DNA of 64,000 nucleotides from assembly GCA_903832085.1 (NCBI GenBank), contig CAIKZZ010000010.1:1-64000 (forward strand), written 5' to 3'. Under the pieces are notes generated by a model that was not told where the DNA came from, ran no database searches, and saw only the letters and a list, made by a program, of their open reading frames with translations. Positions 1 through 64,000 of this stretch are shown in pieces (the stretch's first letter is position 1; each line of letters begins with the position of its first letter). The translations under genes and the position numbers were made by a program. The DNA is from an uncultured Pseudomonadota bacterium. Lineage in GTDB: Bacteria; Pseudomonadota; Gammaproteobacteria; Steroidobacterales; Steroidobacteraceae.

Positions 1-492
1 AGGCCGCGCGAATCCTCGCCCACGACCACCACTCCGAGCTACCGGCCACCTGTCGAACAACACTTCGACACCGCACGCCCTCAGCCGCCTCGCGACATTC
101 CAGAGCGCCAGACCCCTGCGCGTGAAGCACCTCAACCGAGCTACCGGCCACCTGTCGAACAACACTTCGATACCGCACGCCCTAAGCCGCCTCGCGACAC
201 ACCACAGCGCGAGACCCCTGCGCGTGAAGCACCTCAACCAAGCTACCGGCCACCTGTCGAACAACACTTCGATACCGCACGCCCTCAGCCGCCTCGCGAC
301 ACACCACAGCGCGAGATCCCTGTGCGGGAAGCTCCCGCACCGATCTACCGACCACCTGTCGAACAACGTTTTGAAAGCGCAAGACCAATGCCTCAAGCGC
401 CACCAGTGGTGCGCGAAACACCAGCCCATCAAGACAATAGACCCCCGCCGCGACAGGATGCGACTCCAGAACGCAAAGGTGAACCAAAATAG
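1..492 (+). CDS. C-terminal part of a proline/arginine-rich repeat protein (partial)
   Basis: The frame starting at base 1 is open until TAG at 490-492 and has no start codon in the window, so only the C-terminal 163 residues are seen. The product is rich in Pro, Arg, Gln and Glu. It is built of 34-residue units beginning SYRPPVEQHFDTARP, three near-identical copies and a diverged fourth, then a short polar tail (QDATPERKGEPK). A longer ATG-initiated reading frame overlaps in another phase (122-538), but the clean in-frame 102-bp periodicity, the Pro-rich composition and the stop before the next gene favour this frame. Such tails occur on exported FecR-like or DUF6600-like envelope proteins. 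I cannot identify the family because the N-terminal part is missing. Function unknown. Confidence 0.6.
   Translation, partial: RPRESSPTTTTPSYRPPVEQHFDTARPQPPRDIPERQTPAREAPQPSYRPPVEQHFDTARPKPPRDTPQRETPAREAPQPSYRPPVEQHFDTARPQPPRDTPQREIPVREAPAPIYRPPVEQRFESARPMPQAPPVVRETPAHQDNRPPPRQDATPERKGEPK
37..342. repeat. Three tandem 102-bp coding repeats
   Basis: Copies begin at 37, 139 and 241, each starting with agctaccggccacctgtcga. A fourth copy begins at 343 and decays after about 50 bases. The period of 102 is a multiple of three, so each copy adds 34 residues to the proline-rich protein without a frame change. The copies differ at only a few positions, which suggests recent expansion or homogenisation. 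Confidence 0.9.
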
Positions 493-537
493 CGCTTCAC
501 CCGATGCTCCCAGCAACCACCTCCAAGTCTTTAAATA

Positions 538-948
538 ATGAGTAATGAGCACGTGCAAACCAGACCGCAGAGAACACGTATCGAAACGATCAGCACTTTT
601 CGTGATGCACGCGGCTCATTATTTGAGCCTGTGAATGCAGAGCACCTGCACGGTAAACGCAACGTACACGTCGTCATCACAGAACCTGGGCACGTTCGGG
701 GCAATCACCGCCACCTCATCGGAACAGAGATCTCGGTAGTTACTGGACCTGCGCTCATCCGCCTCAAGGAAGATGATGTACTATATGACATTCACATACC
801 TGACAATGAGACTTGGCGCCTTACCGTCCCACCAGGTGTAACGCACGCTTATCAAAACACCGGCAAGGGTTTGATGCTACTCATCGGGTTCAATACAGAA
901 GATCACAACCCAACCGAGCCCGATGTAGTGCGCGAAGAGATACTGTAA
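538..948 (+). CDS. Small cupin-fold protein (sugar-epimerase / CapF C-terminal-like)
   Basis: A 136-residue single-domain cupin. Motif 1 is GHVRGNHRHLIGTEISVVTG, matching the cupin GX5HXHX4EX6G pattern, with two metal-ligand histidines and the glutamate. Motif 2 is PPGVTHAYQN, matching PXGX2HX3N with the third histidine. The opening FRDARGSLFEPV and the RGNHRH box resemble the C-terminal domain of CapF and the FdtA/WxcM sugar-isomerase group that act on nucleotide sugars. This suggests a role in surface polysaccharide synthesis, but no other sugar genes are adjacent. The start lies 45 bases after the preceding stop. The gene converges on the efflux operon, with 26 bases between the stop codons. 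The substrate cannot be read from the sequence. Confidence 0.75.
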   Translation: MSNEHVQTRPQRTRIETISTFRDARGSLFEPVNAEHLHGKRNVHVVITEPGHVRGNHRHLIGTEISVVTGPALIRLKEDDVLYDIHIPDNETWRLTVPPGVTHAYQNTGKGLMLLIGFNTEDHNPTEPDVVREEIL

Positions 949-974
949 AAAAATCCAGCTCTAGAGCAAACAGA

Positions 975-2522
975 TCAATGCGCTGCGCCTCGCGGAGGTC
1001 CGCCGAGATGAACAGGCCGCGCAAACCAAACAACAATAATCAAGGCTAGAAAAGCGGCTCCTGACCACAGGAAAATCTCATTCGCGGCGAGCATATAAGC
1101 CTGTTGCGTTACGACCGCTGCCAAGACACTAGTAGACTGCATAACGTCTGCACCCCTCTCAGCAAGCACACCAGCAGCGCTTTCGAGCCCCGGCGCAGCA
1201 GGCATCACATGCGCGACCAGTGTCGTCTGGTGCACAGCTGCGCGCTGATCCCAAATCGTCGTCACCATAGAAGTCGCTAAGGCACCTGCCAGCATACGAG
1301 TGAAATTAAGCAAACTCGAAGCACTTGCGAACTGTGAAGGGTGCATGTTGGCAGTATATTGCGTAATTAACGGCGAGAAAAAACAGGCGATTGCAATTCC
1401 CTGCACAAACTGCGGCATAGCCAATTGAAACGCTGACGCATCTGTCGTAAACCCCGCACGCCAAAATGAAGCGGCAGCAAATGCAATCATTGACACCGTA
1501 ACAACCATTCGTAAATTAAGTCGTTGCAGGTTTTTCCCAATGACTGGCGTCAGAGTTAGCGAGAAGATACCGACCGGCGCAATCACAAGACCCGCCCATG
1601 TCGCGGTATAACCAAGTTGTGTTTGCAAAAAAAGCGGCAGAAGTACAATACTGGCAAACATCGCAGCGTAACCGCCTGCGATCACAATCAATGAAACGGT
1701 AAAATTGCGATTCTGGAAAAGCCGCAAATTAACAACCGGCGACTCCTCTCCCAACTCCCAAATGATTAGTGTCACCAAGGCGATTGCTGCCACAACGCCT
1801 AGAGCCATGATAGTAGGTGATTCAAACCAGTCCAGCTCCTTCCCTTTATCAAGCAAGGTTTGCAGCGAGCCGACACCGATCACAACGAGAGCGAAACCCG
1901 TATAATCAAGACGAATCGCTTGACGTTCCGTCTCACGTCGCCTCAGCAAATTCCAACCCACACCTGCGGCGAGCATTGCGATAGGCACATTAATAAAGAA
2001 TATCCACTGCCATGCGTAATTGTCAGTGATATAGCCACCCAAAATTGGGCCAATTAAAGGAGCTACGACTACCGTCATACCCCAGACCGCCATGGCGAGC
2101 CCACGCAGGTGTGGCGGATAGTTCCGCAGTAGCAAACTCTGCGAAACGGACACCATGGGCCCTGCCACAACGCCTTGCAACACTCGAAATGCAACCAGCA
2201 TTTCAAGGCTGCTAGACCAACCACACAAAAATGATGCCACCCCGAAAGACAATGCGCAGAGCGTGAAGATACGAACTTCACCGAAACGCCGTGACAACCA
2301 GCCTGACAGCAGTACGGTAATCGCATTGGCCACGCCGTAGCCTGTAATCACCCACGTACCTTGTGCAGGACTCACCGCAAGATCACCCGCGATGGTTGGC
2401 ACCGACACGTTTGCCACAGTAATGTCGAGCACCTCCATAAAGGTCGCACCCGACAATGCGAGCGTCATTAGCGCAAGCGGCAGCCCTGCGAGCATCGGCG
2501 GGGATGCGCTATTCTCTCGCAT
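975..2522 (-). CDS. emrB: DHA2-family MFS multidrug exporter (EmrB type)
   Basis: A 515-residue inner-membrane drug:H+ antiporter with about 14 hydrophobic segments. The first segment reads GATFMEVLDITVANVSVPTIAG, the DHA2 motif with the membrane-embedded Asp. The loop SRRFGEVRIF is the MFS cytoplasmic signature, and the conserved motif C region follows (WGMTVVVAPLIGPILGG). It is the last gene of a four-gene operon (TetR, TolC-like, EmrA-like, EmrB-like), 3 bases after the HlyD gene. Together they should form a trans-envelope pump expelling hydrophobic compounds or uncouplers directly to the outside. The actual substrate is unknown. It ends next to the convergent cupin gene. Confidence 0.93.
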   Translation of the reverse strand: MRENSASPPMLAGLPLALMTLALSGATFMEVLDITVANVSVPTIAGDLAVSPAQGTWVITGYGVANAITVLLSGWLSRRFGEVRIFTLCALSFGVASFLCGWSSSLEMLVAFRVLQGVVAGPMVSVSQSLLLRNYPPHLRGLAMAVWGMTVVVAPLIGPILGGYITDNYAWQWIFFINVPIAMLAAGVGWNLLRRRETERQAIRLDYTGFALVVIGVGSLQTLLDKGKELDWFESPTIMALGVVAAIALVTLIIWELGEESPVVNLRLFQNRNFTVSLIVIAGGYAAMFASIVLLPLFLQTQLGYTATWAGLVIAPVGIFSLTLTPVIGKNLQRLNLRMVVTVSMIAFAAASFWRAGFTTDASAFQLAMPQFVQGIAIACFFSPLITQYTANMHPSQFASASSLLNFTRMLAGALATSMVTTIWDQRAAVHQTTLVAHVMPAAPGLESAAGVLAERGADVMQSTSVLAAVVTQQAYMLAANEIFLWSGAAFLALIIVVWFARPVHLGGPPRGAAH

Positions 2523-2525
2523 ACG

Positions 2526-3746
2526 CTAAGGTGCCTTGACTCGCGCTCGTTTGACACGGACCGAGTCATTTCCAGCATTGGCAGCAATAATACTGGCAAC
2601 GCGCTCATCTGCAGCCACCAGATCGGGATCAGACTGTGCGCTCTCGACAGCTTCAGATCTTTGCGCAGACGCTGCCAAAGTTGAACCCGATCGATCATGG
2701 GTATCAACAGCAACACGCGCCGACAAACCAACTCGTAGAGGGTGCTGCTGCAAATCACCAGCGTCTAAAATGATCCGCACTGGCAACCGCTGCACAACCT
2801 TAATCCAGTTTCCCGAAGCATTTTGCGCAGGCAGCAAAGAAAACACGCTACCAGTGCCTGCAGCAAGTCCTTGCACATGACCACGTAACTGAACACTAGA
2901 ACCGTATAAATCTGTTTCTACCGTAACCGCCTGACCAATACGAACGTTACGTAACTGACTCTCTTTAAAATTCGCGTCGACCCACACATCATCCAAGGGC
3001 ACTAAAGTCAACAGCGTCATACCTCGCTGCACATGTTGCCCAAGTTGCACGGTACGACGAGCAACAAATCCTTTTACAGGTGCTCTGATCAGGTCATGTG
3101 AAAAATCAAGATATGCCGTACGCACACGCGCTGCCGCGGCGCTGACCATGGGATGCGTGGCAAGCTCAGTACCTTCAGTCGCTGCACGGTTAGCGACCCA
3201 CTGGTGCTGGGCGGTCGCCTCGGCAGCGGTTGCCACTGTCAAGGCCGCTCGCGCGTGCTGCATCTCCTCAATCGACATCGCTCCAGTGCCGACCAACGGC
3301 TCACGCCGCGCCACGTCGTCACGGGCACGCTTCAGTTCGCTTTGTCTCGCAGCAAGGATGTTTTTTAGCGCACTTGTTGAAGCGTATAAGGCACGGGTAT
3401 CGCGCACCGCGGTAGCGAGCGCCGCTTCGGCCTGCGATAAAGCGGCACGGGTGCTAGCCTGACTCAAACCAATCAATAGTTGATCACGCTCCACACGATC
3501 TGTGTCATCGACATTTATTGCATTCACTGTACCGGCGACATCCGAACTGACCTGCACTAAATTGCCTGCCACATAGGCATCATCTGTTGTTTCACGAAAT
3601 CGAGTCACCAGTAAAACGTAGGCCGTGACTGCGAGACCGATCAGTAAAAGCGATGCAAAAAAAATCTTCAGGATCAGGCCCCGTCGCGCCTTGGCATGCG
3701 CGCCCTTTAATAACTCAGCTTCCGCCGAATGTGTCGCATCAACCAT
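2526..3746 (-). CDS. emrA: HlyD/EmrA-family membrane fusion protein
   Basis: A 406-residue periplasmic adaptor. It has one N-terminal membrane anchor (about residues 24-48), the biotinyl-lipoyl-like half beginning TDDAYVAGNLVQVSSDVAGT, an Ala/Arg-rich alpha-hairpin, and the second lipoyl half with DLIRAPVKGFVARR. Further on it carries the EmrA hallmark segment TGSVFSLLPAQNASGNWIKV (about residue 290). The C-terminal tail after about residue 355 is polar and of low complexity. It links the EmrB-like exporter to the TolC-like channel encoded on either side. It overlaps the preceding outer-membrane factor gene by 8 bases, indicating translational coupling. Confidence 0.93.
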   Translation of the reverse strand: MVDATHSAEAELLKGAHAKARRGLILKIFFASLLLIGLAVTAYVLLVTRFRETTDDAYVAGNLVQVSSDVAGTVNAINVDDTDRVERDQLLIGLSQASTRAALSQAEAALATAVRDTRALYASTSALKNILAARQSELKRARDDVARREPLVGTGAMSIEEMQHARAALTVATAAEATAQHQWVANRAATEGTELATHPMVSAAAARVRTAYLDFSHDLIRAPVKGFVARRTVQLGQHVQRGMTLLTLVPLDDVWVDANFKESQLRNVRIGQAVTVETDLYGSSVQLRGHVQGLAAGTGSVFSLLPAQNASGNWIKVVQRLPVRIILDAGDLQQHPLRVGLSARVAVDTHDRSGSTLAASAQRSEAVESAQSDPDLVAADERVASIIAANAGNDSVRVKRARVKAP

Positions 3747-5175
3747 GGTCAGACTCCGAAACTGGTAAGGTTAAAGTGGAAAACCCGCCGCCAAGAGCAC
3801 GAATAAGTGCGATCACGAGCTCTGCGTGGCGCGAATCAATCTCAGCTACGACACGCTGCTGCTCAAGCAGTCGCTCTTGGGCAGCCAGCACAGACATTTG
3901 ATCGACCAGCCCAGCGGTAAACCGCGCTTGGGTCATGTTGTAAGCATGCTCGACGGCTACAAGTACGTCCCGGTTTGACGCTTTTTCCATGACTAAATGA
4001 TGCAAAGAGGTAAGAGCATCAGCGACCTCGCGAAACGCGCTCAAGACTGATCCATTATATTGAGCAACTGCTGCACGATAGGCAGCGTCCTTAACCCCAA
4101 GCTGCCCACGCAAACGCCCAACATCAAATAACGGCAAACTTATCGCCGGCCCTACGCCCCAGTTCCGCGCGCTCGTCGAAATGAGCGACGACAACTCGAG
4201 AGATTCAAATCCAGCAAATGCGCTGAGATTGATATTTGGATAAAAAGCATCCTCAGCCAGCTTCACCTCTCCAGCTGCTGCCAGCACACGCTGCTGACTC
4301 GACAACACATCAGGACGCCGCGACACCAAATCGGCGGGCAGCGCATCCGGTACGCTGGGCATGACCACTAGGCTCAGTGCTGGGCGTAGCGAATCAGGCA
4401 CCCTGCCGGGCCCCATACCTACCAGCTCAGCAAGCGCATTAAGTAGCAAGGAGCGCTGGTTCGCCAACACCGCAAGCTCAGCCTCTGCTGTGGCAACACC
4501 GGCAGCCGCTGACTCGACTGGAAACTCCGTATCAACACCAGCACCTTGACGCACTTTCGTCAGCGCAAGCCACTTCTGACGCTCCTGTAACAAATCGCCT
4601 GCAATGGCAGCAAGGGCATCCGTACGGGCGAGCTGTACATAGGCGCGAGTGATTGCTGCGGCCAACGAAAGCCGTGTAGCGGCAAGATCCGCCTCCGCGC
4701 CCCGACTACCCGCATTACCAACTTCAATTCGCGCACGACTACGACCCACTAGATCGATTTCATAACCAAGGTCCAAATTAAGCTGGCCGAGATTTACCGT
4801 TGCACCACCAAAGGGCGGCGGATAGAGCTTGGCGGTTAATAGTTCCCTCTCGACGCTTGCTGTTACTTGCGTTTGCGGGAGGCGCTGTGCGCGCGCTACT
4901 ACCAAGAGAGCATTTGCACTTGAGAGCCTGGCCGTCGCCACCGCCACACTCGGCGAGTGCGCGAATGCATCATTAATAAGCTCGCTTAATTGCAGATCCT
5001 GAAAATCGGTCCACCATGCGTCTTTGATAGTGGGCACACTGACGGCTGCAGTAACGCCAGCAAGTGCGTGCGGATCCAGTATCGACAGCGTTGGCTCCCG
5101 AGACCCAGTAGCGGCGCAACCCATCAGCAAAACACCGAGCGCAGCACATCCACCCCATACGCGTGCGCAGCTCAT
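3739..5175 (-). CDS. TolC-like outer-membrane efflux lipoprotein (NodT/OprM family)
   Basis: A 478-residue outer-membrane factor. The signal peptide ends in a lipobox LLMGC with the acylated cysteine at about residue 20. Two OEP repeats follow, each with long Ala/Leu-rich helical hairpins. NodT-family markers include [21 protein letters not shown] near the start, [18 protein letters not shown] and the [11 protein letters not shown] segment. It forms the outer-membrane channel of the pump encoded by the two downstream genes. Its start overlaps the TetR stop by 4 bases (ATGA), so regulator and pump are co-transcribed. Confidence 0.92.
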
Positions 5176-5840
5176 GTCGTGCGACCCCTGATCGCCAAGG
5201 AGGCCAACACATAGTCGATCAATGAATCAAGAAAAGATTCGGTTTCCACCGACGCAGCTGGCACTACCATCGCGATGGAATGCTCATAGAACTGCAGATA
5301 GAGAAATGGCGCAATCACGAAGCTCACCGTGTGATTGACGGTTACATCACGAAACTCACCGCTCGCAATGCCACGCTCTAAAATTCGGGCAAGTAGTCGC
5401 CGGCCCGGCTCGATGACATTCTCGTGATAAAAGCAGGCCAACTCTGGGAAGTTGGTTGCCTCCGCGAATATAAGTTTTGCCAAGGGAGCGGCCTTCGTGC
5501 GCACCACACCGTGCCACCAGCCACGTAGCACCGACTCCAGCAACTCGGTGGTGCTTCCCTGAAAATCACGCAGCACCGACTGACCGTGCGCTATAGACGA
5601 CATCAATGTCTGGCGTACGGCCGCCTCAAAGAGCTCCTCCTTGCTACTAAAGTACAGATAAACCGTACCTTTAGTGACCCCAGCACGCTGCGCAATGTCG
5701 TCTAACCGTGCAGCGGCAAATCCCCGCTCTGCAAATACATCAATGGCGGCATCAATGAGCTCACCGGGTCGGGCATCCTTACGCCGCTCGCGCCGGTGAG
5801 GCACAACCACTTCCTGACTGATGGCATAGGCTTCAGGCAC
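5172..5840 (-). CDS. TetR/AcrR-family regulator of the efflux operon
   Basis: A 222-residue repressor. The N-terminal helix-turn-helix is clear: [20 protein letters not shown], then [20 protein letters not shown] at about residues 47-66. The C-terminal ligand domain is diverged and resembles the regulators of HlyD/EmrAB operons. The GTG start is chosen because GGGAGA lies 6 bases upstream. It is the first gene of the operon and probably binds the inverted repeat 29 bases upstream of its start, giving autoregulation plus control of the pump. The inducer is unknown. Confidence 0.92.
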
Positions 5841-5868
5841 AGGCTATCTCCCGTATTGGCTCAACTTT

Positions 5869-5892
5869 ATTAATGACTTAACAGTCATTAAT
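5869..5892. promoter_or_regulatory. Probable TetR operator: 24-bp inverted repeat
   Basis: The arms ATTAATGACT and AGTCATTAAT are perfect inverted repeats separated by TAAC. The element starts 29 bases upstream of the TetR start codon and just downstream of the predicted promoter -10. That size and placement are typical of an autoregulated TetR-family operator. Confidence 0.8.
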
Positions 5893-5907
5893 TATGAATT
5901 ACTATTA

Positions 5908-5935
5908 ATAATACACGCATCAGTCAGTAACTCAA
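5908..5935 (-). promoter_or_regulatory. Predicted sigma-70 promoter of the efflux operon
   Basis: Read on the minus strand, TTGAGT (5930-5935) and TATTAT (5908-5913) are separated by 16 bases. Transcription would start near 5901 and run into the operator, so repressor binding would block initiation or clearance. The prediction rests on consensus match only. Confidence 0.55.
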
Positions 5936-6210
5936 GAGTAAGCGCTAGTCAGGTGCGCGCTGCCAACTATATTGAGCACCGTTCGGCATTCCGCGCCAGC
6001 TCGCGTAGTACCTAGACACTTTGATTGGCGCTCGAAGCCGCCGAGCGTACGGCGCCTGGACACCACCAGGCTCCGGCTAGCGCTGCACCCGCTGGCGCTG
6101 GATCGCAGCTAGCGGACGCGCGTGCGCCGATTGAAACGGAGTGACGTTACTGGCGCATACCCCCCAAGGCGGGCCCCATGGCGACCGAACGTGCATAATC
6201 CCAGTGAGTT
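5936..6210. other. Intergenic region without a recognised gene
   Basis: This is the rest of the 370-bp gap between the TetR start and the stop of the small membrane protein gene. It contains a modest hairpin (GCCTGG at 6054-6059, CCAGGC at 6066-6071) that could help end the phosphonate transcript arriving on the minus strand. No open frame with a family signature is visible on either strand. Confidence 0.5.
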
Positions 6211-6507
6211 TTAAGGCGTCGCAGCATCCACGCGTTTGGTCTGCGTCGTCTCGAGTCGAATTCGACGGATTAACGACACGAAAAACGCACTAATAACAAT
6301 CATCAAACCAGCCATGAGCACGGCGAGCCACCAATGGAAGCGCCACGCCTCGTGCAGCCCAACAAGGACGCCAAGCGGCGTGGTAACAGCGAGCAAAGGT
6401 TTTGCGATTTTCACACGTCTAACCTGCAAAATATAAGCCAAGCGTGATTCTGCACTAATTAACGGGCCCTCAGAGCCTACCAACCATCTAATCAGCGCGC
6501 GAGACAA
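6211..6507 (-). CDS. Small two-helix membrane protein, unknown function
   Basis: A 98-residue protein with two hydrophobic stretches (about residues 37-52 and 58-79, the latter WWLAVLMAGLMIVISAFFVSL) flanked by basic residues (RRVKIAK and RRIR). It is probably an inner-membrane hairpin. Its start overlaps the phnX stop by 16 bases, so it is the third gene of the phosphonate operon and probably translationally coupled. I do not recognise a family. The overlap and membrane character make it likely to be a real gene, but its role in phosphonate use is only suggested by position. Confidence 0.6.
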   Translation of the reverse strand: MSRALIRWLVGSEGPLISAESRLAYILQVRRVKIAKPLLAVTTPLGVLVGLHEAWRFHWWLAVLMAGLMIVISAFFVSLIRRIRLETTQTKRVDAATP

Positions 6508-7286
6508 GCACTCTGCAATACTGGCATCAGATCCGCTACGGTATCAATAACGATATCGGCACCTGCCGCTAAAAGCGCTACTCGTGCAGCTGCAATACGT
6601 GACTGACGCTCGGTCATTGGCAAAGCATCAAAGGCTATCTGCGTAAGCCCAACGCCATTACCAGATGCTGCGACACCAACGGTATAACAGCCGGCGGCAC
6701 GACCCTCGGCGATCCCCGCCTCGGCGTCGTCCACCTTAACTACGCGCGACAGCGGCCAAACACCAAGCTCGGCACATGCTTTATAAATCATTAAAGGCGT
6801 GGGACGCCCTGAGGGTGTTTCGCCTGAGCACACCAAATGCTCAGGCACATAGCCTTGGGCCGCCGCCTCCCGCAACACAGGCCCCATCATGTCCCTGGTA
6901 TATCCAGTCGACGAACCAATACGGACGCCATCACGGCATAAGGCCTCGACAGTGTCCCGCGCTCCATCAATCAAGCGCGCTGCTCGCGCTGCCTGATCTC
7001 GCATTAATCCACCAAGATCCGACATTAAGTCATTCGCATCCGCTGCCGTGGGCAGCGCACCGCGGGCCTCCCGCCAGCGTGCCGCCACCTGCGGCTGCTC
7101 CAGTATGCAGCGCACATGATCTGCCTTGGCTTTGCCCATATCACGCCGGGCCTCTACCTCCGCAAGCACAACTCCCCGCCGCGAAAATGCCTCAAGCAGC
7201 GCTACGACAGGAGCCTGACAGCCAAAATCGACCATCGTGCCCGCCCAGTCAAAAATCACGAGGTCAAAACGACTGCGAATAGACAT
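6492..7286 (-). CDS. phnX: Phosphonoacetaldehyde hydrolase
   Basis: A 264-residue HAD-superfamily enzyme that cleaves the C-P bond of phosphonoacetaldehyde to acetaldehyde and phosphate. The nucleophile motif FDWAGT has Asp13. The Schiff-base lysine motif of this family, MGKAKADHVR, has Lys54. The acidic motif VKVDDAEAGIAEG completes the HAD core. The start is set at the ATG at 7284-7286 because AGAGGTGA precedes it by a few bases. An upstream in-frame start would overlap the previous gene without a ribosome site. It lies 10 bases after the flavoenzyme gene that probably makes its substrate. Confidence 0.93.
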   Translation of the reverse strand: MSIRSRFDLVIFDWAGTMVDFGCQAPVVALLEAFSRRGVVLAEVEARRDMGKAKADHVRCILEQPQVAARWREARGALPTAADANDLMSDLGGLMRDQAARAARLIDGARDTVEALCRDGVRIGSSTGYTRDMMGPVLREAAAQGYVPEHLVCSGETPSGRPTPLMIYKACAELGVWPLSRVVKVDDAEAGIAEGRAAGCYTVGVAASGNGVGLTQIAFDALPMTERQSRIAAARVALLAAGADIVIDTVADLMPVLQSACLAR

Positions 7287-7296
7287 ACACTCACCT

Positions 7297-8436
7297 CTAA
7301 CCAAACAAACTTGCAATCACTTCCTCACCAATCGCAAAACCGGTTGAAGCACCCGAGCCACTCGTCACCATTGCAATTCTTAGGCTGTCAGAGGGCGCAT
7401 CAATAAACATGCTGCGGTCGGCTGCTGAGGAGTATGTCCCTGTCCAGCGCTCAACGACCGGCGGAGGCAGCTGACCAATGGCTGCCGCATACTCCTCCAA
7501 GATCAACTGATCGACTCGCTCCATAGCGAACGGATCTGGCGTTGCCGCGTAATGATGACTGTCGCCCACCACCAGACTCCCGTCTGCGCTTTGGGTGACA
7601 ATCAAATGAATCCCATGGTGCAAGTGCTCCGCCTGCTCACGCTCAAGCCGCTCGCGCAACGGCTGCGCTTCCGGTAGCGCGGCATAGCCCGCATAACGCA
7701 CAAGCCCTAAATCCGACATGATCGCTCCTGGCAGCTGAAAACCTGGGCTTGCGAGCCGCATCATCTGCAGCTTGCACCGAGTCACAGCGTAGCGGCCAAT
7801 ATGCTCCGGAAACAGACTAACCAAATCGTCACCCGGACACACCACCACAGCGCCAGCCTCAACGACGCCGCGTGATGTGTCGATACGGGGAGTCTCTACC
7901 GATAGCACAGTGGTCTGATATAAAAACTGCACTCCTAACCGCGCCGACAACCACGCGGCGACTTTGGGAATCGCCTCGCGCGACTCCACCCTTAAATCGT
8001 GGGCACTGGTCAGAACCGCCGACACATCTGAAGCAGACACATGCGGCGCGACTGCGCGCGCCGCCTTTGCCGTTAACAACTCGCACCCATCGGCCATTTC
8101 GGTCCGCATGAATGCCTCCAATAATGGCACTGCTTCCGCGCGGCGTGCCGTCAGCCAAAGGCCACGCTGCAAGATATCAATGCCTGCCTGCGCCGCCACG
8201 TCGCGCCAAACTTCAGCTGTGCGCCGGGCTCTATTCCACGCAGCCCCGCGCTCCTGCCCGGTAATCGTAATGAACCCAAAATTACGTACGGACGCACCAT
8301 TGGCTTGCGAATCACGGTCCAAAACTACAACACGCAGCCCTTTCAGCGCTGCCGCGCGTGCGCAAGACAGCCCAACGATGCCAGCCCCGACAATGGCGAC
8401 ATCAAAAACCTCGCCCACTACCCGCCTAGCGCTCAT
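7297..8436 (-). CDS. TIGR03364-type FAD-dependent oxidoreductase of aminoethylphosphonate breakdown
   Basis: A 379-residue glycine-oxidase-like flavoenzyme (DAO fold). The dinucleotide motif DVAIVGAGIVGLSCARAAAL is near residues 12-31, followed by VVVLDRDSQANGASVRNFGF. The C-terminal TSGSGASTGFAIGEEV is the second FAD segment. This subfamily is repeatedly found beside phnX, and relatives have been shown to oxidise 2-aminoethylphosphonate or its N-methyl form to phosphonoacetaldehyde (the Pbf flavoenzymes; which subtype this is I cannot tell). No phnW transaminase is present here, so this enzyme most likely supplies PhnX. It is the first gene of the minus-strand operon and divergent from the DUF5690 transporter. 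Confidence 0.85.
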   Translation of the reverse strand: MSARRVVGEVFDVAIVGAGIVGLSCARAAALKGLRVVVLDRDSQANGASVRNFGFITITGQERGAAWNRARRTAEVWRDVAAQAGIDILQRGLWLTARRAEAVPLLEAFMRTEMADGCELLTAKAARAVAPHVSASDVSAVLTSAHDLRVESREAIPKVAAWLSARLGVQFLYQTTVLSVETPRIDTSRGVVEAGAVVVCPGDDLVSLFPEHIGRYAVTRCKLQMMRLASPGFQLPGAIMSDLGLVRYAGYAALPEAQPLRERLEREQAEHLHHGIHLIVTQSADGSLVVGDSHHYAATPDPFAMERVDQLILEEYAAAIGQLPPPVVERWTGTYSSAADRSMFIDAPSDSLRIAMVTSGSGASTGFAIGEEVIASLFG

Positions 8437-8492
8437 ATCAGCCTCGCTACCGTGTTGGTCTTACCATCGCATCGGAATACTACAAAACCGTG

Positions 8493-8513
8493 AAAACGCC
8501 ATAGGCGCGTTTT
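8493..8513. promoter_or_regulatory. Inverted repeat in the divergent phosphonate control region
   Basis: AAAACGC at 8493-8499 and GCGTTTT at 8507-8513 are perfect inverted repeats with a 7-base spacer. They lie in the 176-bp gap between two divergent genes, so an operator is plausible. It could also be a hairpin in the leader of the minus-strand transcript. Only position and symmetry support this. Confidence 0.35.
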
Positions 8514-8612
8514 TATGTAGATCAAACATCGATGCTCTATATCGTTATATAGTAGCAATCAAGCCAACGGTTCGTAACTAGATACAAGCTTTAAAGGCCA
8601 GATATATCTCCA

Positions 8613-9908
8613 GTGCGACAATCACTGCAACAACTGCTCTCTCGAAAAAACCCAGTTTTTTTCACTGCTTTCGCTGGACTCGCGGGCTTCGTCGCTTATT
8701 TTTCAATGTATGCGTTTCGAAAGCCATTCTCTGTCGCACTTTTTATTCATGTGCCCGGGTGGCACTTTGCTCTTGATTACAAAATCGCGCTGGTATTGGC
8801 ACAGGTACTTGGCTACGCCGCCTCTAAATTGATCGGCGTTAAACTGATCGCCGAAATTAATCCTAATAGACGCGCCGGACTAATCTTTAAGCTTATCGCG
8901 CTCTCATGGCTTGCGTTGTTACTGTTCGCGATCCTGCCAGCCCCCTGGAATGTCGCGGCGATGTTCCTTAATGGGCTACCACTCGGCCTGATCTGGGGGT
9001 TAGTCTTTGGCTTCATGGAGGGACGTAGAACATCTGAAGTCCTCGGCGCAATTGTGTGTGCGAGCTTTATTGTTTCCTCAGGGGCAGTGAAGTCAGTGGG
9101 CAAGCTACTGATGGACGTCTGGCATGTGAGTCCATTTTGGATGCCAGCAGCGACCGGGGCACTTTTTTTTCCACTGCTTGCCGTAGCGGTATGGGGGCTT
9201 TCGATCCTTCCTCCACCTTCAAGCGATGACGAACTTGCGAGAGTACGGCGTGCGCCCATGGGTCGCGTTGCGCGTGCCGCGTTCCTGACTCGCTACGGAC
9301 TTGGGATTGCACTACTAGTCGTTTCCTATGTGCTGACCACCGCGCTGCGGGATTTTCGAGACAACTTCGCTGCAGAAATATGGACTGCCTTAGGATTTGG
9401 CCATGCGGCCGCTGTATTTACGGCAAGCGAAGTACCTGTGGCAATTCTCGCGTTATCAGTCCTTGGGGTCATCATCGCAGTGAAAGACAATGTCCGCGCC
9501 TTGCTTGTCATCCATGGCGTAGTCTTTGCTGGATTACTTTTGCTTGGACTATCAACACTTGCATACCAGGCTGGGCTCCTCTCACCACTTGCTTGGATGA
9601 TTTTAAGCGGCGCCGGACTGTACATGGCTTATGTGCCTTTCAACGCGATGCTATTTGATCGGCTCATCGCAGCAAGCGGAACCGTCGGAACCGCCGGATT
9701 TCTAATTTATGTCGCGGATGCATCGGGCTACCTTGGTAGCTGCGCACTCCTCATCTGGCGGAACTTTGGGATGGTAAAGCTTGATTGGCTGCAAGCTTTT
9801 ACCTTGAGCACCTACGGCACTAGCGTGCTTGGTATGGTTCTTGTTGGCCTATCCGCTGTTTTTTTCCTGCGTCAGCCAAGTGAAATGCGAGTCACAAAAT
9901 CTAGTTAA
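8613..9908 (+). CDS. DUF5690-family MFS-like transporter
   Basis: A 431-residue polytopic membrane protein with about 12 helices. The N-terminal GFVAYFSMYAFRKPFSVALF is characteristic of DUF5690, a distant branch of the major facilitator superfamily. Other conserved pieces are LRDFRDNFAAEIW and YMAYVPFNAMLFDRLIA. The start is GTG at 8613, since the first internal ATG would remove half of helix 1. It is divergent from the phnX operon across 176 bases, so uptake of a phosphonate such as aminoethylphosphonate is a reasonable guess. The family has no substrate known to me. Confidence 0.8.
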   Translation: MRQSLQQLLSRKNPVFFTAFAGLAGFVAYFSMYAFRKPFSVALFIHVPGWHFALDYKIALVLAQVLGYAASKLIGVKLIAEINPNRRAGLIFKLIALSWLALLLFAILPAPWNVAAMFLNGLPLGLIWGLVFGFMEGRRTSEVLGAIVCASFIVSSGAVKSVGKLLMDVWHVSPFWMPAATGALFFPLLAVAVWGLSILPPPSSDDELARVRRAPMGRVARAAFLTRYGLGIALLVVSYVLTTALRDFRDNFAAEIWTALGFGHAAAVFTASEVPVAILALSVLGVIIAVKDNVRALLVIHGVVFAGLLLLGLSTLAYQAGLLSPLAWMILSGAGLYMAYVPFNAMLFDRLIAASGTVGTAGFLIYVADASGYLGSCALLIWRNFGMVKLDWLQAFTLSTYGTSVLGMVLVGLSAVFFLRQPSEMRVTKSS

Positions 9909-9910
9909 TA

Positions 9911-11923
9911 CTAATTACGATAGCGCTGCAATGCGTCACCCAATTGATCCCGTAATGGCGATAACCACGGCTCAAACGACTTCCAATGGTCTAAGCCCTC
10001 GCGATAAATGGGTTGGCGGACTTGTTCAGAACTCGCCGTACGCACGCTGCGCTGAGTCTTATGAAAATCCATGCAGGCGGCTTCGAACGGTAACCCACAA
10101 TGGCCTAACAGTCTGCGTATGCTGCCTTCTAGATCGTCGACCACATCTTCGTGCCACACCCGAAGAACCCGCCCCGGCAATACGTAATCCCAGTGCTCCA
10201 TTAAATCCAGATAGGTGCGATAGTAACGCGCGATATCTTCGACGCTATAACAAAATTCTTGACCCCGTGCGAAGAGTTGCTTGAGATTGCCAAAACAACA
10301 GGCCATCGGTTCACGGCGGGCATCAATAATGGTTGCGTTAGGGAACATCAGATGAATTAAACCGATATGACGAAAATTATTCGGCATCTTATCGATGAAC
10401 CGAGGCCGATTTGTCCGATAAACACGCGTGTCCTGCAGATACTGCTCAGCGTAGACTCGAAACTGATCTAACGGCAAATTCGCAAGCACGCCTGGATATC
10501 GCGGATTATCAAGATCCGGCTCACGACCCTGCAAATCGATAGCAATACGAGGCACATTAGCGAGCTCCTGGGTCCCCTCGACTTGCGAGTGCGAGGCAAG
10601 TATCTGCTCGAGCAAGGTCGAGCCAGACCGTGGCAGGCCTACAATAAATATTGGTTCACAACTCGCAACACCGGACTTTGCACGTGCGCTAAAAAAAGTC
10701 TGAGTACACACTTGCTTCTGGTTCGCGGTATTGAGCTCAATCACTTCTGGTCGGTATCTGCTTTCAGCGCGTTTTAGAGCGTTTCCACGCTGATAATATT
10801 CAAATGCCTGCGCGTAGCTCTTGCGATCCTCACAGCCCTTCCCCAAAGCGAATAGGAGATGGTATCGATCAACTACTGATGTGTCCGGGACGTCAACTGC
10901 TCGCCTTAGCTGCGCGAACTCCTCGTCAGTGATCCGGTATGTTTTGAGATTTGCAAGACTCCAATACGCATCGCCGAAATTGGGCCGTGCGCGTGCAGCG
11001 GAACGATAAGCTGCGATCGATTGCTCGCGCTGCCCCAAGGTCTTAAGTGAATGCGCAATCGAGAGGTGGAGCTCGGCTGTCTCGGGTGACTCAGCTTTTA
11101 GATCTGCCAGTAACGTCTGATATAAAGTGATCGCTCGCGCATGGTCACCAAGACCCACAACTGTAGTGGCATATAGCGTGCGATATTGCCGACTGTTAGG
11201 ATCCTTTGACAGCAGCATTTCGAGTTGGACCTGCGCCTCGACATGCTTGTGTCGATCGAGCAACACACAGGCATAATCCTGACGGGCCGCTAGATAATCT
11301 GGCGCTTTCTCGAGCACTGACCGCAACAGAAACTCAGCATCATCGTAGACCTCCAAGGCAGCCCCAATCCGCGCCAACAACCGCATTGCCTCAATATGAT
11401 CGCCATGTTGCAGTAGAAAATCTCTAACAAGTTTCTCAGCTCCGCCGAGATCGCCATCGGCAAATAGACCCATAGCCGTCAATAAAGGCGCTGGAACAAC
11501 TTGCAATCTCGCGACTTCGTCCGCTGCAACCGTCATGGCCACATTGTCGCCCACGATTCGGTACAATCCCTGCAACATGCTCCAGCTTGCCGGCAGCGCG
11601 GGATTTGCTTTGACCGCACTCCGAAATGAATCAATTGCGCGCGGGGCGTCTTTAAGCGCGACATAGCAGTGACCACGCTCTTGGTGCAGTCGGCTATAAC
11701 GGGGATGGAATTTCTCGAGAAGATCCAGAGTGCGCAGCGCTTCGCCTGGTTGACTTGACTGTCTCTGGCAGAGAGCTAACAGATAAAGTAGATCGCGATT
11801 TTCTGGCACGCTTTCTAATAGCACAGTCGCTGAGCGCATGGCATCACTAAACGCGCTTTGCCTTACGAGCACGCGTATCGATTGTACCTCGCGCTCAACG
11901 TCAGTCGTTGTTTGTCCAGTCAT
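9911..11923 (-). CDS. TPR-repeat sulfotransferase family protein
   Basis: A 670-residue fusion. The N-terminal 400 residues are tetratricopeptide repeats (for example DAPRAIDSFRSAVKANPALP and PNFGDAYWSLANLKTYRIT). The C-terminal part is a PAPS-dependent sulfotransferase domain beginning EPIFIVGLPRSGSTLLEQIL (5'-phosphosulfate loop, about residue 425), with ATIIDARREPMACC as the 3'-phosphate segment. It would transfer sulfate to a carbohydrate, peptide or small molecule. It converges with the transporter gene (2-base gap) and lies downstream of the TonB receptor on the same strand, a neighbourhood often seen with this type of enzyme. Acceptor unknown. Confidence 0.88.
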   Translation of the reverse strand: MTGQTTTDVEREVQSIRVLVRQSAFSDAMRSATVLLESVPENRDLLYLLALCQRQSSQPGEALRTLDLLEKFHPRYSRLHQERGHCYVALKDAPRAIDSFRSAVKANPALPASWSMLQGLYRIVGDNVAMTVAADEVARLQVVPAPLLTAMGLFADGDLGGAEKLVRDFLLQHGDHIEAMRLLARIGAALEVYDDAEFLLRSVLEKAPDYLAARQDYACVLLDRHKHVEAQVQLEMLLSKDPNSRQYRTLYATTVVGLGDHARAITLYQTLLADLKAESPETAELHLSIAHSLKTLGQREQSIAAYRSAARARPNFGDAYWSLANLKTYRITDEEFAQLRRAVDVPDTSVVDRYHLLFALGKGCEDRKSYAQAFEYYQRGNALKRAESRYRPEVIELNTANQKQVCTQTFFSARAKSGVASCEPIFIVGLPRSGSTLLEQILASHSQVEGTQELANVPRIAIDLQGREPDLDNPRYPGVLANLPLDQFRVYAEQYLQDTRVYRTNRPRFIDKMPNNFRHIGLIHLMFPNATIIDARREPMACCFGNLKQLFARGQEFCYSVEDIARYYRTYLDLMEHWDYVLPGRVLRVWHEDVVDDLEGSIRRLLGHCGLPFEAACMDFHKTQRSVRTASSEQVRQPIYREGLDHWKSFEPWLSPLRDQLGDALQRYRN

Positions 11924-12051
11924 AGCGGCTATTTTACAGCGACCAAGCTTGCTAGCAATGGAGAGCTCAATGCTGCTAGCACAACTTCACCATTTACCGA
12001 GCGCAAAACTAACCGAGCGGCCTCGACTCGCTGAGCCAACAGTTCGGGCAT

Positions 12052-12079
12052 CTCCCCTAGGGCTTAAGCCCTAGGGGAG
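12052..12079 (-). terminator. 28-bp perfect palindrome after the TonB receptor gene
   Basis: The half-site CTCCCCTAGGGCTT is followed directly by its exact complement, with no spacer. It lies 8 bases past the receptor stop codon. As RNA it would form a strong hairpin and probably ends the receptor transcript. It lacks a following T-run on either strand, so an intrinsic terminator is only one option. An RNA-stability hairpin or a protein-binding site are others. Confidence 0.5.
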
Positions 12080-12087
12080 TGCCTTTA

Positions 12088-14766
12088 TTAGAACTTATAA
12101 CCGATCTTTACAGTCAATACGCGCGGCCGCAACGGCACTTCAGCTTTAATAAATTGCGCCGACGAGGTGAAGGTGCTTGCATTTGAATTAGACAAATTCG
12201 ACCCACTCACTTCGACGTTCCAATTGTCTTTTGCCAAGCCAAACGCCGCGTCATAGGTGGAGTACCCTGGCTGCTCGTAGCGTAGCTGCGTTGTCGCTGG
12301 GATCAACACGCCTTCGCCGCTCGGATAGGTTGCTGGCTGGTTGTACATCGTACTGATGTGATTCACGCCTAGCATCCAAGAAGCTTTGTACGACGCAATA
12401 TCCCACTCGTAACGAGCACGCAAACTGAACTGCAATTCAGGTGCAAATGCTGGGACAGTCCCAGGAAGACCGAACGGATTTTGGAGCGGAATATTTGCCT
12501 TGGCTGGCTTCGAGTAATACTGCGTAATGCATGACCCTAATGGGGTTGGATTTTGCAAAGCACCCGACGCGGCAACGTAGCTCGACACCAGACATGGCGA
12601 ATTATCCTGCTTTGAGTCGTTATAGGACACGGCACCCTGCAGGGTCAGTCCTTCGGACAGCCGGCCGACAAACTGCAGCTCAACACCGTTGACCTTATAA
12701 GTGGGCCCGTTCGTAACAAAAGTCGTATTACCAAGAACTGGTGGGTTGAAAAACGCGAACTGTACATCTTTCCACTTCATCGTATAAAACGAGCCGTTTA
12801 GCTGCAGTCGGTGGTCGAAAATCTCCGTCTTCCACCCAAACTCCATATTATTCAGGTTATCTGGCTTGTAGCTAAGTGGCTTTTGGTATTGAGCCACTGT
12901 GCCCAATAGGTTTCCAGAGGCATCAAACACGCCGATTTTGGCGACCCCCGACGTGGTACGACTAAACGCGCCCGGCCGGAAACCCTGTGAATACGTTGCA
13001 TAGAGCATCGTATCTGACGTGACATGCCATGTGATGTTGGCACGGCTACGGAAGCCGCTGTAGGTCGCGTTGTGCGTCTCATAAGGAATGGGCTTAGCCA
13101 GACATTGGGTGAGATCACCATTCGGATGGTTCACACAGCTGCCTCCAGTACCGTACTGGGACCCTACCTCATCTTCCGTGTAATGAAAGTAACGGGTACC
13201 GGCCGTCACCGTCAGAACTTTCGGAATGAGATCATAGTCAACTGAGCCGAAAAAGGCAGTCTGCTTATAACCACGCTGCACGTCTTCACCAAACGCTGTC
13301 AGATCATTGCGAACATTCGGATCAATGGCAGCGGTTCCTGGCGTTGGCTGGACGTTTTCCAAGCAGATCGGTCCACCAGCAAGCGCTGCCGCCAAATTCT
13401 CAGGCGTACAAGACGGAATTGTCTTGTACAAGAAATTCATATTATCCTTGATTTTGAAATCTTCATAAAACGCACCAACTAACCCACGTACTCGCCAGTC
13501 GTCTGGTGTGCTTAAACGAAACTCATGACTCTGATGAGTGCTTTCCACATAGTCGTTCCAGGACGAAATAGGCGAATAACAAGTTGAAGGTCCAGGTGCA
13601 CCAAAGTTGGTAGCGCCAGCTGGGCCACCCGAGCAGCTGTAGTAAAATCCTCCAGCACTCCGAGCATAGTTCGTATAGTCATTCGTCTGCTCGATCTGAC
13701 GGGTCAAATACGAGCCTGTGTAGACGGCCTTGAGATCGCCGACCTTTCCATCAAGTGTCCACGCTGTCGATGAATACTTGTCCTTATCATACGCTGGCGA
13801 AAACGCAGTCACTTCCCAAGGGCCAAGTTTTTGCCCATCCGACCCAAGCGGGTACTGGGTAAATTCGCCATCGGCTTCCATATTCTGGTAGCTCTGGGTA
13901 ATTAACGCACTCCAGTCTTCATTGAACTGATACAGCGCCTCTGCACGCAGGCCTGTGTAGTTCACTGGATTCGAAGCACGCTGCGCTAACTGGTAGTTGT
14001 TCGAAGGCTGCAGGTTCGCGGGGTATGCCGAACCATAGGCAGCTGGCCCATTGTCCGTGGGTTTACGAGTGAATGTGCTTGGCACGTTGTCGATATAACC
14101 GCCTCGACGGTCATTGTATATTGTCGCGCGGACGGCAAATTTATCAGCAATGATTGGCAAATTGATCGTCGCGTTGGCGCTTGAGTTCGGATCCCCGTGC
14201 GCCGTGACGCCATAACTGGCTTCCGCATGACCTTCCATCACATTGAGTTTGGGCTTGTTGGTGATGTACCGCACGACGCCAGCTTCGGCGCCACCGCCAA
14301 ACAACGTGCCCTGTGGACCCTCGAGCACTTCCACTCGCTCCAGATCGACCATATACACTTCAGGGTTTCTGGACGGGAACTGCAACGATTGATCATCTAG
14401 GTAGGTTGCAACATTGGGGAACGGAGCGATCGTGGCGCTCGACTGGTTACCAGCAAACCCTGCACTCAAGCCACGCATAAAGATGTTTCCGGATCCAGGA
14501 CCATTTGATCCGAAAGTGACGTTAGGCAAGTACCTCAAGGCATCCTCAAAAGTGGTGATGCCGAGTTCGCTCAGCTGCGCGCCAGTGATGGCCTGAATCG
14601 TAATCGGAACATTTTGGACCGACTCAGCGCGACGCTGCGCTGTCACAACAATCTCTTCGATACCGGAGGCAGCTGAGGCGCCAACATCGGCTGCGTACAG
14701 TGAACCACCATATGATGCGCCAAGTACGGCGGCAACTGCGCAAGCAAGCTTCTGGTTTGATTTCAT
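12088..14766 (-). CDS. TonB-dependent outer-membrane receptor
   Basis: An 892-residue receptor. It has a signal peptide (residues 1-25, ending SLYAAD), then the plug domain with EEIVVTAQRRAESVQNVPIT and the RVEVLEGPQGTLFGGGAEAG box. The 22-strand barrel ends in a typical C-terminal aromatic strand (LTVKIGYKF). This plug type is common in Sphingomonas/Steroidobacter-like bacteria that take up large or poorly diffusing organic substrates. The substrate is not evident. It has its own long upstream region (461 bp) with a palindrome, and is followed by the perfect palindrome at 12052. Confidence 0.93.
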   Translation of the reverse strand: MKSNQKLACAVAAVLGASYGGSLYAADVGASAASGIEEIVVTAQRRAESVQNVPITIQAITGAQLSELGITTFEDALRYLPNVTFGSNGPGSGNIFMRGLSAGFAGNQSSATIAPFPNVATYLDDQSLQFPSRNPEVYMVDLERVEVLEGPQGTLFGGGAEAGVVRYITNKPKLNVMEGHAEASYGVTAHGDPNSSANATINLPIIADKFAVRATIYNDRRGGYIDNVPSTFTRKPTDNGPAAYGSAYPANLQPSNNYQLAQRASNPVNYTGLRAEALYQFNEDWSALITQSYQNMEADGEFTQYPLGSDGQKLGPWEVTAFSPAYDKDKYSSTAWTLDGKVGDLKAVYTGSYLTRQIEQTNDYTNYARSAGGFYYSCSGGPAGATNFGAPGPSTCYSPISSWNDYVESTHQSHEFRLSTPDDWRVRGLVGAFYEDFKIKDNMNFLYKTIPSCTPENLAAALAGGPICLENVQPTPGTAAIDPNVRNDLTAFGEDVQRGYKQTAFFGSVDYDLIPKVLTVTAGTRYFHYTEDEVGSQYGTGGSCVNHPNGDLTQCLAKPIPYETHNATYSGFRSRANITWHVTSDTMLYATYSQGFRPGAFSRTTSGVAKIGVFDASGNLLGTVAQYQKPLSYKPDNLNNMEFGWKTEIFDHRLQLNGSFYTMKWKDVQFAFFNPPVLGNTTFVTNGPTYKVNGVELQFVGRLSEGLTLQGAVSYNDSKQDNSPCLVSSYVAASGALQNPTPLGSCITQYYSKPAKANIPLQNPFGLPGTVPAFAPELQFSLRARYEWDIASYKASWMLGVNHISTMYNQPATYPSGEGVLIPATTQLRYEQPGYSTYDAAFGLAKDNWNVEVSGSNLSNSNASTFTSSAQFIKAEVPLRPRVLTVKIGYKF

Positions 14767-15227
14767 TTCGTTGTCCCTAGGTTAGTCCGTCCCAAGACTT
14801 ACGGCTCAGGGCCCATATCTGCGGGCTCTACAGCAACGTAACTCCGCCAAGGGATGGCAAATTACCAATGGAATATGACCAAGCGATGACGGATTACAGA
14901 CAGGAGTATTACGAGCTCGCTGCGTGACAGCTGTCACATAAAATTCATTTTTGTCACATTGGTTGTACTTGCTGGGTAGAAAGCGCATCACCTCGGCAGG
15001 CTTTCGCTGCACGACATGGCTGACCGCTGCACCAACAATTTAATCGTCTAACCTAAAGCATATGAACTTTAAAACACTTGTTACGCCGATGCGTGATCGA
15101 GATTTCGCTATCGGTAGCCGATTCTTTCGGCGCGCAGGTAGGCATATCGAACACAAAATGATTTCGAATGACATTTGTGAATCAGTAGACGAGATGTCCG
15201 CTGAAAGTAGAACGATGCCCGCCCTTG
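14767..15227. other. 461-bp intergenic region
   Basis: This is the gap between the start of the TonB receptor gene and the stop of the MFS gene, both on the minus strand. It holds the palindrome at 14924-14937. Short open frames in the region lack family features, ribosome sites or sensible composition, and I do not call them. Confidence 0.5.
14924..14937. promoter_or_regulatory. Palindrome upstream of the TonB receptor
   Basis: GTGACAGCTGTCAC is a perfect 14-base palindrome, and a further TGTCAC half-site follows at 14952-14957. It lies about 160 bases upstream of the receptor start codon, in the right place for a regulator-binding site. No adjacent regulator gene is present to pair it with. 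Confidence 0.4.
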
Positions 15228-16562
15228 CTAGGTCTGTGTCAACTTGCGCGCATCTTCGAGGCCATGACCTAGAGGACCAGCCTCCCGTCGCCAAAGCATA
15301 ACGGCTGACGAGAGCGCGACAAGACTAAGCAGAAAAAAGAACCACAACATGGCGGAATATCCTTCAGGATGTGCCGCACTGGCGCCGGCTTTATCCGCTA
15401 ACCACCCGGCGGCGACATTCGAGACCGACAATCCTAGCGCTTGGATCAATGTAATAAGTCCGAGGGCTGTACCTAAACGTTTTGGCGCGACGATTAGGGT
15501 CGTTGCAGGCCATATTACTGCTGGTACCAGCGAGAAGCTGACTCCCATCATCACCGTTGAGACCCAAAGATTAACGTGCGTCAGGCCAAGCAAGATAAAG
15601 GTTAACGGCAGCAGTGCTGTGCCGAACACGAGCATCAGCGCGCGATGACCCAAACGATCGGCAAGTAGACCAAAAAACGGTGTTGCGAAAACAGCAGCAA
15701 AAAACACCCAACTATTAGCCACGCCTGCTTGCTCTAGCGTTAGGCCCTTTGCATGCTGAAAATACTCAATCGCGTAGGTTGTCCGAAATGGGAAGAACAC
15801 AGCGGCATAAAGAACATGTAACGCTAAGATGAACCAATAGGACATATCAAAATCGAGCACATCCCACCATCGCAGCAACGTCCGTGTTGTGCTTAAGTCC
15901 GCTCGGTTTTTTCCATGCCGACGATCGAGCCAGTAATACCCACAAGCGGCAGCGAGACCTGCTGCAGTAACCGCTGTTCCTAGCCACAACGGAGCGGCCC
16001 ACCCGCGCTCATACAAAGAGTGAGCCCATGCAGTCGAGGTATCAACAGCGTAGGAGCCCACCCGAGCAAGGCTAAGATACAACGCCGCCGCCAGTGCAAT
16101 ACCGCTACGAGGAAACCATTGAGCCAGACCTGCCAAGAGCGCAATAAAGATCGCTCCTTCGCTGATCCCATAAATAAAGCGACCGACCACCATCGCCTCA
16201 TAGGGCGTACCGACTGCCGTGAGTGCCGCGCCAACGACACCGATCAGTGCAGACCACAATGCGATTCGGGCTGGACCATAGCGATCAATAAGAATGCCAT
16301 TGAAGACGGCAAGCACCACGTTAGGCACGCTGATGATGCCATTTAGCATGCCAAGCTGGGATTGACTGAAGCCACGCTGTCTTTGCAGCAAATCCGCGAT
16401 CGGTCCGATGACATCCGACTCGTAATAGCTTGTTGAAACAGCAAGCGCCGCCAACAGGAGGACCCACCAGCGTAGCGGCGAGTAGCCTTGAGCAGTGCTC
16501 GCGTTGGAAGCCGGCGAAAAATGTGTCACTGGATCCATCGACCTCGTCGGCTGGCCTAACAT
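15228..16562 (-). CDS. Major facilitator superfamily transporter
   Basis: About 444 residues with 12 predicted helices. The first reads RWWVLLLAALAVSTSYYESD, followed by the MFS loop motif GILIDRYGPARIALW and a second-half loop GLLADRLGHRALM. It resembles organic-anion (ACS/OFA-like) carriers. I place the start at the ATG at 16560-16562, where AGGGA lies just upstream. An ATG at 16536-16538 (preceded by GAGG) is also possible. An upstream ATG at 16614-16616 extends the frame but has no ribosome site. It stands upstream of the TonB receptor on the same strand, so inner-membrane uptake of the same nutrient is possible but unproven. Confidence 0.85.
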   Translation of the reverse strand: MLGQPTRSMDPVTHFSPASNASTAQGYSPLRWWVLLLAALAVSTSYYESDVIGPIADLLQRQRGFSQSQLGMLNGIISVPNVVLAVFNGILIDRYGPARIALWSALIGVVGAALTAVGTPYEAMVVGRFIYGISEGAIFIALLAGLAQWFPRSGIALAAALYLSLARVGSYAVDTSTAWAHSLYERGWAAPLWLGTAVTAAGLAAACGYYWLDRRHGKNRADLSTTRTLLRWWDVLDFDMSYWFILALHVLYAAVFFPFRTTYAIEYFQHAKGLTLEQAGVANSWVFFAAVFATPFFGLLADRLGHRALMLVFGTALLPLTFILLGLTHVNLWVSTVMMGVSFSLVPAVIWPATTLIVAPKRLGTALGLITLIQALGLSVSNVAAGWLADKAGASAAHPEGYSAMLWFFFLLSLVALSSAVMLWRREAGPLGHGLEDARKLTQT

Positions 16563-16887
16563 CAGTCCCTGCAATCGCGATTTCCACCACGATCCACAGA
16601 ACCTATCATACTGCATTGCGGTACCGTCGGCTTACGGCCCCAGGAGCCGATTTTCTGACCTTTTTTTGAGAATTCTCTTCCTAACCGGACAACGTATTCG
16701 CACTATGAATCGGTGTAGAGCTGGCTTTATTTTGCGAAATTTAGGCTGGCCAGTAACCCGAAATCAACGAATGCACAGTATCATTGGACCGTGGTCTATC
16801 CACGTGCAGGGCACGACCCCCCCCTAAGGAAGGCTGGCACATTGTGGGCATATCACACCGTCACCTACTACATCTCCTAGGAACCGC
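16563..16887. other. Divergent control region between MFS and catabolic operon
   Basis: This gap of about 325 bases separates the minus-strand MFS gene from the plus-strand amine operon. It should carry both promoters. A 10-base palindrome (GAGAATTCTC, near 16668) and a run of seven Ts are visible, but I find no convincing promoter pair or RNA element. Confidence 0.4.
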
Positions 16888-18255
16888 ATGCAATCGATTA
16901 ATGTGGATGAAATCAATGAGACGCGTAGCTATCTGATCGAGCGCGATATCACCCATGTCAAGATCGGCATTGTCGATGCTGACGGTATCTTGCGAGGAAA
17001 ATATCTTAATCGAGACAAATTTCTGCATGCGCTCGAAAAAGGCATCGGCTTCTGTGATGTAGTTTTGGGCTGGGATTCTAATGATCAGCTATACGACAAT
17101 GTGACGTTCACTGGCTGGCATACAGCTTATCCAGACGCCAATGTGCGTATCTTGCCGGCGACCCGTCGGGAAATTCCCTTTGAACCGTCCACAGCGTTTT
17201 ACTTGGGTGAGTTTACCGGCACCGCTGAGGCGGTCTGCCCACGCGGCACTCTACGCCGGGTACTCGCGCGCGCTAAAGACATGGGTTACTCGGTCAGCGC
17301 AGCTGCTGAGTTCGAGTTTTTTATGTTTAATGAAACTCCGGACACCATACGTGCGAAGCAATACCATAACCTACAGCCCATGACACCGGGGTATTTCGGT
17401 TACTCCGTGCTACGCAATTCGGTCCATTCAGAGCTTTATCAAGAGCTACTTGAACTCGCCGAGGTGATGCGCTTTCCTATCGAAGGTCTGCACACTGAAA
17501 CTGGACCTGGAGTGATTGAGGCTGCTTTAAGTTACTGCGAAGCGCTCGAGGCTGCAGATCGCGCAGCTTTATTTAAGACATTTACTAAGGTACTCGCTCA
17601 GCGTCGGGGTCTGATGGCCACCTTTATGGCGAAATGGTCGCAGCAGCTGCCAGGCCAAAGCGGTCATCTGCATATCTCGATGAAAGGCCTAGATGGTCGA
17701 TCTGTGTTCCATGATCCGGCAAAAACGCACGGCATGTCGGATGAGATGCGCTGGTTCGTCGGCGGTCAGCAAGCACTAATGCCTGAATTACTGGCAATGA
17801 TCGCGAGCACAGTTAATAGTTACTCGCGGCTCGTGCCCGGCTACTGGGCGCCGACGTCTGCAACATGGGGCGTTGAGAACCGTACGACGGCGCTACGCGT
17901 CATTGGCGGCAGCGCATCCAGTCAGCGTGTCGAGTACCGCATTGCAGCGGCTGATATCAATCCTTACATAGCGCTCGCTGCCGCCATTGGCTCAGGACTC
18001 TGGGGCATTGAACACAAAATCGAGCCTGATGCACCTATTGTCGGAAACGCGTATGACCGAGAGCATCCAGCGCGTCGTCAATTACCAAGCACCTTGTTTG
18101 ACGCAGCAGCCAAACTTATGAAGTCGGCAGCAGCTAAAGAACTCTTTGGCGCTCCATTTGTTGCTCACTATGCCGCTAGCCGGCAGTGGGAAGAACGTGA
18201 GTTTCGCAAAGCAGTGACTAACTGGGAACTTGCTCGTTATTTTGAGATTATCTGA
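16888..18255 (+). CDS. Glutamine-synthetase-like gamma-glutamyl-amine ligase
   Basis: A 455-residue member of the GlnA fold. It has the N-terminal beta-grasp (THVKIGIVDADGILRGKYL), the catalytic metal box AAAEFEFFMFNETP, the ATP/ammonium-site segments SGHLHISMKG and YWAPTSATWGVENRTTALRV, and ASSQRVEYRIAAADINPYIA. The altered NH4+/adenylylation regions match GS-like enzymes that join glutamate to an amine. It is the first gene of an operon with aldehyde and alcohol dehydrogenases and an amidotransferase, which fits ATP-dependent gamma-glutamylation of an amine or amino alcohol rather than ammonia assimilation. AGGA lies 6 bases before the ATG. Confidence 0.88.
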   Translation: MQSINVDEINETRSYLIERDITHVKIGIVDADGILRGKYLNRDKFLHALEKGIGFCDVVLGWDSNDQLYDNVTFTGWHTAYPDANVRILPATRREIPFEPSTAFYLGEFTGTAEAVCPRGTLRRVLARAKDMGYSVSAAAEFEFFMFNETPDTIRAKQYHNLQPMTPGYFGYSVLRNSVHSELYQELLELAEVMRFPIEGLHTETGPGVIEAALSYCEALEAADRAALFKTFTKVLAQRRGLMATFMAKWSQQLPGQSGHLHISMKGLDGRSVFHDPAKTHGMSDEMRWFVGGQQALMPELLAMIASTVNSYSRLVPGYWAPTSATWGVENRTTALRVIGGSASSQRVEYRIAAADINPYIALAAAIGSGLWGIEHKIEPDAPIVGNAYDREHPARRQLPSTLFDAAAKLMKSAAAKELFGAPFVAHYAASRQWEEREFRKAVTNWELARYFEII

Positions 18256-18263
18256 AGGCCTTC

Positions 18264-19655
18264 ATGACTGATACTTTAAAAACCATTAGCCCCATTGATG
18301 GACGCGTCTACGTTGAGCGACCACTAGCATCTGTAAAACAGATTAATACAGCGCTAGATGTCGCATGTGCTGCACAAACGCAGTGGGCGGCAGAATCGCT
18401 CATGGCAAGATGCTCTTTATTAAGCAATGCGGTTAATGCATTCACCGCCAACGGGCCGCTCATTGCCAACGAAATCACCTGGCAAATGGGCAGGCCTATT
18501 GCACACGCGCCTGGAGAGGTGCGCGGCTTTGAAGAACGCGCGAGGTATATGCTCTCTATTGCACCAGACGCGCTTGCTCCTATCGATCCGGGGTCTAAAG
18601 ACAATTTCGAGCGCGCCATCAAACGCGTTCCGCTGGGTGTCATTGTTGTCATTGCCCCTTGGAACTACCCGTTTCTGACCGCAGTGAACGCCATTATTCC
18701 CGCACTGATTGCTGGGAACACAGTCATACTAAAACATTCACACCAGACGCCTTTGGCCGCGGAGCGCTTTGCAGAGGCTTTCACCGCTGCTGGTCTACCG
18801 GATGGTGTTTTTCAATATCTGCATTTGTCGCATGTGGATACGGCAACGCTTATGGCTGATTCGCGGGTAGCAAGCGTGTGTTTCACAGGGTCTGTAGCAG
18901 GCGGCAAAGCAGTCACAGCGGCCGTATCAGCTGGATTTGCGACCGCCGGCTTAGAACTCGGTGGGAAGGACCCAGCTTATGTTCGTGCCGACGCTAACTT
19001 AGCCCATGCAATTGAAACATTGACGGATGGCGCCTTTTTTAATGCCGGACAGTCTTGCTGTGGCATCAAACGCATCTACGTTGCGGCAAGTCACTATGAC
19101 GAGTTTGTCGCGGGCGTCGTAGACACTACGCATCGCTATGTACTTGGCTCACCCACCGATGCTGCCACAACCTTAGGTCCGGTTGTACGTAGCAGTGCCG
19201 CAGACGCTTTACGCGCGCAGGTCGCCGCTGCCACTGCGAAAGGCGCACGGCAATTAATCAGTGAAGCGAGATTCCCTGCATCGGCAGCCGGAACCCCTTA
19301 TATGGCGCCTCAAGTACTGACTCATGTCGATCACAGCATGGCGGTCATGCGCGAAGAGAGCTTTGGGCCGGTTGTTGGGATTATGAAAGTCGCATCCGAT
19401 GCAGAGGCAATAAGACTGATGAACGACAGCGCTTTTGGGCTAACTGCCGCAATATTTTCAGCGGATGTGGAGCGAGCGTGGCAACTCGGTGACTCTTTGG
19501 AAACTGGAACCGTTTTTTTAAACCGATGCGATTACCTGGATCCCGCCCTTGCATGGACTGGAGTAAAACATTCAGGTCGCGGAGCAACGCTGTCCCGTGT
19601 CGGCTTTGAAGCAGTTACACGACCAAAGTCCTACCATTTCAGGGTCAAACCATGA
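18264..19655 (+). CDS. NAD(P)-dependent aldehyde dehydrogenase
   Basis: A 463-residue ALDH-superfamily enzyme. Key pieces are the cofactor segment PLGVIVVIAPWNYPFLTAVN, VCFTGSVAGGKAV, the general-base motif LELGGKDPAYV, and the nucleophile motif FFNAGQSCCGIKRIYV with the catalytic cysteine. EESFGPVVGIM lies near the end. It starts 8 bases after the ligase gene and overlaps the next gene by 4 bases (ATGA). It should oxidise the aldehyde of a gamma-glutamylated intermediate to the acid, by analogy with PuuC-type steps. Confidence 0.92.
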   Translation: MTDTLKTISPIDGRVYVERPLASVKQINTALDVACAAQTQWAAESLMARCSLLSNAVNAFTANGPLIANEITWQMGRPIAHAPGEVRGFEERARYMLSIAPDALAPIDPGSKDNFERAIKRVPLGVIVVIAPWNYPFLTAVNAIIPALIAGNTVILKHSHQTPLAAERFAEAFTAAGLPDGVFQYLHLSHVDTATLMADSRVASVCFTGSVAGGKAVTAAVSAGFATAGLELGGKDPAYVRADANLAHAIETLTDGAFFNAGQSCCGIKRIYVAASHYDEFVAGVVDTTHRYVLGSPTDAATTLGPVVRSSAADALRAQVAAATAKGARQLISEARFPASAAGTPYMAPQVLTHVDHSMAVMREESFGPVVGIMKVASDAEAIRLMNDSAFGLTAAIFSADVERAWQLGDSLETGTVFLNRCDYLDPALAWTGVKHSGRGATLSRVGFEAVTRPKSYHFRVKP

Positions 19656-20827
19656 GCGCAGTGTTACGTGGAAACTGGAACTACCCAACTCGTATCTGGG
19701 CAGGCCCAGGACGCATTTTAGAACTACAGGCTGCATGTACGGCCGCAGGCATTAAACGACCACTACTCGTCACCGATGAAGGGCTCGTTGATAGCGAAAT
19801 GATCCGTACAGCATTGGCACTCGTACCCGATGCCGCGCTCTACGGCAATGTACGCGGTAATCCATCGAGCACGCATGTGGATGCCGGCCTTGCGGCTTTT
19901 CGCACAGGTCGACATGATGGGGTCATCGCGTTTGGCGGTGGCTCGGCGTTAGATGCTGGCAAGGTAATCGCATTCATGTCGGGGCAAAGTAGGCCGCTAT
20001 GGGACTTTGAGGATGTGGGCGACTGGTGGCAGCGAGCAAACCCTGATGGCATCGCACCCATTGTTGCCGTACCGACAACCGCCGGCACTGGCTCAGAGGT
20101 GGGGCGCGCTGGTGTCATCCTCAACGAGGAAACCCACCAGAAAAAGATCATCTTTCATCCAAAGATTCTTCCGCAGATTGTGATTCTTGATGCGAAGCTC
20201 ACCGTTGGACTGCCGCGGCCCGTCACTGCAGCCACTGGCATAGACGCATTTGTGCACTGCTTTGAGGCTTTCTGTGCGCCGGGTTTTCACCCAATGGCAG
20301 ACGGCATCGCCCTCGAAGGGATGCGCATCATTAGTGCGTTTTTACCGCAAGCATGCGATTCACCAAATGATCTTGAGGCGCGCGGACAGATGCTCGCGGC
20401 AGCATCGATGGGAGCAACCGCGTTCCAAAAGGGCCTAGGAGGCGTACACGCCATCGCGCACCCTGTGGGGTCTTGGTTCAACACACATCATGGACTTACG
20501 AACGCCATCTTGCTTCCGTACGTGATGATTTTTAATCGCCAAGCAATTGAAACAAAATGCGCAACAATTGCGCGTCTACTGGATCTACCTGAACCTGGTT
20601 TCGACAGCTTATTCGAGTGGGTACTGGAACTTAGACGAAAACTTGGCATTGCTCATACGCTGGCTGAAATTGGTGTTACAGCTGATAACGCAGAGCATAT
20701 CGGGCGCGAAGCTGCGGCCGACCCCTCCGCCGGTGGTAACCCCATTGCAGTCAATGCACAACAATTAGAGAGAATTTTTAGAGCGGCAATTGTTGGTGAT
20801 CTTTCAGCAGCCACATACGCGCCATGA
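19652..20827 (+). CDS. Iron-containing (group III) alcohol dehydrogenase
   Basis: A 391-residue Fe-ADH. The NAD-binding segment is AFGGGSALDAGKVIAFMSG, then PTTAGTGSEVGRAGVI. Metal ligands are in ATGIDAFVHCFEAFCAPGFH and GVHAIAHPVGSWFNTHHGLT. It overlaps the genes on both sides by 4 bases. Its presence beside a ligase, an aldehyde dehydrogenase and an amidotransferase suggests that the pathway passes through an alcohol, for example a gamma-glutamyl amino alcohol oxidised to the aldehyde. Direction and substrate are inferred. Confidence 0.9.
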   Translation: MSAVLRGNWNYPTRIWAGPGRILELQAACTAAGIKRPLLVTDEGLVDSEMIRTALALVPDAALYGNVRGNPSSTHVDAGLAAFRTGRHDGVIAFGGGSALDAGKVIAFMSGQSRPLWDFEDVGDWWQRANPDGIAPIVAVPTTAGTGSEVGRAGVILNEETHQKKIIFHPKILPQIVILDAKLTVGLPRPVTAATGIDAFVHCFEAFCAPGFHPMADGIALEGMRIISAFLPQACDSPNDLEARGQMLAAASMGATAFQKGLGGVHAIAHPVGSWFNTHHGLTNAILLPYVMIFNRQAIETKCATIARLLDLPEPGFDSLFEWVLELRRKLGIAHTLAEIGVTADNAEHIGREAAADPSAGGNPIAVNAQQLERIFRAAIVGDLSAATYAP

Positions 20828-21663
20828 TTGTTCCACACGTACTAATCATTGAGGGAAACACGGCGGAAGTAAGGCAGCGCCAAATCGCAGCCCTAGGATA
20901 CGACTCAGGCACTGGCTACGCACGGACGCTCCAAAAAATTGAGCCCAGCGTACGCTACGACATTGTCTATCCCACAGATGCAGAACCTAAGCTGCCAGCA
21001 GGCATGTCACTCGACTCATATCAGGGCGTTGCCATCACAGGTTCGGCTCTAAATATCTATGATGGTGGAGCAGCGATTGAGCGGCAGATTGCCTTAGTAC
21101 AGGCTGTCTTTGCAGCTGGTATACCCACGTTTGGCAGCTGCTGGGGCTTGCAGCTTGCCGCAACGGCAGCCGGCGGCCTTGTACGCCGCAACGCACGCGG
21201 ACGCGAGTTTGGATTTGGGCGACGGATCGCTCTCACCCAGGCCGGCCAGGCTCATCCCATGTACGCCGGCAAGCCCAATGTCTTTGAGGCGCCAACCGTG
21301 CATATTGACGAGGTAGTCACGCCGCCCGCTGGAGCCATCGTACTGGCGCAGAATGATATGGGCCTGCAGGCGGTTACTTTTACGCACCAGCGCAGTACCT
21401 TTTGGGGGGTCCAGTACCACCCCGAATATGGCTATCGTGACATCGCCGCGATCGGTGATCGGTACGGCAGTCGTTTAGTGGACGATGGCTTATTTGCTGA
21501 TACCTCGGACCTTGGCCAATTTACCCGCGAACTCCGTGAGCTAGATGCAAATCCTGCACACACGCCACTGCTCTGGAAGTACGGGATTGGACCGAGCATC
21601 AGCGATCCGGACCTGCGACTGACGGAACTACGTAACTGGCTACGCCATCAGGTCATCCGGTAA
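20824..21663 (+). CDS. Class I glutamine amidotransferase-like hydrolase
   Basis: A 279-residue GATase-1 protein. The nucleophile elbow FGSCWGLQ has Cys106, and the His-Glu pair is in VQYHPEYG (His200, Glu202), so the triad is intact. It resembles free-standing GuaA-like domains rather than PuuD. In this operon it would remove the gamma-glutamyl group from the oxidised product and release glutamate. It overlaps the preceding gene by 4 bases and is followed by a 142-bp spacer with two hairpins before the transporter genes. Confidence 0.85.
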   Translation: MIVPHVLIIEGNTAEVRQRQIAALGYDSGTGYARTLQKIEPSVRYDIVYPTDAEPKLPAGMSLDSYQGVAITGSALNIYDGGAAIERQIALVQAVFAAGIPTFGSCWGLQLAATAAGGLVRRNARGREFGFGRRIALTQAGQAHPMYAGKPNVFEAPTVHIDEVVTPPAGAIVLAQNDMGLQAVTFTHQRSTFWGVQYHPEYGYRDIAAIGDRYGSRLVDDGLFADTSDLGQFTRELRELDANPAHTPLLWKYGIGPSISDPDLRLTELRNWLRHQVIR

Positions 21664-21694
21664 TCAGTTGGCGCCCTAGCAGAATCGGAATACT

Positions 21695-21773
21695 CGCCTC
21701 AGAACCATAGATTCTCAGGCGGATGGATCGGTACAATCAGACCTACGCCGCCGCACCCTAAACTACGGCGGCG
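21695..21773 (+). other. Two hairpins between enzyme and transporter genes
   Basis: Hairpin 1 pairs CGCCTCAGAA (21695-21704) with TTCTCAGGCG (21712-21721), one mismatch. Hairpin 2 pairs CGCCGCCG (21746-21753) with CGGCGGCG (21766-21773), no mismatch. No T-run follows, so these look more like mRNA-stability or attenuation elements that would give unequal expression of the two halves of the operon. Confidence 0.5.
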
Positions 21774-21805
21774 CGAAGCAGCTGGCCCACTTTTGAGGAT
21801 CACGA

Positions 21806-22870
21806 ATGAACAGATTTGTTGCGATGGTGTTGACACTTAGTGTCACACTTTCGCCTAGTGCCTTCGGCGATGATTCCAAGCGGCTAAGGATTATCAGCTG
21901 GGCGGATTACGTGCCCGCCGATGTCGCCGCGCAATTCAAAAAAGAGACAGGAATTTCTGTTGAAGTAACGCTATCCAATAATGAGGAAATGATCTCAAAG
22001 CTCCGCGCGACAGGTGGCGCCGGCTTCGATCTTGCTCAACCCTCCCAGGATCGCATCATCGGCGCGCAGCGTGAGTTTTCAATCTATAAACCTCTCGATC
22101 TAACCAAAGTTAAATTAGACCAATTCGTACCGTCTCTATTGGAGACCACGCGTAAAAACACGACCGTCAATGGGCAGACTTATGGTTTGCCTTATTTGTG
22201 GGGAACGGATGGCTTGGTAGTAAACACCAAACGCGCACAGATCAATGACTTTCTCGATCTATGCAAACCAGACTTTAAAGGCAAAACAGCGATGCGTCTG
22301 AAGCGCCCTACAATGATGGCCTTCGCTTTCGCTCTCGGTAAAGATCCGTTCGCCCTATACGGAGACCCCAAAGCTTACTCAGCATTAATGGAGCAAGTCG
22401 GCGCAACGCTCATCGCGTGCAAACGTAACATCAAATTCTTTTACGACAATAAAGACCAACTTCTTAATGGGTTTCGGTCTGGTGAAATCACAGCTGCAAT
22501 GATGTGGGATAGCGGTGGTTGGAAACTAAACCGTGAAAACCCCGATATTTTGTATATTGCACCGAAATCGGGCGCTCTCGGATGGCTCGATACCTATGCA
22601 ATTCCGGCCAAAGGACGCAATGACGCTGGTGCGTATGCTTGGATTAACTTCACAATGCGCCCTGACGTCGCTGCACGAATAACCAAAGTCATAGGCAGCT
22701 TTACTGCCTCCAAGGGTGCCGATGCGCTCGTTGACCCTCTATTACAAGCACAGTTTGCAAAAAGCTTGCCAGACGCTGCTTTAAAAAACATCAAATGGTA
22801 TCCGGCGATCCCTTCTGGACTAGAGGAAATGGAAGGTCGGATTCTCGACCGAGTGAAGGCCGCCAATTGA
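21806..22870 (+). CDS. potF: Polyamine-type ABC transporter substrate-binding protein (PotF/PotD-like)
   Basis: A 354-residue periplasmic protein. The signal peptide is residues 1-21 (cleavage near SAFGDD), followed by the typical start of the family, RLRIISWADYVPADVAAQFK. Further segments are GFDLAQPSQDRIIGAQ, YGLPYLWGTDGLVVNT and AAMMWDSGGWKL. It would bind putrescine, spermidine or a related amine and hand it to the permeases encoded downstream. Its stop overlaps the start of the ATPase gene. Exact ligand preference is not readable by eye. Confidence 0.9.
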   Translation: MNRFVAMVLTLSVTLSPSAFGDDSKRLRIISWADYVPADVAAQFKKETGISVEVTLSNNEEMISKLRATGGAGFDLAQPSQDRIIGAQREFSIYKPLDLTKVKLDQFVPSLLETTRKNTTVNGQTYGLPYLWGTDGLVVNTKRAQINDFLDLCKPDFKGKTAMRLKRPTMMAFAFALGKDPFALYGDPKAYSALMEQVGATLIACKRNIKFFYDNKDQLLNGFRSGEITAAMMWDSGGWKLNRENPDILYIAPKSGALGWLDTYAIPAKGRNDAGAYAWINFTMRPDVAARITKVIGSFTASKGADALVDPLLQAQFAKSLPDAALKNIKWYPAIPSGLEEMEGRILDRVKAAN

Positions 22871-23982
22871 ATACTCCCGCGCTCGATCTTGAGCTACGCG
22901 ACGTCATTAAACGCTATGGCGATCACACTGCCGTAAACGAGCTGTCGTTTGCAGTGCCGCGGGGTAGTTTTTTTTCGATCTTAGGCCCATCTGGCTGCGG
23001 AAAAACTACCTTACTACGTATGATCGCTGGATTTATTAGCCCAGACAGTGGTGATGTTTATATTGGTGGCGTCAATATGAAAAACATTGCGCCAAACCGA
23101 CGACCCGTGAACATGGTCTTCCAGCAGCTCGCGCTGTTCCCCATGATGTCGGTTGGTGAGAACGTGGCCTACGGCCTTGCACGCCGAGGTGTAGCTCGCC
23201 TAGAACAAAAAAAGAAAGTCGCAGACATGCTTGCGCGCGTAGGGCTTGCAGGTTCAGAGAATAAGCCTGTGGATGCACTGTCAGGTGGCCAACGTCAACG
23301 GGTCGCGATCGCCCGTAGCCTTGTACTCGAGCCCACCCTACTGCTCCTCGATGAGCCCCTTGGTGCTTTAGATCTCAAGCTACGCGAACATATGAAGCTC
23401 GAGCTGAAGCAGCTGCAAGCGGCATTTGGCACTACGTTTGTTTACATCACGCATGATCAGTCAGAGGCGCTTGTCCTCTCAGATCGAGTAGCCGTGATGA
23501 ATAATGGCCGGTTTGAGCAGATCGGGAGCCCACAGGAGCTCTATTACGCAGCCGCAACTCCTTTTGTCGCTAGCTTCGTCGGCGCGAATAATCGGATCGA
23601 TGGTGTACTAAAAGGAATCGCGAGCGGAATTGGCGATGTCGTCACGTCAACCGGCGTGAGCTTCTTTGCAAAAATATCAGCCCGCGCATCAGTTGGATCG
23701 ACAACACAGGTTTTCATACGGCCTGAAAGCATCAGCTTATACAGGCAGCAGCCGAGTCTCTCCGGACAAATGTCCTGCTATCAAGGGGCAGTGACAAGCC
23801 TATTGTTTGATGGTGCAAATTCATCCGTGCTTCTGCAAGAGCTAACGAGTGGGCTCGAATTTAGGGTGGCACTACCGCAAACAGGCCACCTATCGGATTT
23901 AAAAACCGGCGAAAGAGTGTACTTCAGCTTTGACCCGGAACGTGCGCTCGGTTATTTAGCAGAGCCTAGCACCCGTGTCTGA
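22867..23982 (+). CDS. potA: Polyamine-type ABC transporter ATP-binding protein (PotA-like)
   Basis: A 371-residue ATPase. Walker A is GPSGCGKTT, the signature is LSGGQRQRVAIARSL, Walker B is LLLLDEPLGALD, and the switch histidine is in YITHDQSEAL. A C-terminal TOBE domain follows residue 240. I choose a TTG start at 22867-22869, in a TTGA overlap with the potF stop and preceded by GAGTGAAGG. An upstream ATG would extend it 72 bases into potF without support. Confidence 0.92.
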   Translation: MNTPALDLELRDVIKRYGDHTAVNELSFAVPRGSFFSILGPSGCGKTTLLRMIAGFISPDSGDVYIGGVNMKNIAPNRRPVNMVFQQLALFPMMSVGENVAYGLARRGVARLEQKKKVADMLARVGLAGSENKPVDALSGGQRQRVAIARSLVLEPTLLLLDEPLGALDLKLREHMKLELKQLQAAFGTTFVYITHDQSEALVLSDRVAVMNNGRFEQIGSPQELYYAAATPFVASFVGANNRIDGVLKGIASGIGDVVTSTGVSFFAKISARASVGSTTQVFIRPESISLYRQQPSLSGQMSCYQGAVTSLLFDGANSSVLLQELTSGLEFRVALPQTGHLSDLKTGERVYFSFDPERALGYLAEPSTRV

Positions 23983-24853
23983 GCCTGCTAACAGAACGCA
24001 AAGCCGTCTACTCCTCGCTTTACTGCTGATTCCTGGGGTACTGTGGCTCGTCCTACTCATTCTGTTGCCACATGTAGACCTCGCAATTCTCTCCCTCAAG
24101 CCTCACGCAGGCGCTGGAACTCAGCAACTCAGCCTCAGTCAATATGGCACTTTCTTCGAAGAGCCACTGTATTGGCATGTTTTTGTGCGCACCGCACTGG
24201 TCTCAGGACTGTCAACGCTCTTGACACTTCTCGTCGCGTTTCCAATCGCATGGACCATTGCAAAAATCGCCAAAGAGCGCACTCGCTCGTACCTTTTTCT
24301 GGCCTGCCTGATCCCCTTTTGGATTAGTGAAACTGTACGAACACTGGGCTGGATGATCCTATTACGCGAATCAGGCGTACTGCCGGCTCTACTGGTCAAA
24401 CTAGGCATTACAAATGCTCCCATCGAGATGCTCTATCACGATGCCACTATCCTCATAGGGCTGGTATACACGTCGTTGTTATTCATGGTTGTACCACTAG
24501 TCTCTAGCCTCGAAAGTTTAGATAACTCACTCATCGAGGCAGCTTACGACCTAGGTGGTAAAGGTCTAACTGTCCTGCGAACAATCGTATTGCCGCATGC
24601 AGCGCCCGGAATTACGGCCGGCTGTATCGTGGTTTTTATGATGACCCTTGGTAACTATTTGACGCCCACACTACTCGGCGGCAAAAACTCGCAATGGTTT
24701 ACAGAGCAGATCTACACTCAGTTTATTACCCGCTTCAACTGGGAACAGGGCGCAGCATTTGGCTTCTTACTCCTGAGCCTTTCGGTAGCAATGGTATGGG
24801 CTGGGCTGAAGGTCTCCGGTCAGCAATTTGCAGATGTGATGCGACGCGCATGA
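23975..24853 (+). CDS. potB: ABC transporter permease (PotB-like)
   Basis: A 292-residue inner-membrane permease with about six helices. The EAA loop EAAYDLGGKGLTVLRTIVLP, near residue 190, contacts the ATPase. The first helix is LLLALLLIPGVLWLVLLILL. It starts at GTG 23975, overlapping the potA stop by 8 bases, and overlaps the next permease gene by 4. It forms the heterodimeric channel with the following gene. Confidence 0.92.
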   Translation: MSEPANRTQSRLLLALLLIPGVLWLVLLILLPHVDLAILSLKPHAGAGTQQLSLSQYGTFFEEPLYWHVFVRTALVSGLSTLLTLLVAFPIAWTIAKIAKERTRSYLFLACLIPFWISETVRTLGWMILLRESGVLPALLVKLGITNAPIEMLYHDATILIGLVYTSLLFMVVPLVSSLESLDNSLIEAAYDLGGKGLTVLRTIVLPHAAPGITAGCIVVFMMTLGNYLTPTLLGGKNSQWFTEQIYTQFITRFNWEQGAAFGFLLLSLSVAMVWAGLKVSGQQFADVMRRA

Positions 24854-25710
24854 TCCCCTCGCTACCCCGCTCAATTGCTGTCCGTTGGGGTAACGGCGCT
24901 TACGTGACGCTGTTCCTTCTATTTCTTTTTCTACCCCTTGCGATAGTCGCTGTATTCGCGTTCAACGATGCTCCATACCCAGCACCACCATGGCACGGCT
25001 TCACATTAGATTGGTTCATAGGAAATTCAGAGCTTAACCGTACCGGGCTTTTCGCCGATACGGAGCTTTTAGGTAGTATCTGGACAAGTTGCACGGTAGC
25101 TTTGTGGGTAACCGGATTGTCAGTCACCGTCGGCACACTCAATGCCTTTTTACTCGAGCGCGCTCAGTTTCCCGGAAAGTCTGCTCTGTCGGTTTTGATG
25201 CTTGTACCGCTAGTCATTCCAGGGGTTATTCTAGGCATCTCAATACTGGCATTTGCGAGCAGACTGGCAACACTCGCAGATGATATGTTCGGCCTTGATC
25301 TCGACTTTCTGCGACCGGGATTGCCACTCGTAGTGGCAGGACAATTTTCCTATATTGCGGCTATCGCCACCGTGACAATCTCGTCACGCCTCAAACGTTT
25401 TGATCTCACTCTTGAAGATGCGGCCTATAATCTTGGTGCATCTTGGTTCGCTGTATTTCGGACGATTACCCTACCGTTTTTAAAGCCCGCTCTTATTGGC
25501 TCTGCAGCAATCGCTTTTTTGATGTCTTTTGAAAATTTCAACACAACGCTTATGCTGGTTGGCTCTGACTCACCTTTGACCATCTTGATGTATGGCCGAA
25601 TGCGCGAGGGTGCGAGCCCTGTATTGAACGCAGTTAGCATTTTTCTGATGATTGCTTCGGCAGCTGTCGCATTCGCGTTAATGCGATCGGGAAAGAGAAC
25701 ACGCTCGTAG
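24850..25710 (+). CDS. potC: ABC transporter permease (PotC-like)
   Basis: A 286-residue permease with six helices and an EAA loop (EDAAYNLGASWFAVFRTITL, near residue 190). The family marker FNDAPYPAPPWHGFTLDWF lies after helix 1. The start is the ATG at 24850, in an ATGA overlap with potB. A longer upstream frame lies inside potB and is not credible. It is the last gene of the plus-strand operon and converges on the cytochrome genes with 16 bases between stop codons. Confidence 0.92.
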   Translation: MIPSLPRSIAVRWGNGAYVTLFLLFLFLPLAIVAVFAFNDAPYPAPPWHGFTLDWFIGNSELNRTGLFADTELLGSIWTSCTVALWVTGLSVTVGTLNAFLLERAQFPGKSALSVLMLVPLVIPGVILGISILAFASRLATLADDMFGLDLDFLRPGLPLVVAGQFSYIAAIATVTISSRLKRFDLTLEDAAYNLGASWFAVFRTITLPFLKPALIGSAAIAFLMSFENFNTTLMLVGSDSPLTILMYGRMREGASPVLNAVSIFLMIASAAVAFALMRSGKRTRS

Positions 25711-25726
25711 TATGCGGTTTATCTGC

Positions 25727-26161
25727 CTAATATTCGTCTAATATTATGTTCTTTTCAGCACGAATCCGTGCGAACAGCTCCCCTCTAGTGGCACGCACAG
25801 ACAATAGCGGCTCACCACGCGCAGCCGTCACTTCTGCAACAGAAAAAAAACTCTCTTTACTTGACTCTGTATTGAACTGACTTAAAAGCCAATTCATTAC
25901 TGCGGTCGTCGCCGCGGGTTTAAGAACCGTGTTCGCAACGCCGGGAACTCGCAGCAAGTAATCGCGCCCGCCGTTCACCTTGAGCAGTGGCATAAAAGTG
26001 CTACGCAACGCTGGCACGTGGCCAGCCGTTCCTGCCCCATTTGCGCCGTGGCATCCTTGGCAGTGCAGAATATAATCTTGCTGCGGACGTGATAGCGGCG
26101 GTGAAGCCAACGCAGTGTGTGCAATTCCGCACAGAACTAGTATTATCAGCGACTCTCTCAT
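25727..26161 (-). CDS. Small exported c-type cytochrome
   Basis: A 144-residue periplasmic monoheme protein. It has a signal peptide (residues 1-19, SLIILVLCGIAHTALA) and the heme motif CQGCH near residue 34. The likely distal region after VPALRST carries LLKVNGGRDYLLRVPGV. Its start overlaps the preceding cytochrome gene by 4 bases (ATGA), so the two are made together. It probably passes electrons from a periplasmic dehydrogenase to an oxidase. Confidence 0.85.
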   Translation of the reverse strand: MRESLIILVLCGIAHTALASPPLSRPQQDYILHCQGCHGANGAGTAGHVPALRSTFMPLLKVNGGRDYLLRVPGVANTVLKPAATTAVMNWLLSQFNTESSKESFFSVAEVTAARGEPLLSVRATRGELFARIRAEKNIILDEY

Positions 26162-26703
26162 GGCACTGCCGGTTCTGAGTCAAGGACCGCACTTCGATGT
26201 TTGCGCAAAAGATCGCTGTCGGGCAAATGCGTACGCTCCGCTGCGACATCTTTGGCATCAATAGTCCCTGTACTTTTCGGCGCCTGAGCGATTTCAAAAG
26301 CGACATAATTAATCACTTGCGCGAGATCTGTGTCGGATAACTGCGCAAACGCTGGCATCCTAAAATTGTAGTGGCGGCCATTCACCGTGATGTCACCATA
26401 CATGCCAAAAAGAATAGTCCAAATCAGCTGCTTACGTCCCTCAAGACTCTCGACATAGCGAGCCGGATTTGAAGTCAAAGGCGGTGCCAACCCCGTTTGT
26501 CCCACGCCGCCGATGCGGTGACACACAACACAATTAGCCGCAAACAGCTGCCGCCCTGTCTCAAACTGCAGATTCTGGGTTTGGGAAACCACTAAATCCT
26601 CGTTCGCCTTACTTTGCGTACACACAGTGCCGCACATGAGCGCACAGACACCTATTAGTTGCACCGTCTTACCGAACGCACTCATGGCCAGATTCCCATA
26701 CAC
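26158..26703 (-). CDS. Exported c-type cytochrome
   Basis: A 181-residue monoheme cytochrome c with a signal peptide (about residues 1-33) and the heme motif CVVCHRIGG near residue 58. The axial methionine is likely in FRMPAFAQLSDTDLAQVINY, a typical class I C-terminal helix. It is the first gene of a two-cytochrome unit set inside the polyamine island. An electron-acceptor role for a flavin or quinone dehydrogenase is therefore likely, but the partner is not encoded in the same operon. Confidence 0.87.
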   Translation of the reverse strand: MYGNLAMSAFGKTVQLIGVCALMCGTVCTQSKANEDLVVSQTQNLQFETGRQLFAANCVVCHRIGGVGQTGLAPPLTSNPARYVESLEGRKQLIWTILFGMYGDITVNGRHYNFRMPAFAQLSDTDLAQVINYVAFEIAQAPKSTGTIDAKDVAAERTHLPDSDLLRKHRSAVLDSEPAVP

Positions 26704-26906
26704 TTAGCAATACGCCCTCAGCCGCCTACAGGATGAGCGCGGCGCCCGTTTAGCCTCGACTTAGTCTCGCATACTCAAGAGATCTGGGTAAGTGGGCCCG
26801 CCAGCTGCAATGGGATAGACCATGAGCATGCTTACGGGCAATACTGCGCATGCAACGACACGGTAGCCAGCGATTTACCCTGCCACACCTCCCAGTCGGA
26901 GAACGT

Positions 26907-28187
26907 ATGTCACAGACCGCCCGGATGGCAGCTCAGCCGACACAGATCTACTATGGCTGGATCGTGTTACTTGCGATTTTTATGGCGGGTTTCATGGTTT
27001 ACGGTGGAGGCCTTTATAGCTTCGTTCTATTCGTACCGCCACTGACCGCGGAATTTCACTGGAGCCGCGCAGCCACTAGCAGCATCGTGACAGCATTCTG
27101 GTTAAGCGCACCACTCATTCTGCTTGGTGGATCAGCAATTAAGCGCTTTGGCGCTAAAAAGATGCTCATCACCGGAATTTTCCTTGAGGCGCTGTGCCTA
27201 ATACTTCTGGCGCTAGTATCAAGTTTTTGGCAAATGTACCTTCTGCGCGCCCTCATGGGCGTTGGTAAAGTCATGTTTGCTGTGACCCTACCCTATGTGA
27301 TGTCCATTTGGTTTTCTAGGCGATACTCACTGAGCCTTGCGCTGGCGTGGGCTGGGTGGCATGTCGGCGGCTTGGTATTGGCTCCATTAACCTCCTACAT
27401 TATTCAGAACCATGGCTGGCGCACTGCTTGCTGTGCCATTGCTGCCGGACTATTAACGATTGCAGCGGTACCTGTACTACTCACTCAAAAAGCCATTTCT
27501 CCAAAGAGTCTAGGTATTGGCCTTGATGGCGATCCAATCGATACGTCGAGCGACCCAAAACTGCGACCGTCTGTTGAGGACGCACCGGGAACCGTGAGTG
27601 AACTCCTCCGCTCGTCCATGTTTTGGATGATCGCTTTAGTGAGTCTCTTTTTCTTTACTACGTATGGCGGCCTACTCACCCACGAAGCAGCCGTTGTGGA
27701 AGGAGCCGGCTTCAGCCCCACTTTAGCGTCGCTCGTGCTCAGCTCAACCGCTGGATTTGCAGCCGTCGGTGGTCTAACGGTCGGCTGGTTTTTGGATAAC
27801 TACTCGGTACGCGTTGCCGGAATTGTAATGCACGGACTGCTTTTCGTAGGAGCTCTTTCGCTACTTATAGTCACGCACTACCATTCGCCACTTGCCCTCG
27901 TTGGCTACGCCGTCTGTTTTGGAATCACTATTGGCGGAGGAGATCTGTATTTTGTCGCACTGATGCGACGCCGCTTCGCTCACATTAGCGTTGCACACAG
28001 TTATAGCGCTTGGTATTTCTGTCAAATTCTAACGCTGCTAGTATCAGGTCCTGCTGCCGGGCGAGTTTTTGATCTCACCGGTAACTACAACCAGACACTG
28101 ACGCTACTTGCATGCAGCGCACTGCTGTCGGCGGCACTCGCCATAATTGTGATGCGCAAACCAGGACTTGAGCGGTGCAAAATATAG
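26907..28187 (+). CDS. MFS transporter, oxalate/formate-antiporter-like
   Basis: A 426-residue carrier with 12 helices. The opening IYYGWIVLLAIFMAGFMVYGGGLYSFVLF and the EFHWSRAATSSIVTAFWLSA loop are typical of the OFA/monocarboxylate branch of the MFS. The start is the ATG at 26907, preceded by GGAG at 26898-26901. An upstream in-frame ATG lacks such a site. It is followed by a PuuB-like oxidase 54 bases downstream, so a carboxylate or amine degradation product may be its substrate. Confidence 0.87.
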   Translation: MSQTARMAAQPTQIYYGWIVLLAIFMAGFMVYGGGLYSFVLFVPPLTAEFHWSRAATSSIVTAFWLSAPLILLGGSAIKRFGAKKMLITGIFLEALCLILLALVSSFWQMYLLRALMGVGKVMFAVTLPYVMSIWFSRRYSLSLALAWAGWHVGGLVLAPLTSYIIQNHGWRTACCAIAAGLLTIAAVPVLLTQKAISPKSLGIGLDGDPIDTSSDPKLRPSVEDAPGTVSELLRSSMFWMIALVSLFFFTTYGGLLTHEAAVVEGAGFSPTLASLVLSSTAGFAAVGGLTVGWFLDNYSVRVAGIVMHGLLFVGALSLLIVTHYHSPLALVGYAVCFGITIGGGDLYFVALMRRRFAHISVAHSYSAWYFCQILTLLVSGPAAGRVFDLTGNYNQTLTLLACSALLSAALAIIVMRKPGLERCKI

Positions 28188-28241
28188 GCCACCGCATGCG
28201 CGCTAACGCTTACGCACTTTCAATGATAATGGCACCCTAGC

Positions 28242-29528
28242 ATGAAAAAAATAGGCCCGCTTCCCCTGAGCCTGTATGAAAGCATGGCGACACCGCTGCC
28301 TTTACTTCCAGTACTACGTGAGAGCCTTAGAACGCGCGTAGCCATCATAGGTGGCGGATATACCGGGCTTGCCAGTGCCGTTGCACTCAGCGAGCGCGGA
28401 ATCGACAGTGTTTTACTAGAAGCGCATCAGCCTGGCTGGGGAGCCGCAGGCCGTAACGGTGGACAGGTCAATGCAGGCGTCAAGCACGAACCCAGTCAAG
28501 TCGAGCGCGACCTTGGTAGCGTACACGGGCCTCGCTTAATAGAGCTCTCCAGTCGTGCGCCAAGTATGGTTTTTGATCTTATCGAAAAGCATGGTGTCGA
28601 GTGTGAAGCCGAGCGCGGCGGAACCCTGCGCGCAGCGCACAAGACATGTGATATTTCGAGTCTGGTTACCTCGGTTGAGCAATGGAAAACACGTGGAGTG
28701 CAACTCGAGCTGCTCAATGCCAATGATACACGACGCATGAGCGGCACAGACTACTACCGAGCAGCCATCCTAGACGCTCGTGGCGGCTCGCTTAACCCTT
28801 TAAGTTATGCCAGAGGGCTTGCCTCAATTGCTGCGCACTTAGGCAGCAAACTCTACGGTGAATCCCGTGCATTACAGCTTAAGAAAACCAACAAGTGCTG
28901 GCGAGTCACCACTCAAAGCGGTACTGTTGATGCCGAGTCCGTAATCATTGCGACAGACGGTTATTCTGATGCACTTTGGCCTCGACTCGCTCAAAGTATC
29001 GTCCCACTCTATAGTTCGATGGCAGCCACCGAGCCGCTCGATGATCGACTACTCGCGTCCGTCATGCCCACTCGAGCCGTGCTTTATGAGGCGGGACTCG
29101 TGACCTACTACCTACGCCGCGATGCGCATAACCGACTATTGGTTGGTGGGCGCGGAGCACAACACAGCGCAAGTACTCGGAACTCGTATGCTGACCTTGT
29201 ACGCCACGCACAGCGTCTTTGGCCTGAACTGGCGGCAACGCGCTTTACACACTTCTGGAATGGGCAGTTTGCACTGACCCCTGACTTTTATCCCAGACTG
29301 CATGCACCCGCGCCCGGTATTTATTCCGCTATTGGTTACAGTGGACGTGGAGTCGCGCTCGCCACCGCCATGGGACAGGAGCTGGCCCGCGCTATAACGG
29401 GAACACCCCTCACTGAGCTCGCCCTGCCTGTCACCCCAATACAACCCATTCCGTTTCATCGCTGGTGGCGAGTTGGGGTGCGTACTCGCCTCGCGTTGGC
29501 CACCTTACAGGATGCTCTAAGAAGTTAG
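28242..29528 (+). CDS. FAD-dependent amine oxidoreductase (PuuB/OrdL-like)
   Basis: A 428-residue DAO-fold flavoenzyme. The FAD motif is RVAIIGGGYTGLASAVALSE near residue 33, then WGAAGRNGGQVNAGVK, a hallmark of gamma-glutamylputrescine oxidases. The C-terminal GIYSAIGYSGRGVALATAMG closes the FAD site. It would oxidise an amine or gamma-glutamylated amine to an aldehyde. A second member of the family is encoded at 32310. It overlaps the convergent transaminase gene by 4 bases at the 3' end. Confidence 0.87.
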   Translation: MKKIGPLPLSLYESMATPLPLLPVLRESLRTRVAIIGGGYTGLASAVALSERGIDSVLLEAHQPGWGAAGRNGGQVNAGVKHEPSQVERDLGSVHGPRLIELSSRAPSMVFDLIEKHGVECEAERGGTLRAAHKTCDISSLVTSVEQWKTRGVQLELLNANDTRRMSGTDYYRAAILDARGGSLNPLSYARGLASIAAHLGSKLYGESRALQLKKTNKCWRVTTQSGTVDAESVIIATDGYSDALWPRLAQSIVPLYSSMAATEPLDDRLLASVMPTRAVLYEAGLVTYYLRRDAHNRLLVGGRGAQHSASTRNSYADLVRHAQRLWPELAATRFTHFWNGQFALTPDFYPRLHAPAPGIYSAIGYSGRGVALATAMGQELARAITGTPLTELALPVTPIQPIPFHRWWRVGVRTRLALATLQDALRS

Positions 29529-30943
29529 TTAGCTGACCCCACCAGCAAAGAAACGACTTCATCAAAAGAATCAATGAGAAGATCCACTTGAGATACTGTA
29601 GTCGCCTGACAGGTCAACATCATATTGTGGAATGGCGCGATCAGACAGCCTCTGTTTAACAATGCCAAGTGAATTGCCTGTTCAAGCAAGGGAGCATGAG
29701 CTCGGTAGGCTTCAGAACCATTTTTTAATGGTCCACGTTCGCACACAAACTCGACGCGCGCACCGACTCGCGCCACATGCCATGGCACTTGATGGCGAAC
29801 AATACTGGACTCCAAACCGCGCGCTAGCCGCTCCGCACAGGTCTCCATGTGGCGGTACGCGGCATCCGTCATTAATTCATTCAACGTGGTATAAATCGCA
29901 TGCATAGCGAGCGCATTTGCTGACAACGTAGTTCCGATACCGGAATGTCCAGCTGCCTTTTCGCGACGTATCCGGTCCCAGCCAGCCGCGACGTCATCCG
30001 AAAAACCCCAGACACTGGCAGCTAACCCACCCGCAATCGGCTTTCCTAATACGAATAAATCCGGCTGTAACCCGTAGCGTTTTGTATATCCGCCCGGACC
30101 TGATGAAATAGTGTGAGTCTCATCGATCAGCAGCAAGGTTCCGGTCTCGCGTGTAAGTGCGCGTAACTGCGCGTGGTAATCAGGGTCCGGCAACACCATC
30201 GCACAATTCGTCAATACGGGCTCAGTGATCACGCAGGCAATAGTGTGCGTGCGTAGTGCGCGCTCTAACGATGGCAGGTCGTTAAATTCGATCACCACAG
30301 TTGACTGGGTAAGGTCCTCAAACTGGCCAATGAGGCCTGGTTTGTTAACCGTGTGGCCATCCATAAGGGCGACATAGGTCTCATCCACGGCACCGTGATA
30401 ACAACCATTCATAATAAGAATCTTGGCTCGACCAGTGACCGCACGTGCGAGGCGCAGCGCGAAGCGATTGGCGTCAGACGCCGTGGTTGCCACTTGCCAG
30501 TATGGAAGCCCAAAACGCGCCGCAAGTAAGTCCCCTACCTGCAACCCTTTCGCACTCGGCAGCATGTAACTAAAACCCTGGCGGGCATGCTCCTCGATTG
30601 CGCGAGCAATCGGCTCAGGCGAATGCCCAAACATTGAGCCAGTATCTCCTAGGCAGAAGTCAGCCAACGTGCGGCCATCCACATCCCTCAAGGTCGCACC
30701 GATCGCATCTGCGACAACTAGGGGAAATGGCAGCGGCCAATCGAGCATCCAGTGCATGGGTACGCCCGCGTAAAAACCCTGCCGACCATCGCGGGCCAAT
30801 GATTGCGACTTCGGATTAGAGCGTCGATAACGCTCCTCTTCCTCGGCGCGAAGCGCAGCCACACGGCTTATTAAGACACCACGATCAAAACAATCAGGTG
30901 CCCCAACAATCAAGCGCTTCTCAGGCATAAAAATCGTACTCAC
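29525..30943 (-). CDS. Class III (HemL-like) PLP aminotransferase
   Basis: A 472-residue PLP enzyme. The phosphate-binding region is ATTASDANRFALRLARAVTG, the PLP aspartate lies in LLIDETHTISSGPGGY, and the Schiff-base lysine is in FVLGKPIAGGLAASVWGF. It is closer to glutamate-1-semialdehyde-aminomutase-like transaminases than to the SpuC type encoded at 34294. It is the last gene of the minus-strand polyamine operon. Its start lies within the last 23 bases of the PuuA-like gene, which couples the two. The amino donor and acceptor are unknown. Confidence 0.87.
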   Translation of the reverse strand: MSTIFMPEKRLIVGAPDCFDRGVLISRVAALRAEEEERYRRSNPKSQSLARDGRQGFYAGVPMHWMLDWPLPFPLVVADAIGATLRDVDGRTLADFCLGDTGSMFGHSPEPIARAIEEHARQGFSYMLPSAKGLQVGDLLAARFGLPYWQVATTASDANRFALRLARAVTGRAKILIMNGCYHGAVDETYVALMDGHTVNKPGLIGQFEDLTQSTVVIEFNDLPSLERALRTHTIACVITEPVLTNCAMVLPDPDYHAQLRALTRETGTLLLIDETHTISSGPGGYTKRYGLQPDLFVLGKPIAGGLAASVWGFSDDVAAGWDRIRREKAAGHSGIGTTLSANALAMHAIYTTLNELMTDAAYRHMETCAERLARGLESSIVRHQVPWHVARVGARVEFVCERGPLKNGSEAYRAHAPLLEQAIHLALLNRGCLIAPFHNMMLTCQATTVSQVDLLIDSFDEVVSLLVGSAN

Positions 30944-32288
30944 GTATCAAGACATCTTCAATTAATTCATGATACTCACCGCGTTTGACATGAGCGTACA
31001 CATGCAAATACTTTTCTGGAAAGTACTTTTTTAGCAGCGTTGAGCGCTCTAGACGTTCAAGTGCAATCAATAAATCTCCTGGAAATTTCCGATCTGTGCC
31101 TTTAGTCGATTTTCCGTCAAGCGGCTTACTTGGCTTTAATTGGTGCGTTATCCCATGCAGGATTCCGGCGAGCACAGCGGCCATCGTCAAATGGGGACTC
31201 GCATCGGCCCCAGCAACACGGTGCTCAATGCGACGACCACTGTCATTTGAGACGGGCACCCGAAATGCGACGCTACGATTGTTATGCGCCCAATCGAGCG
31301 ACGTGGGAACAAACGAACCCAAGTACCGTCGTTGAGAATTAAAATTTGGTGCGAAGAACCCCATCGAGTCGTACATGAGCGCTTGCATACCAGCAACAGC
31401 TTGCTCAAGCAGCGCATTTCCGCCTGGTCCACCAAATCGATTATGACCATCAGCATCTACAATGCTGGCGTGAATATGTAGCCCACTACCCGGCTGCGCT
31501 ACATAGGGCTTTGCCATGAAAGTGGCATCCATACCTAGCGATCGCGCAACACCTTTAACGAGGCGCTTGAGGAGCACTGCCTGATCAGCCGCCAATAATG
31601 GGTCATCCACGTGGTGCAGATTCACCTCATACTGGCCTATCCCATACTCTGCAACAGACCCGCAAACTGGCAAACCTTGTGCAGACGCCGCCCGGTTGAC
31701 CGCATCCAGAAATTCCGCGGCCTCTTCAACGGCGTCTAACGAGAGGTTTGCTGGCCGCCGTGCGTGCGAGCGACCGGGTAACGCTGCTGGCTGTAAACGG
31801 TGATTTTCATCTCGCTTAGGATCAGTCAGATAAAACTCAAGTTCACATGCCACAACGGGACGCAAACCCACCGCTGAACACTGCGCCAATACACGACTGA
31901 GGATCACACGCGGGTCATGCCACATACTGGCGCCATCAGCGACATCTGTCATTTTGCAGAGCACTTGAGCCGTGGGGGTCTGTGCCCAGGGCACCCGACA
32001 AATCGTCCCAGTTAGCGGCCGCGCAGTACCATCTGGGTCGCCGTCGGTTTTTCCAAGTCCCAAAGCTCCTTGGCCAAGGCCACGAGAGTCTGCAATCAAC
32101 GCGCAGGAGGAGAACTGCACCCCGTCTTCAAACAGTTTTTTTGCGTCTGCAATCGGCAGACGCTTCCCTGACATGTTTGCATTAAAGTCGATAACACACG
32201 TATCGAGTGACTCGATGTCCGGGTTGTTCTTTAGGAACTGCAGCCACTCCGCTACCGATGCCAACGCCTGATTTTTCTGCTCATGCAT
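30921..32288 (-). CDS. puuA: Gamma-glutamylputrescine synthetase-like ligase (PuuA type)
   Basis: A 455-residue GS-fold enzyme. The N-terminal CVIDFNANMSGKRLPIADA matches the GKR-P motif typical of PuuA. Catalytic segments are VVACELEFYLTDPK, GSVAEYGIGQYEVNLHH, GSGLHIHASIVD and RRIEHRVAGADASPHLTMAA. It should gamma-glutamylate putrescine or another polyamine, the first step of the Puu route. It sits directly downstream of the PuuB-like oxidase gene (21-base gap). It differs clearly from the GS-like protein at 16888, so the island encodes two different ligases. Confidence 0.9.
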   Translation of the reverse strand: MHEQKNQALASVAEWLQFLKNNPDIESLDTCVIDFNANMSGKRLPIADAKKLFEDGVQFSSCALIADSRGLGQGALGLGKTDGDPDGTARPLTGTICRVPWAQTPTAQVLCKMTDVADGASMWHDPRVILSRVLAQCSAVGLRPVVACELEFYLTDPKRDENHRLQPAALPGRSHARRPANLSLDAVEEAAEFLDAVNRAASAQGLPVCGSVAEYGIGQYEVNLHHVDDPLLAADQAVLLKRLVKGVARSLGMDATFMAKPYVAQPGSGLHIHASIVDADGHNRFGGPGGNALLEQAVAGMQALMYDSMGFFAPNFNSQRRYLGSFVPTSLDWAHNNRSVAFRVPVSNDSGRRIEHRVAGADASPHLTMAAVLAGILHGITHQLKPSKPLDGKSTKGTDRKFPGDLLIALERLERSTLLKKYFPEKYLHVYAHVKRGEYHELIEDVLIREYDFYA

Positions 32289-32309
32289 GATTACCTGCCT
32301 AATGTGTAC

Positions 32310-33623
32310 TCAAATCAAATCCCTAAGCGCGTAATAGAACATTCCTGCAACCAGCGTCGGCCACCGCAAGCGGCTACCACCTGGAAATGAGGGTACTGTC
32401 ACGCCCGACAGTAACTCAAACTGCTCCCGATCGCCGCACAGGGCGTCTGCCACTGCCTTGCCAACAAATGGCGCGAGCACCACCCCGAGGCCAGAGAATC
32501 CACTGGCGCTATATAGCCCTTGCTCTAACTCAGCAACATAGGGCATCCGCGTGGGCGTGATCCCCAGCGTACCACCCCAAGCATAGTCGATACGCACATC
32601 CCTTAACTGCGGATACACAGCCAGCATATGCGGCCGGACAAACGCCGCTATATCACGTGGGAAGCGGTAACGATAATTCTCGCCACCACCAAACAACAGT
32701 CGATCATCTGCCGTAAGCCGAAAGTAATTGACCACGAAGCGCGAGTCTGACACCGCTGCGCCATTGCTAATTAACGATAAAGCGCGGACGCGACCTAGGG
32801 GCTCAGTAACGGCGATATAGTTGTTGATTGGCATCACGCGCCGTTCTACACGCTCATCCAGCTTGTACATATAACCATTGCAAGCGTAAACAACTCGATC
32901 TGCAGTCACCATACCCTGGCCCGTCGTGACCCGCCAACCACCGGACCGCGCCTCCACCCGCTTAACGTGACATCCCTCAAAAATATTCGCGCCATGACTT
33001 ATCGCTGCTCGAGCTATCCCGAGCGCATATTTCAGAGGATGCAGATGCCCGCCACGCGTATCGTAGGTACCGCCGTAATAGCTCGAGCTGCCGACTATTT
33101 CGCGTAATGCTTCTGTCCCGAGATAGCGAATATGCTGGTAAGCGTACTTATCACGCAGTCGCTCAACCTGCTGCTGCGTATGGCGACCGAAACGAGCACG
33201 GTGGTCCGCATGGATTAACCCCGTCTGTAGGTCACAATCAATAGCATAGGCGTTCACTAACCAATCTAGATGATCACGCGCAGCGATAGCAAAATCCCAG
33301 AGTTTTCGCGTCCGTGCAGCCCCAACGTGACTCTCGAGCCAGTCTACATCTTGACGGAGCCCCACATGTATCTGACCGCCATTACGACCAGAGGCACCCC
33401 AACCGATACGCGACTGCTCAAGAACTACCACATCAACGCCGCGTTTTGCGAGATGCAAGGCCGTTGAAAGACCAGTATATCCACCGCCAACAACACAGAC
33501 ATCACAATGGGTATCGGCGCTAAGATCTCGCGCTATTGGAAAATCTTGGGTTGTTTCTGTATAGAACGATGGTGCGTGATTCGCACTTGGCAACAAGGCC
33601 TGTGGAGTAACACGACGAAACAT
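32310..33623 (-). CDS. puuB: Gamma-glutamylputrescine oxidase-like flavoenzyme (PuuB type)
   Basis: About 437 residues, DAO fold. The FAD motif is DVCVVGGGYTGLSTALHLAK, then IGWGASGRNGGQIHVGLRQD. The C-terminal FAD segment is GLYSASGFSGLGVVLAPFVG. It would oxidise gamma-glutamylputrescine to the aldehyde with H2O2 release. I choose the ATG at 33621-33623, one base after the regulator's stop codon. A TTG 18 bases earlier would overlap that gene and is less likely. The aldehyde dehydrogenase step is not in this operon and may be done by the ALDH at 18264. Confidence 0.88.
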   Translation of the reverse strand: MFRRVTPQALLPSANHAPSFYTETTQDFPIARDLSADTHCDVCVVGGGYTGLSTALHLAKRGVDVVVLEQSRIGWGASGRNGGQIHVGLRQDVDWLESHVGAARTRKLWDFAIAARDHLDWLVNAYAIDCDLQTGLIHADHRARFGRHTQQQVERLRDKYAYQHIRYLGTEALREIVGSSSYYGGTYDTRGGHLHPLKYALGIARAAISHGANIFEGCHVKRVEARSGGWRVTTGQGMVTADRVVYACNGYMYKLDERVERRVMPINNYIAVTEPLGRVRALSLISNGAAVSDSRFVVNYFRLTADDRLLFGGGENYRYRFPRDIAAFVRPHMLAVYPQLRDVRIDYAWGGTLGITPTRMPYVAELEQGLYSASGFSGLGVVLAPFVGKAVADALCGDREQFELLSGVTVPSFPGGSRLRWPTLVAGMFYYALRDLI

Positions 33624-33624
33624 A

Positions 33625-34293
33625 CTAACTGCCCGTACCAAAGCTATTCACGCCGATTAAACCCATACCATCACGAATATCTGCTCTAATCGCGCCACGT
33701 AGTTTTTCAGCATCTTTCGCTCGCAGCGCACTAACTGCAAGCTGATGCTGATCAACTAAAAGCACTGTATGCATACTGTCATACACAACGCGCATATAAG
33801 GCCCAAACTGCAACCACAGCGTCTCAATCAATTGACTCATCGTGCTACAGGGAGATGAGCGATAAATCGTGAAGTGAAAGTTGTAGTTCTCTTGCATATA
33901 GCGATCGACATCGTTATTGGCAAGCGCAATCCCGATCGCCTCATCAATTAGCTCGAGTCGAGCAAGACATGCGGCATCAATATAATCAAGAGCAGCCACT
34001 GCCGCCTCGGGCTCTAACAATTCACGACAACGCAATAAATCCTCAAAACGCTGCACCGTCATTCTTGGCACCACAATACGACGCTTGGAGCGAATTTCGA
34101 CAGCTCCTTCCGCTGCAAGCCTTCCCAAAGCCTCCCTTACTGGCATTTGACTCGTGCCGAGCTCTAGAGCCACGCTACGCGTGGACAAGGTACTGCCTGG
34201 CGCCATCCGACCTGTTACAAACCGTTGCCGCAGTACCTCATATATAGAGGATCTGACCAAGCCATCAGGTGCGACAACGGCAGCCATACCCAC
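33625..34293 (-). CDS. GntR-family regulator (FCD subfamily)
   Basis: A 222-residue regulator. The winged helix is at residues 10-75 (SSIYEVLRQRFVTGRMAPGS, then VALELGTSQMPVREALGRLA). The all-helical FCD domain follows, with likely metal-site histidines (NYNFHFTIYR). It lies inside the minus-strand polyamine operon, one base after the transaminase stop, and probably controls it. The two inverted repeats at 37738-37795, upstream of the first gene, are candidate operators. Confidence 0.9.
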   Translation of the reverse strand: MGMAAVVAPDGLVRSSIYEVLRQRFVTGRMAPGSTLSTRSVALELGTSQMPVREALGRLAAEGAVEIRSKRRIVVPRMTVQRFEDLLRCRELLEPEAAVAALDYIDAACLARLELIDEAIGIALANNDVDRYMQENYNFHFTIYRSSPCSTMSQLIETLWLQFGPYMRVVYDSMHTVLLVDQHQLAVSALRAKDAEKLRGAIRADIRDGMGLIGVNSFGTGS

Positions 34294-35694
34294 CTAGCCG
34301 GCCTTCGGCAGGGCATTTAAAATTGGCGTAGCTTCATCCAGCGCAGATTTTATGGTGTCGACGAGCCGATCAAGCTCAGCGTGGGTCACAATTAAAGGTG
34401 GGCAAAATACGATGGTGTCTCTGATCGCACGAACCATCAGACCGCGCCGTATACAAATATCTCGCACGATCGGGCCGGCCGTTCCCTCCTCGCCGGTAAA
34501 ACGTCGGTTTGTTCGAGGCTCGGCAACAATTTCAATGCCACCGATCAGACCTAAAGAACGCGCTTCCCCAACGAGCGGATGTGCGCGTAAGCGATCCAAA
34601 GCATGTGCAATATAGGGTGCGGTATCGTCGCGGGTTCTCTCAACAAGCTTCTCACGCGTAATGATTTCAATATTTTTCAGTGCAACAGCCGCTGCCGTCG
34701 GATGCCCCGAGTACGTATAGCCGTGTACGAATTCGCCACCCTTCTCGCGCAGTGTACTCACAATAGATTCTGATATCCCCGTTGCGGAGATCGGCATATA
34801 TCCTGAGGACAGACCTTTCGCCATTGAGACAATATCCGGCTGAATACCATAATGTTGAAAGCCGAACCAGGAGCCCAGTCGGCCAAAACCGCAGATAACT
34901 TCGTCCGTAACAAGTAAGATTCCATACTTTCGACAGATCGCTTCGACCTTTTTCCAATATGTCGGGGGAGCGATAATCACGCCCCCAGCGCCCTGTACCG
35001 GCTCACCAATAAAGGCAGCCACATTTTCGGGGCCCACTGCAAGAATGCGCTCTTCGATCGCATTCGCTGCTCGCGCGCTGAATATTTCTGGGTCTTCACC
35101 AAACGCTTCCCCAAAAAGATAGGGCTGCATCACATGCTCTATGCCCGGAATTGGCAGATCACCTTGCGCGTGCATCATTTTCATACCACCGAGACTTGCA
35201 CCAGCGACTGTGGATCCGTGGTATGCATTCCATCTACTGATAAAGATCTTTCGCTTTGGCTCGCCTCGTACAGCCCAGTAGTGACGGGCAAGACGAAATA
35301 CAGTGTCGTTGGCTTCAGATCCCGAGGAATTGAAAAACACATGTTTAAGTGGACCGCCCAAACGTGCCGCTACCGCTGCGGCAAGACGCACGGCCGGAAC
35401 GCTAGCCGTTTTGAAAAAAGTATTGTAGTAAGGAAGTTCCTGCATCTGCTCATAGGCCGTGCGCGCAAGTTCCTCGCGGCCATATCCTACGTTCACGCAC
35501 CACAGTCCCGCCATTCCATCCAAAATGGCATTGCCATCTGCGTCATGAATCACACAACCCTCAGCACGGGTGATGAGACGACTCCCACCCAAATCCTGCT
35601 GTAGTCGATAGTCGGTTTGTCCAGGCAGATGGTGAGCTACATCAAGTCGTCGCAGATCAGCGACCTGCGTGGCTGTCATAGGAGTGGCAGTCAT
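34294..35694 (-). CDS. spuC: Polyamine:pyruvate aminotransferase-like (SpuC type)
   Basis: A 466-residue class III transaminase. The typical start is HLPGQTDYRLQQDLGGSRLI with GMAGLWCVNVGYGREELA. The PLP-phosphate segment is FFNSSGSEANDTVFRLARHY, and WNAYHGSTVAGASLGGM follows. The PLP aspartate is in LLVTDEVICGFGRLG and the catalytic lysine in SMAKGLSSGYMPISA. It would move the terminal amine of putrescine, cadaverine or a related amine onto pyruvate. It lies 31 bases after the spermidine dehydrogenase gene. Confidence 0.9.
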   Translation of the reverse strand: MTATPMTATQVADLRRLDVAHHLPGQTDYRLQQDLGGSRLITRAEGCVIHDADGNAILDGMAGLWCVNVGYGREELARTAYEQMQELPYYNTFFKTASVPAVRLAAAVAARLGGPLKHVFFNSSGSEANDTVFRLARHYWAVRGEPKRKIFISRWNAYHGSTVAGASLGGMKMMHAQGDLPIPGIEHVMQPYLFGEAFGEDPEIFSARAANAIEERILAVGPENVAAFIGEPVQGAGGVIIAPPTYWKKVEAICRKYGILLVTDEVICGFGRLGSWFGFQHYGIQPDIVSMAKGLSSGYMPISATGISESIVSTLREKGGEFVHGYTYSGHPTAAAVALKNIEIITREKLVERTRDDTAPYIAHALDRLRAHPLVGEARSLGLIGGIEIVAEPRTNRRFTGEEGTAGPIVRDICIRRGLMVRAIRDTIVFCPPLIVTHAELDRLVDTIKSALDEATPILNALPKAG

Positions 35695-35725
35695 ATCGAT
35701 TCCTTTGTCATGATTCTATTACTCA

Positions 35726-37663
35726 TTAAGCACGCCGCAGATCCTGCACGGCTCGATGGCCTTGCTCAATTGCAACATCCGTATACGCGCCCGCGCCGGC
35801 ATCAGAATTTGCAATCGCGATACGGCCAAAGCGGGCTCGACCAAGAACATGCGGCGCATTATTCGAGGTATAGATTGGATCGAATAAAGAGTTGTACTCC
35901 GGCGCGTAACCGTGTGGCCAGCGATTTACTGTAATCGCGGTTATATCAGTCGCTGGATCAAATCCACCCCCAGCCAGCGTACGGCCTAGCTGCGCGCGCA
36001 CTTCCCTCTCAAACACTTCAAATGGCGTCTGCATCAACTCGGAACGCCCAGCCGCGTTCTGCTCATACTCTGGGAGCCCGGGCTGACATGGCGTACGCGT
36101 CATCCAGATCAGATTTGGCTCCTCAGGCGAGCGCGTGCTCTTATAGGCACCGATATCCACCGTAGGATTAAGACGCATAGATGAAAAGTAGCCACCGGGC
36201 GAATGAATCGCATGTACTTTGAGATTTGCAAAAGCACTCCAATTTCGAATTGCTACACTCGTATAGACCAACGGCGCCTTAACGAGCATCCTTAAAGCGG
36301 CCTTTTGTGGCTCAGGAAGGTCAGGACATAAATAAGGAATCATCGCGTTGTAGCATGCAAGCACGCAGTGCCGTGCGCGAATTGTGTACGCTTTTCCATC
36401 ACGCACATACGTTACTGCCGTGGCTGTTTCGCGAGTCAGCTCCCCTATATTTTGGACTTTAACGACTGTGCTATTGAGCCGTAAGCGCACTGGCGAGGCA
36501 GGTGAATCGAGCTTTCTGTAGTTAACCCGCGCACTAATCGCATCATGAATGTCATGCGCATGCAGAGCCTCTGGGATGAGATTACGCACTAACATACGTG
36601 CAATAGTCGCGTTGCCGTCTGGGAAATGCAGCCGTATGGACCCACCAGTGTCTGTATAACCGGCAGGTGTGAAACCCATGCCCGGTATGGATCGGGCATC
36701 CAGTTTTAGACCCTTAAACCCCGGCATGCCGATTCCCCAAGCATCAAGTGCCGACACGGCATCGGCGCCCACAGCCCATTCGCCGTGCGTACGGTTCTGA
36801 TACAGGCTGAGCACTATGGGCCCAACCTTGACGATTTTTTCAAGGTAAGCGGCGTAACTGATCGTGCGCAGATATTCCTTCTTTTGCAGTGGGCTCCAGC
36901 CTTTAAAATAATCGACTTGCCCGTCTTCGATGCGTTCCACGTCGGCCTTCTGCTCTGCCGACAAGGGTGTTCCGTTCAAAAAAACATTCCACGGCACAGT
37001 TTGATATCCAGTTGCTAGGTAGTCGCTGCCAAACGTTTCTCTATCAAAAAAAACGCCAGAGCCCATGCCGAGCTTTCGGTAAAAACTTGGGTATTGGATT
37101 GTTTTTGCAAGCGCCGGCGCATCAATACCTATTGCGCGCAAGACGCCATCAGCGATCGAGCTATACGGGCGAGGACTATCAATCCCTAGAGTGCCTCCAT
37201 TCATTAGATGCATGCGCCCATTCAAGTGAAACTCATTGCGCTTTGCATGGCCCCCAAAATCATCGTGGTTATCGAGCAGCAAAATCCGAGCCGCTGGGAA
37301 CTCTTGCCGATAGCAGTGCGCAGCACTGAGCCCGCTAATCCCGCCACCGACAACGATTAGATCGTAGGTCTCATCCGGCTGCTCTGGCTCGCCTAACGTA
37401 CGGCCGTCACGCAGCGCATGGGCCACTTCGAAAGAACCGAGATGACTACCTCGCATCCCAGTCAAGGTCGGCGGGTAATAACCTGCAAGGTCTTGCGCGC
37501 CGGTAGCACCTACCTCAGCAACAGAGGCTGCTGGCAACAAGGCGGCGCCAGACGCCACCCCAGCACCACCAATGGCAACCCCCTGCAAAAAATCGCGTCG
37601 CGTGATTGGCAAACCCAATCCCAGCTCACGTGCCTGCTTCGGATCAGTGCGACGAATCATCAT
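35726..37663 (-). CDS. spdH: TAT-exported spermidine dehydrogenase-like flavoprotein
   Basis: A 645-residue protein with a twin-arginine signal (ITRRDFLQGVAIGGAGVASG, residues 20-39). The FAD motif is YDLIVVGGGISGLSAAHCYR near residue 103. Length, TAT signal and the TRTPCQPGLP and VNRWPHGYAPEYN regions fit the SpdH family, periplasmic enzymes that cleave spermidine to diaminopropane and aminobutyraldehyde and pass electrons to an acceptor rather than oxygen. It is the first gene of the minus-strand polyamine operon and divergent from a TonB receptor gene across 242 bases. Confidence 0.85.
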   Translation of the reverse strand: MMIRRTDPKQARELGLGLPITRRDFLQGVAIGGAGVASGAALLPAASVAEVGATGAQDLAGYYPPTLTGMRGSHLGSFEVAHALRDGRTLGEPEQPDETYDLIVVGGGISGLSAAHCYRQEFPAARILLLDNHDDFGGHAKRNEFHLNGRMHLMNGGTLGIDSPRPYSSIADGVLRAIGIDAPALAKTIQYPSFYRKLGMGSGVFFDRETFGSDYLATGYQTVPWNVFLNGTPLSAEQKADVERIEDGQVDYFKGWSPLQKKEYLRTISYAAYLEKIVKVGPIVLSLYQNRTHGEWAVGADAVSALDAWGIGMPGFKGLKLDARSIPGMGFTPAGYTDTGGSIRLHFPDGNATIARMLVRNLIPEALHAHDIHDAISARVNYRKLDSPASPVRLRLNSTVVKVQNIGELTRETATAVTYVRDGKAYTIRARHCVLACYNAMIPYLCPDLPEPQKAALRMLVKAPLVYTSVAIRNWSAFANLKVHAIHSPGGYFSSMRLNPTVDIGAYKSTRSPEEPNLIWMTRTPCQPGLPEYEQNAAGRSELMQTPFEVFEREVRAQLGRTLAGGGFDPATDITAITVNRWPHGYAPEYNSLFDPIYTSNNAPHVLGRARFGRIAIANSDAGAGAYTDVAIEQGHRAVQDLRRA

Positions 37664-37737
37664 CTACCTCAAATCAGGAATTCTGCGAGTTAGGCGGCCC
37701 AAGTACACGCTACTGCCGAGTCTGAAGAGAGTCAAGA

Positions 37738-37795
37738 ATCTGAGATCTCAGATAGAACGATGCACACGTCTCTTCAGTGTTGTTCAAAAACAACA
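37738..37795. promoter_or_regulatory. Two perfect inverted repeats in the spdH/TonB divergent region
   Basis: ATCTGAGATCTCAGAT at 37738-37753 is a spacer-free 16-base palindrome. TGTTGTT (37778-37784) and AACAACA (37789-37795) form a second perfect inverted repeat with 4 bases between arms. Both lie in the 242-bp gap between divergent operons, so one or both are likely operators, perhaps for the GntR regulator encoded in the spdH operon. Confidence 0.55.
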
Positions 37796-37905
37796 TAAGG
37801 GCGAGCTTAAGTGCTAATTCCCAACGTTTTTTCGACACTTTCATTACAGTACCGCGACAGCACTGAGACAGCCCCTTAGTGACCTCATGACAGCAAGGCC
37901 CACCG

Positions 37906-40389
37906 ATGCACCCTCAATTCGTAACGTTTGCCACCAGCCGCCAGAGGCGTCCACAGCGCCTATCACGAGGTGCGCAGTTGTGCGCGTTACTCAGCTTGGT
38001 CTCATCCCAACTGGTCCTGGCACAATCGACTAGCCCCGATGCGGCTGCGTTTACGGGTCTACAGGAAATCGTCGTCACCGCCACGCGTCATGAGGAAGTA
38101 CTGAGCCGCGTACCGATCAGCGTCACCGCATTTACCGCCGATAGCATGGACGTGCGTGGCATTAAGGATTTTCAGCAAGTCGCGCGTTTTACCCCTGGCG
38201 TGAGCATCGACAACTCCGGGACAAATAACATTTCGATCCGCGGCATAGCCTCCACCGGTGGCGCTGGCACGACCGGCGTGTATATAGATGACACTCCGAT
38301 CCAAATGCGAGCACTTGCATTTAATCCTGATGACACACTGCCAAAATCATTTGATGTGGATCGCATTGAAGTCCTGCGTGGCCCACAAGGGACGCTTTTC
38401 GGTGCGGGTTCCGAAGGTGGCACAGTGCGCTATCTCACTGTGCAGCCAAGCCTAACTGCCAGCAGCTTACAGGCTCATGGAGAAGTCTCCTCGACCCAAA
38501 GCGGTGACCCATCCTATGAGCTTGGAGTCGCTGCAGGCACGCCACTAATCGACCATACTCTCGGCGTACGGCTGAGCGTCTGGTACCGCCGCGATGGTGG
38601 ATGGATTGACCACATCAACCCAAGCACATTAGAGACCACACAGAAAAGGGCGAACTACGCCGACACCTACCTCATACGCTTGTCGGGTATCTGGGCGCCA
38701 AGCGAGCGCGTCACGGTGACACCAAGCTTTTACTACCAAAGTCACAACCGCAACGACCAAGATAACTACTGGCAGTTATACTCACACCCAAACAGCGACC
38801 GGTACGTCAGCGCCAATCCAACCCAACGGTCTGTGCCGGATACGTTTTATCTGCCAACACTAAAAATAGAAGCTGACGTTTCGAGCGTGCACTTGGTCTC
38901 AAACACTTCGTATTATCATCGCATAAACACTGATGGCTATGAGGGAACCCTGTATAACCTTGGTTTTTATCAAACATTATTTCTCGGATCTAACCCAGAA
39001 TTTCCGCTGCTACTTGATGGCAGCGGCGTACATCTGCCCAGCGGCGCTGTGTCTTACCGATCACCCGCCTCTGTGCAAAATGGTCAACAGAACTTTGCCC
39101 AAGAAATTCGACTCCAATCAGCGGATATGAATGCGGCTTTGACGTGGACCACTGGTGTGTTCTATGGCTCTAATCGTCAGACATACCTTGAACAAATCAA
39201 GGACACTCAATTAAATACATTACTACAAGCTGTATACCCCCTTGCAGGGCTCACGTCGCCGACTTCAGGCGACTATGTCACTGACTATTTTGGCGTGGGT
39301 TATGACCCAGCCTACCCACAAGACTCTTATTTTCTAAAGACGAACGCCAAAGACGAGCAACTCGCGTGGTTCGGTGAAGCCACCTATGCCATCTTAGACA
39401 CGCTCAAGGCCACGGTAGGCCTCCGTTATTCAAAGACCAAGTTCTCATTCGACACACTCACCGGCGGACCACAACTATTTGGTCCCACAGCCACAGGTGC
39501 AGGAAATCAGTCCGAGAACTCAGTGACGCCAAAATTCAGTCTGGCCTATCAGCACGACGTCAATAACCTCTATTACGCAACATATGCTAAGGGCTTCCGA
39601 CCAGGTGGCGCCAATAACCCCGTGCCCGCAGTTGCATGCGCCGAGGACTTTCAGAGCTTCGGCATCCGCGCGGCACCAGAGACTTACAAGTCTGACTCTG
39701 TGCAAAGCTATGAACTTGGCACAAAAAATAATTTCAACAACAAGATCAAACTAGCCAGCAGTGTCTATTACATTCGCTGGCAAAATATCCAACAAACCGT
39801 AGTACCACCAATCTGCCAGATCTCGTTTATTTCGAACCTAGGTCAGGCGATCGCCAAAGGCGCCGATATCCAAGCAACTTTGGCCGTTACAGATCATGTG
39901 GTCGCAGAATTTAGCGCAGGCTATACCGATGCGCGCTACAGCCAAAATTCAGTCCTGTCGAGTGCGCAAATAACACCTATCGTAAGCGCTGGAGACGCAA
40001 TAGTCGGTCAGAGCCATCAGCCAAGCGCTCCTTTCACATTCAGTAGCGGTCTCGAGTACCATTTCGCCATTGGTGAGCACGACACATTTATTCGTGCCGA
40101 TTATCAATACCAAAGCCGTGCGCGCTGGCCGTCTCCTACACAAGATCCTACGACGCAGCAGTATGACGCTAACAACTACACCCTGTCGTCCACGAGTTTT
40201 GCCTCAATGCGTGGTGGCACGTCCTTCGGGAACTTAGCCGTCACCCTGTTTGTTGATAACCTGACCAACACCCGCGTAGTGACCAATTACGACTTTACAA
40301 TTGATCCGGGAACAGGAGCCGACCGGCTGCAGCGCGCCTATGGTTTCCGGCCACGTACTGTAGGAATTACGTTTACCTATAAACGCTAA
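37906..40389 (+). CDS. TonB-dependent outer-membrane receptor
   Basis: An 827-residue receptor. It has a long signal peptide (to about residue 40, SLVSSQLVLAQS), the plug with QEIVVTATRHEEVLSRVPIS, NNISIRGIASTGGAGTTGVY and RIEVLRGPQGTLFGAGSEGG, and a barrel ending RPRTVGITFTYKR. It is divergent from the spermidine dehydrogenase operon and may share its control. Outer-membrane uptake of an amine-containing or amine-derived compound is a guess from position only. The last strand ends in Lys-Arg rather than the usual aromatic residue, with Tyr three from the end. Confidence 0.92.
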   Translation: MHPQFVTFATSRQRRPQRLSRGAQLCALLSLVSSQLVLAQSTSPDAAAFTGLQEIVVTATRHEEVLSRVPISVTAFTADSMDVRGIKDFQQVARFTPGVSIDNSGTNNISIRGIASTGGAGTTGVYIDDTPIQMRALAFNPDDTLPKSFDVDRIEVLRGPQGTLFGAGSEGGTVRYLTVQPSLTASSLQAHGEVSSTQSGDPSYELGVAAGTPLIDHTLGVRLSVWYRRDGGWIDHINPSTLETTQKRANYADTYLIRLSGIWAPSERVTVTPSFYYQSHNRNDQDNYWQLYSHPNSDRYVSANPTQRSVPDTFYLPTLKIEADVSSVHLVSNTSYYHRINTDGYEGTLYNLGFYQTLFLGSNPEFPLLLDGSGVHLPSGAVSYRSPASVQNGQQNFAQEIRLQSADMNAALTWTTGVFYGSNRQTYLEQIKDTQLNTLLQAVYPLAGLTSPTSGDYVTDYFGVGYDPAYPQDSYFLKTNAKDEQLAWFGEATYAILDTLKATVGLRYSKTKFSFDTLTGGPQLFGPTATGAGNQSENSVTPKFSLAYQHDVNNLYYATYAKGFRPGGANNPVPAVACAEDFQSFGIRAAPETYKSDSVQSYELGTKNNFNNKIKLASSVYYIRWQNIQQTVVPPICQISFISNLGQAIAKGADIQATLAVTDHVVAEFSAGYTDARYSQNSVLSSAQITPIVSAGDAIVGQSHQPSAPFTFSSGLEYHFAIGEHDTFIRADYQYQSRARWPSPTQDPTTQQYDANNYTLSSTSFASMRGGTSFGNLAVTLFVDNLTNTRVVTNYDFTIDPGTGADRLQRAYGFRPRTVGITFTYKR

Positions 40390-40428
40390 CATTTTCGCTC
40401 AGTAAGAGGATTGAGCGCCGCGGACTCT

Positions 40429-40860
40429 CTATAGACTCTTGCGATAAACCGCTGCAAAGCGGGTCTGAGCAACCACGCCATAGTCGCCAGGTGCGTATTG
40501 CAGCAACCAGTCGCCAGCGCGTCCGGTTAACACGTCCCCGCCCGCGGATCGTGCAATCGTAAAGTCAGAATTGATTTTCTTTGCCCACACAGGGGTCGGC
40601 CTGTTGCGGTATCGGCCGGACTCACCCATTTTGGTTGGCACGATTGGAATATACTTATTATCGAAGCGATCGCGCGAAACGCACCACGAGTCGCCGGTTT
40701 CTCCCGTAACTAACGCATCAGCAGCATGATAGTGATTGCGACCGACAGCACTCAAAAGCACCCCCGCAGTCGCAGCAAACTCCACTGTGACGACCTCATC
40801 TTTAACAAAGGCACCCGCCTCTGAATCGTCAGACAGATCGATGTTTGAAAATTCAAGCAT
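40429..40860 (-). CDS. PGDYG-family protein of unknown function
   Basis: A 143-residue soluble protein. The C-terminal LLQYAPGDYGVVAQTRFAAV carries the PGDYGVV motif that names this family. WCVSRDRFDNKYIP lies in the middle. No signal peptide, membrane segment or known catalytic motif is visible. It begins 5 bases after the M20 peptidase stop, so it is the third gene of an operon with two exported hydrolases. What it does there is unknown. Confidence 0.75.
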   Translation of the reverse strand: MLEFSNIDLSDDSEAGAFVKDEVVTVEFAATAGVLLSAVGRNHYHAADALVTGETGDSWCVSRDRFDNKYIPIVPTKMGESGRYRNRPTPVWAKKINSDFTIARSAGGDVLTGRAGDWLLQYAPGDYGVVAQTRFAAVYRKSL

Positions 40861-40865
40861 TGACT

Positions 40866-42215
40866 TTATCGAGCGGCGTGGATCAAACGATATATCATCA
40901 AAGCTGCCCTTTTTGCCTGCATGGGCAAGCTCTGCAACTCCACGACTTCCGCCGCAGAATGCGAACCGTCACCCATTGCACCTAAGCCTGACACAGTATC
41001 TACATACGGCGCCACGAATGCTGAATCTCCAGCACCACGTAACATTGGATCTAAAGCACGAACGTCTTTAAAGCCCAACGACTGGCTCACGGCATCATAG
41101 ACCCTTAATAGGGACTCGTTGCCAGCGGTCGGTGCCATCGGTGGGTACTCATCAATAAATTCAATTGATGCCTGTGTGCCCTTTAATCCATCTGCGACGA
41201 TCAGTCGCATCTTGTCTTTGACGCGACTCAGCTGCTCTGGCGTCAGCGCACGAATATCGCCAATCGCACGAGCTTGTGGCGGAATAATGTTGGTCTTGCC
41301 TGTAACGCTACCCAACCCAGCAGGATCAAGTTGCAGATCGTCGCCGCCAAGCGCTAACCCGACGCTGTACGTCAACTCAGGTTCATGCAGCTCGTCATGA
41401 AATCGACTTAAGACGCGACTCATCTCATAAATCGCGCCATCACCGAGCGACTCACTGAAAATCGCCCCCGAGTGCCCAGCATGCGCTGTCACATTTAACG
41501 TCCACCCAGTAAAACCACGGCGAGCCGTCGATATGTAATCCTGGCCGTCGATACGCACACCACCCTCAAAGCACAACGTCGCGTCAGCGTGCTGGCCTGC
41601 CTCAATAAACTCACGACGCGCCACTGCAACCGGGCTACCAGGGCTCTCCTCATCTGCGGTCAAAAAAACAGTGATTGTTGCTCGCTCAAGCGAACCAGTG
41701 GCATTTAGAGCTTGCAATGCCGAGAGCATCACGGCCACGCCGCCCTTATCATCTACCACGCCGGGTCCGGTCGCGGTATTACCAGTACGTTTAAACTTAG
41801 TAAATCCACTACCCGGCTCAAACACTGTGTCCATATGCCCGATCAGCAATAACTTCTTTCCTAAAGGCTTTTTGGAGACACGCTCAGCAACCACATGTGA
41901 CGCGCGCCCCAAATTGCTCCTCGGAATCAATTGCACCTGAAATCCAAGCGCTTTTAGCTCGCTCTCGATTACAGAGCCCACCGCTTGCACACCATCAGGG
42001 TTAAAGGTACCTGAGTTGATATTCACGATCCGCTCTAAAAACCTAGCACTCCGGTCGCCTTGCGAGTCAATCGCTTGGACAATGCGGCTTTCCGTGTTGC
42101 TCAGCGGCGCAGCTGATGGAGGCGTTGCACTAGACACACTCATTGCGCTGAGTGCGCCGAGCGCGACCACGATACGCCGCCAGCCCACCAACCACATCCG
42201 CGAACAGGTGATCAC
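40866..42215 (-). CDS. Exported M20-family metallopeptidase (carboxypeptidase G2-like)
   Basis: A 449-residue protein with a signal peptide (about residues 1-31). Zinc-site motifs are LLLIGHMDTVFEP (first His and catalytic Asp), GPGVVDDKGGVAVML (bridging Asp) and LTADEESPGSP (catalytic Glu and zinc Glu). The dimerisation domain follows near residue 220. It would remove C-terminal glutamate or another residue from peptides or acyl-amino acids in the periplasm. Its start overlaps the amidohydrolase gene by 4 bases (ATGA). Confidence 0.9.
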   Translation of the reverse strand: MITCSRMWLVGWRRIVVALGALSAMSVSSATPPSAAPLSNTESRIVQAIDSQGDRSARFLERIVNINSGTFNPDGVQAVGSVIESELKALGFQVQLIPRSNLGRASHVVAERVSKKPLGKKLLLIGHMDTVFEPGSGFTKFKRTGNTATGPGVVDDKGGVAVMLSALQALNATGSLERATITVFLTADEESPGSPVAVARREFIEAGQHADATLCFEGGVRIDGQDYISTARRGFTGWTLNVTAHAGHSGAIFSESLGDGAIYEMSRVLSRFHDELHEPELTYSVGLALGGDDLQLDPAGLGSVTGKTNIIPPQARAIGDIRALTPEQLSRVKDKMRLIVADGLKGTQASIEFIDEYPPMAPTAGNESLLRVYDAVSQSLGFKDVRALDPMLRGAGDSAFVAPYVDTVSGLGAMGDGSHSAAEVVELQSLPMQAKRAALMIYRLIHAAR

Positions 42216-43513
42216 TTGCGCTTCGCAACAGGAGTTTTTTCAGAAGCTGCCACATTCTTTTCAACAATCCCGCCTTTCATAACGAACGCTACGGATTGCA
42301 AGCGGCTGACGTCTGCAAGCGGATCACCCTGCACGGCAATTAGGTCACCATAACGACCTTTCTCAATCGCACCGACGTCCGCTGATCGACCTAGTGCCTC
42401 AGCTGCAGTGACTGTTGCCGCACGGATAGCCTGCAGTGGAAGCATACCCCAAGTAACCATGGTACTGAACTGCTTCGCATTGTCACCATTCGGATAAACG
42501 CCGCCGTCGGTCCCGAACACCATTTTGACCCCAGCAGCCGTTGCGGCCTTAAAAGTCTCACGCTGCTTACGTCCAATTAAGCGCTCTTTCTCTAAGGACT
42601 CCTTAAACGTCCCATTTTTTTCACCTTCGGCCAAGATGTAATCATCATCGTAAACATCCATCGAAAAATATGTGCCGTGCTTTATAGCGAGAGCAAAAGA
42701 CTCGCTATCTGCAAGACTCGCGTGCTCAATCGTATCAACTCCGGCACGAATCGCATCATTAATACCAGCCGCCCCGTGCGCATGCACTGCGACGCGTAGC
42801 CCAAGTTGATGCGCCTCGTCAACGAGCGCCTGCATTTCTACGAGTGAATATTGTTGCCCGCCAACTGAGTCTGTTTTAGAGAATACGCCACCAGTACCGC
42901 AAAACTTAATGACCTCAGCCCCGTACTTACGTAGCTTACGTACAGTCGCTCGAATCTCTTCAGGACCATTGGCTACTGCGGGTGAGGGAGCAATGATCGA
43001 TGGCGGAAATGCCGTGGAATCGCAGTGCCCCCCGGTTGCGCCGATAGCATATGTGGCAGGTACGATGCGCGGCCCGGATATAAAACCGTGCTCTATACCT
43101 TGCTTCAGCGCTACGTCGGCATAGTCACGGGAGCCCACGTTACGCACGCTTGTGAAGCCCGCCTCTAAGGTACGCTTGGCGTTGGCAACTCCGACAACTG
43201 TCCAAAAACTATCAGTAAACTCAAGCCCACGGTAGCCGCCATAGTTTGGATCTGAGGTGAGATGCACGTGCATGTCTATCAGTCCGGGCAATAAGGTAAA
43301 GCCTATCGGCAAATCCACACGGCGTGCACCCGCTGGCGTGGCTGACCCTTGAGTCCCAACAGCTACGATGCGGCCATCGGTGATGGTGATTTGTGGATGA
43401 TCAGTCGTTTTACCTGCAATCACATCTACCATGTGGTCTGCAGTAACCACCACGGTATCTGCATGCGCAGCCGCCAAAAGGCACCAAAGAAAGATAGCGA
43501 GTAATCGATGCAT
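42212..43513 (-). CDS. Exported amidohydrolase (Xaa-Pro/Xaa-Arg dipeptidase-like)
   Basis: A 433-residue amidohydrolase with a signal peptide (residues 1-18, ending AAAHA). Metal ligands are LIDMHVHLT (HxH), the carbamylated-lysine segment GAEVIKFCGTGG, AVHAHG, TIEHASL and the catalytic Asp in MVFGTDGGV. It resembles the imidazolonepropionase-like exported peptidases that cut dipeptides or acyl-amino acids. It is the first gene of an operon with an M20 peptidase and a PGDYG protein, which suggests joint use of peptide substrates. Confidence 0.88.
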   Translation of the reverse strand: MHRLLAIFLWCLLAAAHADTVVVTADHMVDVIAGKTTDHPQITITDGRIVAVGTQGSATPAGARRVDLPIGFTLLPGLIDMHVHLTSDPNYGGYRGLEFTDSFWTVVGVANAKRTLEAGFTSVRNVGSRDYADVALKQGIEHGFISGPRIVPATYAIGATGGHCDSTAFPPSIIAPSPAVANGPEEIRATVRKLRKYGAEVIKFCGTGGVFSKTDSVGGQQYSLVEMQALVDEAHQLGLRVAVHAHGAAGINDAIRAGVDTIEHASLADSESFALAIKHGTYFSMDVYDDDYILAEGEKNGTFKESLEKERLIGRKQRETFKAATAAGVKMVFGTDGGVYPNGDNAKQFSTMVTWGMLPLQAIRAATVTAAEALGRSADVGAIEKGRYGDLIAVQGDPLADVSRLQSVAFVMKGGIVEKNVAASEKTPVAKRK

Positions 43514-43541
43514 AGCCGGCGCTCCTTATGAGATTTAACTA

Positions 43542-43565
43542 CTCGCCACAGCGCTCTCTGGCGAG
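43542..43565. other. Hairpin between two hydrolase genes
   Basis: CTCGCCA (43542-43548) and TGGCGAG (43559-43565) are perfect inverted repeats around a 10-base loop. They lie 28 bases upstream of the amidohydrolase start, in the 164-bp gap after the 43678 gene, and could be a weak terminator for that gene or an operator. There is no T-run. Confidence 0.35.
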
Positions 43566-43677
43566 GCCCCTAACTTGATACGAGGACTTAATGGTCAAAG
43601 CCTAACCGACTTTGGGCGGTTTGGGGAATGGGCGTGAAGAACTGAGCCAGCATCCCTAAAATTGGGCAGCAAAAACC

Positions 43678-45261
43678 TTAACGGGTGGGCTTCAGGTCTA
43701 CAGCTTGAGGTATCCACCAGTCATAACCACGCGCTGTGGTCGAATACTCAGGCCACCGGTATTCAATCGGTGGCTCAAAATTACTGGGCAACAAAGGCGC
43801 AATAGCGGCCTTGCCAGTCGTACGGGTAGCGAACTCCTCCCGCGCGGCACGGACAAGCTCTGGCTTCGTCAATAAGTCCAACAGCGTACCAGCGATTGTT
43901 TTAGCAGCCACCATCACGGTGGGGTCAATACACGGGCTCAAGCCCCCAAGCGCATTGGATACCCAGGCGGGGTAACCCGCATACCCGTCGGGGACCGCTA
44001 GCATCGGACGCGCTATATAAAGGCGAACTGTTGGGGCGTACCAACTCATTTCAACATAGTCATCTGAAGTCCAGTGAGTCTGCCAGCCCGGCATCTGATG
44101 CCGGAGTCCCAGCTCAGCCTCACGCGGGTCAATGACTGTCTCGCAAGCAGGCAAAAAGGGCTTATCCATAGGCTTAAGCCCAAGATTTCGCTGAATTGTT
44201 TGCGCGAGCATAATCGCTTCAGGGCCGTAACTCGGCGCACCCACCGACACTAAATTTTGATAGGTCAAATCAGCAAGAGCTTTGTTAGCTACGCCTGGTC
44301 GAGTACGCGACACCCAACGTGAGACCAGACGGCACCCAGCCACTGTTGCGGCGTGCGCCGCATTGCGATCAAGCACCTCTAGCACCGCATTTGCCATCTC
44401 AACAGTAGGTGTACGCCACGCATAATTAATTTGCGCCAGATGCGCCGGCAGATTGTCCGCCGTAGCCTGGCCGGCTGTGAGGATCGCTTCATTCAGCGAC
44501 CAGCCCCCGGTGTGTGCCAGCATTGATTCCATTGTCGCTTTTGTCAGCGAGTACATAGTGAAGAGCGCGACATTTGCACCCGGAGACCGGGCCGCTGAAT
44601 GCGCCGCGGCTATTGGGCTATCACTGCTCGCAGCCAGCCACGTCTCAGGCTCATCACAAATAAACGAATAAATACGACTCGAATACGCTCCGCAATGGGT
44701 TTCCCAGCGTACCGTATTACACAACGGCAACATATAAAATGGGTGATAACTCACCATGGCGTCAATGCCGCTGTAATAGCCGCGTAATCCATGAATCAGT
44801 TTCGATCCCTGCACTTTCTCAGCCGGTTCGCCAAAAAACTTAAGCGTGCCGCCAATATTGGCACTCTGCATCGCGTGCTTGGTGGCAAGAATTCCCGCGA
44901 GAGCTCCGATGCCAAGCGCCGAGTGTGGGTCCGTATGTCCTGGGGCAAATTCGCTAAAGCCTGAGCGCGGCTCACGTTGAGTTGAAGCCGCCTGACAGTT
45001 ACCAGGTACGGCATCGTACTCGGCGTAACCTGCGACTGTAGGTCCAGGACCGTTTGACCATTCCGCCGCAAATGCTGTGGGCATCCCGCCACTGCCAGCT
45101 TCAACCTTGAACCCCTCCAGACGCAGGCGCTCAACAAACCAGGCGCTTGATCGATACTCTCGCCATGCTGGCTCAGCAAAATCCCAAATAGTGCGATGCC
45201 ATTCCGATAACTCCTCGCGATGCGAGTCAACCCATTGGGCGGCTGAAGTTTTGATTGTCAT
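43678..45261 (-). CDS. M20D amidohydrolase (AbgB-like)
   Basis: A 527-residue cytoplasmic member of the AbgB group. Zinc-site segments are VAGYAEYDAVPGNCQ, APGHTDPHSALGIGALAGIL and FFGEPAEKVQGSKLI (catalytic Glu). SYHPFYMLPLCNTVRW and GWQTHWTSDDYVEMSWYAPT match the long form of the family, and the length is somewhat above that of E. coli AbgB. It would hydrolyse an acyl- or aminobenzoyl-type amide. It has no signal peptide and stands alone on the minus strand. Confidence 0.87.
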   Translation of the reverse strand: MTIKTSAAQWVDSHREELSEWHRTIWDFAEPAWREYRSSAWFVERLRLEGFKVEAGSGGMPTAFAAEWSNGPGPTVAGYAEYDAVPGNCQAASTQREPRSGFSEFAPGHTDPHSALGIGALAGILATKHAMQSANIGGTLKFFGEPAEKVQGSKLIHGLRGYYSGIDAMVSYHPFYMLPLCNTVRWETHCGAYSSRIYSFICDEPETWLAASSDSPIAAAHSAARSPGANVALFTMYSLTKATMESMLAHTGGWSLNEAILTAGQATADNLPAHLAQINYAWRTPTVEMANAVLEVLDRNAAHAATVAGCRLVSRWVSRTRPGVANKALADLTYQNLVSVGAPSYGPEAIMLAQTIQRNLGLKPMDKPFLPACETVIDPREAELGLRHQMPGWQTHWTSDDYVEMSWYAPTVRLYIARPMLAVPDGYAGYPAWVSNALGGLSPCIDPTVMVAAKTIAGTLLDLLTKPELVRAAREEFATRTTGKAAIAPLLPSNFEPPIEYRWPEYSTTARGYDWWIPQAVDLKPTR

Positions 45262-45377
45262 TGCATTACACCCGTTAGCCGCCTATCGATCATCAAACCA
45301 GACAGATGCTCACAAATAATGCAGATCGAAAACTGAACAGAACACCTCTGTGAACCACCAACCCACTCCTACCCTAG

Positions 45378-46169
45378 CTATTTTGGACGCCCGGGAAAAA
45401 ATGCCGGCGTACGCCGAATGTAGTCCGCATACTGAGGACGACGCTCACCGATGTCTTTCTCCAGTAAGGCAACTCCAGAGACACGCAGCAGCAACACTGA
45501 CATCAATATCGGGCCGAGTACGCTCCACCAAGCGCCGGCAGACATTGCAAACGCGAAAAATCCCCACCAAACGCAACAATCACCAAAATAATTTGGATGA
45601 CGCGTGTAACGCCAAAACCCCCGATCCATGACTTTGCCAGCATTTGCAGGATTAGCTTGAAATCGAGCCAACTGCCAATCACCGCCCGCCTCAAATACGA
45701 AGCCGATCAGCCAGAGGAGCGCGGCCAATGCGTCGAGTGGGCCAAGCGGAGCGGCACCCAAAGCCGCACCAAGTAGCGGCAATGAAATAATCCACGCGAT
45801 CACCGCTTGCACCAAGAAAACACGGTACAGACTCTTTAGCGCAAAGTTTGGCTCATTTCGCGCCCGAATAGCCTGGTAGCGTCGATCCTCTCCATGACCT
45901 TTGTTGCGCCACGTAATGTATATCGATAACCGCAGTCCCCAGATGCAAAGCATGGCCAGTAATGCGATCTGCCGATCCGTCAACGATAACGCACCATGAT
46001 CAGTGGCGTCATAAACATAAACGAGCCCCTGCAATATAAAAAGCAGGGACCACAAACTGTCCACAATCGATACATTGCGCAAATACACGCTTAATGGCCA
46101 CACAAGAGCTGCCGCAGCAGCAGCGGCAAGAAGCCCATGAAAATAACTTTCCATCGAAAACATGCGCAT
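45378..46169 (-). CDS. DUF1295 membrane protein (steroid 5-alpha-reductase-like fold)
   Basis: A 263-residue protein with six or seven helices. The C-terminal cofactor region is RGFWRYTRHPNYFGDCCVWW, then LEKDIGERRPQYADYIRRTP, matching DUF1295 and the wider ICMT/5-alpha-reductase fold, which uses NADPH or SAM at the membrane face. The substrate is probably a lipid or isoprenoid, but this is family-level inference. It lies between an amidohydrolase and two quinohemoprotein genes on the same strand, with gaps of about 90-120 bases. Confidence 0.88.
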   Translation of the reverse strand: MRMFSMESYFHGLLAAAAAAALVWPLSVYLRNVSIVDSLWSLLFILQGLVYVYDATDHGALSLTDRQIALLAMLCIWGLRLSIYITWRNKGHGEDRRYQAIRARNEPNFALKSLYRVFLVQAVIAWIISLPLLGAALGAAPLGPLDALAALLWLIGFVFEAGGDWQLARFQANPANAGKVMDRGFWRYTRHPNYFGDCCVWWGFFAFAMSAGAWWSVLGPILMSVLLLRVSGVALLEKDIGERRPQYADYIRRTPAFFPGRPK

Positions 46170-46258
46170 GCACTCCTGCTATCAGCCGCCTATGACACTA
46201 TAAGCTTTACGGTATCTTGTGATTTAAAATTGTTGCCGCAAATCTCAAACTATTCTCT

Positions 46259-48481
46259 TTAGTGAGAAATTCGAATCTGTGCTGCTTTTTTTGAGCTATT
46301 AAATTCGACCCATGCTTCACTCAATATATAGGCATGTATCGCTTTAACGTCTGTTGTGGTGAGCACATCATCCCACCGCGCCATGCCCTTATTTACATAT
46401 ATACCCTTTAGAACAATATCGTTGAAGACATTATTCGTTTCAGTAGACATGCGCCGCAAATCAGGCAGCAACCCACGCCCAAAGACGTGACAGCGTGCAC
46501 AGTAGCGACTGTATAAAATTTCACCGCGACGCACGTCAGCGTTTGCCTGCATTGCAGGAGGTTTTGGAAACGAAGCCTCGACACTTAACGCAGGCTTTGG
46601 CACCACGGCACCACCCAATTTAAAAACAAGCACGCGACCCATATTGCCATAACGATACGCAGCAGAGTCTGCGGTAAGCGCAGCGCCCGTATTAGCGCCT
46701 CCATACCCTGCGAGCACAGCGACATATTGAGTGCTATCAATTCGATATGTCATCGGCGCTGCCATGATGCCTGTACCGACATCGAGCTGGAGAAGCCTCC
46801 TTCCTGTATCAGCGTCATATACATTCAAGTGACCCTGAACATCACCTTGAAACACGAGACCGCCATCAGTTGACAAAACGCCACCATCCCAACCCGAGGC
46901 CGTGGGTTGCTCCCAAAGCACTTTACCAGACACGACATCTAATGCTCGTAAGTAGCCACGCGTCGTTAAAGGCGCAGACACTCCCTTCGTCAGATCAGCA
47001 AGTGGTGGCACAGAACCAAACAGAGACTTCATCTGCTTAGGATCATAAAATTCTGGCGGAAAGCCAGCCACCGTAAATGTCCCCTCCAACAAGCCAACTG
47101 GGCGCTTATCGGTCGTGATATACACACCGGGCTGCTCAATCACGGGAATAAACACACGCGCGTGACCTGAATCAAAGGACATAGGCATCCAGTTATGAGC
47201 GCCACCCATCCCTGGAAAAATCAGTTTCGGGCCGTGACCATAATCTATTGCCGGGTTGGGTATCGGCCGATGTGTCTGTGAATCGATCCCCTTGGTCCAG
47301 TTCACATATGCAAAATTATGCGCTGCAAGAACTTCACCTGTTGCGCGATCAAGCACGTAGAAGAAACCATTTTTTGATGCCTGCATCAGCACCCGGCGCT
47401 CTCCATGACCGAAGTCGACGGTAGCCTGTATTAGTTTCTGAGTACTGTCATAGTCCCAACGATCACCAGGTGTCGTCTGGTAATACCAGGCTAATTCACC
47501 CGTAGCGACATGAATAGCGAGTATTGATGCAGCATACAGATCGTCACCGCCACGACGGCCGTCTGCCGTAATGTCATAGGGTGAACCGTTACCTGTACCA
47601 ACGTATAGCAGCCCTAGGTCTGCGTCGTAGCTGATGCCGTCCCACACGGTCGCGCCGCCGCCCGCAGACCATTCGTGATGCGCATCCCAGGTCGTTAGTG
47701 CTTGAGCCAAGTGAGGCTGGTCTTGCGGTCCCTCTGCAGGATTGCGCGGGACGGTATAAAACCGCCATACAAATGCACCACTCATCGCGTCAAAAGCAGC
47801 GACATAGCCACGCACACCGGCAAAATCAGAACCAGCGCTACCAACAATAATACGTCCATCTGCAAATACTGGCGCTGCAGTCAGCGTATACGGATGTTTA
47901 TTGTCGCGCTGAGGTAGCGTATCTACTTTCCAGACGCGCTTGCCCGTAGCCGCATCAATCGAATGCAGATACCCATCCAAGGCACCAACGTACACGCGCC
48001 CACCCCACACAGTCACGCCACGATTGACGGCATCACAGCACGCATAACGACCCCACTGACCATCAACCTCAGGATCATAGACCCACCGCTGCTTGCCGGT
48101 GGCAGCGTCGAGGGCATAAACACGACCGAAGTTTCCAGAAAAATACATCATGCCATCGATGACGAGTGGTGTGGCCTCAAGTCCACGGTAAGTTCCTAAA
48201 TCATATGCCCACGCAAATCCTAGTGATGACACATTGGCGGAATTGATCTGCTGCAACGCTGAGTGGTAGGTACCATCCGGACCACCGCCCACTGTCAACC
48301 ACTGATCAGGTTCGGTAGCAGCGCGATGCAATCGGTCTGCAGTTACGTTACCTACTGCGGTTGCAGCAGCTCCACCATCCACAGTCGGTGGATGGAAGCG
48401 GTTACAAGCAGCGAATGCCACCAGGGACACAGCCGTCAGCACGCCCAAGGCTAGACACGACCATTTCGACCATTTACCCAC
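46259..48481 (-). CDS. PQQ-dependent quinohemoprotein alcohol dehydrogenase, probable lanthanide type
   Basis: About 740 residues: export signal, an eight-bladed PQQ propeller and a C-terminal cytochrome c domain with CARCHVFG. It oxidises alcohols in the periplasm. The vicinal disulfide is present (GRYACCDAVNRG). The catalytic region reads TTPGDRWDYDSTQ: the Asp two residues after the catalytic Asp is the mark of lanthanide-using enzymes. The GTG at 48481 is chosen because AAGGGG precedes it by 6 bases. It gives a hydrophobic signal ending AFAAC, perhaps a lipobox. A further upstream GTG would overlap the next gene with no ribosome site. It follows a paralogue on the same strand. Confidence 0.88.
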   Translation of the reverse strand: MGKWSKWSCLALGVLTAVSLVAFAACNRFHPPTVDGGAAATAVGNVTADRLHRAATEPDQWLTVGGGPDGTYHSALQQINSANVSSLGFAWAYDLGTYRGLEATPLVIDGMMYFSGNFGRVYALDAATGKQRWVYDPEVDGQWGRYACCDAVNRGVTVWGGRVYVGALDGYLHSIDAATGKRVWKVDTLPQRDNKHPYTLTAAPVFADGRIIVGSAGSDFAGVRGYVAAFDAMSGAFVWRFYTVPRNPAEGPQDQPHLAQALTTWDAHHEWSAGGGATVWDGISYDADLGLLYVGTGNGSPYDITADGRRGGDDLYAASILAIHVATGELAWYYQTTPGDRWDYDSTQKLIQATVDFGHGERRVLMQASKNGFFYVLDRATGEVLAAHNFAYVNWTKGIDSQTHRPIPNPAIDYGHGPKLIFPGMGGAHNWMPMSFDSGHARVFIPVIEQPGVYITTDKRPVGLLEGTFTVAGFPPEFYDPKQMKSLFGSVPPLADLTKGVSAPLTTRGYLRALDVVSGKVLWEQPTASGWDGGVLSTDGGLVFQGDVQGHLNVYDADTGRRLLQLDVGTGIMAAPMTYRIDSTQYVAVLAGYGGANTGAALTADSAAYRYGNMGRVLVFKLGGAVVPKPALSVEASFPKPPAMQANADVRRGEILYSRYCARCHVFGRGLLPDLRRMSTETNNVFNDIVLKGIYVNKGMARWDDVLTTTDVKAIHAYILSEAWVEFNSSKKAAQIRISH

Positions 48482-48527
48482 CGGCGACCCCTTACAAGTC
48501 AACGCCTCTTCTGCGTCAAGTGGACTA

Positions 48528-50600
48528 CTAGTGGACTGATAACGTGGCCCGTGCGCGAGCACGTATATAGAGCCTCAAACTCTCGACATCCTCTACCGAG
48601 AGCTCATCAAACTTAGGCATATTGTTCAATTCGAGCGCTCCACCACGGACCACGCCAGCAAACGATGTCGCACTCATTGCCACCGCAGATGCACGTAGAT
48701 CGGGTGCAAACCCTGCTGCGACAACGCCAAGACCGTGACAGGCAAGGCACCGTGTCGCATAAATCGCTTCGCCCGCCTTTGCTCGCATAGGGTCGATTGC
48801 AAGGGTTGGCTCATCCAATGGGATGGCTTGCTCGGGCGATGGCTGCTTAGGCATTGGAGCATGGCCATCCAATACAAAGGTCAGTAGCTGATGCGTTTGG
48901 CGGCGCGCAACCCAGCCGTGCTGTGCCGCAAGTGAGCCTAGATAGGCAGGCCCTGCCGCGCCCCAACCCGCCACCACAGTCACATACTGATGACCCCCAA
49001 CCGTGTATGTAATCGGCGCACCGCTGATGCCAATGCCAACGTCCTGGGTCCACAGCTGTTTACCCGTGAGCGCGTCGTAGGCATTGAAGCGTCCATCAGC
49101 CTGTCCTTGGAAAACAAGGCCGCCCGCTGTGGTCATCGTGCCTCCATTCCAAACGCCAGGCGTCGGCACGGTCCAGCGTGGTTTTTGCGTCACCGGATCC
49201 CAAGCCACTAATGCACTCGTGCCTGCATCCTTCGGCGCATCACCACTACTTAATACAAGTCCGGTATTCAGCTCGGTCTTTTTGAAGACAAAATGTTCCT
49301 TATCTATACCGCGATCATCAAAGGTACCGGCCATTTCAATAGTCGGCACATAGACCAAACCTGTCCATTGGTTGAATGACATTGGTTGCCAGTTATGAAC
49401 ACCGATACTAGAGGGCCACTGGGTAACGACACCGTCTGGGTAGCGCGCATTAGCCGCCTCCACAGGTCGACCCGTGGTCAAATCAACGCGCTCAGCCCAG
49501 GTCACTTTGCCGAGTTTTTCGGCTGACAATACTTTGCCCGTATAGCGATCAAGCACGTAAAAGAATCCATTCTTAGGTGCGTGCAAGATGACCTTATGCG
49601 GCACCCCATCAACAGGAACCGTTGCGAGCGTGATATCCATCGCTGAGACAAAATCCCAACTCTCGCCGGGGGTCGTCTGGTAGTGCCAAACATAGCGCCC
49701 GGTCGCAGCATCCAGCGCGACAATCGCGCATAAAAACAAGTTATCTCCGCCTAAGGGACTACGGACCTTGCGATTCCAAGGGGCACCGTTACCGACCCCA
49801 ATATAGATACGATCCAGCTCAGGATCATAAGTGATGGCGTTCCATACGGTTCCACCACCTCCGATCTTCCACCATTCACCAGTCCATGTTTTGGCTGCCA
49901 TGGCCATGGCATCGCTTTCAAAACCATCCGCAGGATTACCAGGCACGGTATAGAAGCGCCACAACTGTCGACCGGTCGCTGTGTCATAAGCCGTCACATA
50001 ACCGCGGTTTGGGCCCCACTCGGAGCCTGCATTTCCAATAATTACGCGGCCACCAAAAACGCGCGGCGGCCCAGTAATTGTGAGCTCATTGTTCTTGTCG
50101 GTCGTTTGCACGCTCCACACTTGGTGCCCCGTCTTCGCGGACAGCGCAATCAAACGACCATCTGTGGTTCCCACAAACACACGTCCCTGCCAGTATGCAA
50201 TACCTCGTGGTCCCCAGGTATAACGCAGCTTGCGTCCCGCCACCTTTGCGACTTCTGGATCATGGCGCCAAAGCAACTTCCCAGACCGCGCATCCACTGC
50301 GTGAACCAAGCTTTGTCCCACAGTGAAATATAAAATGCCGTCGACAGCCAAGGGTACGGTGGCGCCGTTTTGAACGTGTCCAAGATCAAGCGACCATGAC
50401 AGCCCCAGACGACCCACGTTGTCACGATTCACCATCGCTAGTGGGCTCGAGTGCTGCTCGCTGTAGGTGCGTCCATAACTTGGCCAATTGTGCCCATCAG
50501 CTTCATTCGCGAGTGCCTTGCCATCGATCTCCGATCGAGCAGAGGCCGCCACTAGAACGAGCGCGCAGATCGCACTCCAGACGATGTGTCGTGAACTCAT
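48528..50600 (-). CDS. PQQ-dependent quinohemoprotein alcohol dehydrogenase, probable calcium type
   Basis: About 690 residues: signal peptide, PQQ propeller starting HNWPSYGRTYSEQHSSPLAM, and a C-terminal heme domain with CLACHGLG. The catalytic region is TTPGESWDFVSAMD, with Val where the neighbouring paralogue has the extra Asp, so calcium is expected. The vicinal Cys-Cys normally found after the second blade is missing (the region reads LRYTWGPRGIAYWQG), which is unusual for the family. The start is the ATG at 50598-50600, preceded by GGGGG. An ATG 12 bases upstream lacks a site. It is probably transcribed with the downstream paralogue. Confidence 0.88.
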   Translation of the reverse strand: MSSRHIVWSAICALVLVAASARSEIDGKALANEADGHNWPSYGRTYSEQHSSPLAMVNRDNVGRLGLSWSLDLGHVQNGATVPLAVDGILYFTVGQSLVHAVDARSGKLLWRHDPEVAKVAGRKLRYTWGPRGIAYWQGRVFVGTTDGRLIALSAKTGHQVWSVQTTDKNNELTITGPPRVFGGRVIIGNAGSEWGPNRGYVTAYDTATGRQLWRFYTVPGNPADGFESDAMAMAAKTWTGEWWKIGGGGTVWNAITYDPELDRIYIGVGNGAPWNRKVRSPLGGDNLFLCAIVALDAATGRYVWHYQTTPGESWDFVSAMDITLATVPVDGVPHKVILHAPKNGFFYVLDRYTGKVLSAEKLGKVTWAERVDLTTGRPVEAANARYPDGVVTQWPSSIGVHNWQPMSFNQWTGLVYVPTIEMAGTFDDRGIDKEHFVFKKTELNTGLVLSSGDAPKDAGTSALVAWDPVTQKPRWTVPTPGVWNGGTMTTAGGLVFQGQADGRFNAYDALTGKQLWTQDVGIGISGAPITYTVGGHQYVTVVAGWGAAGPAYLGSLAAQHGWVARRQTHQLLTFVLDGHAPMPKQPSPEQAIPLDEPTLAIDPMRAKAGEAIYATRCLACHGLGVVAAGFAPDLRASAVAMSATSFAGVVRGGALELNNMPKFDELSVEDVESLRLYIRARARATLSVH

Positions 50601-50838
50601 TGACGCCCCCATATACGATGCCAGACATTATCCGTGCCCGTCCGATTGTAGCCAGAAGCAGAGCAAATAGGCGACGCTATACTGCTTTTTAGTGTCGAGG
50701 GCTCCTAAACAATCAGCCTACACCGCTCTGGCGATGCAGCCCTAGCCAAGAAAAATCAGGCTCATATCGATAAACACAGCGTTATACTACTATCCACCAA
50801 ACCGCCGACGCACCGTTCAGCCAAGAACCCCAGGAATC

Positions 50839-51393
50839 GTGTTGCGCCTTAAAAATCTATGCTGTAGCGCTTCTTGGTTACGCAGGCCAATACTGCTCAC
50901 TGGCCTTTTACTGATAACGAGCACTTGGAGTTCTGCCAACGGACTCCAATCCCTGAAGCAAATTCGGGAACGTGGGGTTGTTATGCAACACTTTGAGATC
51001 AGCTGCGCTGCAGCAACCATAGCAACAGTGCTGACCTATGGCTTTCATGATGCGGTTGCAGAACGGCCTATTGCTGAGGGGATGCTTCGCTACACATCCG
51101 CCGCTAAAGTGAAATCTCAGGGCGGTTTTTCGATGCTCGATATGAAGCACGTGCTTGCAGATCGCGGTTATCATGCTGCCGCATATGGCAAACTCAGCCT
51201 TATCCAGCTCAAACTATTTCACGCGCCGATCGTCCCAATAGACAGTTTCGGAAATCATCACTACGTTGTTTTCAATGGCGTTCATGGTCAAAACGTACGT
51301 CTTGCAGATCCAGCATTTGGAAATCGCGAAATGCCGATAGACACTTTCACAAAACTTTGGATCGACGGACTTGCCTTTGTTGTAAGCAAATAG
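50839..51393 (+). CDS. Exported C39-family peptidase (FapD-like)
   Basis: 184 residues starting at GTG. A hydrophobic signal spans about residues 15-33 (RRPILLTGLLLITSTWSSA), so the enzyme acts in the periplasm without the ABC transporter to which C39 domains are often fused. The catalytic set is visible: Gln50, Cys56 (FEISCAAAT), His140 or His141 (GNHHYVVFNG) and Asp157 (RLADPAFG). Stand-alone exported C39 proteins include FapD, which processes functional-amyloid subunits in Pseudomonas. The next gene, 4 bases downstream, encodes a FapF-like outer-membrane protein. The substrate may be the small GG-motif peptide at 54879, but that is inference. Confidence 0.82.
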   Translation: MLRLKNLCCSASWLRRPILLTGLLLITSTWSSANGLQSLKQIRERGVVMQHFEISCAAATIATVLTYGFHDAVAERPIAEGMLRYTSAAKVKSQGGFSMLDMKHVLADRGYHAAAYGKLSLIQLKLFHAPIVPIDSFGNHHYVVFNGVHGQNVRLADPAFGNREMPIDTFTKLWIDGLAFVVSK

Positions 51394-51397
51394 ATCG

Positions 51398-52450
51398 ATG
51401 AAAAACACACTCTCTACTGTTTTAATATTAGTTACGTTATTAATGACTGGTACGCTTGCGCATTCAGCAGCACTGGAGCCTGTAAGTCCACCAGATGAAT
51501 TAGCGGCCCTACGTTTACAGCTCGCTGCACAACAAGCTATAAACCATGCTCTCCAAGAGCGCATTAACGCGCTTGAAACTGCGCTAGAAGAGCATGCTAG
51601 TGGCGCTTCAGAACAAAAATCTCTAGACGCGACTGCACCAGCACCTACAGACCTCGTGGCAACCGACACCAACACAGCAGTTGCACAATCACTGATTACA
51701 AAGCAGCTTTTGATACAAGCCCCTGGAACTATCCGCTTGACTCCAACCGCAAACTGGAGCCACTCTGGCGCACAAAGTGAGCACTATAATTATTCGCGTT
51801 TCGCCGTGGGCGTTGGCCTGGGATTACCTGCTGGACTCACCGCAACCGCTGTCATCCCCTACACCTTGGCCGATACCTACTATGGCTCGAACAGTGGCTT
51901 TGATGACCTTTCGCTTGCTCTGCAAAAGCAGTTTCTTGCTGAAACGACCCGTCTGCCAACGATTGTTGGCAGCTTGAACTTCACCAACAATACCAGCAAC
52001 AAAGCATTTCAGGATCCCTCGATTGGAGGGGCATTCAAATACTACGATCTCACTCTTTCGGCATTTAAGACGCTCAGCCCAGTTGTCATTTATGGCAATC
52101 TCTTTTATTCGCGCGCTGTAAAGCGGTACTTCGCCTTATATTATGAAAGCCCCTTCAACGGCACGATCCAACCGGGCGATACCAAGGGCATAAGTCTTGG
52201 CGTGTCACTCGCGGCGACACCCGCTATCTCAATTAATACAGGACTTACCTTCGATTTCGGACGCGGTACACGTTACGCGCGCGACGGCTTACCGGAATAT
52301 ACAGGCGCCGGAGTCACTGACGGCCGCCTGAGCCTAGGCGCTGGCTTTTTATTGACTAAACACTGGTTTCTCGGAATAACAGCCGAAGCCGGCGTCACCA
52401 AAGACGCATCGGACTTTATTTTCTCAATCGCACTACCCTATCGTTTTTAG
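51398..52450 (+). CDS. FapF-like outer-membrane beta-barrel with N-terminal coiled coil
   Basis: 350 residues. The signal peptide is 1-24. A coiled coil at about 34-67 (DELAALRLQLAAQQAINHAL) is followed by a Thr/Ala-rich linker (70-100). From about residue 110 amphipathic strands alternate with short turns, and the last residues SIALPYRF end in the terminal Phe typical of outer-membrane barrels. Coiled coil, linker and barrel in this order match FapF, the trimeric secretion pore for functional amyloid in Pseudomonas. It is coupled to the C39 peptidase gene (4-base gap) and converges on the GT41 gene. No FapA, B, C or E homologue is visible nearby. Confidence 0.75.
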   Translation: MKNTLSTVLILVTLLMTGTLAHSAALEPVSPPDELAALRLQLAAQQAINHALQERINALETALEEHASGASEQKSLDATAPAPTDLVATDTNTAVAQSLITKQLLIQAPGTIRLTPTANWSHSGAQSEHYNYSRFAVGVGLGLPAGLTATAVIPYTLADTYYGSNSGFDDLSLALQKQFLAETTRLPTIVGSLNFTNNTSNKAFQDPSIGGAFKYYDLTLSAFKTLSPVVIYGNLFYSRAVKRYFALYYESPFNGTIQPGDTKGISLGVSLAATPAISINTGLTFDFGRGTRYARDGLPEYTGAGVTDGRLSLGAGFLLTKHWFLGITAEAGVTKDASDFIFSIALPYRF

Positions 52451-52461
52451 GACAGCGCCTT

Positions 52462-54729
52462 TTATTGTGGCGTGTGGTCTATAGATGGGACATGTACATC
52501 AGCCAAATCGCCTGCTTGATAGGCAGCCGCAATCATTTGATATCCACGCTCTAAGTGCTGCGTGTGGCGTTTCACGTTGAACAGCTGACTAGTGGCAATA
52601 TTATCAAGACGTGACTTAAAGCCATTAAGAAGCTTCGGCTCCATAGCGAGCTTCACAGCATAGCTTACATAGGCATCTAGGTCCGTAACGATTAAGTCAG
52701 CTAGGCCTGCAGCAGTCAGAACGCTCGCACCCATGCGCGCTGCAAGCGTCTGTCCTAAGCAGGTCAGTACCGGCACACCAACCCGTAACGCATCGCTCGC
52801 CGCCGTCCCAGCACTATAGGGCTGCGTGTCTAGGTACAGATCAATCACTTTCAGTCGCGAAAGATATGCGTCTGGCGCCACTCGCTCAGCAAATACCAGA
52901 CGATCCAACGTGATTCCAGAACGCTGCGCTTCACGTCTTAGGTTTTCCACGACCTCATGGCTATCGGCATAGAGAAATAACATGGACCTTGGAACCCGAT
53001 CCAAGACGGTCATCCACGATTTAAAGACTTCCGGAGTCATTTTGTAATTGTTATTAAAACAACCATACACAAAAGCATCGTCAGAAAGGCCCAGTTCCTG
53101 CCTCGACGAAACGACCGGGGACACTAGTCTTTTCGAATCATTTGGCTGGTAGGTCGGCAGATAAAGTATGCGCTCCGTGTAGTATTTCCGCATTTGGGAC
53201 GGCACAAGTACAGGATCTGCGACCAAATAATCCATGAACGACGCGCCACTCGTGCCAAGGAAACCAAGGTAACTCACCTGCACGGGCGCGAGTCGCTTAC
53301 TAAATACTGCCGGGCGCGCACCCGCCGAAAAACCATTGAGGTCGACCGCAATATCGATCTGATGTCCCCGCATTTGTGCGACGACTTCTGAATCAGATAA
53401 CATATCAGCATCGATCCAGTGCTCAAAAGCAGTGCGAACACGCGTCTGCAGCGGGTCGTCAGGACTGCTCCGCAGTGACACAGCATATAGCTCGATCAAT
53501 GAGCGGTCATGGGTCTCGAATACCTCGGCCATTAGTAAAGACACAGCATGCGAACGAAAATCGCTAGATACATACGCAACGCGCAAGCGACGTCCGCTTA
53601 ATGGTGCGATTACAAGGCGGGTTTCATCACTTTCAAAGCGCTCAGCCCATATAGCAGCCGCTTGGCGCAGAACGTCTGGCTCCTTAACTAAGCTCAGTGC
53701 GCAGAAGGGAGGACATACTCGTTCTCCGGCCTTTATACCTTCGACAAGACGCTGCAAAGCAGCATCAGCACCGGCCCAATCGCATAATTTGAATTGAGAA
53801 TGCAGCAAAAGCCCAGGAACATCGTGCAGCGCGCTATCGAGCGCTAAGGCACGCCGAAAGCAAGTTATCGCCTTCGCGTGTAACTCGAGGTCCATCAGTA
53901 CGCCGCCTTGATTTCGAAGCGGGATGGCATCATTGATATCCATTCGGGCCGCTTGCTCATAGCACCTAAGGGCAGCCAGCCACTCCCCACGACACTGCAG
54001 GACCACCCCTTGCGCATTCAGCGCGACCGAGTCTTGGGGATTTAGCGTGAAGGCGCGCTCAAAGCTCGCCATCGCTAAAGCGAGATTGTGTTCTGCAAGG
54101 TAAAACGTGCCGAGTGCGCGGTGAATAGTGGCGGACTCCGGATCCAGTTCGACTGCACGCGATAGACTGCGCAAGGCTGCACTGGGACGCCCCATTTTCT
54201 GGCAGGTCAGAGCGTATCTCCAATGCAATTCAGCACTGGCAGGAGCTATATCGAGCGCCTCCTGAAAACAAAGCGCGGCTTCTGAAAACTTCTCTTCGGC
54301 ATGTAAAGATCGACCCAAGCCAAGCCGAGCTTCGATGTGCGCACGATCAAGTGCGTAAGCTTTTTTATATAGCGCTTTGGCTACTGACCAATCGTTTTGG
54401 TCAGCATGCAGATCGGCGAGTGCGGTATAGATAATGGCACTTGGTACATGCTTATTGAGAAACGCGGTCAGTAGAGACTTTGCTTTCTCTGACCCGCCCA
54501 CGGCGCGCGTCGCGGCGGCATAACCGCATAACGCGAGAGCATCGTGTGGCTCCCGCTCATGTATATATTGATAAGCTTTTAGTGCGAGCTGATGGTTACC
54601 TACACGCTCAGCCTTCTGCGCGGTTGCGTGCAGTGCATTTTGGGACGCTACGTCCCCACGATCAGCAAGCACCTGGCCGATAAAACGCAACCAGGACAGA
54701 GCTCTTCGGGAGAGGCTTAGTTTTAACAT
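52462..54729 (-). CDS. TPR-containing GT41 glycosyltransferase (O-GlcNAc transferase/SPINDLY-like)
   Basis: 755 residues. The first 350 are tetratricopeptide repeats (for example AKALYKKAYALDRAHIEARL and AALRSLSRAVELDPESATIH). The C-terminal 380 are the GT41 catalytic domain: RLRVAYVSSDFRSHAVSLLM, IDIAVDLNGFSAGARPAVF, PVQVSYLGFLGTSGASFMDY and the donor site LDTQPYSAGTAASDALRVGV. Such enzymes glycosylate Ser/Thr of proteins, often surface or secreted ones, from a UDP- or GDP-sugar. No signal peptide, so it acts in the cytoplasm. It lies between the FapF-like pore gene and the small Ser/Gly-rich peptide gene, making that peptide a possible acceptor. Confidence 0.88.
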   Translation of the reverse strand: MLKLSLSRRALSWLRFIGQVLADRGDVASQNALHATAQKAERVGNHQLALKAYQYIHEREPHDALALCGYAAATRAVGGSEKAKSLLTAFLNKHVPSAIIYTALADLHADQNDWSVAKALYKKAYALDRAHIEARLGLGRSLHAEEKFSEAALCFQEALDIAPASAELHWRYALTCQKMGRPSAALRSLSRAVELDPESATIHRALGTFYLAEHNLALAMASFERAFTLNPQDSVALNAQGVVLQCRGEWLAALRCYEQAARMDINDAIPLRNQGGVLMDLELHAKAITCFRRALALDSALHDVPGLLLHSQFKLCDWAGADAALQRLVEGIKAGERVCPPFCALSLVKEPDVLRQAAAIWAERFESDETRLVIAPLSGRRLRVAYVSSDFRSHAVSLLMAEVFETHDRSLIELYAVSLRSSPDDPLQTRVRTAFEHWIDADMLSDSEVVAQMRGHQIDIAVDLNGFSAGARPAVFSKRLAPVQVSYLGFLGTSGASFMDYLVADPVLVPSQMRKYYTERILYLPTYQPNDSKRLVSPVVSSRQELGLSDDAFVYGCFNNNYKMTPEVFKSWMTVLDRVPRSMLFLYADSHEVVENLRREAQRSGITLDRLVFAERVAPDAYLSRLKVIDLYLDTQPYSAGTAASDALRVGVPVLTCLGQTLAARMGASVLTAAGLADLIVTDLDAYVSYAVKLAMEPKLLNGFKSRLDNIATSQLFNVKRHTQHLERGYQMIAAAYQAGDLADVHVPSIDHTPQ

Positions 54730-54813
54730 TCGATGATCAGCACTTCAGATAATCTAACGGCTGAGCGCTTGTTCAGGCCATCATGGACATGGCTGCGATT
54801 ATCCACCAGCCGT

Positions 54814-54839
54814 AAAAAAAAGACCGACTCGCGCCGGCC
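54814..54839 (-). terminator. Rho-independent terminator of the small-peptide gene
   Basis: Read on the minus strand, GGCCGGC and GTCGGTC pair (7 pairs, two of them G-U) around a GCGA tetraloop and are followed by eight Ts. It lies 39 bases beyond the stop codon of the 73-residue peptide gene and separates it from the GT41 gene. This supports the small gene being a real, separate transcript. Confidence 0.85.
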
Positions 54840-54878
54840 TTAATTTCGTAGCAACATTCCCGACCGGGAACATTCTAC

Positions 54879-55100
54879 TTAATGGCGGTGATGCGAACCA
54901 CCGTCTGAGCCGCTGCCACCGCAGCTGCCTTTACCGGCGACGAACTTGCTCATTTCTGCATCTGTCAGAGCCGCCGCCTGATCCGACGAATCTACCGCAC
55001 GCGCAGTTGCCTGCTTATCAGCCGAATGGGCGAACGCAACGTTCGACACAGCAGCAACAAGCAATCCCGCTACCAAACCAAGTTTACGAACTAAACGCAT
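54879..55100 (-). CDS. Small secreted Gly/Ser/His-rich peptide with leader-like motif
   Basis: 73 residues. A Sec signal peptide (RLVRKLGLVAGLLVAAVSNV, cleavage near AFAHS) is followed by a polar segment, then ALTDAEMSKFVAGKG. This resembles the Leu/Glu/double-glycine motif of bacteriocin-type leaders cut by C39 peptidases. The last 15 residues, SCGGSGSDGGSHHRH, are Gly/Ser/His-rich with one cysteine. AGGAGA lies 7 bases before the ATG and a strong terminator follows. The family is not known to me. A secreted peptide processed by the nearby C39 peptidase is a reasonable hypothesis. A metal-binding or structural role is also possible. Confidence 0.75.
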   Translation of the reverse strand: MRLVRKLGLVAGLLVAAVSNVAFAHSADKQATARAVDSSDQAAALTDAEMSKFVAGKGSCGGSGSDGGSHHRH

Positions 55101-55291
55101 AATTTTATCTCCTGACTACTTACACTCTGGAAAGCCGCCCTCTTGTTAGGCGCCGGACTACCATTCATTTACTGCGACCTGCGTCACAATAGCAGGGAAA
55201 GTGATGAATTTGGAAATATTGATACTGAGGTCCAAGCCCTTTTGTATGATTTGGTGCGGAATATTTAACATAATCCTGTCACTAACCAGTT

Positions 55292-56407
55292 TTAACTAGG
55301 GATATCCCATACGCACCGGCGTTGCCACTCGGATACCGTAATGATCTCGCGAGCAGCGACATCCCATAAAATGCATTTAAGTGACGCAAGGACGCGGGAG
55401 AGCGGGATACGCACGACTTCTGCAAAGCGCGCTTCGTTTTTCCAGTGAAATGCGGCAAGCCGATAGTTTGGGATCGCTGTCGATAAATGGTGCACATGAT
55501 GAAATGCGATATCAAGCGTGAACCAATTTAACCACCGTGGGAGCAGCAAAAAACTTGTTCCATGAATAGCGCCCTCATCGACGTGCCATCCAGTCGTTGT
55601 GCTTGCATAGGATTTGTCAAAATTGTGCTGTACGGTAAATAGAACGATGCCAGCAGCGCCTGCTAGGGCAATAGACGCAAGACATATACCAACCACAAGC
55701 CCAGACCCACAGGCTCTGTAGACACAGACCCACATTCCTATGAAGACTATATTATGCAGCGACATATAGCGGAACTCTGCGGACGTTTTCCAGTAGCGCG
55801 TTTGATAGGTCGCCACGTGCGCTCGTAAAGAGTCGCGAGGACTAGCGATTTTCTGACGCAGCATATGCCAGCACAATCCAATGCTTCCGCGGAGCCATGT
55901 ATAGCGTGGATTAAAAACGAGATAGATAAACCCCGCAATCGGTGACGCATAGACGCTGCATTTCCAACGGTAGAATCGCTTGCTACCGGATGTCATAGCT
56001 GCGTACTCCGTTATAGAGCGAGTCGCATATGGCCCACGATATACCTCCCAGTCACCGTTATGCGCGTGATGATAGTCGTGATTCTTTGCCCAGACATATT
56101 GTGGCATTCCCGTCAGCACACCCAAGACAAATCCCATAATACGGTTTGTCGATCGATTCTTGAATAGACTGTAGTGACCACAGTCATGCATCAAAGTAAA
56201 AGCTCGTAAGGTGAATAAAGCGAGCACCGGAATTAAGGCAAGCAAAAGCCACACTGAAAAATTGACCGCTTTCGCGGCTAACCACCAGAGCATTACGATC
56301 GGCACTACAGTTGTCGCGACCTGAATGATCGCAATGTGATCCGCGGCAGCAAAATTCTTATCACGCAGAGCAATGCGCAAATGCCGGATGTCCTCGAAGA
56401 GTGCCAC
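55292..56407 (-). CDS. Membrane fatty acid desaturase
   Basis: 371 residues, GTG start with AGGAG upstream. All three histidine boxes are present: HDCGH (74-78), HDYHH (110-114) and HHVHH (303-307), which bind the di-iron centre. Hydrophobic pairs at about 30-68 and 215-260 place the boxes on the cytoplasmic face. It would introduce a double bond into an acyl chain, probably of membrane lipid, using a ferredoxin-type donor. It lies upstream of the small peptide gene on the same strand with 191 bases between, so a separate transcript is likely. Confidence 0.9.
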   Translation of the reverse strand: MALFEDIRHLRIALRDKNFAAADHIAIIQVATTVVPIVMLWWLAAKAVNFSVWLLLALIPVLALFTLRAFTLMHDCGHYSLFKNRSTNRIMGFVLGVLTGMPQYVWAKNHDYHHAHNGDWEVYRGPYATRSITEYAAMTSGSKRFYRWKCSVYASPIAGFIYLVFNPRYTWLRGSIGLCWHMLRQKIASPRDSLRAHVATYQTRYWKTSAEFRYMSLHNIVFIGMWVCVYRACGSGLVVGICLASIALAGAAGIVLFTVQHNFDKSYASTTTGWHVDEGAIHGTSFLLLPRWLNWFTLDIAFHHVHHLSTAIPNYRLAAFHWKNEARFAEVVRIPLSRVLASLKCILWDVAAREIITVSEWQRRCVWDIPS

Positions 56408-56737
56408 TTTATGGGCTCCTACTGCGTCCTTGAGAAACCAAGTCTACCGTACACTGAACAAACCACCAGACTTAGCTGTAGGCTCACTTAACCACGGAAC
56501 CACGATTGGCGCCACCCTTGTCAGCACATGTGTGGCTGTGACCTCGCCTCCAATGTAGCGTAAGACGATCAATAGCGCCGACTGCTTACGAGTATCACAT
56601 TGATGAGTATGTCCCACCTCGCCACCGCTTGGTTGGGACTCAGTGACAAACGGCATCTTTGCATACTCAGACACACAACCCGATGTAGTCAGTGTGCGAG
56701 AGAGCGTGAATGTTTTATACAGGTAGACGTAGTCTCC
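56408..56737. other. 330-bp intergenic region
   Basis: The gap between the desaturase start and the permease stop. A 76-codon frame on the minus strand (56444-56674) has no family signature, poor composition and no ribosome site, so I do not call it. No hairpin terminator or RNA gene is apparent. Confidence 0.5.
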
Positions 56738-58264
56738 TTAAAAGCCCAATTTAGTCATGGCATGAGACGCCAAAGTACCGATGTGATGGCGTCCTTTAAC
56801 GACGTACCATACGAGCCCCACTCCCAGAATGACTGCGATATACACAAATGCACCCCAGGTGTTGAACCAAGGCGTGCCATACACCGACTCACGAGGCCAT
56901 GCCAAGTTAAGCGCCATGCCTGCGCCCCAAAGCACCGCGGTGACATTGACGACTAGCCCCCACCGACCCATTGTGAAAAAACGACCGGCGGTCACATCCG
57001 ACGGAGGCCACTGCCCTTGAATACGTTTTTTTAACATCGGTGCCGTCACCATTAAATACGCCATGTAGATCATGATGACTGCGATTGATGTCAGCACCGT
57101 AAAGATTTTTGGCTGCCCGATATTGATGACAAGAATGAGTACGGCGATCAGACCGACCAAGATCGCAGGTCCAATAGGCGCCTGCGTCCTCGGGTTTACC
57201 CGCGCAAGCTGCTCGGAAAACGGCAATGCATTATCACGCGCCATAGCAAACGTGAGTCGAATAGCAGCGGTGTGCACAGCCAGCGCACAGACGCTCACCG
57301 CCACCACGATACAACCTAGAAAGATTTTCGCCAGCGGACCCCACATCACTTGCTCGACAATGTACTGTAGGCCACCATCACTACTGCCAATCTGAGGGTC
57401 ATCTAAATGTGGTGCCGACAAGATAGCAAACACCAAAATGGCGCCACCAATCACGAATGAAGCCAACACGGCTCGCAAAATGGCGCGAGGCGCCGTACGG
57501 CGCGGCTCCATAGTCTCTTCGCCCAAGGAACTTGCGGTGTCAAAACCGTACATCACATAACCCGACGCAAGCGATGCCACCAGGAACGCGCTGAGAAAAC
57601 CGCCACTCCTGTCAGCTCCATAGCCGTGAGTGGTAAAAAAGACAGCGGGGCCGCGGATCGAGTGCAAAGCGAGGATAATTGCAATGAAACACGCAGCGAT
57701 GAGCTCAATAAATACCCCCGCGCTATTGATCATCGCCATCAAACGCACACCCATTGCGTTAATCACTGTCGTCAAGACAATCAATGCTGCCCCTAAGATC
57801 ACAGCATTGCTCGCGAAATCGTGCGGACCCGTCCCATCACCAATGATCTGAAACCCGCTCCATAGACGTGGCAGGTTTAGCTGCAGCGCAAGCACTGTCG
57901 CTGACAAACTGACGATGGATGCCGTGAGCATCAGCCAGCCCGAGGACCACCCGACGCCACGACTGCTAAGTAATTTTGACCAGTTGTACACCGAACCTGC
58001 TATTGGGTACTGGGCCGCCAGCTCCATGAAACACAGCGCGACAGCGAGCTGCCCGACAAGCACCATGGGCCAGGACCACAGATAGGCCGGTCCCGCCGTC
58101 CCAAATCCAAAATAGAACAGCTGAAAAGTTCCTGTGAGTATTGAAATGTAGCTGACGCCAGCAGCAAAGCTACCAAACGCACCAATGCTACGATCCAATG
58201 ATTGCCTATAACCAAAGCGCTCCATCCCATTATCAGCGCTTGCAGCAGACTGTTGCCTAGTCAT
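56738..58264 (-). CDS. APC-superfamily amino acid / amine permease
   Basis: 508 residues with 12 helices. The first-helix region GSFAAGVSYISILTGTFQLF and the unwound-helix FMELAAQYPIAGSVYNWSKL are typical of the amino acid-choline/GABA transporter branch. YGFDTASSLGEETMEPRRTA is the conserved helix 6 to loop segment. It would import an amino acid or amine by cation symport or exchange. It stands alone, with the acyltransferase gene upstream (91-base gap). Confidence 0.9.
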   Translation of the reverse strand: MTRQQSAASADNGMERFGYRQSLDRSIGAFGSFAAGVSYISILTGTFQLFYFGFGTAGPAYLWSWPMVLVGQLAVALCFMELAAQYPIAGSVYNWSKLLSSRGVGWSSGWLMLTASIVSLSATVLALQLNLPRLWSGFQIIGDGTGPHDFASNAVILGAALIVLTTVINAMGVRLMAMINSAGVFIELIAACFIAIILALHSIRGPAVFFTTHGYGADRSGGFLSAFLVASLASGYVMYGFDTASSLGEETMEPRRTAPRAILRAVLASFVIGGAILVFAILSAPHLDDPQIGSSDGGLQYIVEQVMWGPLAKIFLGCIVVAVSVCALAVHTAAIRLTFAMARDNALPFSEQLARVNPRTQAPIGPAILVGLIAVLILVINIGQPKIFTVLTSIAVIMIYMAYLMVTAPMLKKRIQGQWPPSDVTAGRFFTMGRWGLVVNVTAVLWGAGMALNLAWPRESVYGTPWFNTWGAFVYIAVILGVGLVWYVVKGRHHIGTLASHAMTKLGF

Positions 58265-58355
58265 TTATTCCTCTATCCTCCAGCAAACAGGCACCGATCA
58301 GTCAATAACAATCAATAGCTTCTAGCTCGGGATGCATCGACGAGTGAGTTCGGCG

Positions 58356-59588
58356 CTAACCCTTAGATGCTTGAGCATTAGAGGCTGGCACCAGCCTCAT
58401 TGCTAATCTGTGACCGAGATTGATTCCGGGGCGCTCTACCAGCACGTGCGCCGCAAGAGCTACAACAGTGACAAGTCCTACAGAAACCATCGTCATTATC
58501 CAAAAGCACAGCGGTGAAGTTGCTGCAAACGCTCGCACCGGCGCAATCGAGTAAATGATTGTATAAATAATGCCATGCAGCAGGTAGACCCCATAGCTGA
58601 TATTGCCGAGACGACGCGCATAGCGGCTTGTAAGCACTCCCCAGACCGTACATCCAACAGACACGAGATAAAATGCGAGACCGATCAGGAGAATCGCACC
58701 TGCACTATAAACGTCATCAAAGCACGTCATGGCAAGTGCCACACACAACACCGCGATCGCAGAGCCAATTGAGCCTCGAAGATACGGTGGTAATTGCGTG
58801 CGCTGCACAGAGGCGCACACCATGCCACTGAAAAAAAGTGCCGCAATTATCGAATAACTGGCACCGTGATTTAAGCCAGCCGAGACTGCGTACAGCAACG
58901 ACAAAGTTAGCCCAGCCACACTAAAGGCAAGGTGCAGGTGAGTGACGCGCACCAACCAGGCAAGCACTGGTAGCAACAGATAAAATTTCCACTCGTAAGC
59001 AAGTGTCCATGTCACTCCACGCATGATATCGGTAGGATTCTCATACCCGTTGATCGGCCCCAGCCCTCGGATACCCAGCGCAAGCCAGCGACCCGCTTCG
59101 CGCAGTAGTTGTGTGGCGGGTTCATTTAGTTGCAAGCCGGTCCGCGCAAGCACAATAACCAGCACCGCTGTGACAGCCAGTAGGTAAACAGGGCCAATGC
59201 GACACACACGCCCAATGTACAACTTCAGCCAACTCAGATCACCTTGGTTGCGTATGACCTGCGACCAAAACAAGTAACCCGTGATCATGAAGAACATCTC
59301 TACGGACAAATTCCCAAGATATTCGTAGAAGCTGCCACTGGAGCTCGGATTTGTGGCGAGATTTAGATAGGTACCACGAAAGCGGACCGCGTGAGAGAGG
59401 GCGACTCCAAACGCCAATACTGCGCGCAAGCCGTCAAGCGTATAGACCCGAGTGGAGTCCGACAGAGTCTGACCATCTGCAAGCTGAAACAGGCGCGTTC
59501 CGGCGAGCGCAAACAGCGCGGCTAGAATCACGAAGAACGGCCAGACCGACAGGACGTTCAGCGACATATAAAGTGCCTGCTCATGCAC
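58356..59588 (-). CDS. Acyltransferase family 3 membrane protein (OafA/YrhL-like)
   Basis: 410 residues with about ten helices. The catalytic N-terminal motif LDGLRAVLAFGVALSHAVRF has the family Arg and His, and FFMITGYLFWSQVIR follows. The central GVTWTLAYEWKFYLLLP is also conserved. Such proteins O-acetylate or otherwise acylate surface polysaccharides, lipids or small molecules at the inner membrane. An AT-rich TGATTTTAATCA palindrome (59736-59747) lies in its upstream region. Acceptor unknown. Confidence 0.88.
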   Translation of the reverse strand: MHEQALYMSLNVLSVWPFFVILAALFALAGTRLFQLADGQTLSDSTRVYTLDGLRAVLAFGVALSHAVRFRGTYLNLATNPSSSGSFYEYLGNLSVEMFFMITGYLFWSQVIRNQGDLSWLKLYIGRVCRIGPVYLLAVTAVLVIVLARTGLQLNEPATQLLREAGRWLALGIRGLGPINGYENPTDIMRGVTWTLAYEWKFYLLLPVLAWLVRVTHLHLAFSVAGLTLSLLYAVSAGLNHGASYSIIAALFFSGMVCASVQRTQLPPYLRGSIGSAIAVLCVALAMTCFDDVYSAGAILLIGLAFYLVSVGCTVWGVLTSRYARRLGNISYGVYLLHGIIYTIIYSIAPVRAFAATSPLCFWIMTMVSVGLVTVVALAAHVLVERPGINLGHRLAMRLVPASNAQASKG

Positions 59589-59839
59589 TCATCTTATCCT
59601 ATGAACCGCAAACCACAACACGCCAGCCACCGCGGATCTCGCTCTACAAAGGGGTACTCGTTCGTACCGAAACCGGATAGTCGGGCGCACGCATAAACTG
59701 CTGGCGCTTTCGACTAAAAGCAATACTTATATAATTGATTTTAATCATCTTTTTACTCGGCCGGGTCTTTAACTGAAATGCCGCTAATGGCGCGTCCGAA
59801 AAGACTCGACCGACGATCGTCTAGTTCGCAGCCAGTTGG

Positions 59840-60197
59840 TCATGACAGCAATCTCGCGGCTTGTCCCTTGTCAGCAATCAAACTCGCTGCCTGCTTATCA
59901 AAAGACACGCATGTCTCGCCACCGAACCGCCGACCTTGGAAGGCAATCAAACCATCAGCGAAGTCCCCACACGCACGAAGCAATTTAAGGCCCGCTTCCA
60001 CTGCGACGCGGTTAACCGTCACGTTAGCTGCCCGAACCAAAGCCTCAACTGTTGTCGCGATGTCGGGTGAAGCTAAGCCATACATGCGCCGCAAAAGCCA
60101 GACAAGTTCACACAAGACCGGCAGCGGCACGGCTCTGCTTTTCAGGATCACGAACAACCGCGCGAACGAGTACGTTGGTGTCGACCGTAACCTTCAC
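59840..60197 (-). pseudogene. VapC-like PIN-domain toxin, frameshifted
   Basis: From a GTG at 60197 the minus strand encodes MKVTVDTNVLVRAVVRDPEK, a normal PIN N-terminus with the first catalytic Asp, but this frame stops at 60108. The rest of the domain continues in another frame: VPLPVLCELVWLLRRMYGL (catalytic Glu), LRACGDFADGLIAFQGRRFG (catalytic Asp pair) and CVSFDKQAASLI, ending at 59840. Joined, the two parts give about 120 residues, short of the usual 130 or so. An internal deletion of roughly a dozen codons, not a multiple of three bases, near 60120-60130 would explain both. It is therefore probably inactive. Confidence 0.8.
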
Positions 60198-60238
60198 AAA
60201 CGTCCCGATCAGCCAGCCGACGCCGCGTCGCTGATCTC

Positions 60239-60445
60239 CTAAAGCGTGGCTGTCTTTTTAGTTTTATCTGCCAAACAATCGATAAAGTCTTCGATTGTTC
60301 CCTTGGGAGCAGCAGCCTGGAACGTGACCCGTCCGTCAGGCGATTTGAAAACATCAACCTGCTGTCCTGACTCAATACCCAGATGCCACAGCAAAGCCTT
60401 TTTGAAGGTCACTGGCCCTCGGGCGGTCACCGTCAGGTTGGTCAT
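60239..60445 (-). CDS. AbrB/MazE-family antitoxin, probably truncated
   Basis: 68 residues, SpoVT-AbrB swapped-hairpin fold. The N-terminus is TNLTVTARGPVTFKKALLWHLG, then IESGQQVDVFKSPDGRVTFQ. It precedes the PIN toxin remnant. After the TAG at 60239-60241 the same frame continues EISDAASAG to a TGA at 60209-60211. That extension resembles the C-terminus of antitoxins of this family, so the TAG may be a nonsense mutation that removes the toxin-binding tail. The DNA-binding part is intact and may still bind the inverted repeat upstream. Confidence 0.75.
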   Translation of the reverse strand: MTNLTVTARGPVTFKKALLWHLGIESGQQVDVFKSPDGRVTFQAAAPKGTIEDFIDCLADKTKKTATL

Positions 60446-60472
60446 GCTCGATTTCTTAACTTAAACCACGTA

Positions 60473-60492
60473 GTAATGTAAACGTACATTAC
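60473..60492. promoter_or_regulatory. Inverted repeat upstream of the antitoxin gene
   Basis: GTAATGTA and TACATTAC form a perfect inverted repeat with AACG between. It lies 28 bases before the antitoxin start codon, where toxin-antitoxin operons carry their autoregulatory operator. Confidence 0.7.
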
Positions 60493-60596
60493 GACGGCAC
60501 TTAGGCAAGTAGCGCTTGGGAGCCACGTGCAACCGGTGCGCAAGCACTTCCCGTGGCGGATCTGGGCCGGCAAACCACTGAAGATGCTTTGGGAAA

Positions 60597-60673
60597 TGGT
60601 GCGCCCGGAAGGATTCGAACCTCCGACCCCCTGGTTCGTAGCCAGGTACTCTATCCAGCTGAGCTACGGGCGC
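60597..60673 (-). tRNA. tRNA-Arg (anticodon ACG)
   Basis: On the minus strand a complete cloverleaf is present: acceptor GCGCCCG/CGGGCGC, D-arm GCTCAGCTGGATAGAGT, anticodon stem CCTGG/CCAGG with loop CTACGAA (anticodon ACG), T-arm GGAGGTTCGAATCCTTC and discriminator A. The CCA end is encoded (60597-60599). 77 nucleotides in all. Confidence 0.96.
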
Positions 60674-60888
60674 GCAATTAACTGATATCTCATGCTTTAT
60701 TCAAAATCGACGGTTGCTCGTCCGTCAAGCGTGAGGCCGCGCATTGTACACGTCTCAGGCCGTGCGTGGGCAAAAATGCGACTGAGAGCCCCACCGCCTG
60801 GGTAAGCCCTCCAGAAACAGCAGCACCGCGCACACAACCCTCCCGAGAAGCACTAAGCTCACCCACTCGAAACAGGCTAAGAAGACGT

Positions 60889-61587
60889 ATGCCAGCCCAC
60901 CAACACATCGACCTCCCTGATGGGATCTGCCTAGACCACCCCGACGCCACCGCCAGCGTCATCTGGCTCCATGGCCTCGGTGCTGACGGTAGCGACTTTG
61001 TGCCAATCGTCCCGGAATTGCATCTGTCCCCCACGCTCGCAGTCCGCTTCTGGTTCCCAAATGCGAACGTCATGCCAGTCACTATCAATAATGGTTACCG
61101 CATGCGGGCCTGGTACGACATCAAAAGCCTATCTTTGGACGATCGTGCCGACGCGCAAGGACTGCACGCATCTGTTCACCGCATTAGCGGAATGATCGAT
61201 GATGAAATCCGCTCTGGTATAGCGCCTGAACGCATTATCCTGGTGGGCTTCTCACAAGGCGGCGTGGTCGCACTGCATACAGCCCTTACAGTCCCACACC
61301 GCATCGGTGGCGCGATCGCATTGTCAACTTACCTGCCACACACCACTACACTGGACTCAGCACGCGTAACCACACATACCGACCTACCGATTCTGCAGTG
61401 CCATGGCAAGCATGATGATGTGGTCAGCTTTGCCATGGGTCGTGCAGCATATGCTTGGCTGTGCAGCCACGGCTATCAGCCCGAATGGCATGAGTACCCA
61501 ATGGAGCATTCGGTCTGCGCAGCTGAAATGACTGACATTGGTAGTTGGCTGACAAACCATCTTGCAACGCCTGCCCTCCAATATTAA
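60889..61587 (+). CDS. Phospholipase/carboxylesterase-family serine hydrolase
   Basis: 232 residues, alpha/beta-hydrolase. The early motif is VIWLHGLGADGSDFVPIVPE, the nucleophile elbow ILVGFSQGGVVALHTAL (Ser in GFSQG), the catalytic Asp is in CHGKHDDVVSFAMG and the His in YPMEHSVCAAE. RFWFPNANVMPVTINNGYRM is typical of the bacterial EstB/acyl-protein-thioesterase-like family. It would hydrolyse short acyl esters in the cytoplasm. The ATG at 60889 is chosen because the family begins at this point. An upstream in-frame ATG overlaps no conserved sequence. Confidence 0.9.
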   Translation: MPAHQHIDLPDGICLDHPDATASVIWLHGLGADGSDFVPIVPELHLSPTLAVRFWFPNANVMPVTINNGYRMRAWYDIKSLSLDDRADAQGLHASVHRISGMIDDEIRSGIAPERIILVGFSQGGVVALHTALTVPHRIGGAIALSTYLPHTTTLDSARVTTHTDLPILQCHGKHDDVVSFAMGRAAYAWLCSHGYQPEWHEYPMEHSVCAAEMTDIGSWLTNHLATPALQY

Positions 61588-61648
61588 TAAAAACTACCTA
61601 AACTCATCGCTCAGAAGAACTAGCCTAACCGCTTACTTAGGATTCACC

Positions 61649-63025
61649 ATGTCAATCGCTCCTCGCCAGCTGATTTTCTACATCACACTGCTTCTTGGTG
61701 CGTTCTTAGCTCAGACCTCATTAGCTAGCGCCTCCAGCAGTACCAATGACATCGCTGTGCGTCAGCTGGTTGAGAAAAACCTCCCTAGTCTTATCACCTA
61801 CTACACGACGCTACACGCAGCACCAGAACTCTCTCACCAAGAAGCGCATACAGCCGAGGGGATCGCACAAGAACTGCGCTTTGCAGGTTTTGAGGTCATC
61901 GAGCATATCGGCAAATATGAATCTTCAAAGCTAAAACCAAGTGGGGTCGCAGGTGTGCTAAAAAATGGCCCTGGCCCCACAGTACTGATTCGCGCTGACA
62001 TGGATGCACTACCAATCGAAGAAAAAACGGGACTGCCCTATGCCAGCACCCGTCGTATGACCGCAGATAGCGGAGTTGAAGTGCCCGTCATGCATGCATG
62101 CGGTCACGACATACACGTAACGTCACTTGTAGGCGTCGCGCGCGTCATGTCTAAACTAAAAAATAACTGGCACGGAACACTTGTTCTGATTGGCCAGCCC
62201 GCCGAAGAAACAATGGATGGGGCGCTATCCTTACTGCACGATAATTTATATGGCCGCATCCCGAAGCCGGACTTTGCTCTTGCGCTGCATGACAGCGCAG
62301 ACGTCCCTGCGGGGTCGATCTCGCTCACGCCTGGCTATACCCTCGCGATGTCGACGCAAATGGATGTCACGGTCCGTGGCGTGAGTGGTCACAGTTCGCG
62401 CCCAGAAGCGGCGAAAGACCCCATTGTGCTCGCTGCAAATATCATCATGCAATTACAGACGATTGTTTCTCGTGAAATTTCCCCGTTTGATCAAGCCGTA
62501 CTTACGGTCGGCACTATCCATGGGGGCATCAAACGCAACATCATCCCAGACGAAGTGAAGCTGGAGATTAACTTACGCGCCTACAAAGAAGACGTCCGGC
62601 AACATCTGATTGAAGCGGTGGTCCGCATTAGTCGTGCAGCTGCACTCGGCGCTGGAATGCCAGAGGATCGGTTACCGGTCGTTCGCGTCATTGAAAACGA
62701 GTTTGCGCCTGCATTATTTAATGATGAGGCACTGTACATACGACTAAAGCCGGCATTTGAACGTGCCCTGGGGAAGGCTCACGTCGCAAAGCAGGACCCC
62801 GCAATGGCTGGCGAGGACTTTGGGCACTTAGGGCTAGAGCGCAGCATTCCGGTCTTTATGTTTTGGCTGGGCGCAGCGACACCAGAGGCGCTAGGCAAAG
62901 CCAAAGCCAGCGGTATAGCGAACCCAGGATTGCACAGCTCTGGATTTGCCCCAGATCCCGAGCCCACATTACGTACTGGAGTCATTGCGATGAGCACGGC
63001 AGCACTCGAATTACTTGCCCACTGA
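61649..63025 (+). CDS. Exported M20D amidohydrolase
   Basis: 458 residues. The signal peptide is about residues 1-26 (QLIFYITLLLGAFLAQTSLA). Zinc-site motifs are LIRADMDALPIEEKTGLPYA, MHACGHDIHVTSLVGVARVM and LIGQPAEETMDGALSLL, with AMAGEDFGHLGL near the end. This is the hippurate hydrolase/IAA-amino acid hydrolase group, here sent to the periplasm. It would split acyl-amino acids. The start is the ATG at 61649, since the signal peptide begins there. It follows the esterase gene by 61 bases and ends 32 bases from the convergent ferredoxin gene. Confidence 0.9.
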   Translation: MSIAPRQLIFYITLLLGAFLAQTSLASASSSTNDIAVRQLVEKNLPSLITYYTTLHAAPELSHQEAHTAEGIAQELRFAGFEVIEHIGKYESSKLKPSGVAGVLKNGPGPTVLIRADMDALPIEEKTGLPYASTRRMTADSGVEVPVMHACGHDIHVTSLVGVARVMSKLKNNWHGTLVLIGQPAEETMDGALSLLHDNLYGRIPKPDFALALHDSADVPAGSISLTPGYTLAMSTQMDVTVRGVSGHSSRPEAAKDPIVLAANIIMQLQTIVSREISPFDQAVLTVGTIHGGIKRNIIPDEVKLEINLRAYKEDVRQHLIEAVVRISRAAALGAGMPEDRLPVVRVIENEFAPALFNDEALYIRLKPAFERALGKAHVAKQDPAMAGEDFGHLGLERSIPVFMFWLGAATPEALGKAKASGIANPGLHSSGFAPDPEPTLRTGVIAMSTAALELLAH

Positions 63026-63057
63026 CCGCGCCTACATCCTTTAGGAGCACGATTGAG

Positions 63058-63330
63058 TTAGATATCGAGCTCAACCGACTGCAAAGGCTTAGAACAGCAC
63101 AGCAGGACCTCACCTACACCCGGCTCCATGAGCGGTGGCTCAGCGTATGTAACCGCACCGCTTTTCATGATGCTCAGACAGGTATTACAAACACCGGCTC
63201 GGCACGAAAATGCGGGCGCCAAACCATGGCTTTCAGCAAAGTCGAGCAAGGACTCAGCAGCCGGATCCCACGCGACGGTCTTACCCGACTTTAAAAAAGT
63301 CACGTAGATGGGCACATCCGTCTCGCTCAC
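63058..63330 (-). CDS. Plant-type 2Fe-2S ferredoxin
   Basis: 90 residues. The cluster motif is FSCRAGVCNTC (Cys43, Cys48, Cys51), with the fourth ligand in LLCCSKP (Cys78 or Cys79). It is a free-standing ferredoxin rather than the C-terminal domain of a reductase. Its start overlaps the Rieske oxygenase gene by 4 bases (ATGA), so it is almost certainly the electron donor of that oxygenase. The reductase is not in this window. Confidence 0.9.
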   Translation of the reverse strand: MSETDVPIYVTFLKSGKTVAWDPAAESLLDFAESHGLAPAFSCRAGVCNTCLSIMKSGAVTYAEPPLMEPGVGEVLLCCSKPLQSVELDI

Positions 63331-64000
63331 TTTAGCGCAGCTGTATTGGAGCTTAAGCCTAAGTGACGCGCCATATAGTCAATGATGTCGTGCACTGTGC
63401 CCTCAAAATTATCGGGCGCTAGTGGGCCAGGCTGGTAGTAACGACTCTTAAGGCCTTTTTGCAACTGCTCAAGCTCGCGCCGATCTTCGGCACAAAAATC
63501 TTTGCACAGCTGCACATAGTCAGTCACTACCTTGGATGTGGGGTCACTGGCATTACCAGTAACGCCCCAGCGGATTGCGACCGTGTCAGGCGTCAATGGG
63601 CGCGTGCACATATATAACGTGAAGTGCGGACAAAAGCCCACTACAAAGCTTGGAAAAACACTGTAAAAAACGTCTGATCGACGTTCCTTCTCACTTAGGT
63701 CAGGATGATATGGCCCACGCTCAGGGCAGGTAGGATTAAAGTTGGATCGGTAACCGGTAAAGGCTGCTCCGTTAGGCAGCTTTTCACAAAGCGCCGTTGG
63801 CGTAATCGGGTGCAAGGTAGTCGGATGCAGCGGACTGAGGTGGTAACCTTCCATGAAATTCTCGACCACACACTTCCAATTCGTATTCCACACTTCTTCT
63901 GCGCCAAATAGAAAGTTCTGTTCAGCCGGATGATAGTTTTTGATTACAGGAGCAATAGGTTCAAGTGCCTCACGTAATGACGAAGCCGCTCCATCCAAAT
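63327..64000 (-). CDS. Rieske non-heme iron oxygenase, alpha subunit (C-terminal part)
   Basis: The frame runs off the right edge, so only about the last 223 residues are present and the Rieske 2Fe-2S domain is outside. The catalytic domain is clear: NTNWKCVVENFMEGYHLSPL carries the bridging residue region and the first iron His, with the second His in SPLHPTT. EDRRELEQLQKG contains the likely Asp ligand. It resembles the alpha subunits that demethylate or hydroxylate quaternary amines such as glycine betaine or carnitine, but aromatic substrates cannot be excluded. It is followed by its ferredoxin. Confidence 0.88.
   Translation of the reverse strand, partial: LDGAASSLREALEPIAPVIKNYHPAEQNFLFGAEEVWNTNWKCVVENFMEGYHLSPLHPTTLHPITPTALCEKLPNGAAFTGYRSNFNPTCPERGPYHPDLSEKERRSDVFYSVFPSFVVGFCPHFTLYMCTRPLTPDTVAIRWGVTGNASDPTSKVVTDYVQLCKDFCAEDRRELEQLQKGLKSRYYQPGPLAPDNFEGTVHDIIDYMARHLGLSSNTAALK

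Follow-up and report, generated by a model that had tools for sequence, protein, structure and literature searches.

A stand-alone C39 peptidase, a FapF-like pore and a small Sec-exported peptide with a C39-type leader: a possible minimal relative of Fap secretion

Introduction

Functional amyloid in biofilms is secreted with the help of FapD-type peptidases and FapF-type pores. The target of FapD is stated to be unclear in passages of PMC5557850, which also describe the Fap proteins as being without a canonical C39 sequence. Co-localisation of fapD and fapF in five further phyla is already reported in part of PMC6173800, and the claim of an 'undescribed' locus, made in the preliminary description of this DNA, has to be narrowed to that extent. 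The Fil system, a 'putative pilus', comprises FilA (DUF6160), the C39 peptidase FilB, FilC and FilD. The C39 fold is common to these stand-alone enzymes and to the peptidase-containing ABC transporters PCAT1, ComA and LahT, and the leaders of double-glycine peptides, in the part of that literature drawn upon here, follow the register -12/-8/-7/-4/-2/-1. Among the titles and abstract openings listed from the open-licence literature, no description of Sec-exported proteins with C39 leaders was found.

Anatomy of the locus and comparison with described systems

The locus lies in a window of 64,000 nucleotides (the whole stretch of DNA analysed) from an uncultured member of the Steroidobacteraceae. 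The gene positions given earlier were all matched in the sequence (Table 1), including the close coupling of the C39 and barrel genes, in which a 4-base gap separates the C39 stop codon from the barrel ATG.

Table 1. Positions of the genes and predicted features of the locus within the window
Feature	Position	Strand	Details or basis
C39 cysteine peptidase, stand-alone, Sec-exported, FapD/FilB-like	50839..51393	+	184 aa, GTG start
FapF-like outer-membrane pore	51398..52450	+	350 aa; signal peptide, coiled coil 32-68, linker, short helix 93-101, beta-barrel
TPR-GT41 glycosyltransferase, neighbour gene	52462..54729	-	Pfam
Terminator-like hairpin, peptide/GT41 intergenic	54820..54841	-	stem of 9 pairs (5 G-C) and T tail; match to consensus only
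73-aa precursor peptide (probable substrate)	54879..55100	-	sequence, leader score
Sec signal peptide, residues 1-24 of the 73-aa precursor, predicted cut between AFA and HS	55029..55100	-	home-made rule
C39-type leader motif LTDAEMSKFVAG, precursor residues 45-56	54933..54968	-	matrix score
Predicted mature core KGSCGGSGSDGGSHHRH, 17 residues	54882..54932	-	predicted cleavage

The peptidase matches Pfam Peptidase_C39 (E 7.9e-12), and its AlphaFold model (pLDDT 88) has its best PDB matches in the peptidase domains of PCAT1, ComA and LahT, which have the GG-leader peptidase fold. It differs from those transporters in having a signal peptide and no transporter domain. Of the residues put forward as its catalytic set, Gln50, Cys56, His141 and Asp157 were invariant in alignments of 7 and 28 sequences (window included), but His140 was variable. 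The layout proposed for the barrel protein was borne out by an AlphaFold model, for which FapF is the best structural match, and the short helix may occupy the position of the FapF plug. No second FapF-like barrel was found in the window's genome.

Designation of the two proteins as a FapD/FapF-like pair is supported by NCBIfam matches and structure comparison, although all of the NCBIfam scores fall under the FapD and FapF cut-offs, which counts against it; the peptidase scores 84 bits against FapD (cut-off 330) and 78 bits against FilB (cut-off 475). The pair resembles Fap in that a periplasmic C39 with a full catalytic set lies beside a coiled-coil barrel protein, but its family scores are far below the cut-offs, its C39 belongs to a separate clade and the predicted core has 17 residues without amyloid repeats. 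Besides being absent from the locus, as reported, FapE and FapB gave no profile match in the genome as a whole. The Fap-clade FapE profile (A6) gave 0 matches there and found FapE in 4/4 controls, three of them outside the profile, and the RGG-type profile (A5) also gave 0, finding FapE in G044 and G535 (both contributors to it) and in G102 but missing G617. The FapB model NF058557 likewise gave 0 matches in the genome, with matches in 4/4 chosen controls, none over the cut-off and one only at E 0.019, and in 0/14 named controls.

FapE-like proteins beside FapD-like peptidases carry a leader in the same register as the window peptide, LSDPELAxMRG[RK], and in a Fil locus (L111) a Sec-exported protein with MDDAALAGVTGQ, again in this register, is encoded beside the C39. 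The Fil system differs in its substrate, a longer DUF6160 protein, in its additional FadL-type transporter and in its C39, which lies in a separate clade from that of the window; a scan of seven window proteins around the pair gave no match to DUF6160 or FadL.

Sec-exported proteins with C39 leaders beside stand-alone C39 genes

The new observation is that stand-alone C39 genes are repeatedly accompanied by genes for proteins that carry, in addition to a Sec signal, a C39 leader of the bacteriocin type (L-12, Q/E-8, M/L-7, D-6, V-4, A/G-2, G-1). The C39 loci were collected by the peptidase alone: 80 were kept out of at least 584 confirmed, and the best 40 of 59 further C39 places were used, 19 with 142.3 bits or fewer being left out. 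Near-copies were kept in the set (L070/L163, L034/L035 and five Pseudomonas loci), and signal peptides were called throughout by a crude home-made rule. With a strict leader motif, derived from set A and the family loci, 138 ORFs were found in 906 kb within 4 kb of stand-alone C39 genes, as against 4 in 589 kb at more than 6 kb; the scrambled motif was not enriched (10 near, 8 far). In set B, gathered afterwards, the strict motif gave 27 near ORFs (297 kb) and 0 far ones (130 kb), and the scrambled motif 6 and 2. A few low scorers among the 138 are probably false, and 128 of them lie on the C39 strand, the window peptide being on the opposite one.

Recurrence of the neighbourhood in other genomes had been set as a check on the locus. 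By the strict motif, leader-bearing Sec proteins do recur, at 78 of the 126 C39 loci, but no homologue of the peptide itself was found at E 0.001 in the 119 other family genomes, and the 48 loci without a strict leader ORF within 4 kb count against the peptide as a substrate. A loose motif, in which -1 may also be A, R, K or Q, was defined after inspection of Fap and Fil proteins and covered 105/126 loci (191 ORFs near, 14 far); it is noisier than the strict one, its scrambled form giving 53 near and 36 far, in 42 loci.

In a tree of the peptidases, the window C39 pairs with that of Stutzerimonas stutzeri (L032; 100/98), and both fall inside a 48-row set (97/97) made up of 37 rows labelled AG, one GG, nine with no leader and the window. 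The labels count leader ORFs on the C39 strand only, so that the loci L042 and L055 appear as 'none'. Since the set is mostly AG-labelled, an AG leader is the form predicted for the window peptide, and its leader is of this form. At the 47 other loci of the clade, a leader ORF was present within 5 kb in 40, a FapF-like barrel in 45 and both in 39, and minimal trios of peptide, C39 and barrel were found at L032, L033 and L036. C39 matches also occurred in 28 plasmid records, every one at less than 60% identity.

The 73-residue peptide as a probable substrate

The 'leader-like motif' noted earlier in the 73-residue peptide proved to be correct, and the interpretation of the locus turns on it. 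The motif LTDAEMSKFVAG has L-12, E-8, M-7, F-4, A-2 and G-1, is followed directly by the core KGSCGGSGSDGGSHHRH and scores 18.6 bits, a value reached by 0/938 signal-peptide-like null ORFs (best 13.5). By the same matrix, built from 87 same-strand AG leaders of other genomes out of the 138 leader ORFs and with the window left out, the peptide ranks first of the 81 signal-peptide-like ORFs in the window. The leader falls in the double-glycine class (L-12, E-8, L/M-7, hydrophobic -4, small -2/-1) but is weak for it, its score lying below the 10th percentile of the training leaders (23.2), with a Ser at -6 that is shared by 6/138 leader ORFs and a Phe at -4 that is shared by none. Unlike double-glycine precursors, that of the window begins with a Sec signal. 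On account of the leader, its score above all 938 null ORFs and the agreement of its AG form with the clade, the peptide is the probable substrate of the C39.

An AGGAG, which is Shine-Dalgarno-like, lies upstream of the peptide gene. The gene is outside the C39 operon, on the opposite strand and about 2.4 kb beyond the barrel gene, which counts against the substrate reading, as do the weak motif, the short core and the failure to find homologues. The hairpin between the peptide and GT41 genes suggests that the peptide may have its own transcript; 11 hairpin-type sites were seen in the 5.9 kb scanned against 6.2 in shuffles, so a lone hairpin carries little weight. No family in Pfam or NCBIfam matched the peptide over its cut-off, and no homologue was found at E 0.001 in the 119 other family genomes, in which weak matches extended up to E 0.1. 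The core has an unmodified mass of 1622.6 Da, with four Ser and one Cys, and is shorter than every counted core (minimum 26, a doubtful opposite-strand match; next 37), making the window the smallest case among those examined.

Proposed route and alternative explanations

With a probability of roughly two in three, the locus is a stripped-down relative of Fap secretion with a single, very small peptide as its substrate. The precursor would cross the inner membrane via Sec and lose its signal peptide, and the remaining propeptide would bear a second signal, the bacteriocin-type leader LTDAEMSKFVAG. The periplasmic C39 would take up leader residues -12, -7 and -4 in its hydrophobic groove and cleave after Gly56, and the freed 17-residue Cys/His peptide KGSCGGSGSDGGSHHRH would then exit through the coiled-coil FapF-like pore. 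Direct support comes from the gene anatomy, the predicted folds, the catalytic residues, the recurrence of Sec signal plus leader at C39 genes and the agreement of leader type with clade; from these we infer cleavage, its exact site and secretion through the barrel.

The C39/barrel pair could instead serve a substrate whose gene lies elsewhere in the genome, and the peptide would then be an unrelated small secreted protein. The off-operon position of the peptide gene and the divergent motif of the peptide favour this, as does the insensitivity of the leader search, from which a substrate in trans could escape: the leader profile gave no match in the window's own genome and missed even the window peptide, and therefore says nothing about other substrates. 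A leader that outscores the null ORFs and all others in the window, and whose type fits the C39 clade, makes such an arrangement unlikely, if still worth weighing. It is highly improbable that the peptidase leaves the peptide uncut and works instead on the barrel, by processing or gating it, or as a chaperone. Cleavage of FapF is left open in a passage of PMC5557850, and a possible chaperone role is mentioned in part of PMC6173800, but the peptidase retains its full catalytic set of Gln, Cys, His and Asp, and leader-bearing proteins track it.

The neighbouring genes are as described, a TPR-GT41 glycosyltransferase (PF13844, E 1.1e-69) and a desaturase (PF00487, E 5.6e-25), but their proposed membership of the system was not supported: GT41 was present at only 2/126 and a desaturase at 0/126 C39 loci (3.4 to 20.6 kb in length), and a glycosylation/desaturation module as a general feature was rejected. 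The peptide might still be a substrate to which the adjacent GT41 adds sugar, on Ser or Cys, prior to Sec export, given the four Ser and one Cys of its core and the presence, in the two alphaproteobacterial loci L042 and L055, of leader peptide genes followed by GT41 on the same strand (Pfam-confirmed at L055 only). This is improbable in view of the rarity of GT41 at C39 loci, the absence of a separate leader peptide gene adjoining GT41 in all 48 GT41 relatives scanned, the ubiquity of TPR/GT41 matches in the family (114/120 genomes) and the terminator-like hairpin between the two genes. The sole match in the scan of the 48 relatives is apparently part of the GT41 protein itself, and the adjacency in L042 and L055 is an unexplained minority. 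The window peptide presumably resembles methanobactin/bufferin-type peptides, being small, Sec-exported and Gly/Ser-rich with Cys and His, and could on that ground be a metal peptide of the periplasm that owes its maturation to an MNIO enzyme and is unrelated to the C39. This is barely credible for a peptide with a C39 leader, and the candidate was rejected, since PF05114 had 0 matches in the genome (98.89% complete) in a search that was positive in 2/14 control genomes.

Wider implications

A minimal Fap-like route for the window peptide would be one branch of a wider scheme. The chances are about even that a FapD-type peptidase and a FapF-type pore form the core of a general two-signal route (Sec, then a periplasmic C39 leader cut), its branches being Fap amyloid (by way of FapE and perhaps FapB), the Fil system, VTAG clusters with many substrates and the trios with a single peptide. 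If so, the target of FapD would be FapE, cut at MRG[RK]; as FapE-like proteins share the leader register, this target becomes testable. From the register, specific substrates and cleavage sites can be predicted across a broad range of such systems, FapE-like proteins included, and the recurring Sec-plus-leader tag beside C39 genes suggests what this little-understood enzyme cuts. These findings suggest that a C39 leader can come after a Sec signal, and leader searches tied to ABC transporters would therefore miss such precursors. In addition, Fap-type pores may export peptides far below amyloid size. The 17-residue Cys/His peptide could act as a secreted metal ligand or signal, or have another extracellular role. 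As a lead only, noticed post hoc, Cys was present in 5/5 of the nearest single-peptide loci as against 19/88 (p 8e-4).

Peptidase, pore and peptide of the window

The window probably carries a new variant of the Fap/Fil systems, in which a Fap-type C39 peptidase and pore are accompanied by a single tiny peptide, bearing a Sec signal plus leader, as the probable substrate; cleavage, export and function of this peptide are putative. On re-reading, all five gene positions in the preliminary description were correct. The peptidase opens with a GTG codon and a hydrophobic signal peptide; its Gln50, Cys56, His141 and Asp157 are retained, and all four are invariant among relatives in the alignments. 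The FapF-like barrel gene starts 4 bases past the peptidase stop codon. The peptide gene lies on the opposite strand to this pair, on the far side of a TPR-GT41 glycosyltransferase gene, and is preceded by a Shine-Dalgarno-like AGGAG and followed by a terminator-like hairpin. The window also encodes a TPR protein whose C-terminal region is sulfotransferase-like by eye.

Positions of the features discussed (window or comparison C39 locus)
Feature	Locus	Positions	Strand
C39 peptidase	window	50839-51393	+
FapF-like barrel	window	51398-52450	+
TPR-GT41 glycosyltransferase	window	52462-54729	-
73-residue peptide	window	54879-55100	-
TPR protein, sulfotransferase-like region	window	9911-11923	
Gene with relative near G023 remnant	window	45378-46169	
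FapE-position motif protein	L174	8698-9510	
FapE-position motif protein	L170	7102-7968	
FapE-position motif protein	L199	7105-7854	
FapE-position motif protein	L104	10633-11361	
FapE-position motif protein	others		
FapB-like motif protein	L181	10010-10699	
FapB-like motif protein	L199	10032-10649	
FapB-like motif protein	L186	9839-10477	
Trio among copper-resistance-type genes	L032	4887-15449	
Trio between transposases	L036	1186-7143	
TPR-GT41 and leader genes	L042	4327-9570	
TPR-GT41 and leader genes	L055	5171-9566	
G023 pair remnant	L207	8786-9368	
G023 pair remnant	L010		

Leaders beside stand-alone C39 peptidases

Stand-alone C39 neighbourhoods were gathered blind to substrates, giving 126 loci with the peptidase present in all: set A, 80 from named genomes (80 of at least 584 confirmed); set B, 40 from other genomes of the class (the 40 top-scoring of 59 additional places); and set C, six from the Steroidobacteraceae. 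ORFs were counted when a signal-peptide-like start was followed by a 12-residue leader pattern, which was defined while inspecting sets A and C, set B being a later test. Across the 126 loci, 138 leader ORFs lay within 4 kb of the peptidase (906 kb) and four beyond 6 kb (589 kb), while a scrambled order of the same residue classes gave 10 near and 8 far; set B alone had 27 near in 297 kb and none far in 130 kb (scrambled, 6 and 2). At least one leader ORF was present at 53/80, 19/40 and 6/6 loci of sets A, B and C, and under the strict pattern 48 of the 126 had none within 4 kb. The peptidase strand carried 128 of the 138, which end in AG (96) or GG (42), with the consensus L-12, S/T-11, D-10, A-9, Q/E-8, L/M-7, D-6, V-4, T-3, A/G-2, G-1. 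Ten leader-bearing proteins matched no Pfam or NCBIfam model above cut-off. These leaders share the register of classical C39 leaders, but here precursors and peptidase both bear Sec signals first. At four loci (L063, L049, L060 and L045; three Oxalobacteraceae, one alphaproteobacterial), five or six short VTAG-leader proteins are arrayed beside one C39 peptidase, which is read as a multi-substrate version.

The window motif, LTDAEMSKFVAG, agrees with the pattern at -12, -8, -7, -4, -2 and -1. With a matrix built from 87 AG leaders, all of other genomes, it scored 18.6 bits, ranking first of 81 signal-peptide-like window ORFs (runner-up 7.4) and exceeding every one of the 938 null ORFs (13.5 at most). 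The peptide is a weak member of the leader class, because this score falls under the training 10th percentile of 23.2 bits (median 31.0). No core shorter than its predicted one, KGSCGGSGSDGGSHHRH, was seen, and 37 residues (L036, Methylocystis) is the next credible length.

Peptidase clade and minimal trios

In a tree of 127 C39 peptidases labelled by leader type, the window peptidase groups with that of Stutzerimonas stutzeri L032 (100/98), inside a 48-row set (97/97) of 37 AG, one GG and nine without leader, plus the window. Leader labels required fewer changes than in any of 200 shuffles, a result favoured by the near-copies included. Among the 47 other loci of this set, a leader ORF occurs within 5 kb in 40, a FapF-like barrel in 45 and both in 39. 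Four of the seven leader misses (L052, L059, L064, L066) have less than 2 kb of sequence upstream of the peptidase; two more, L034 and L035, both carry the name Edaphobacter lichenicola, and L035 has leaders ending in VTAA instead. The seventh is L057. A C39 locus from a MAG labelled Candidatus Bathyarchaeota (L098) nests among proteobacterial loci, which probably reflects a contaminated or wrongly labelled bin.

Several loci (L032, L033, L036) have just a peptide gene, a peptidase gene and a barrel gene, as a bare trio. The L032 trio is set among copper-resistance-type genes (P-type ATPase, HMA, DUF411, multicopper oxidase, CopB), hinting at a metal-related role, and that of L036, with an 86-residue peptide, is flanked by two IS110-type transposases and is a possible mobile module.

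Relation to Fap and Fil

Four tested peptidases of the clade nearest NCBIfam FapD scored 198, 241, 254 and 281 bits (cut-off 330). With a loosened leader motif for the Fap and Fil clades, the FapE-position protein directly downstream of C39 has an LSDPELAxMRG[RK]-type motif in leader register at 11 of 13 Fap-clade loci; across ten of these proteins, once aligned, Arg-Gly never varies and Leu-7 is nearly invariant. L186 and L194, which lack the motif, belong to genomes (G637 and G522, respectively) where a FapE profile does match FapE-like proteins, and this speaks against a strict rule. Upstream proteins bear LNGNALSGVTGA or IDGHALAGATGA, ending in GA immediately ahead of a VNxAAG-type repeat, and look FapB-like from position and repeats. 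The Fil-like clade has motifs such as MDDAALAGVTGQ at 9 of 13 loci, five being Pseudomonas near-copies; the one motif protein tested (L111) is a DUF6160 protein. PMC5557850 found N-terminal processing to be complete in FapE alone among the Fap proteins and left the FapD target open, a question to which these sequence motifs offer a candidate answer.

Neighbouring genes and distribution

A link of the system to GT41 and the window's desaturase had also been proposed, and did not hold: GT41 occurs at 2 of the 126 C39 loci and the desaturase at none, and a separate leader ORF was found beside 0 of 48 GT41 relatives elsewhere. Two alphaproteobacterial MAGs (L042, L055) have TPR-GT41 genes inside arrays of genes for leader-bearing peptides, ordered and oriented much as in the window. 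This may mean that glycosylation occurs occasionally, but it does not characterise the system as a whole.

The C39/barrel pair is patchy and prone to loss, since 11 of 120 family genomes, its own counted, match the peptidase (three within long frames of 864, 622 and 1061 residues) and G023, the only match among eight other genomes sampled from the genus, holds a remnant. There, the N-terminal part of a peptidase (profile E 1e-16) continues into the C-terminal part of a barrel protein (E 1.5e-12), and the surrounding 18.5 kb showed neither a leader peptide nor any GT41 or desaturase match. A gene 64% identical to one in the window lies about 4.5 kb from the remnant, as in the window, in a differing orientation. 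The closest relative among the matches listed is from a pseudomonad (59% identity), which suggests possible lateral transfer.
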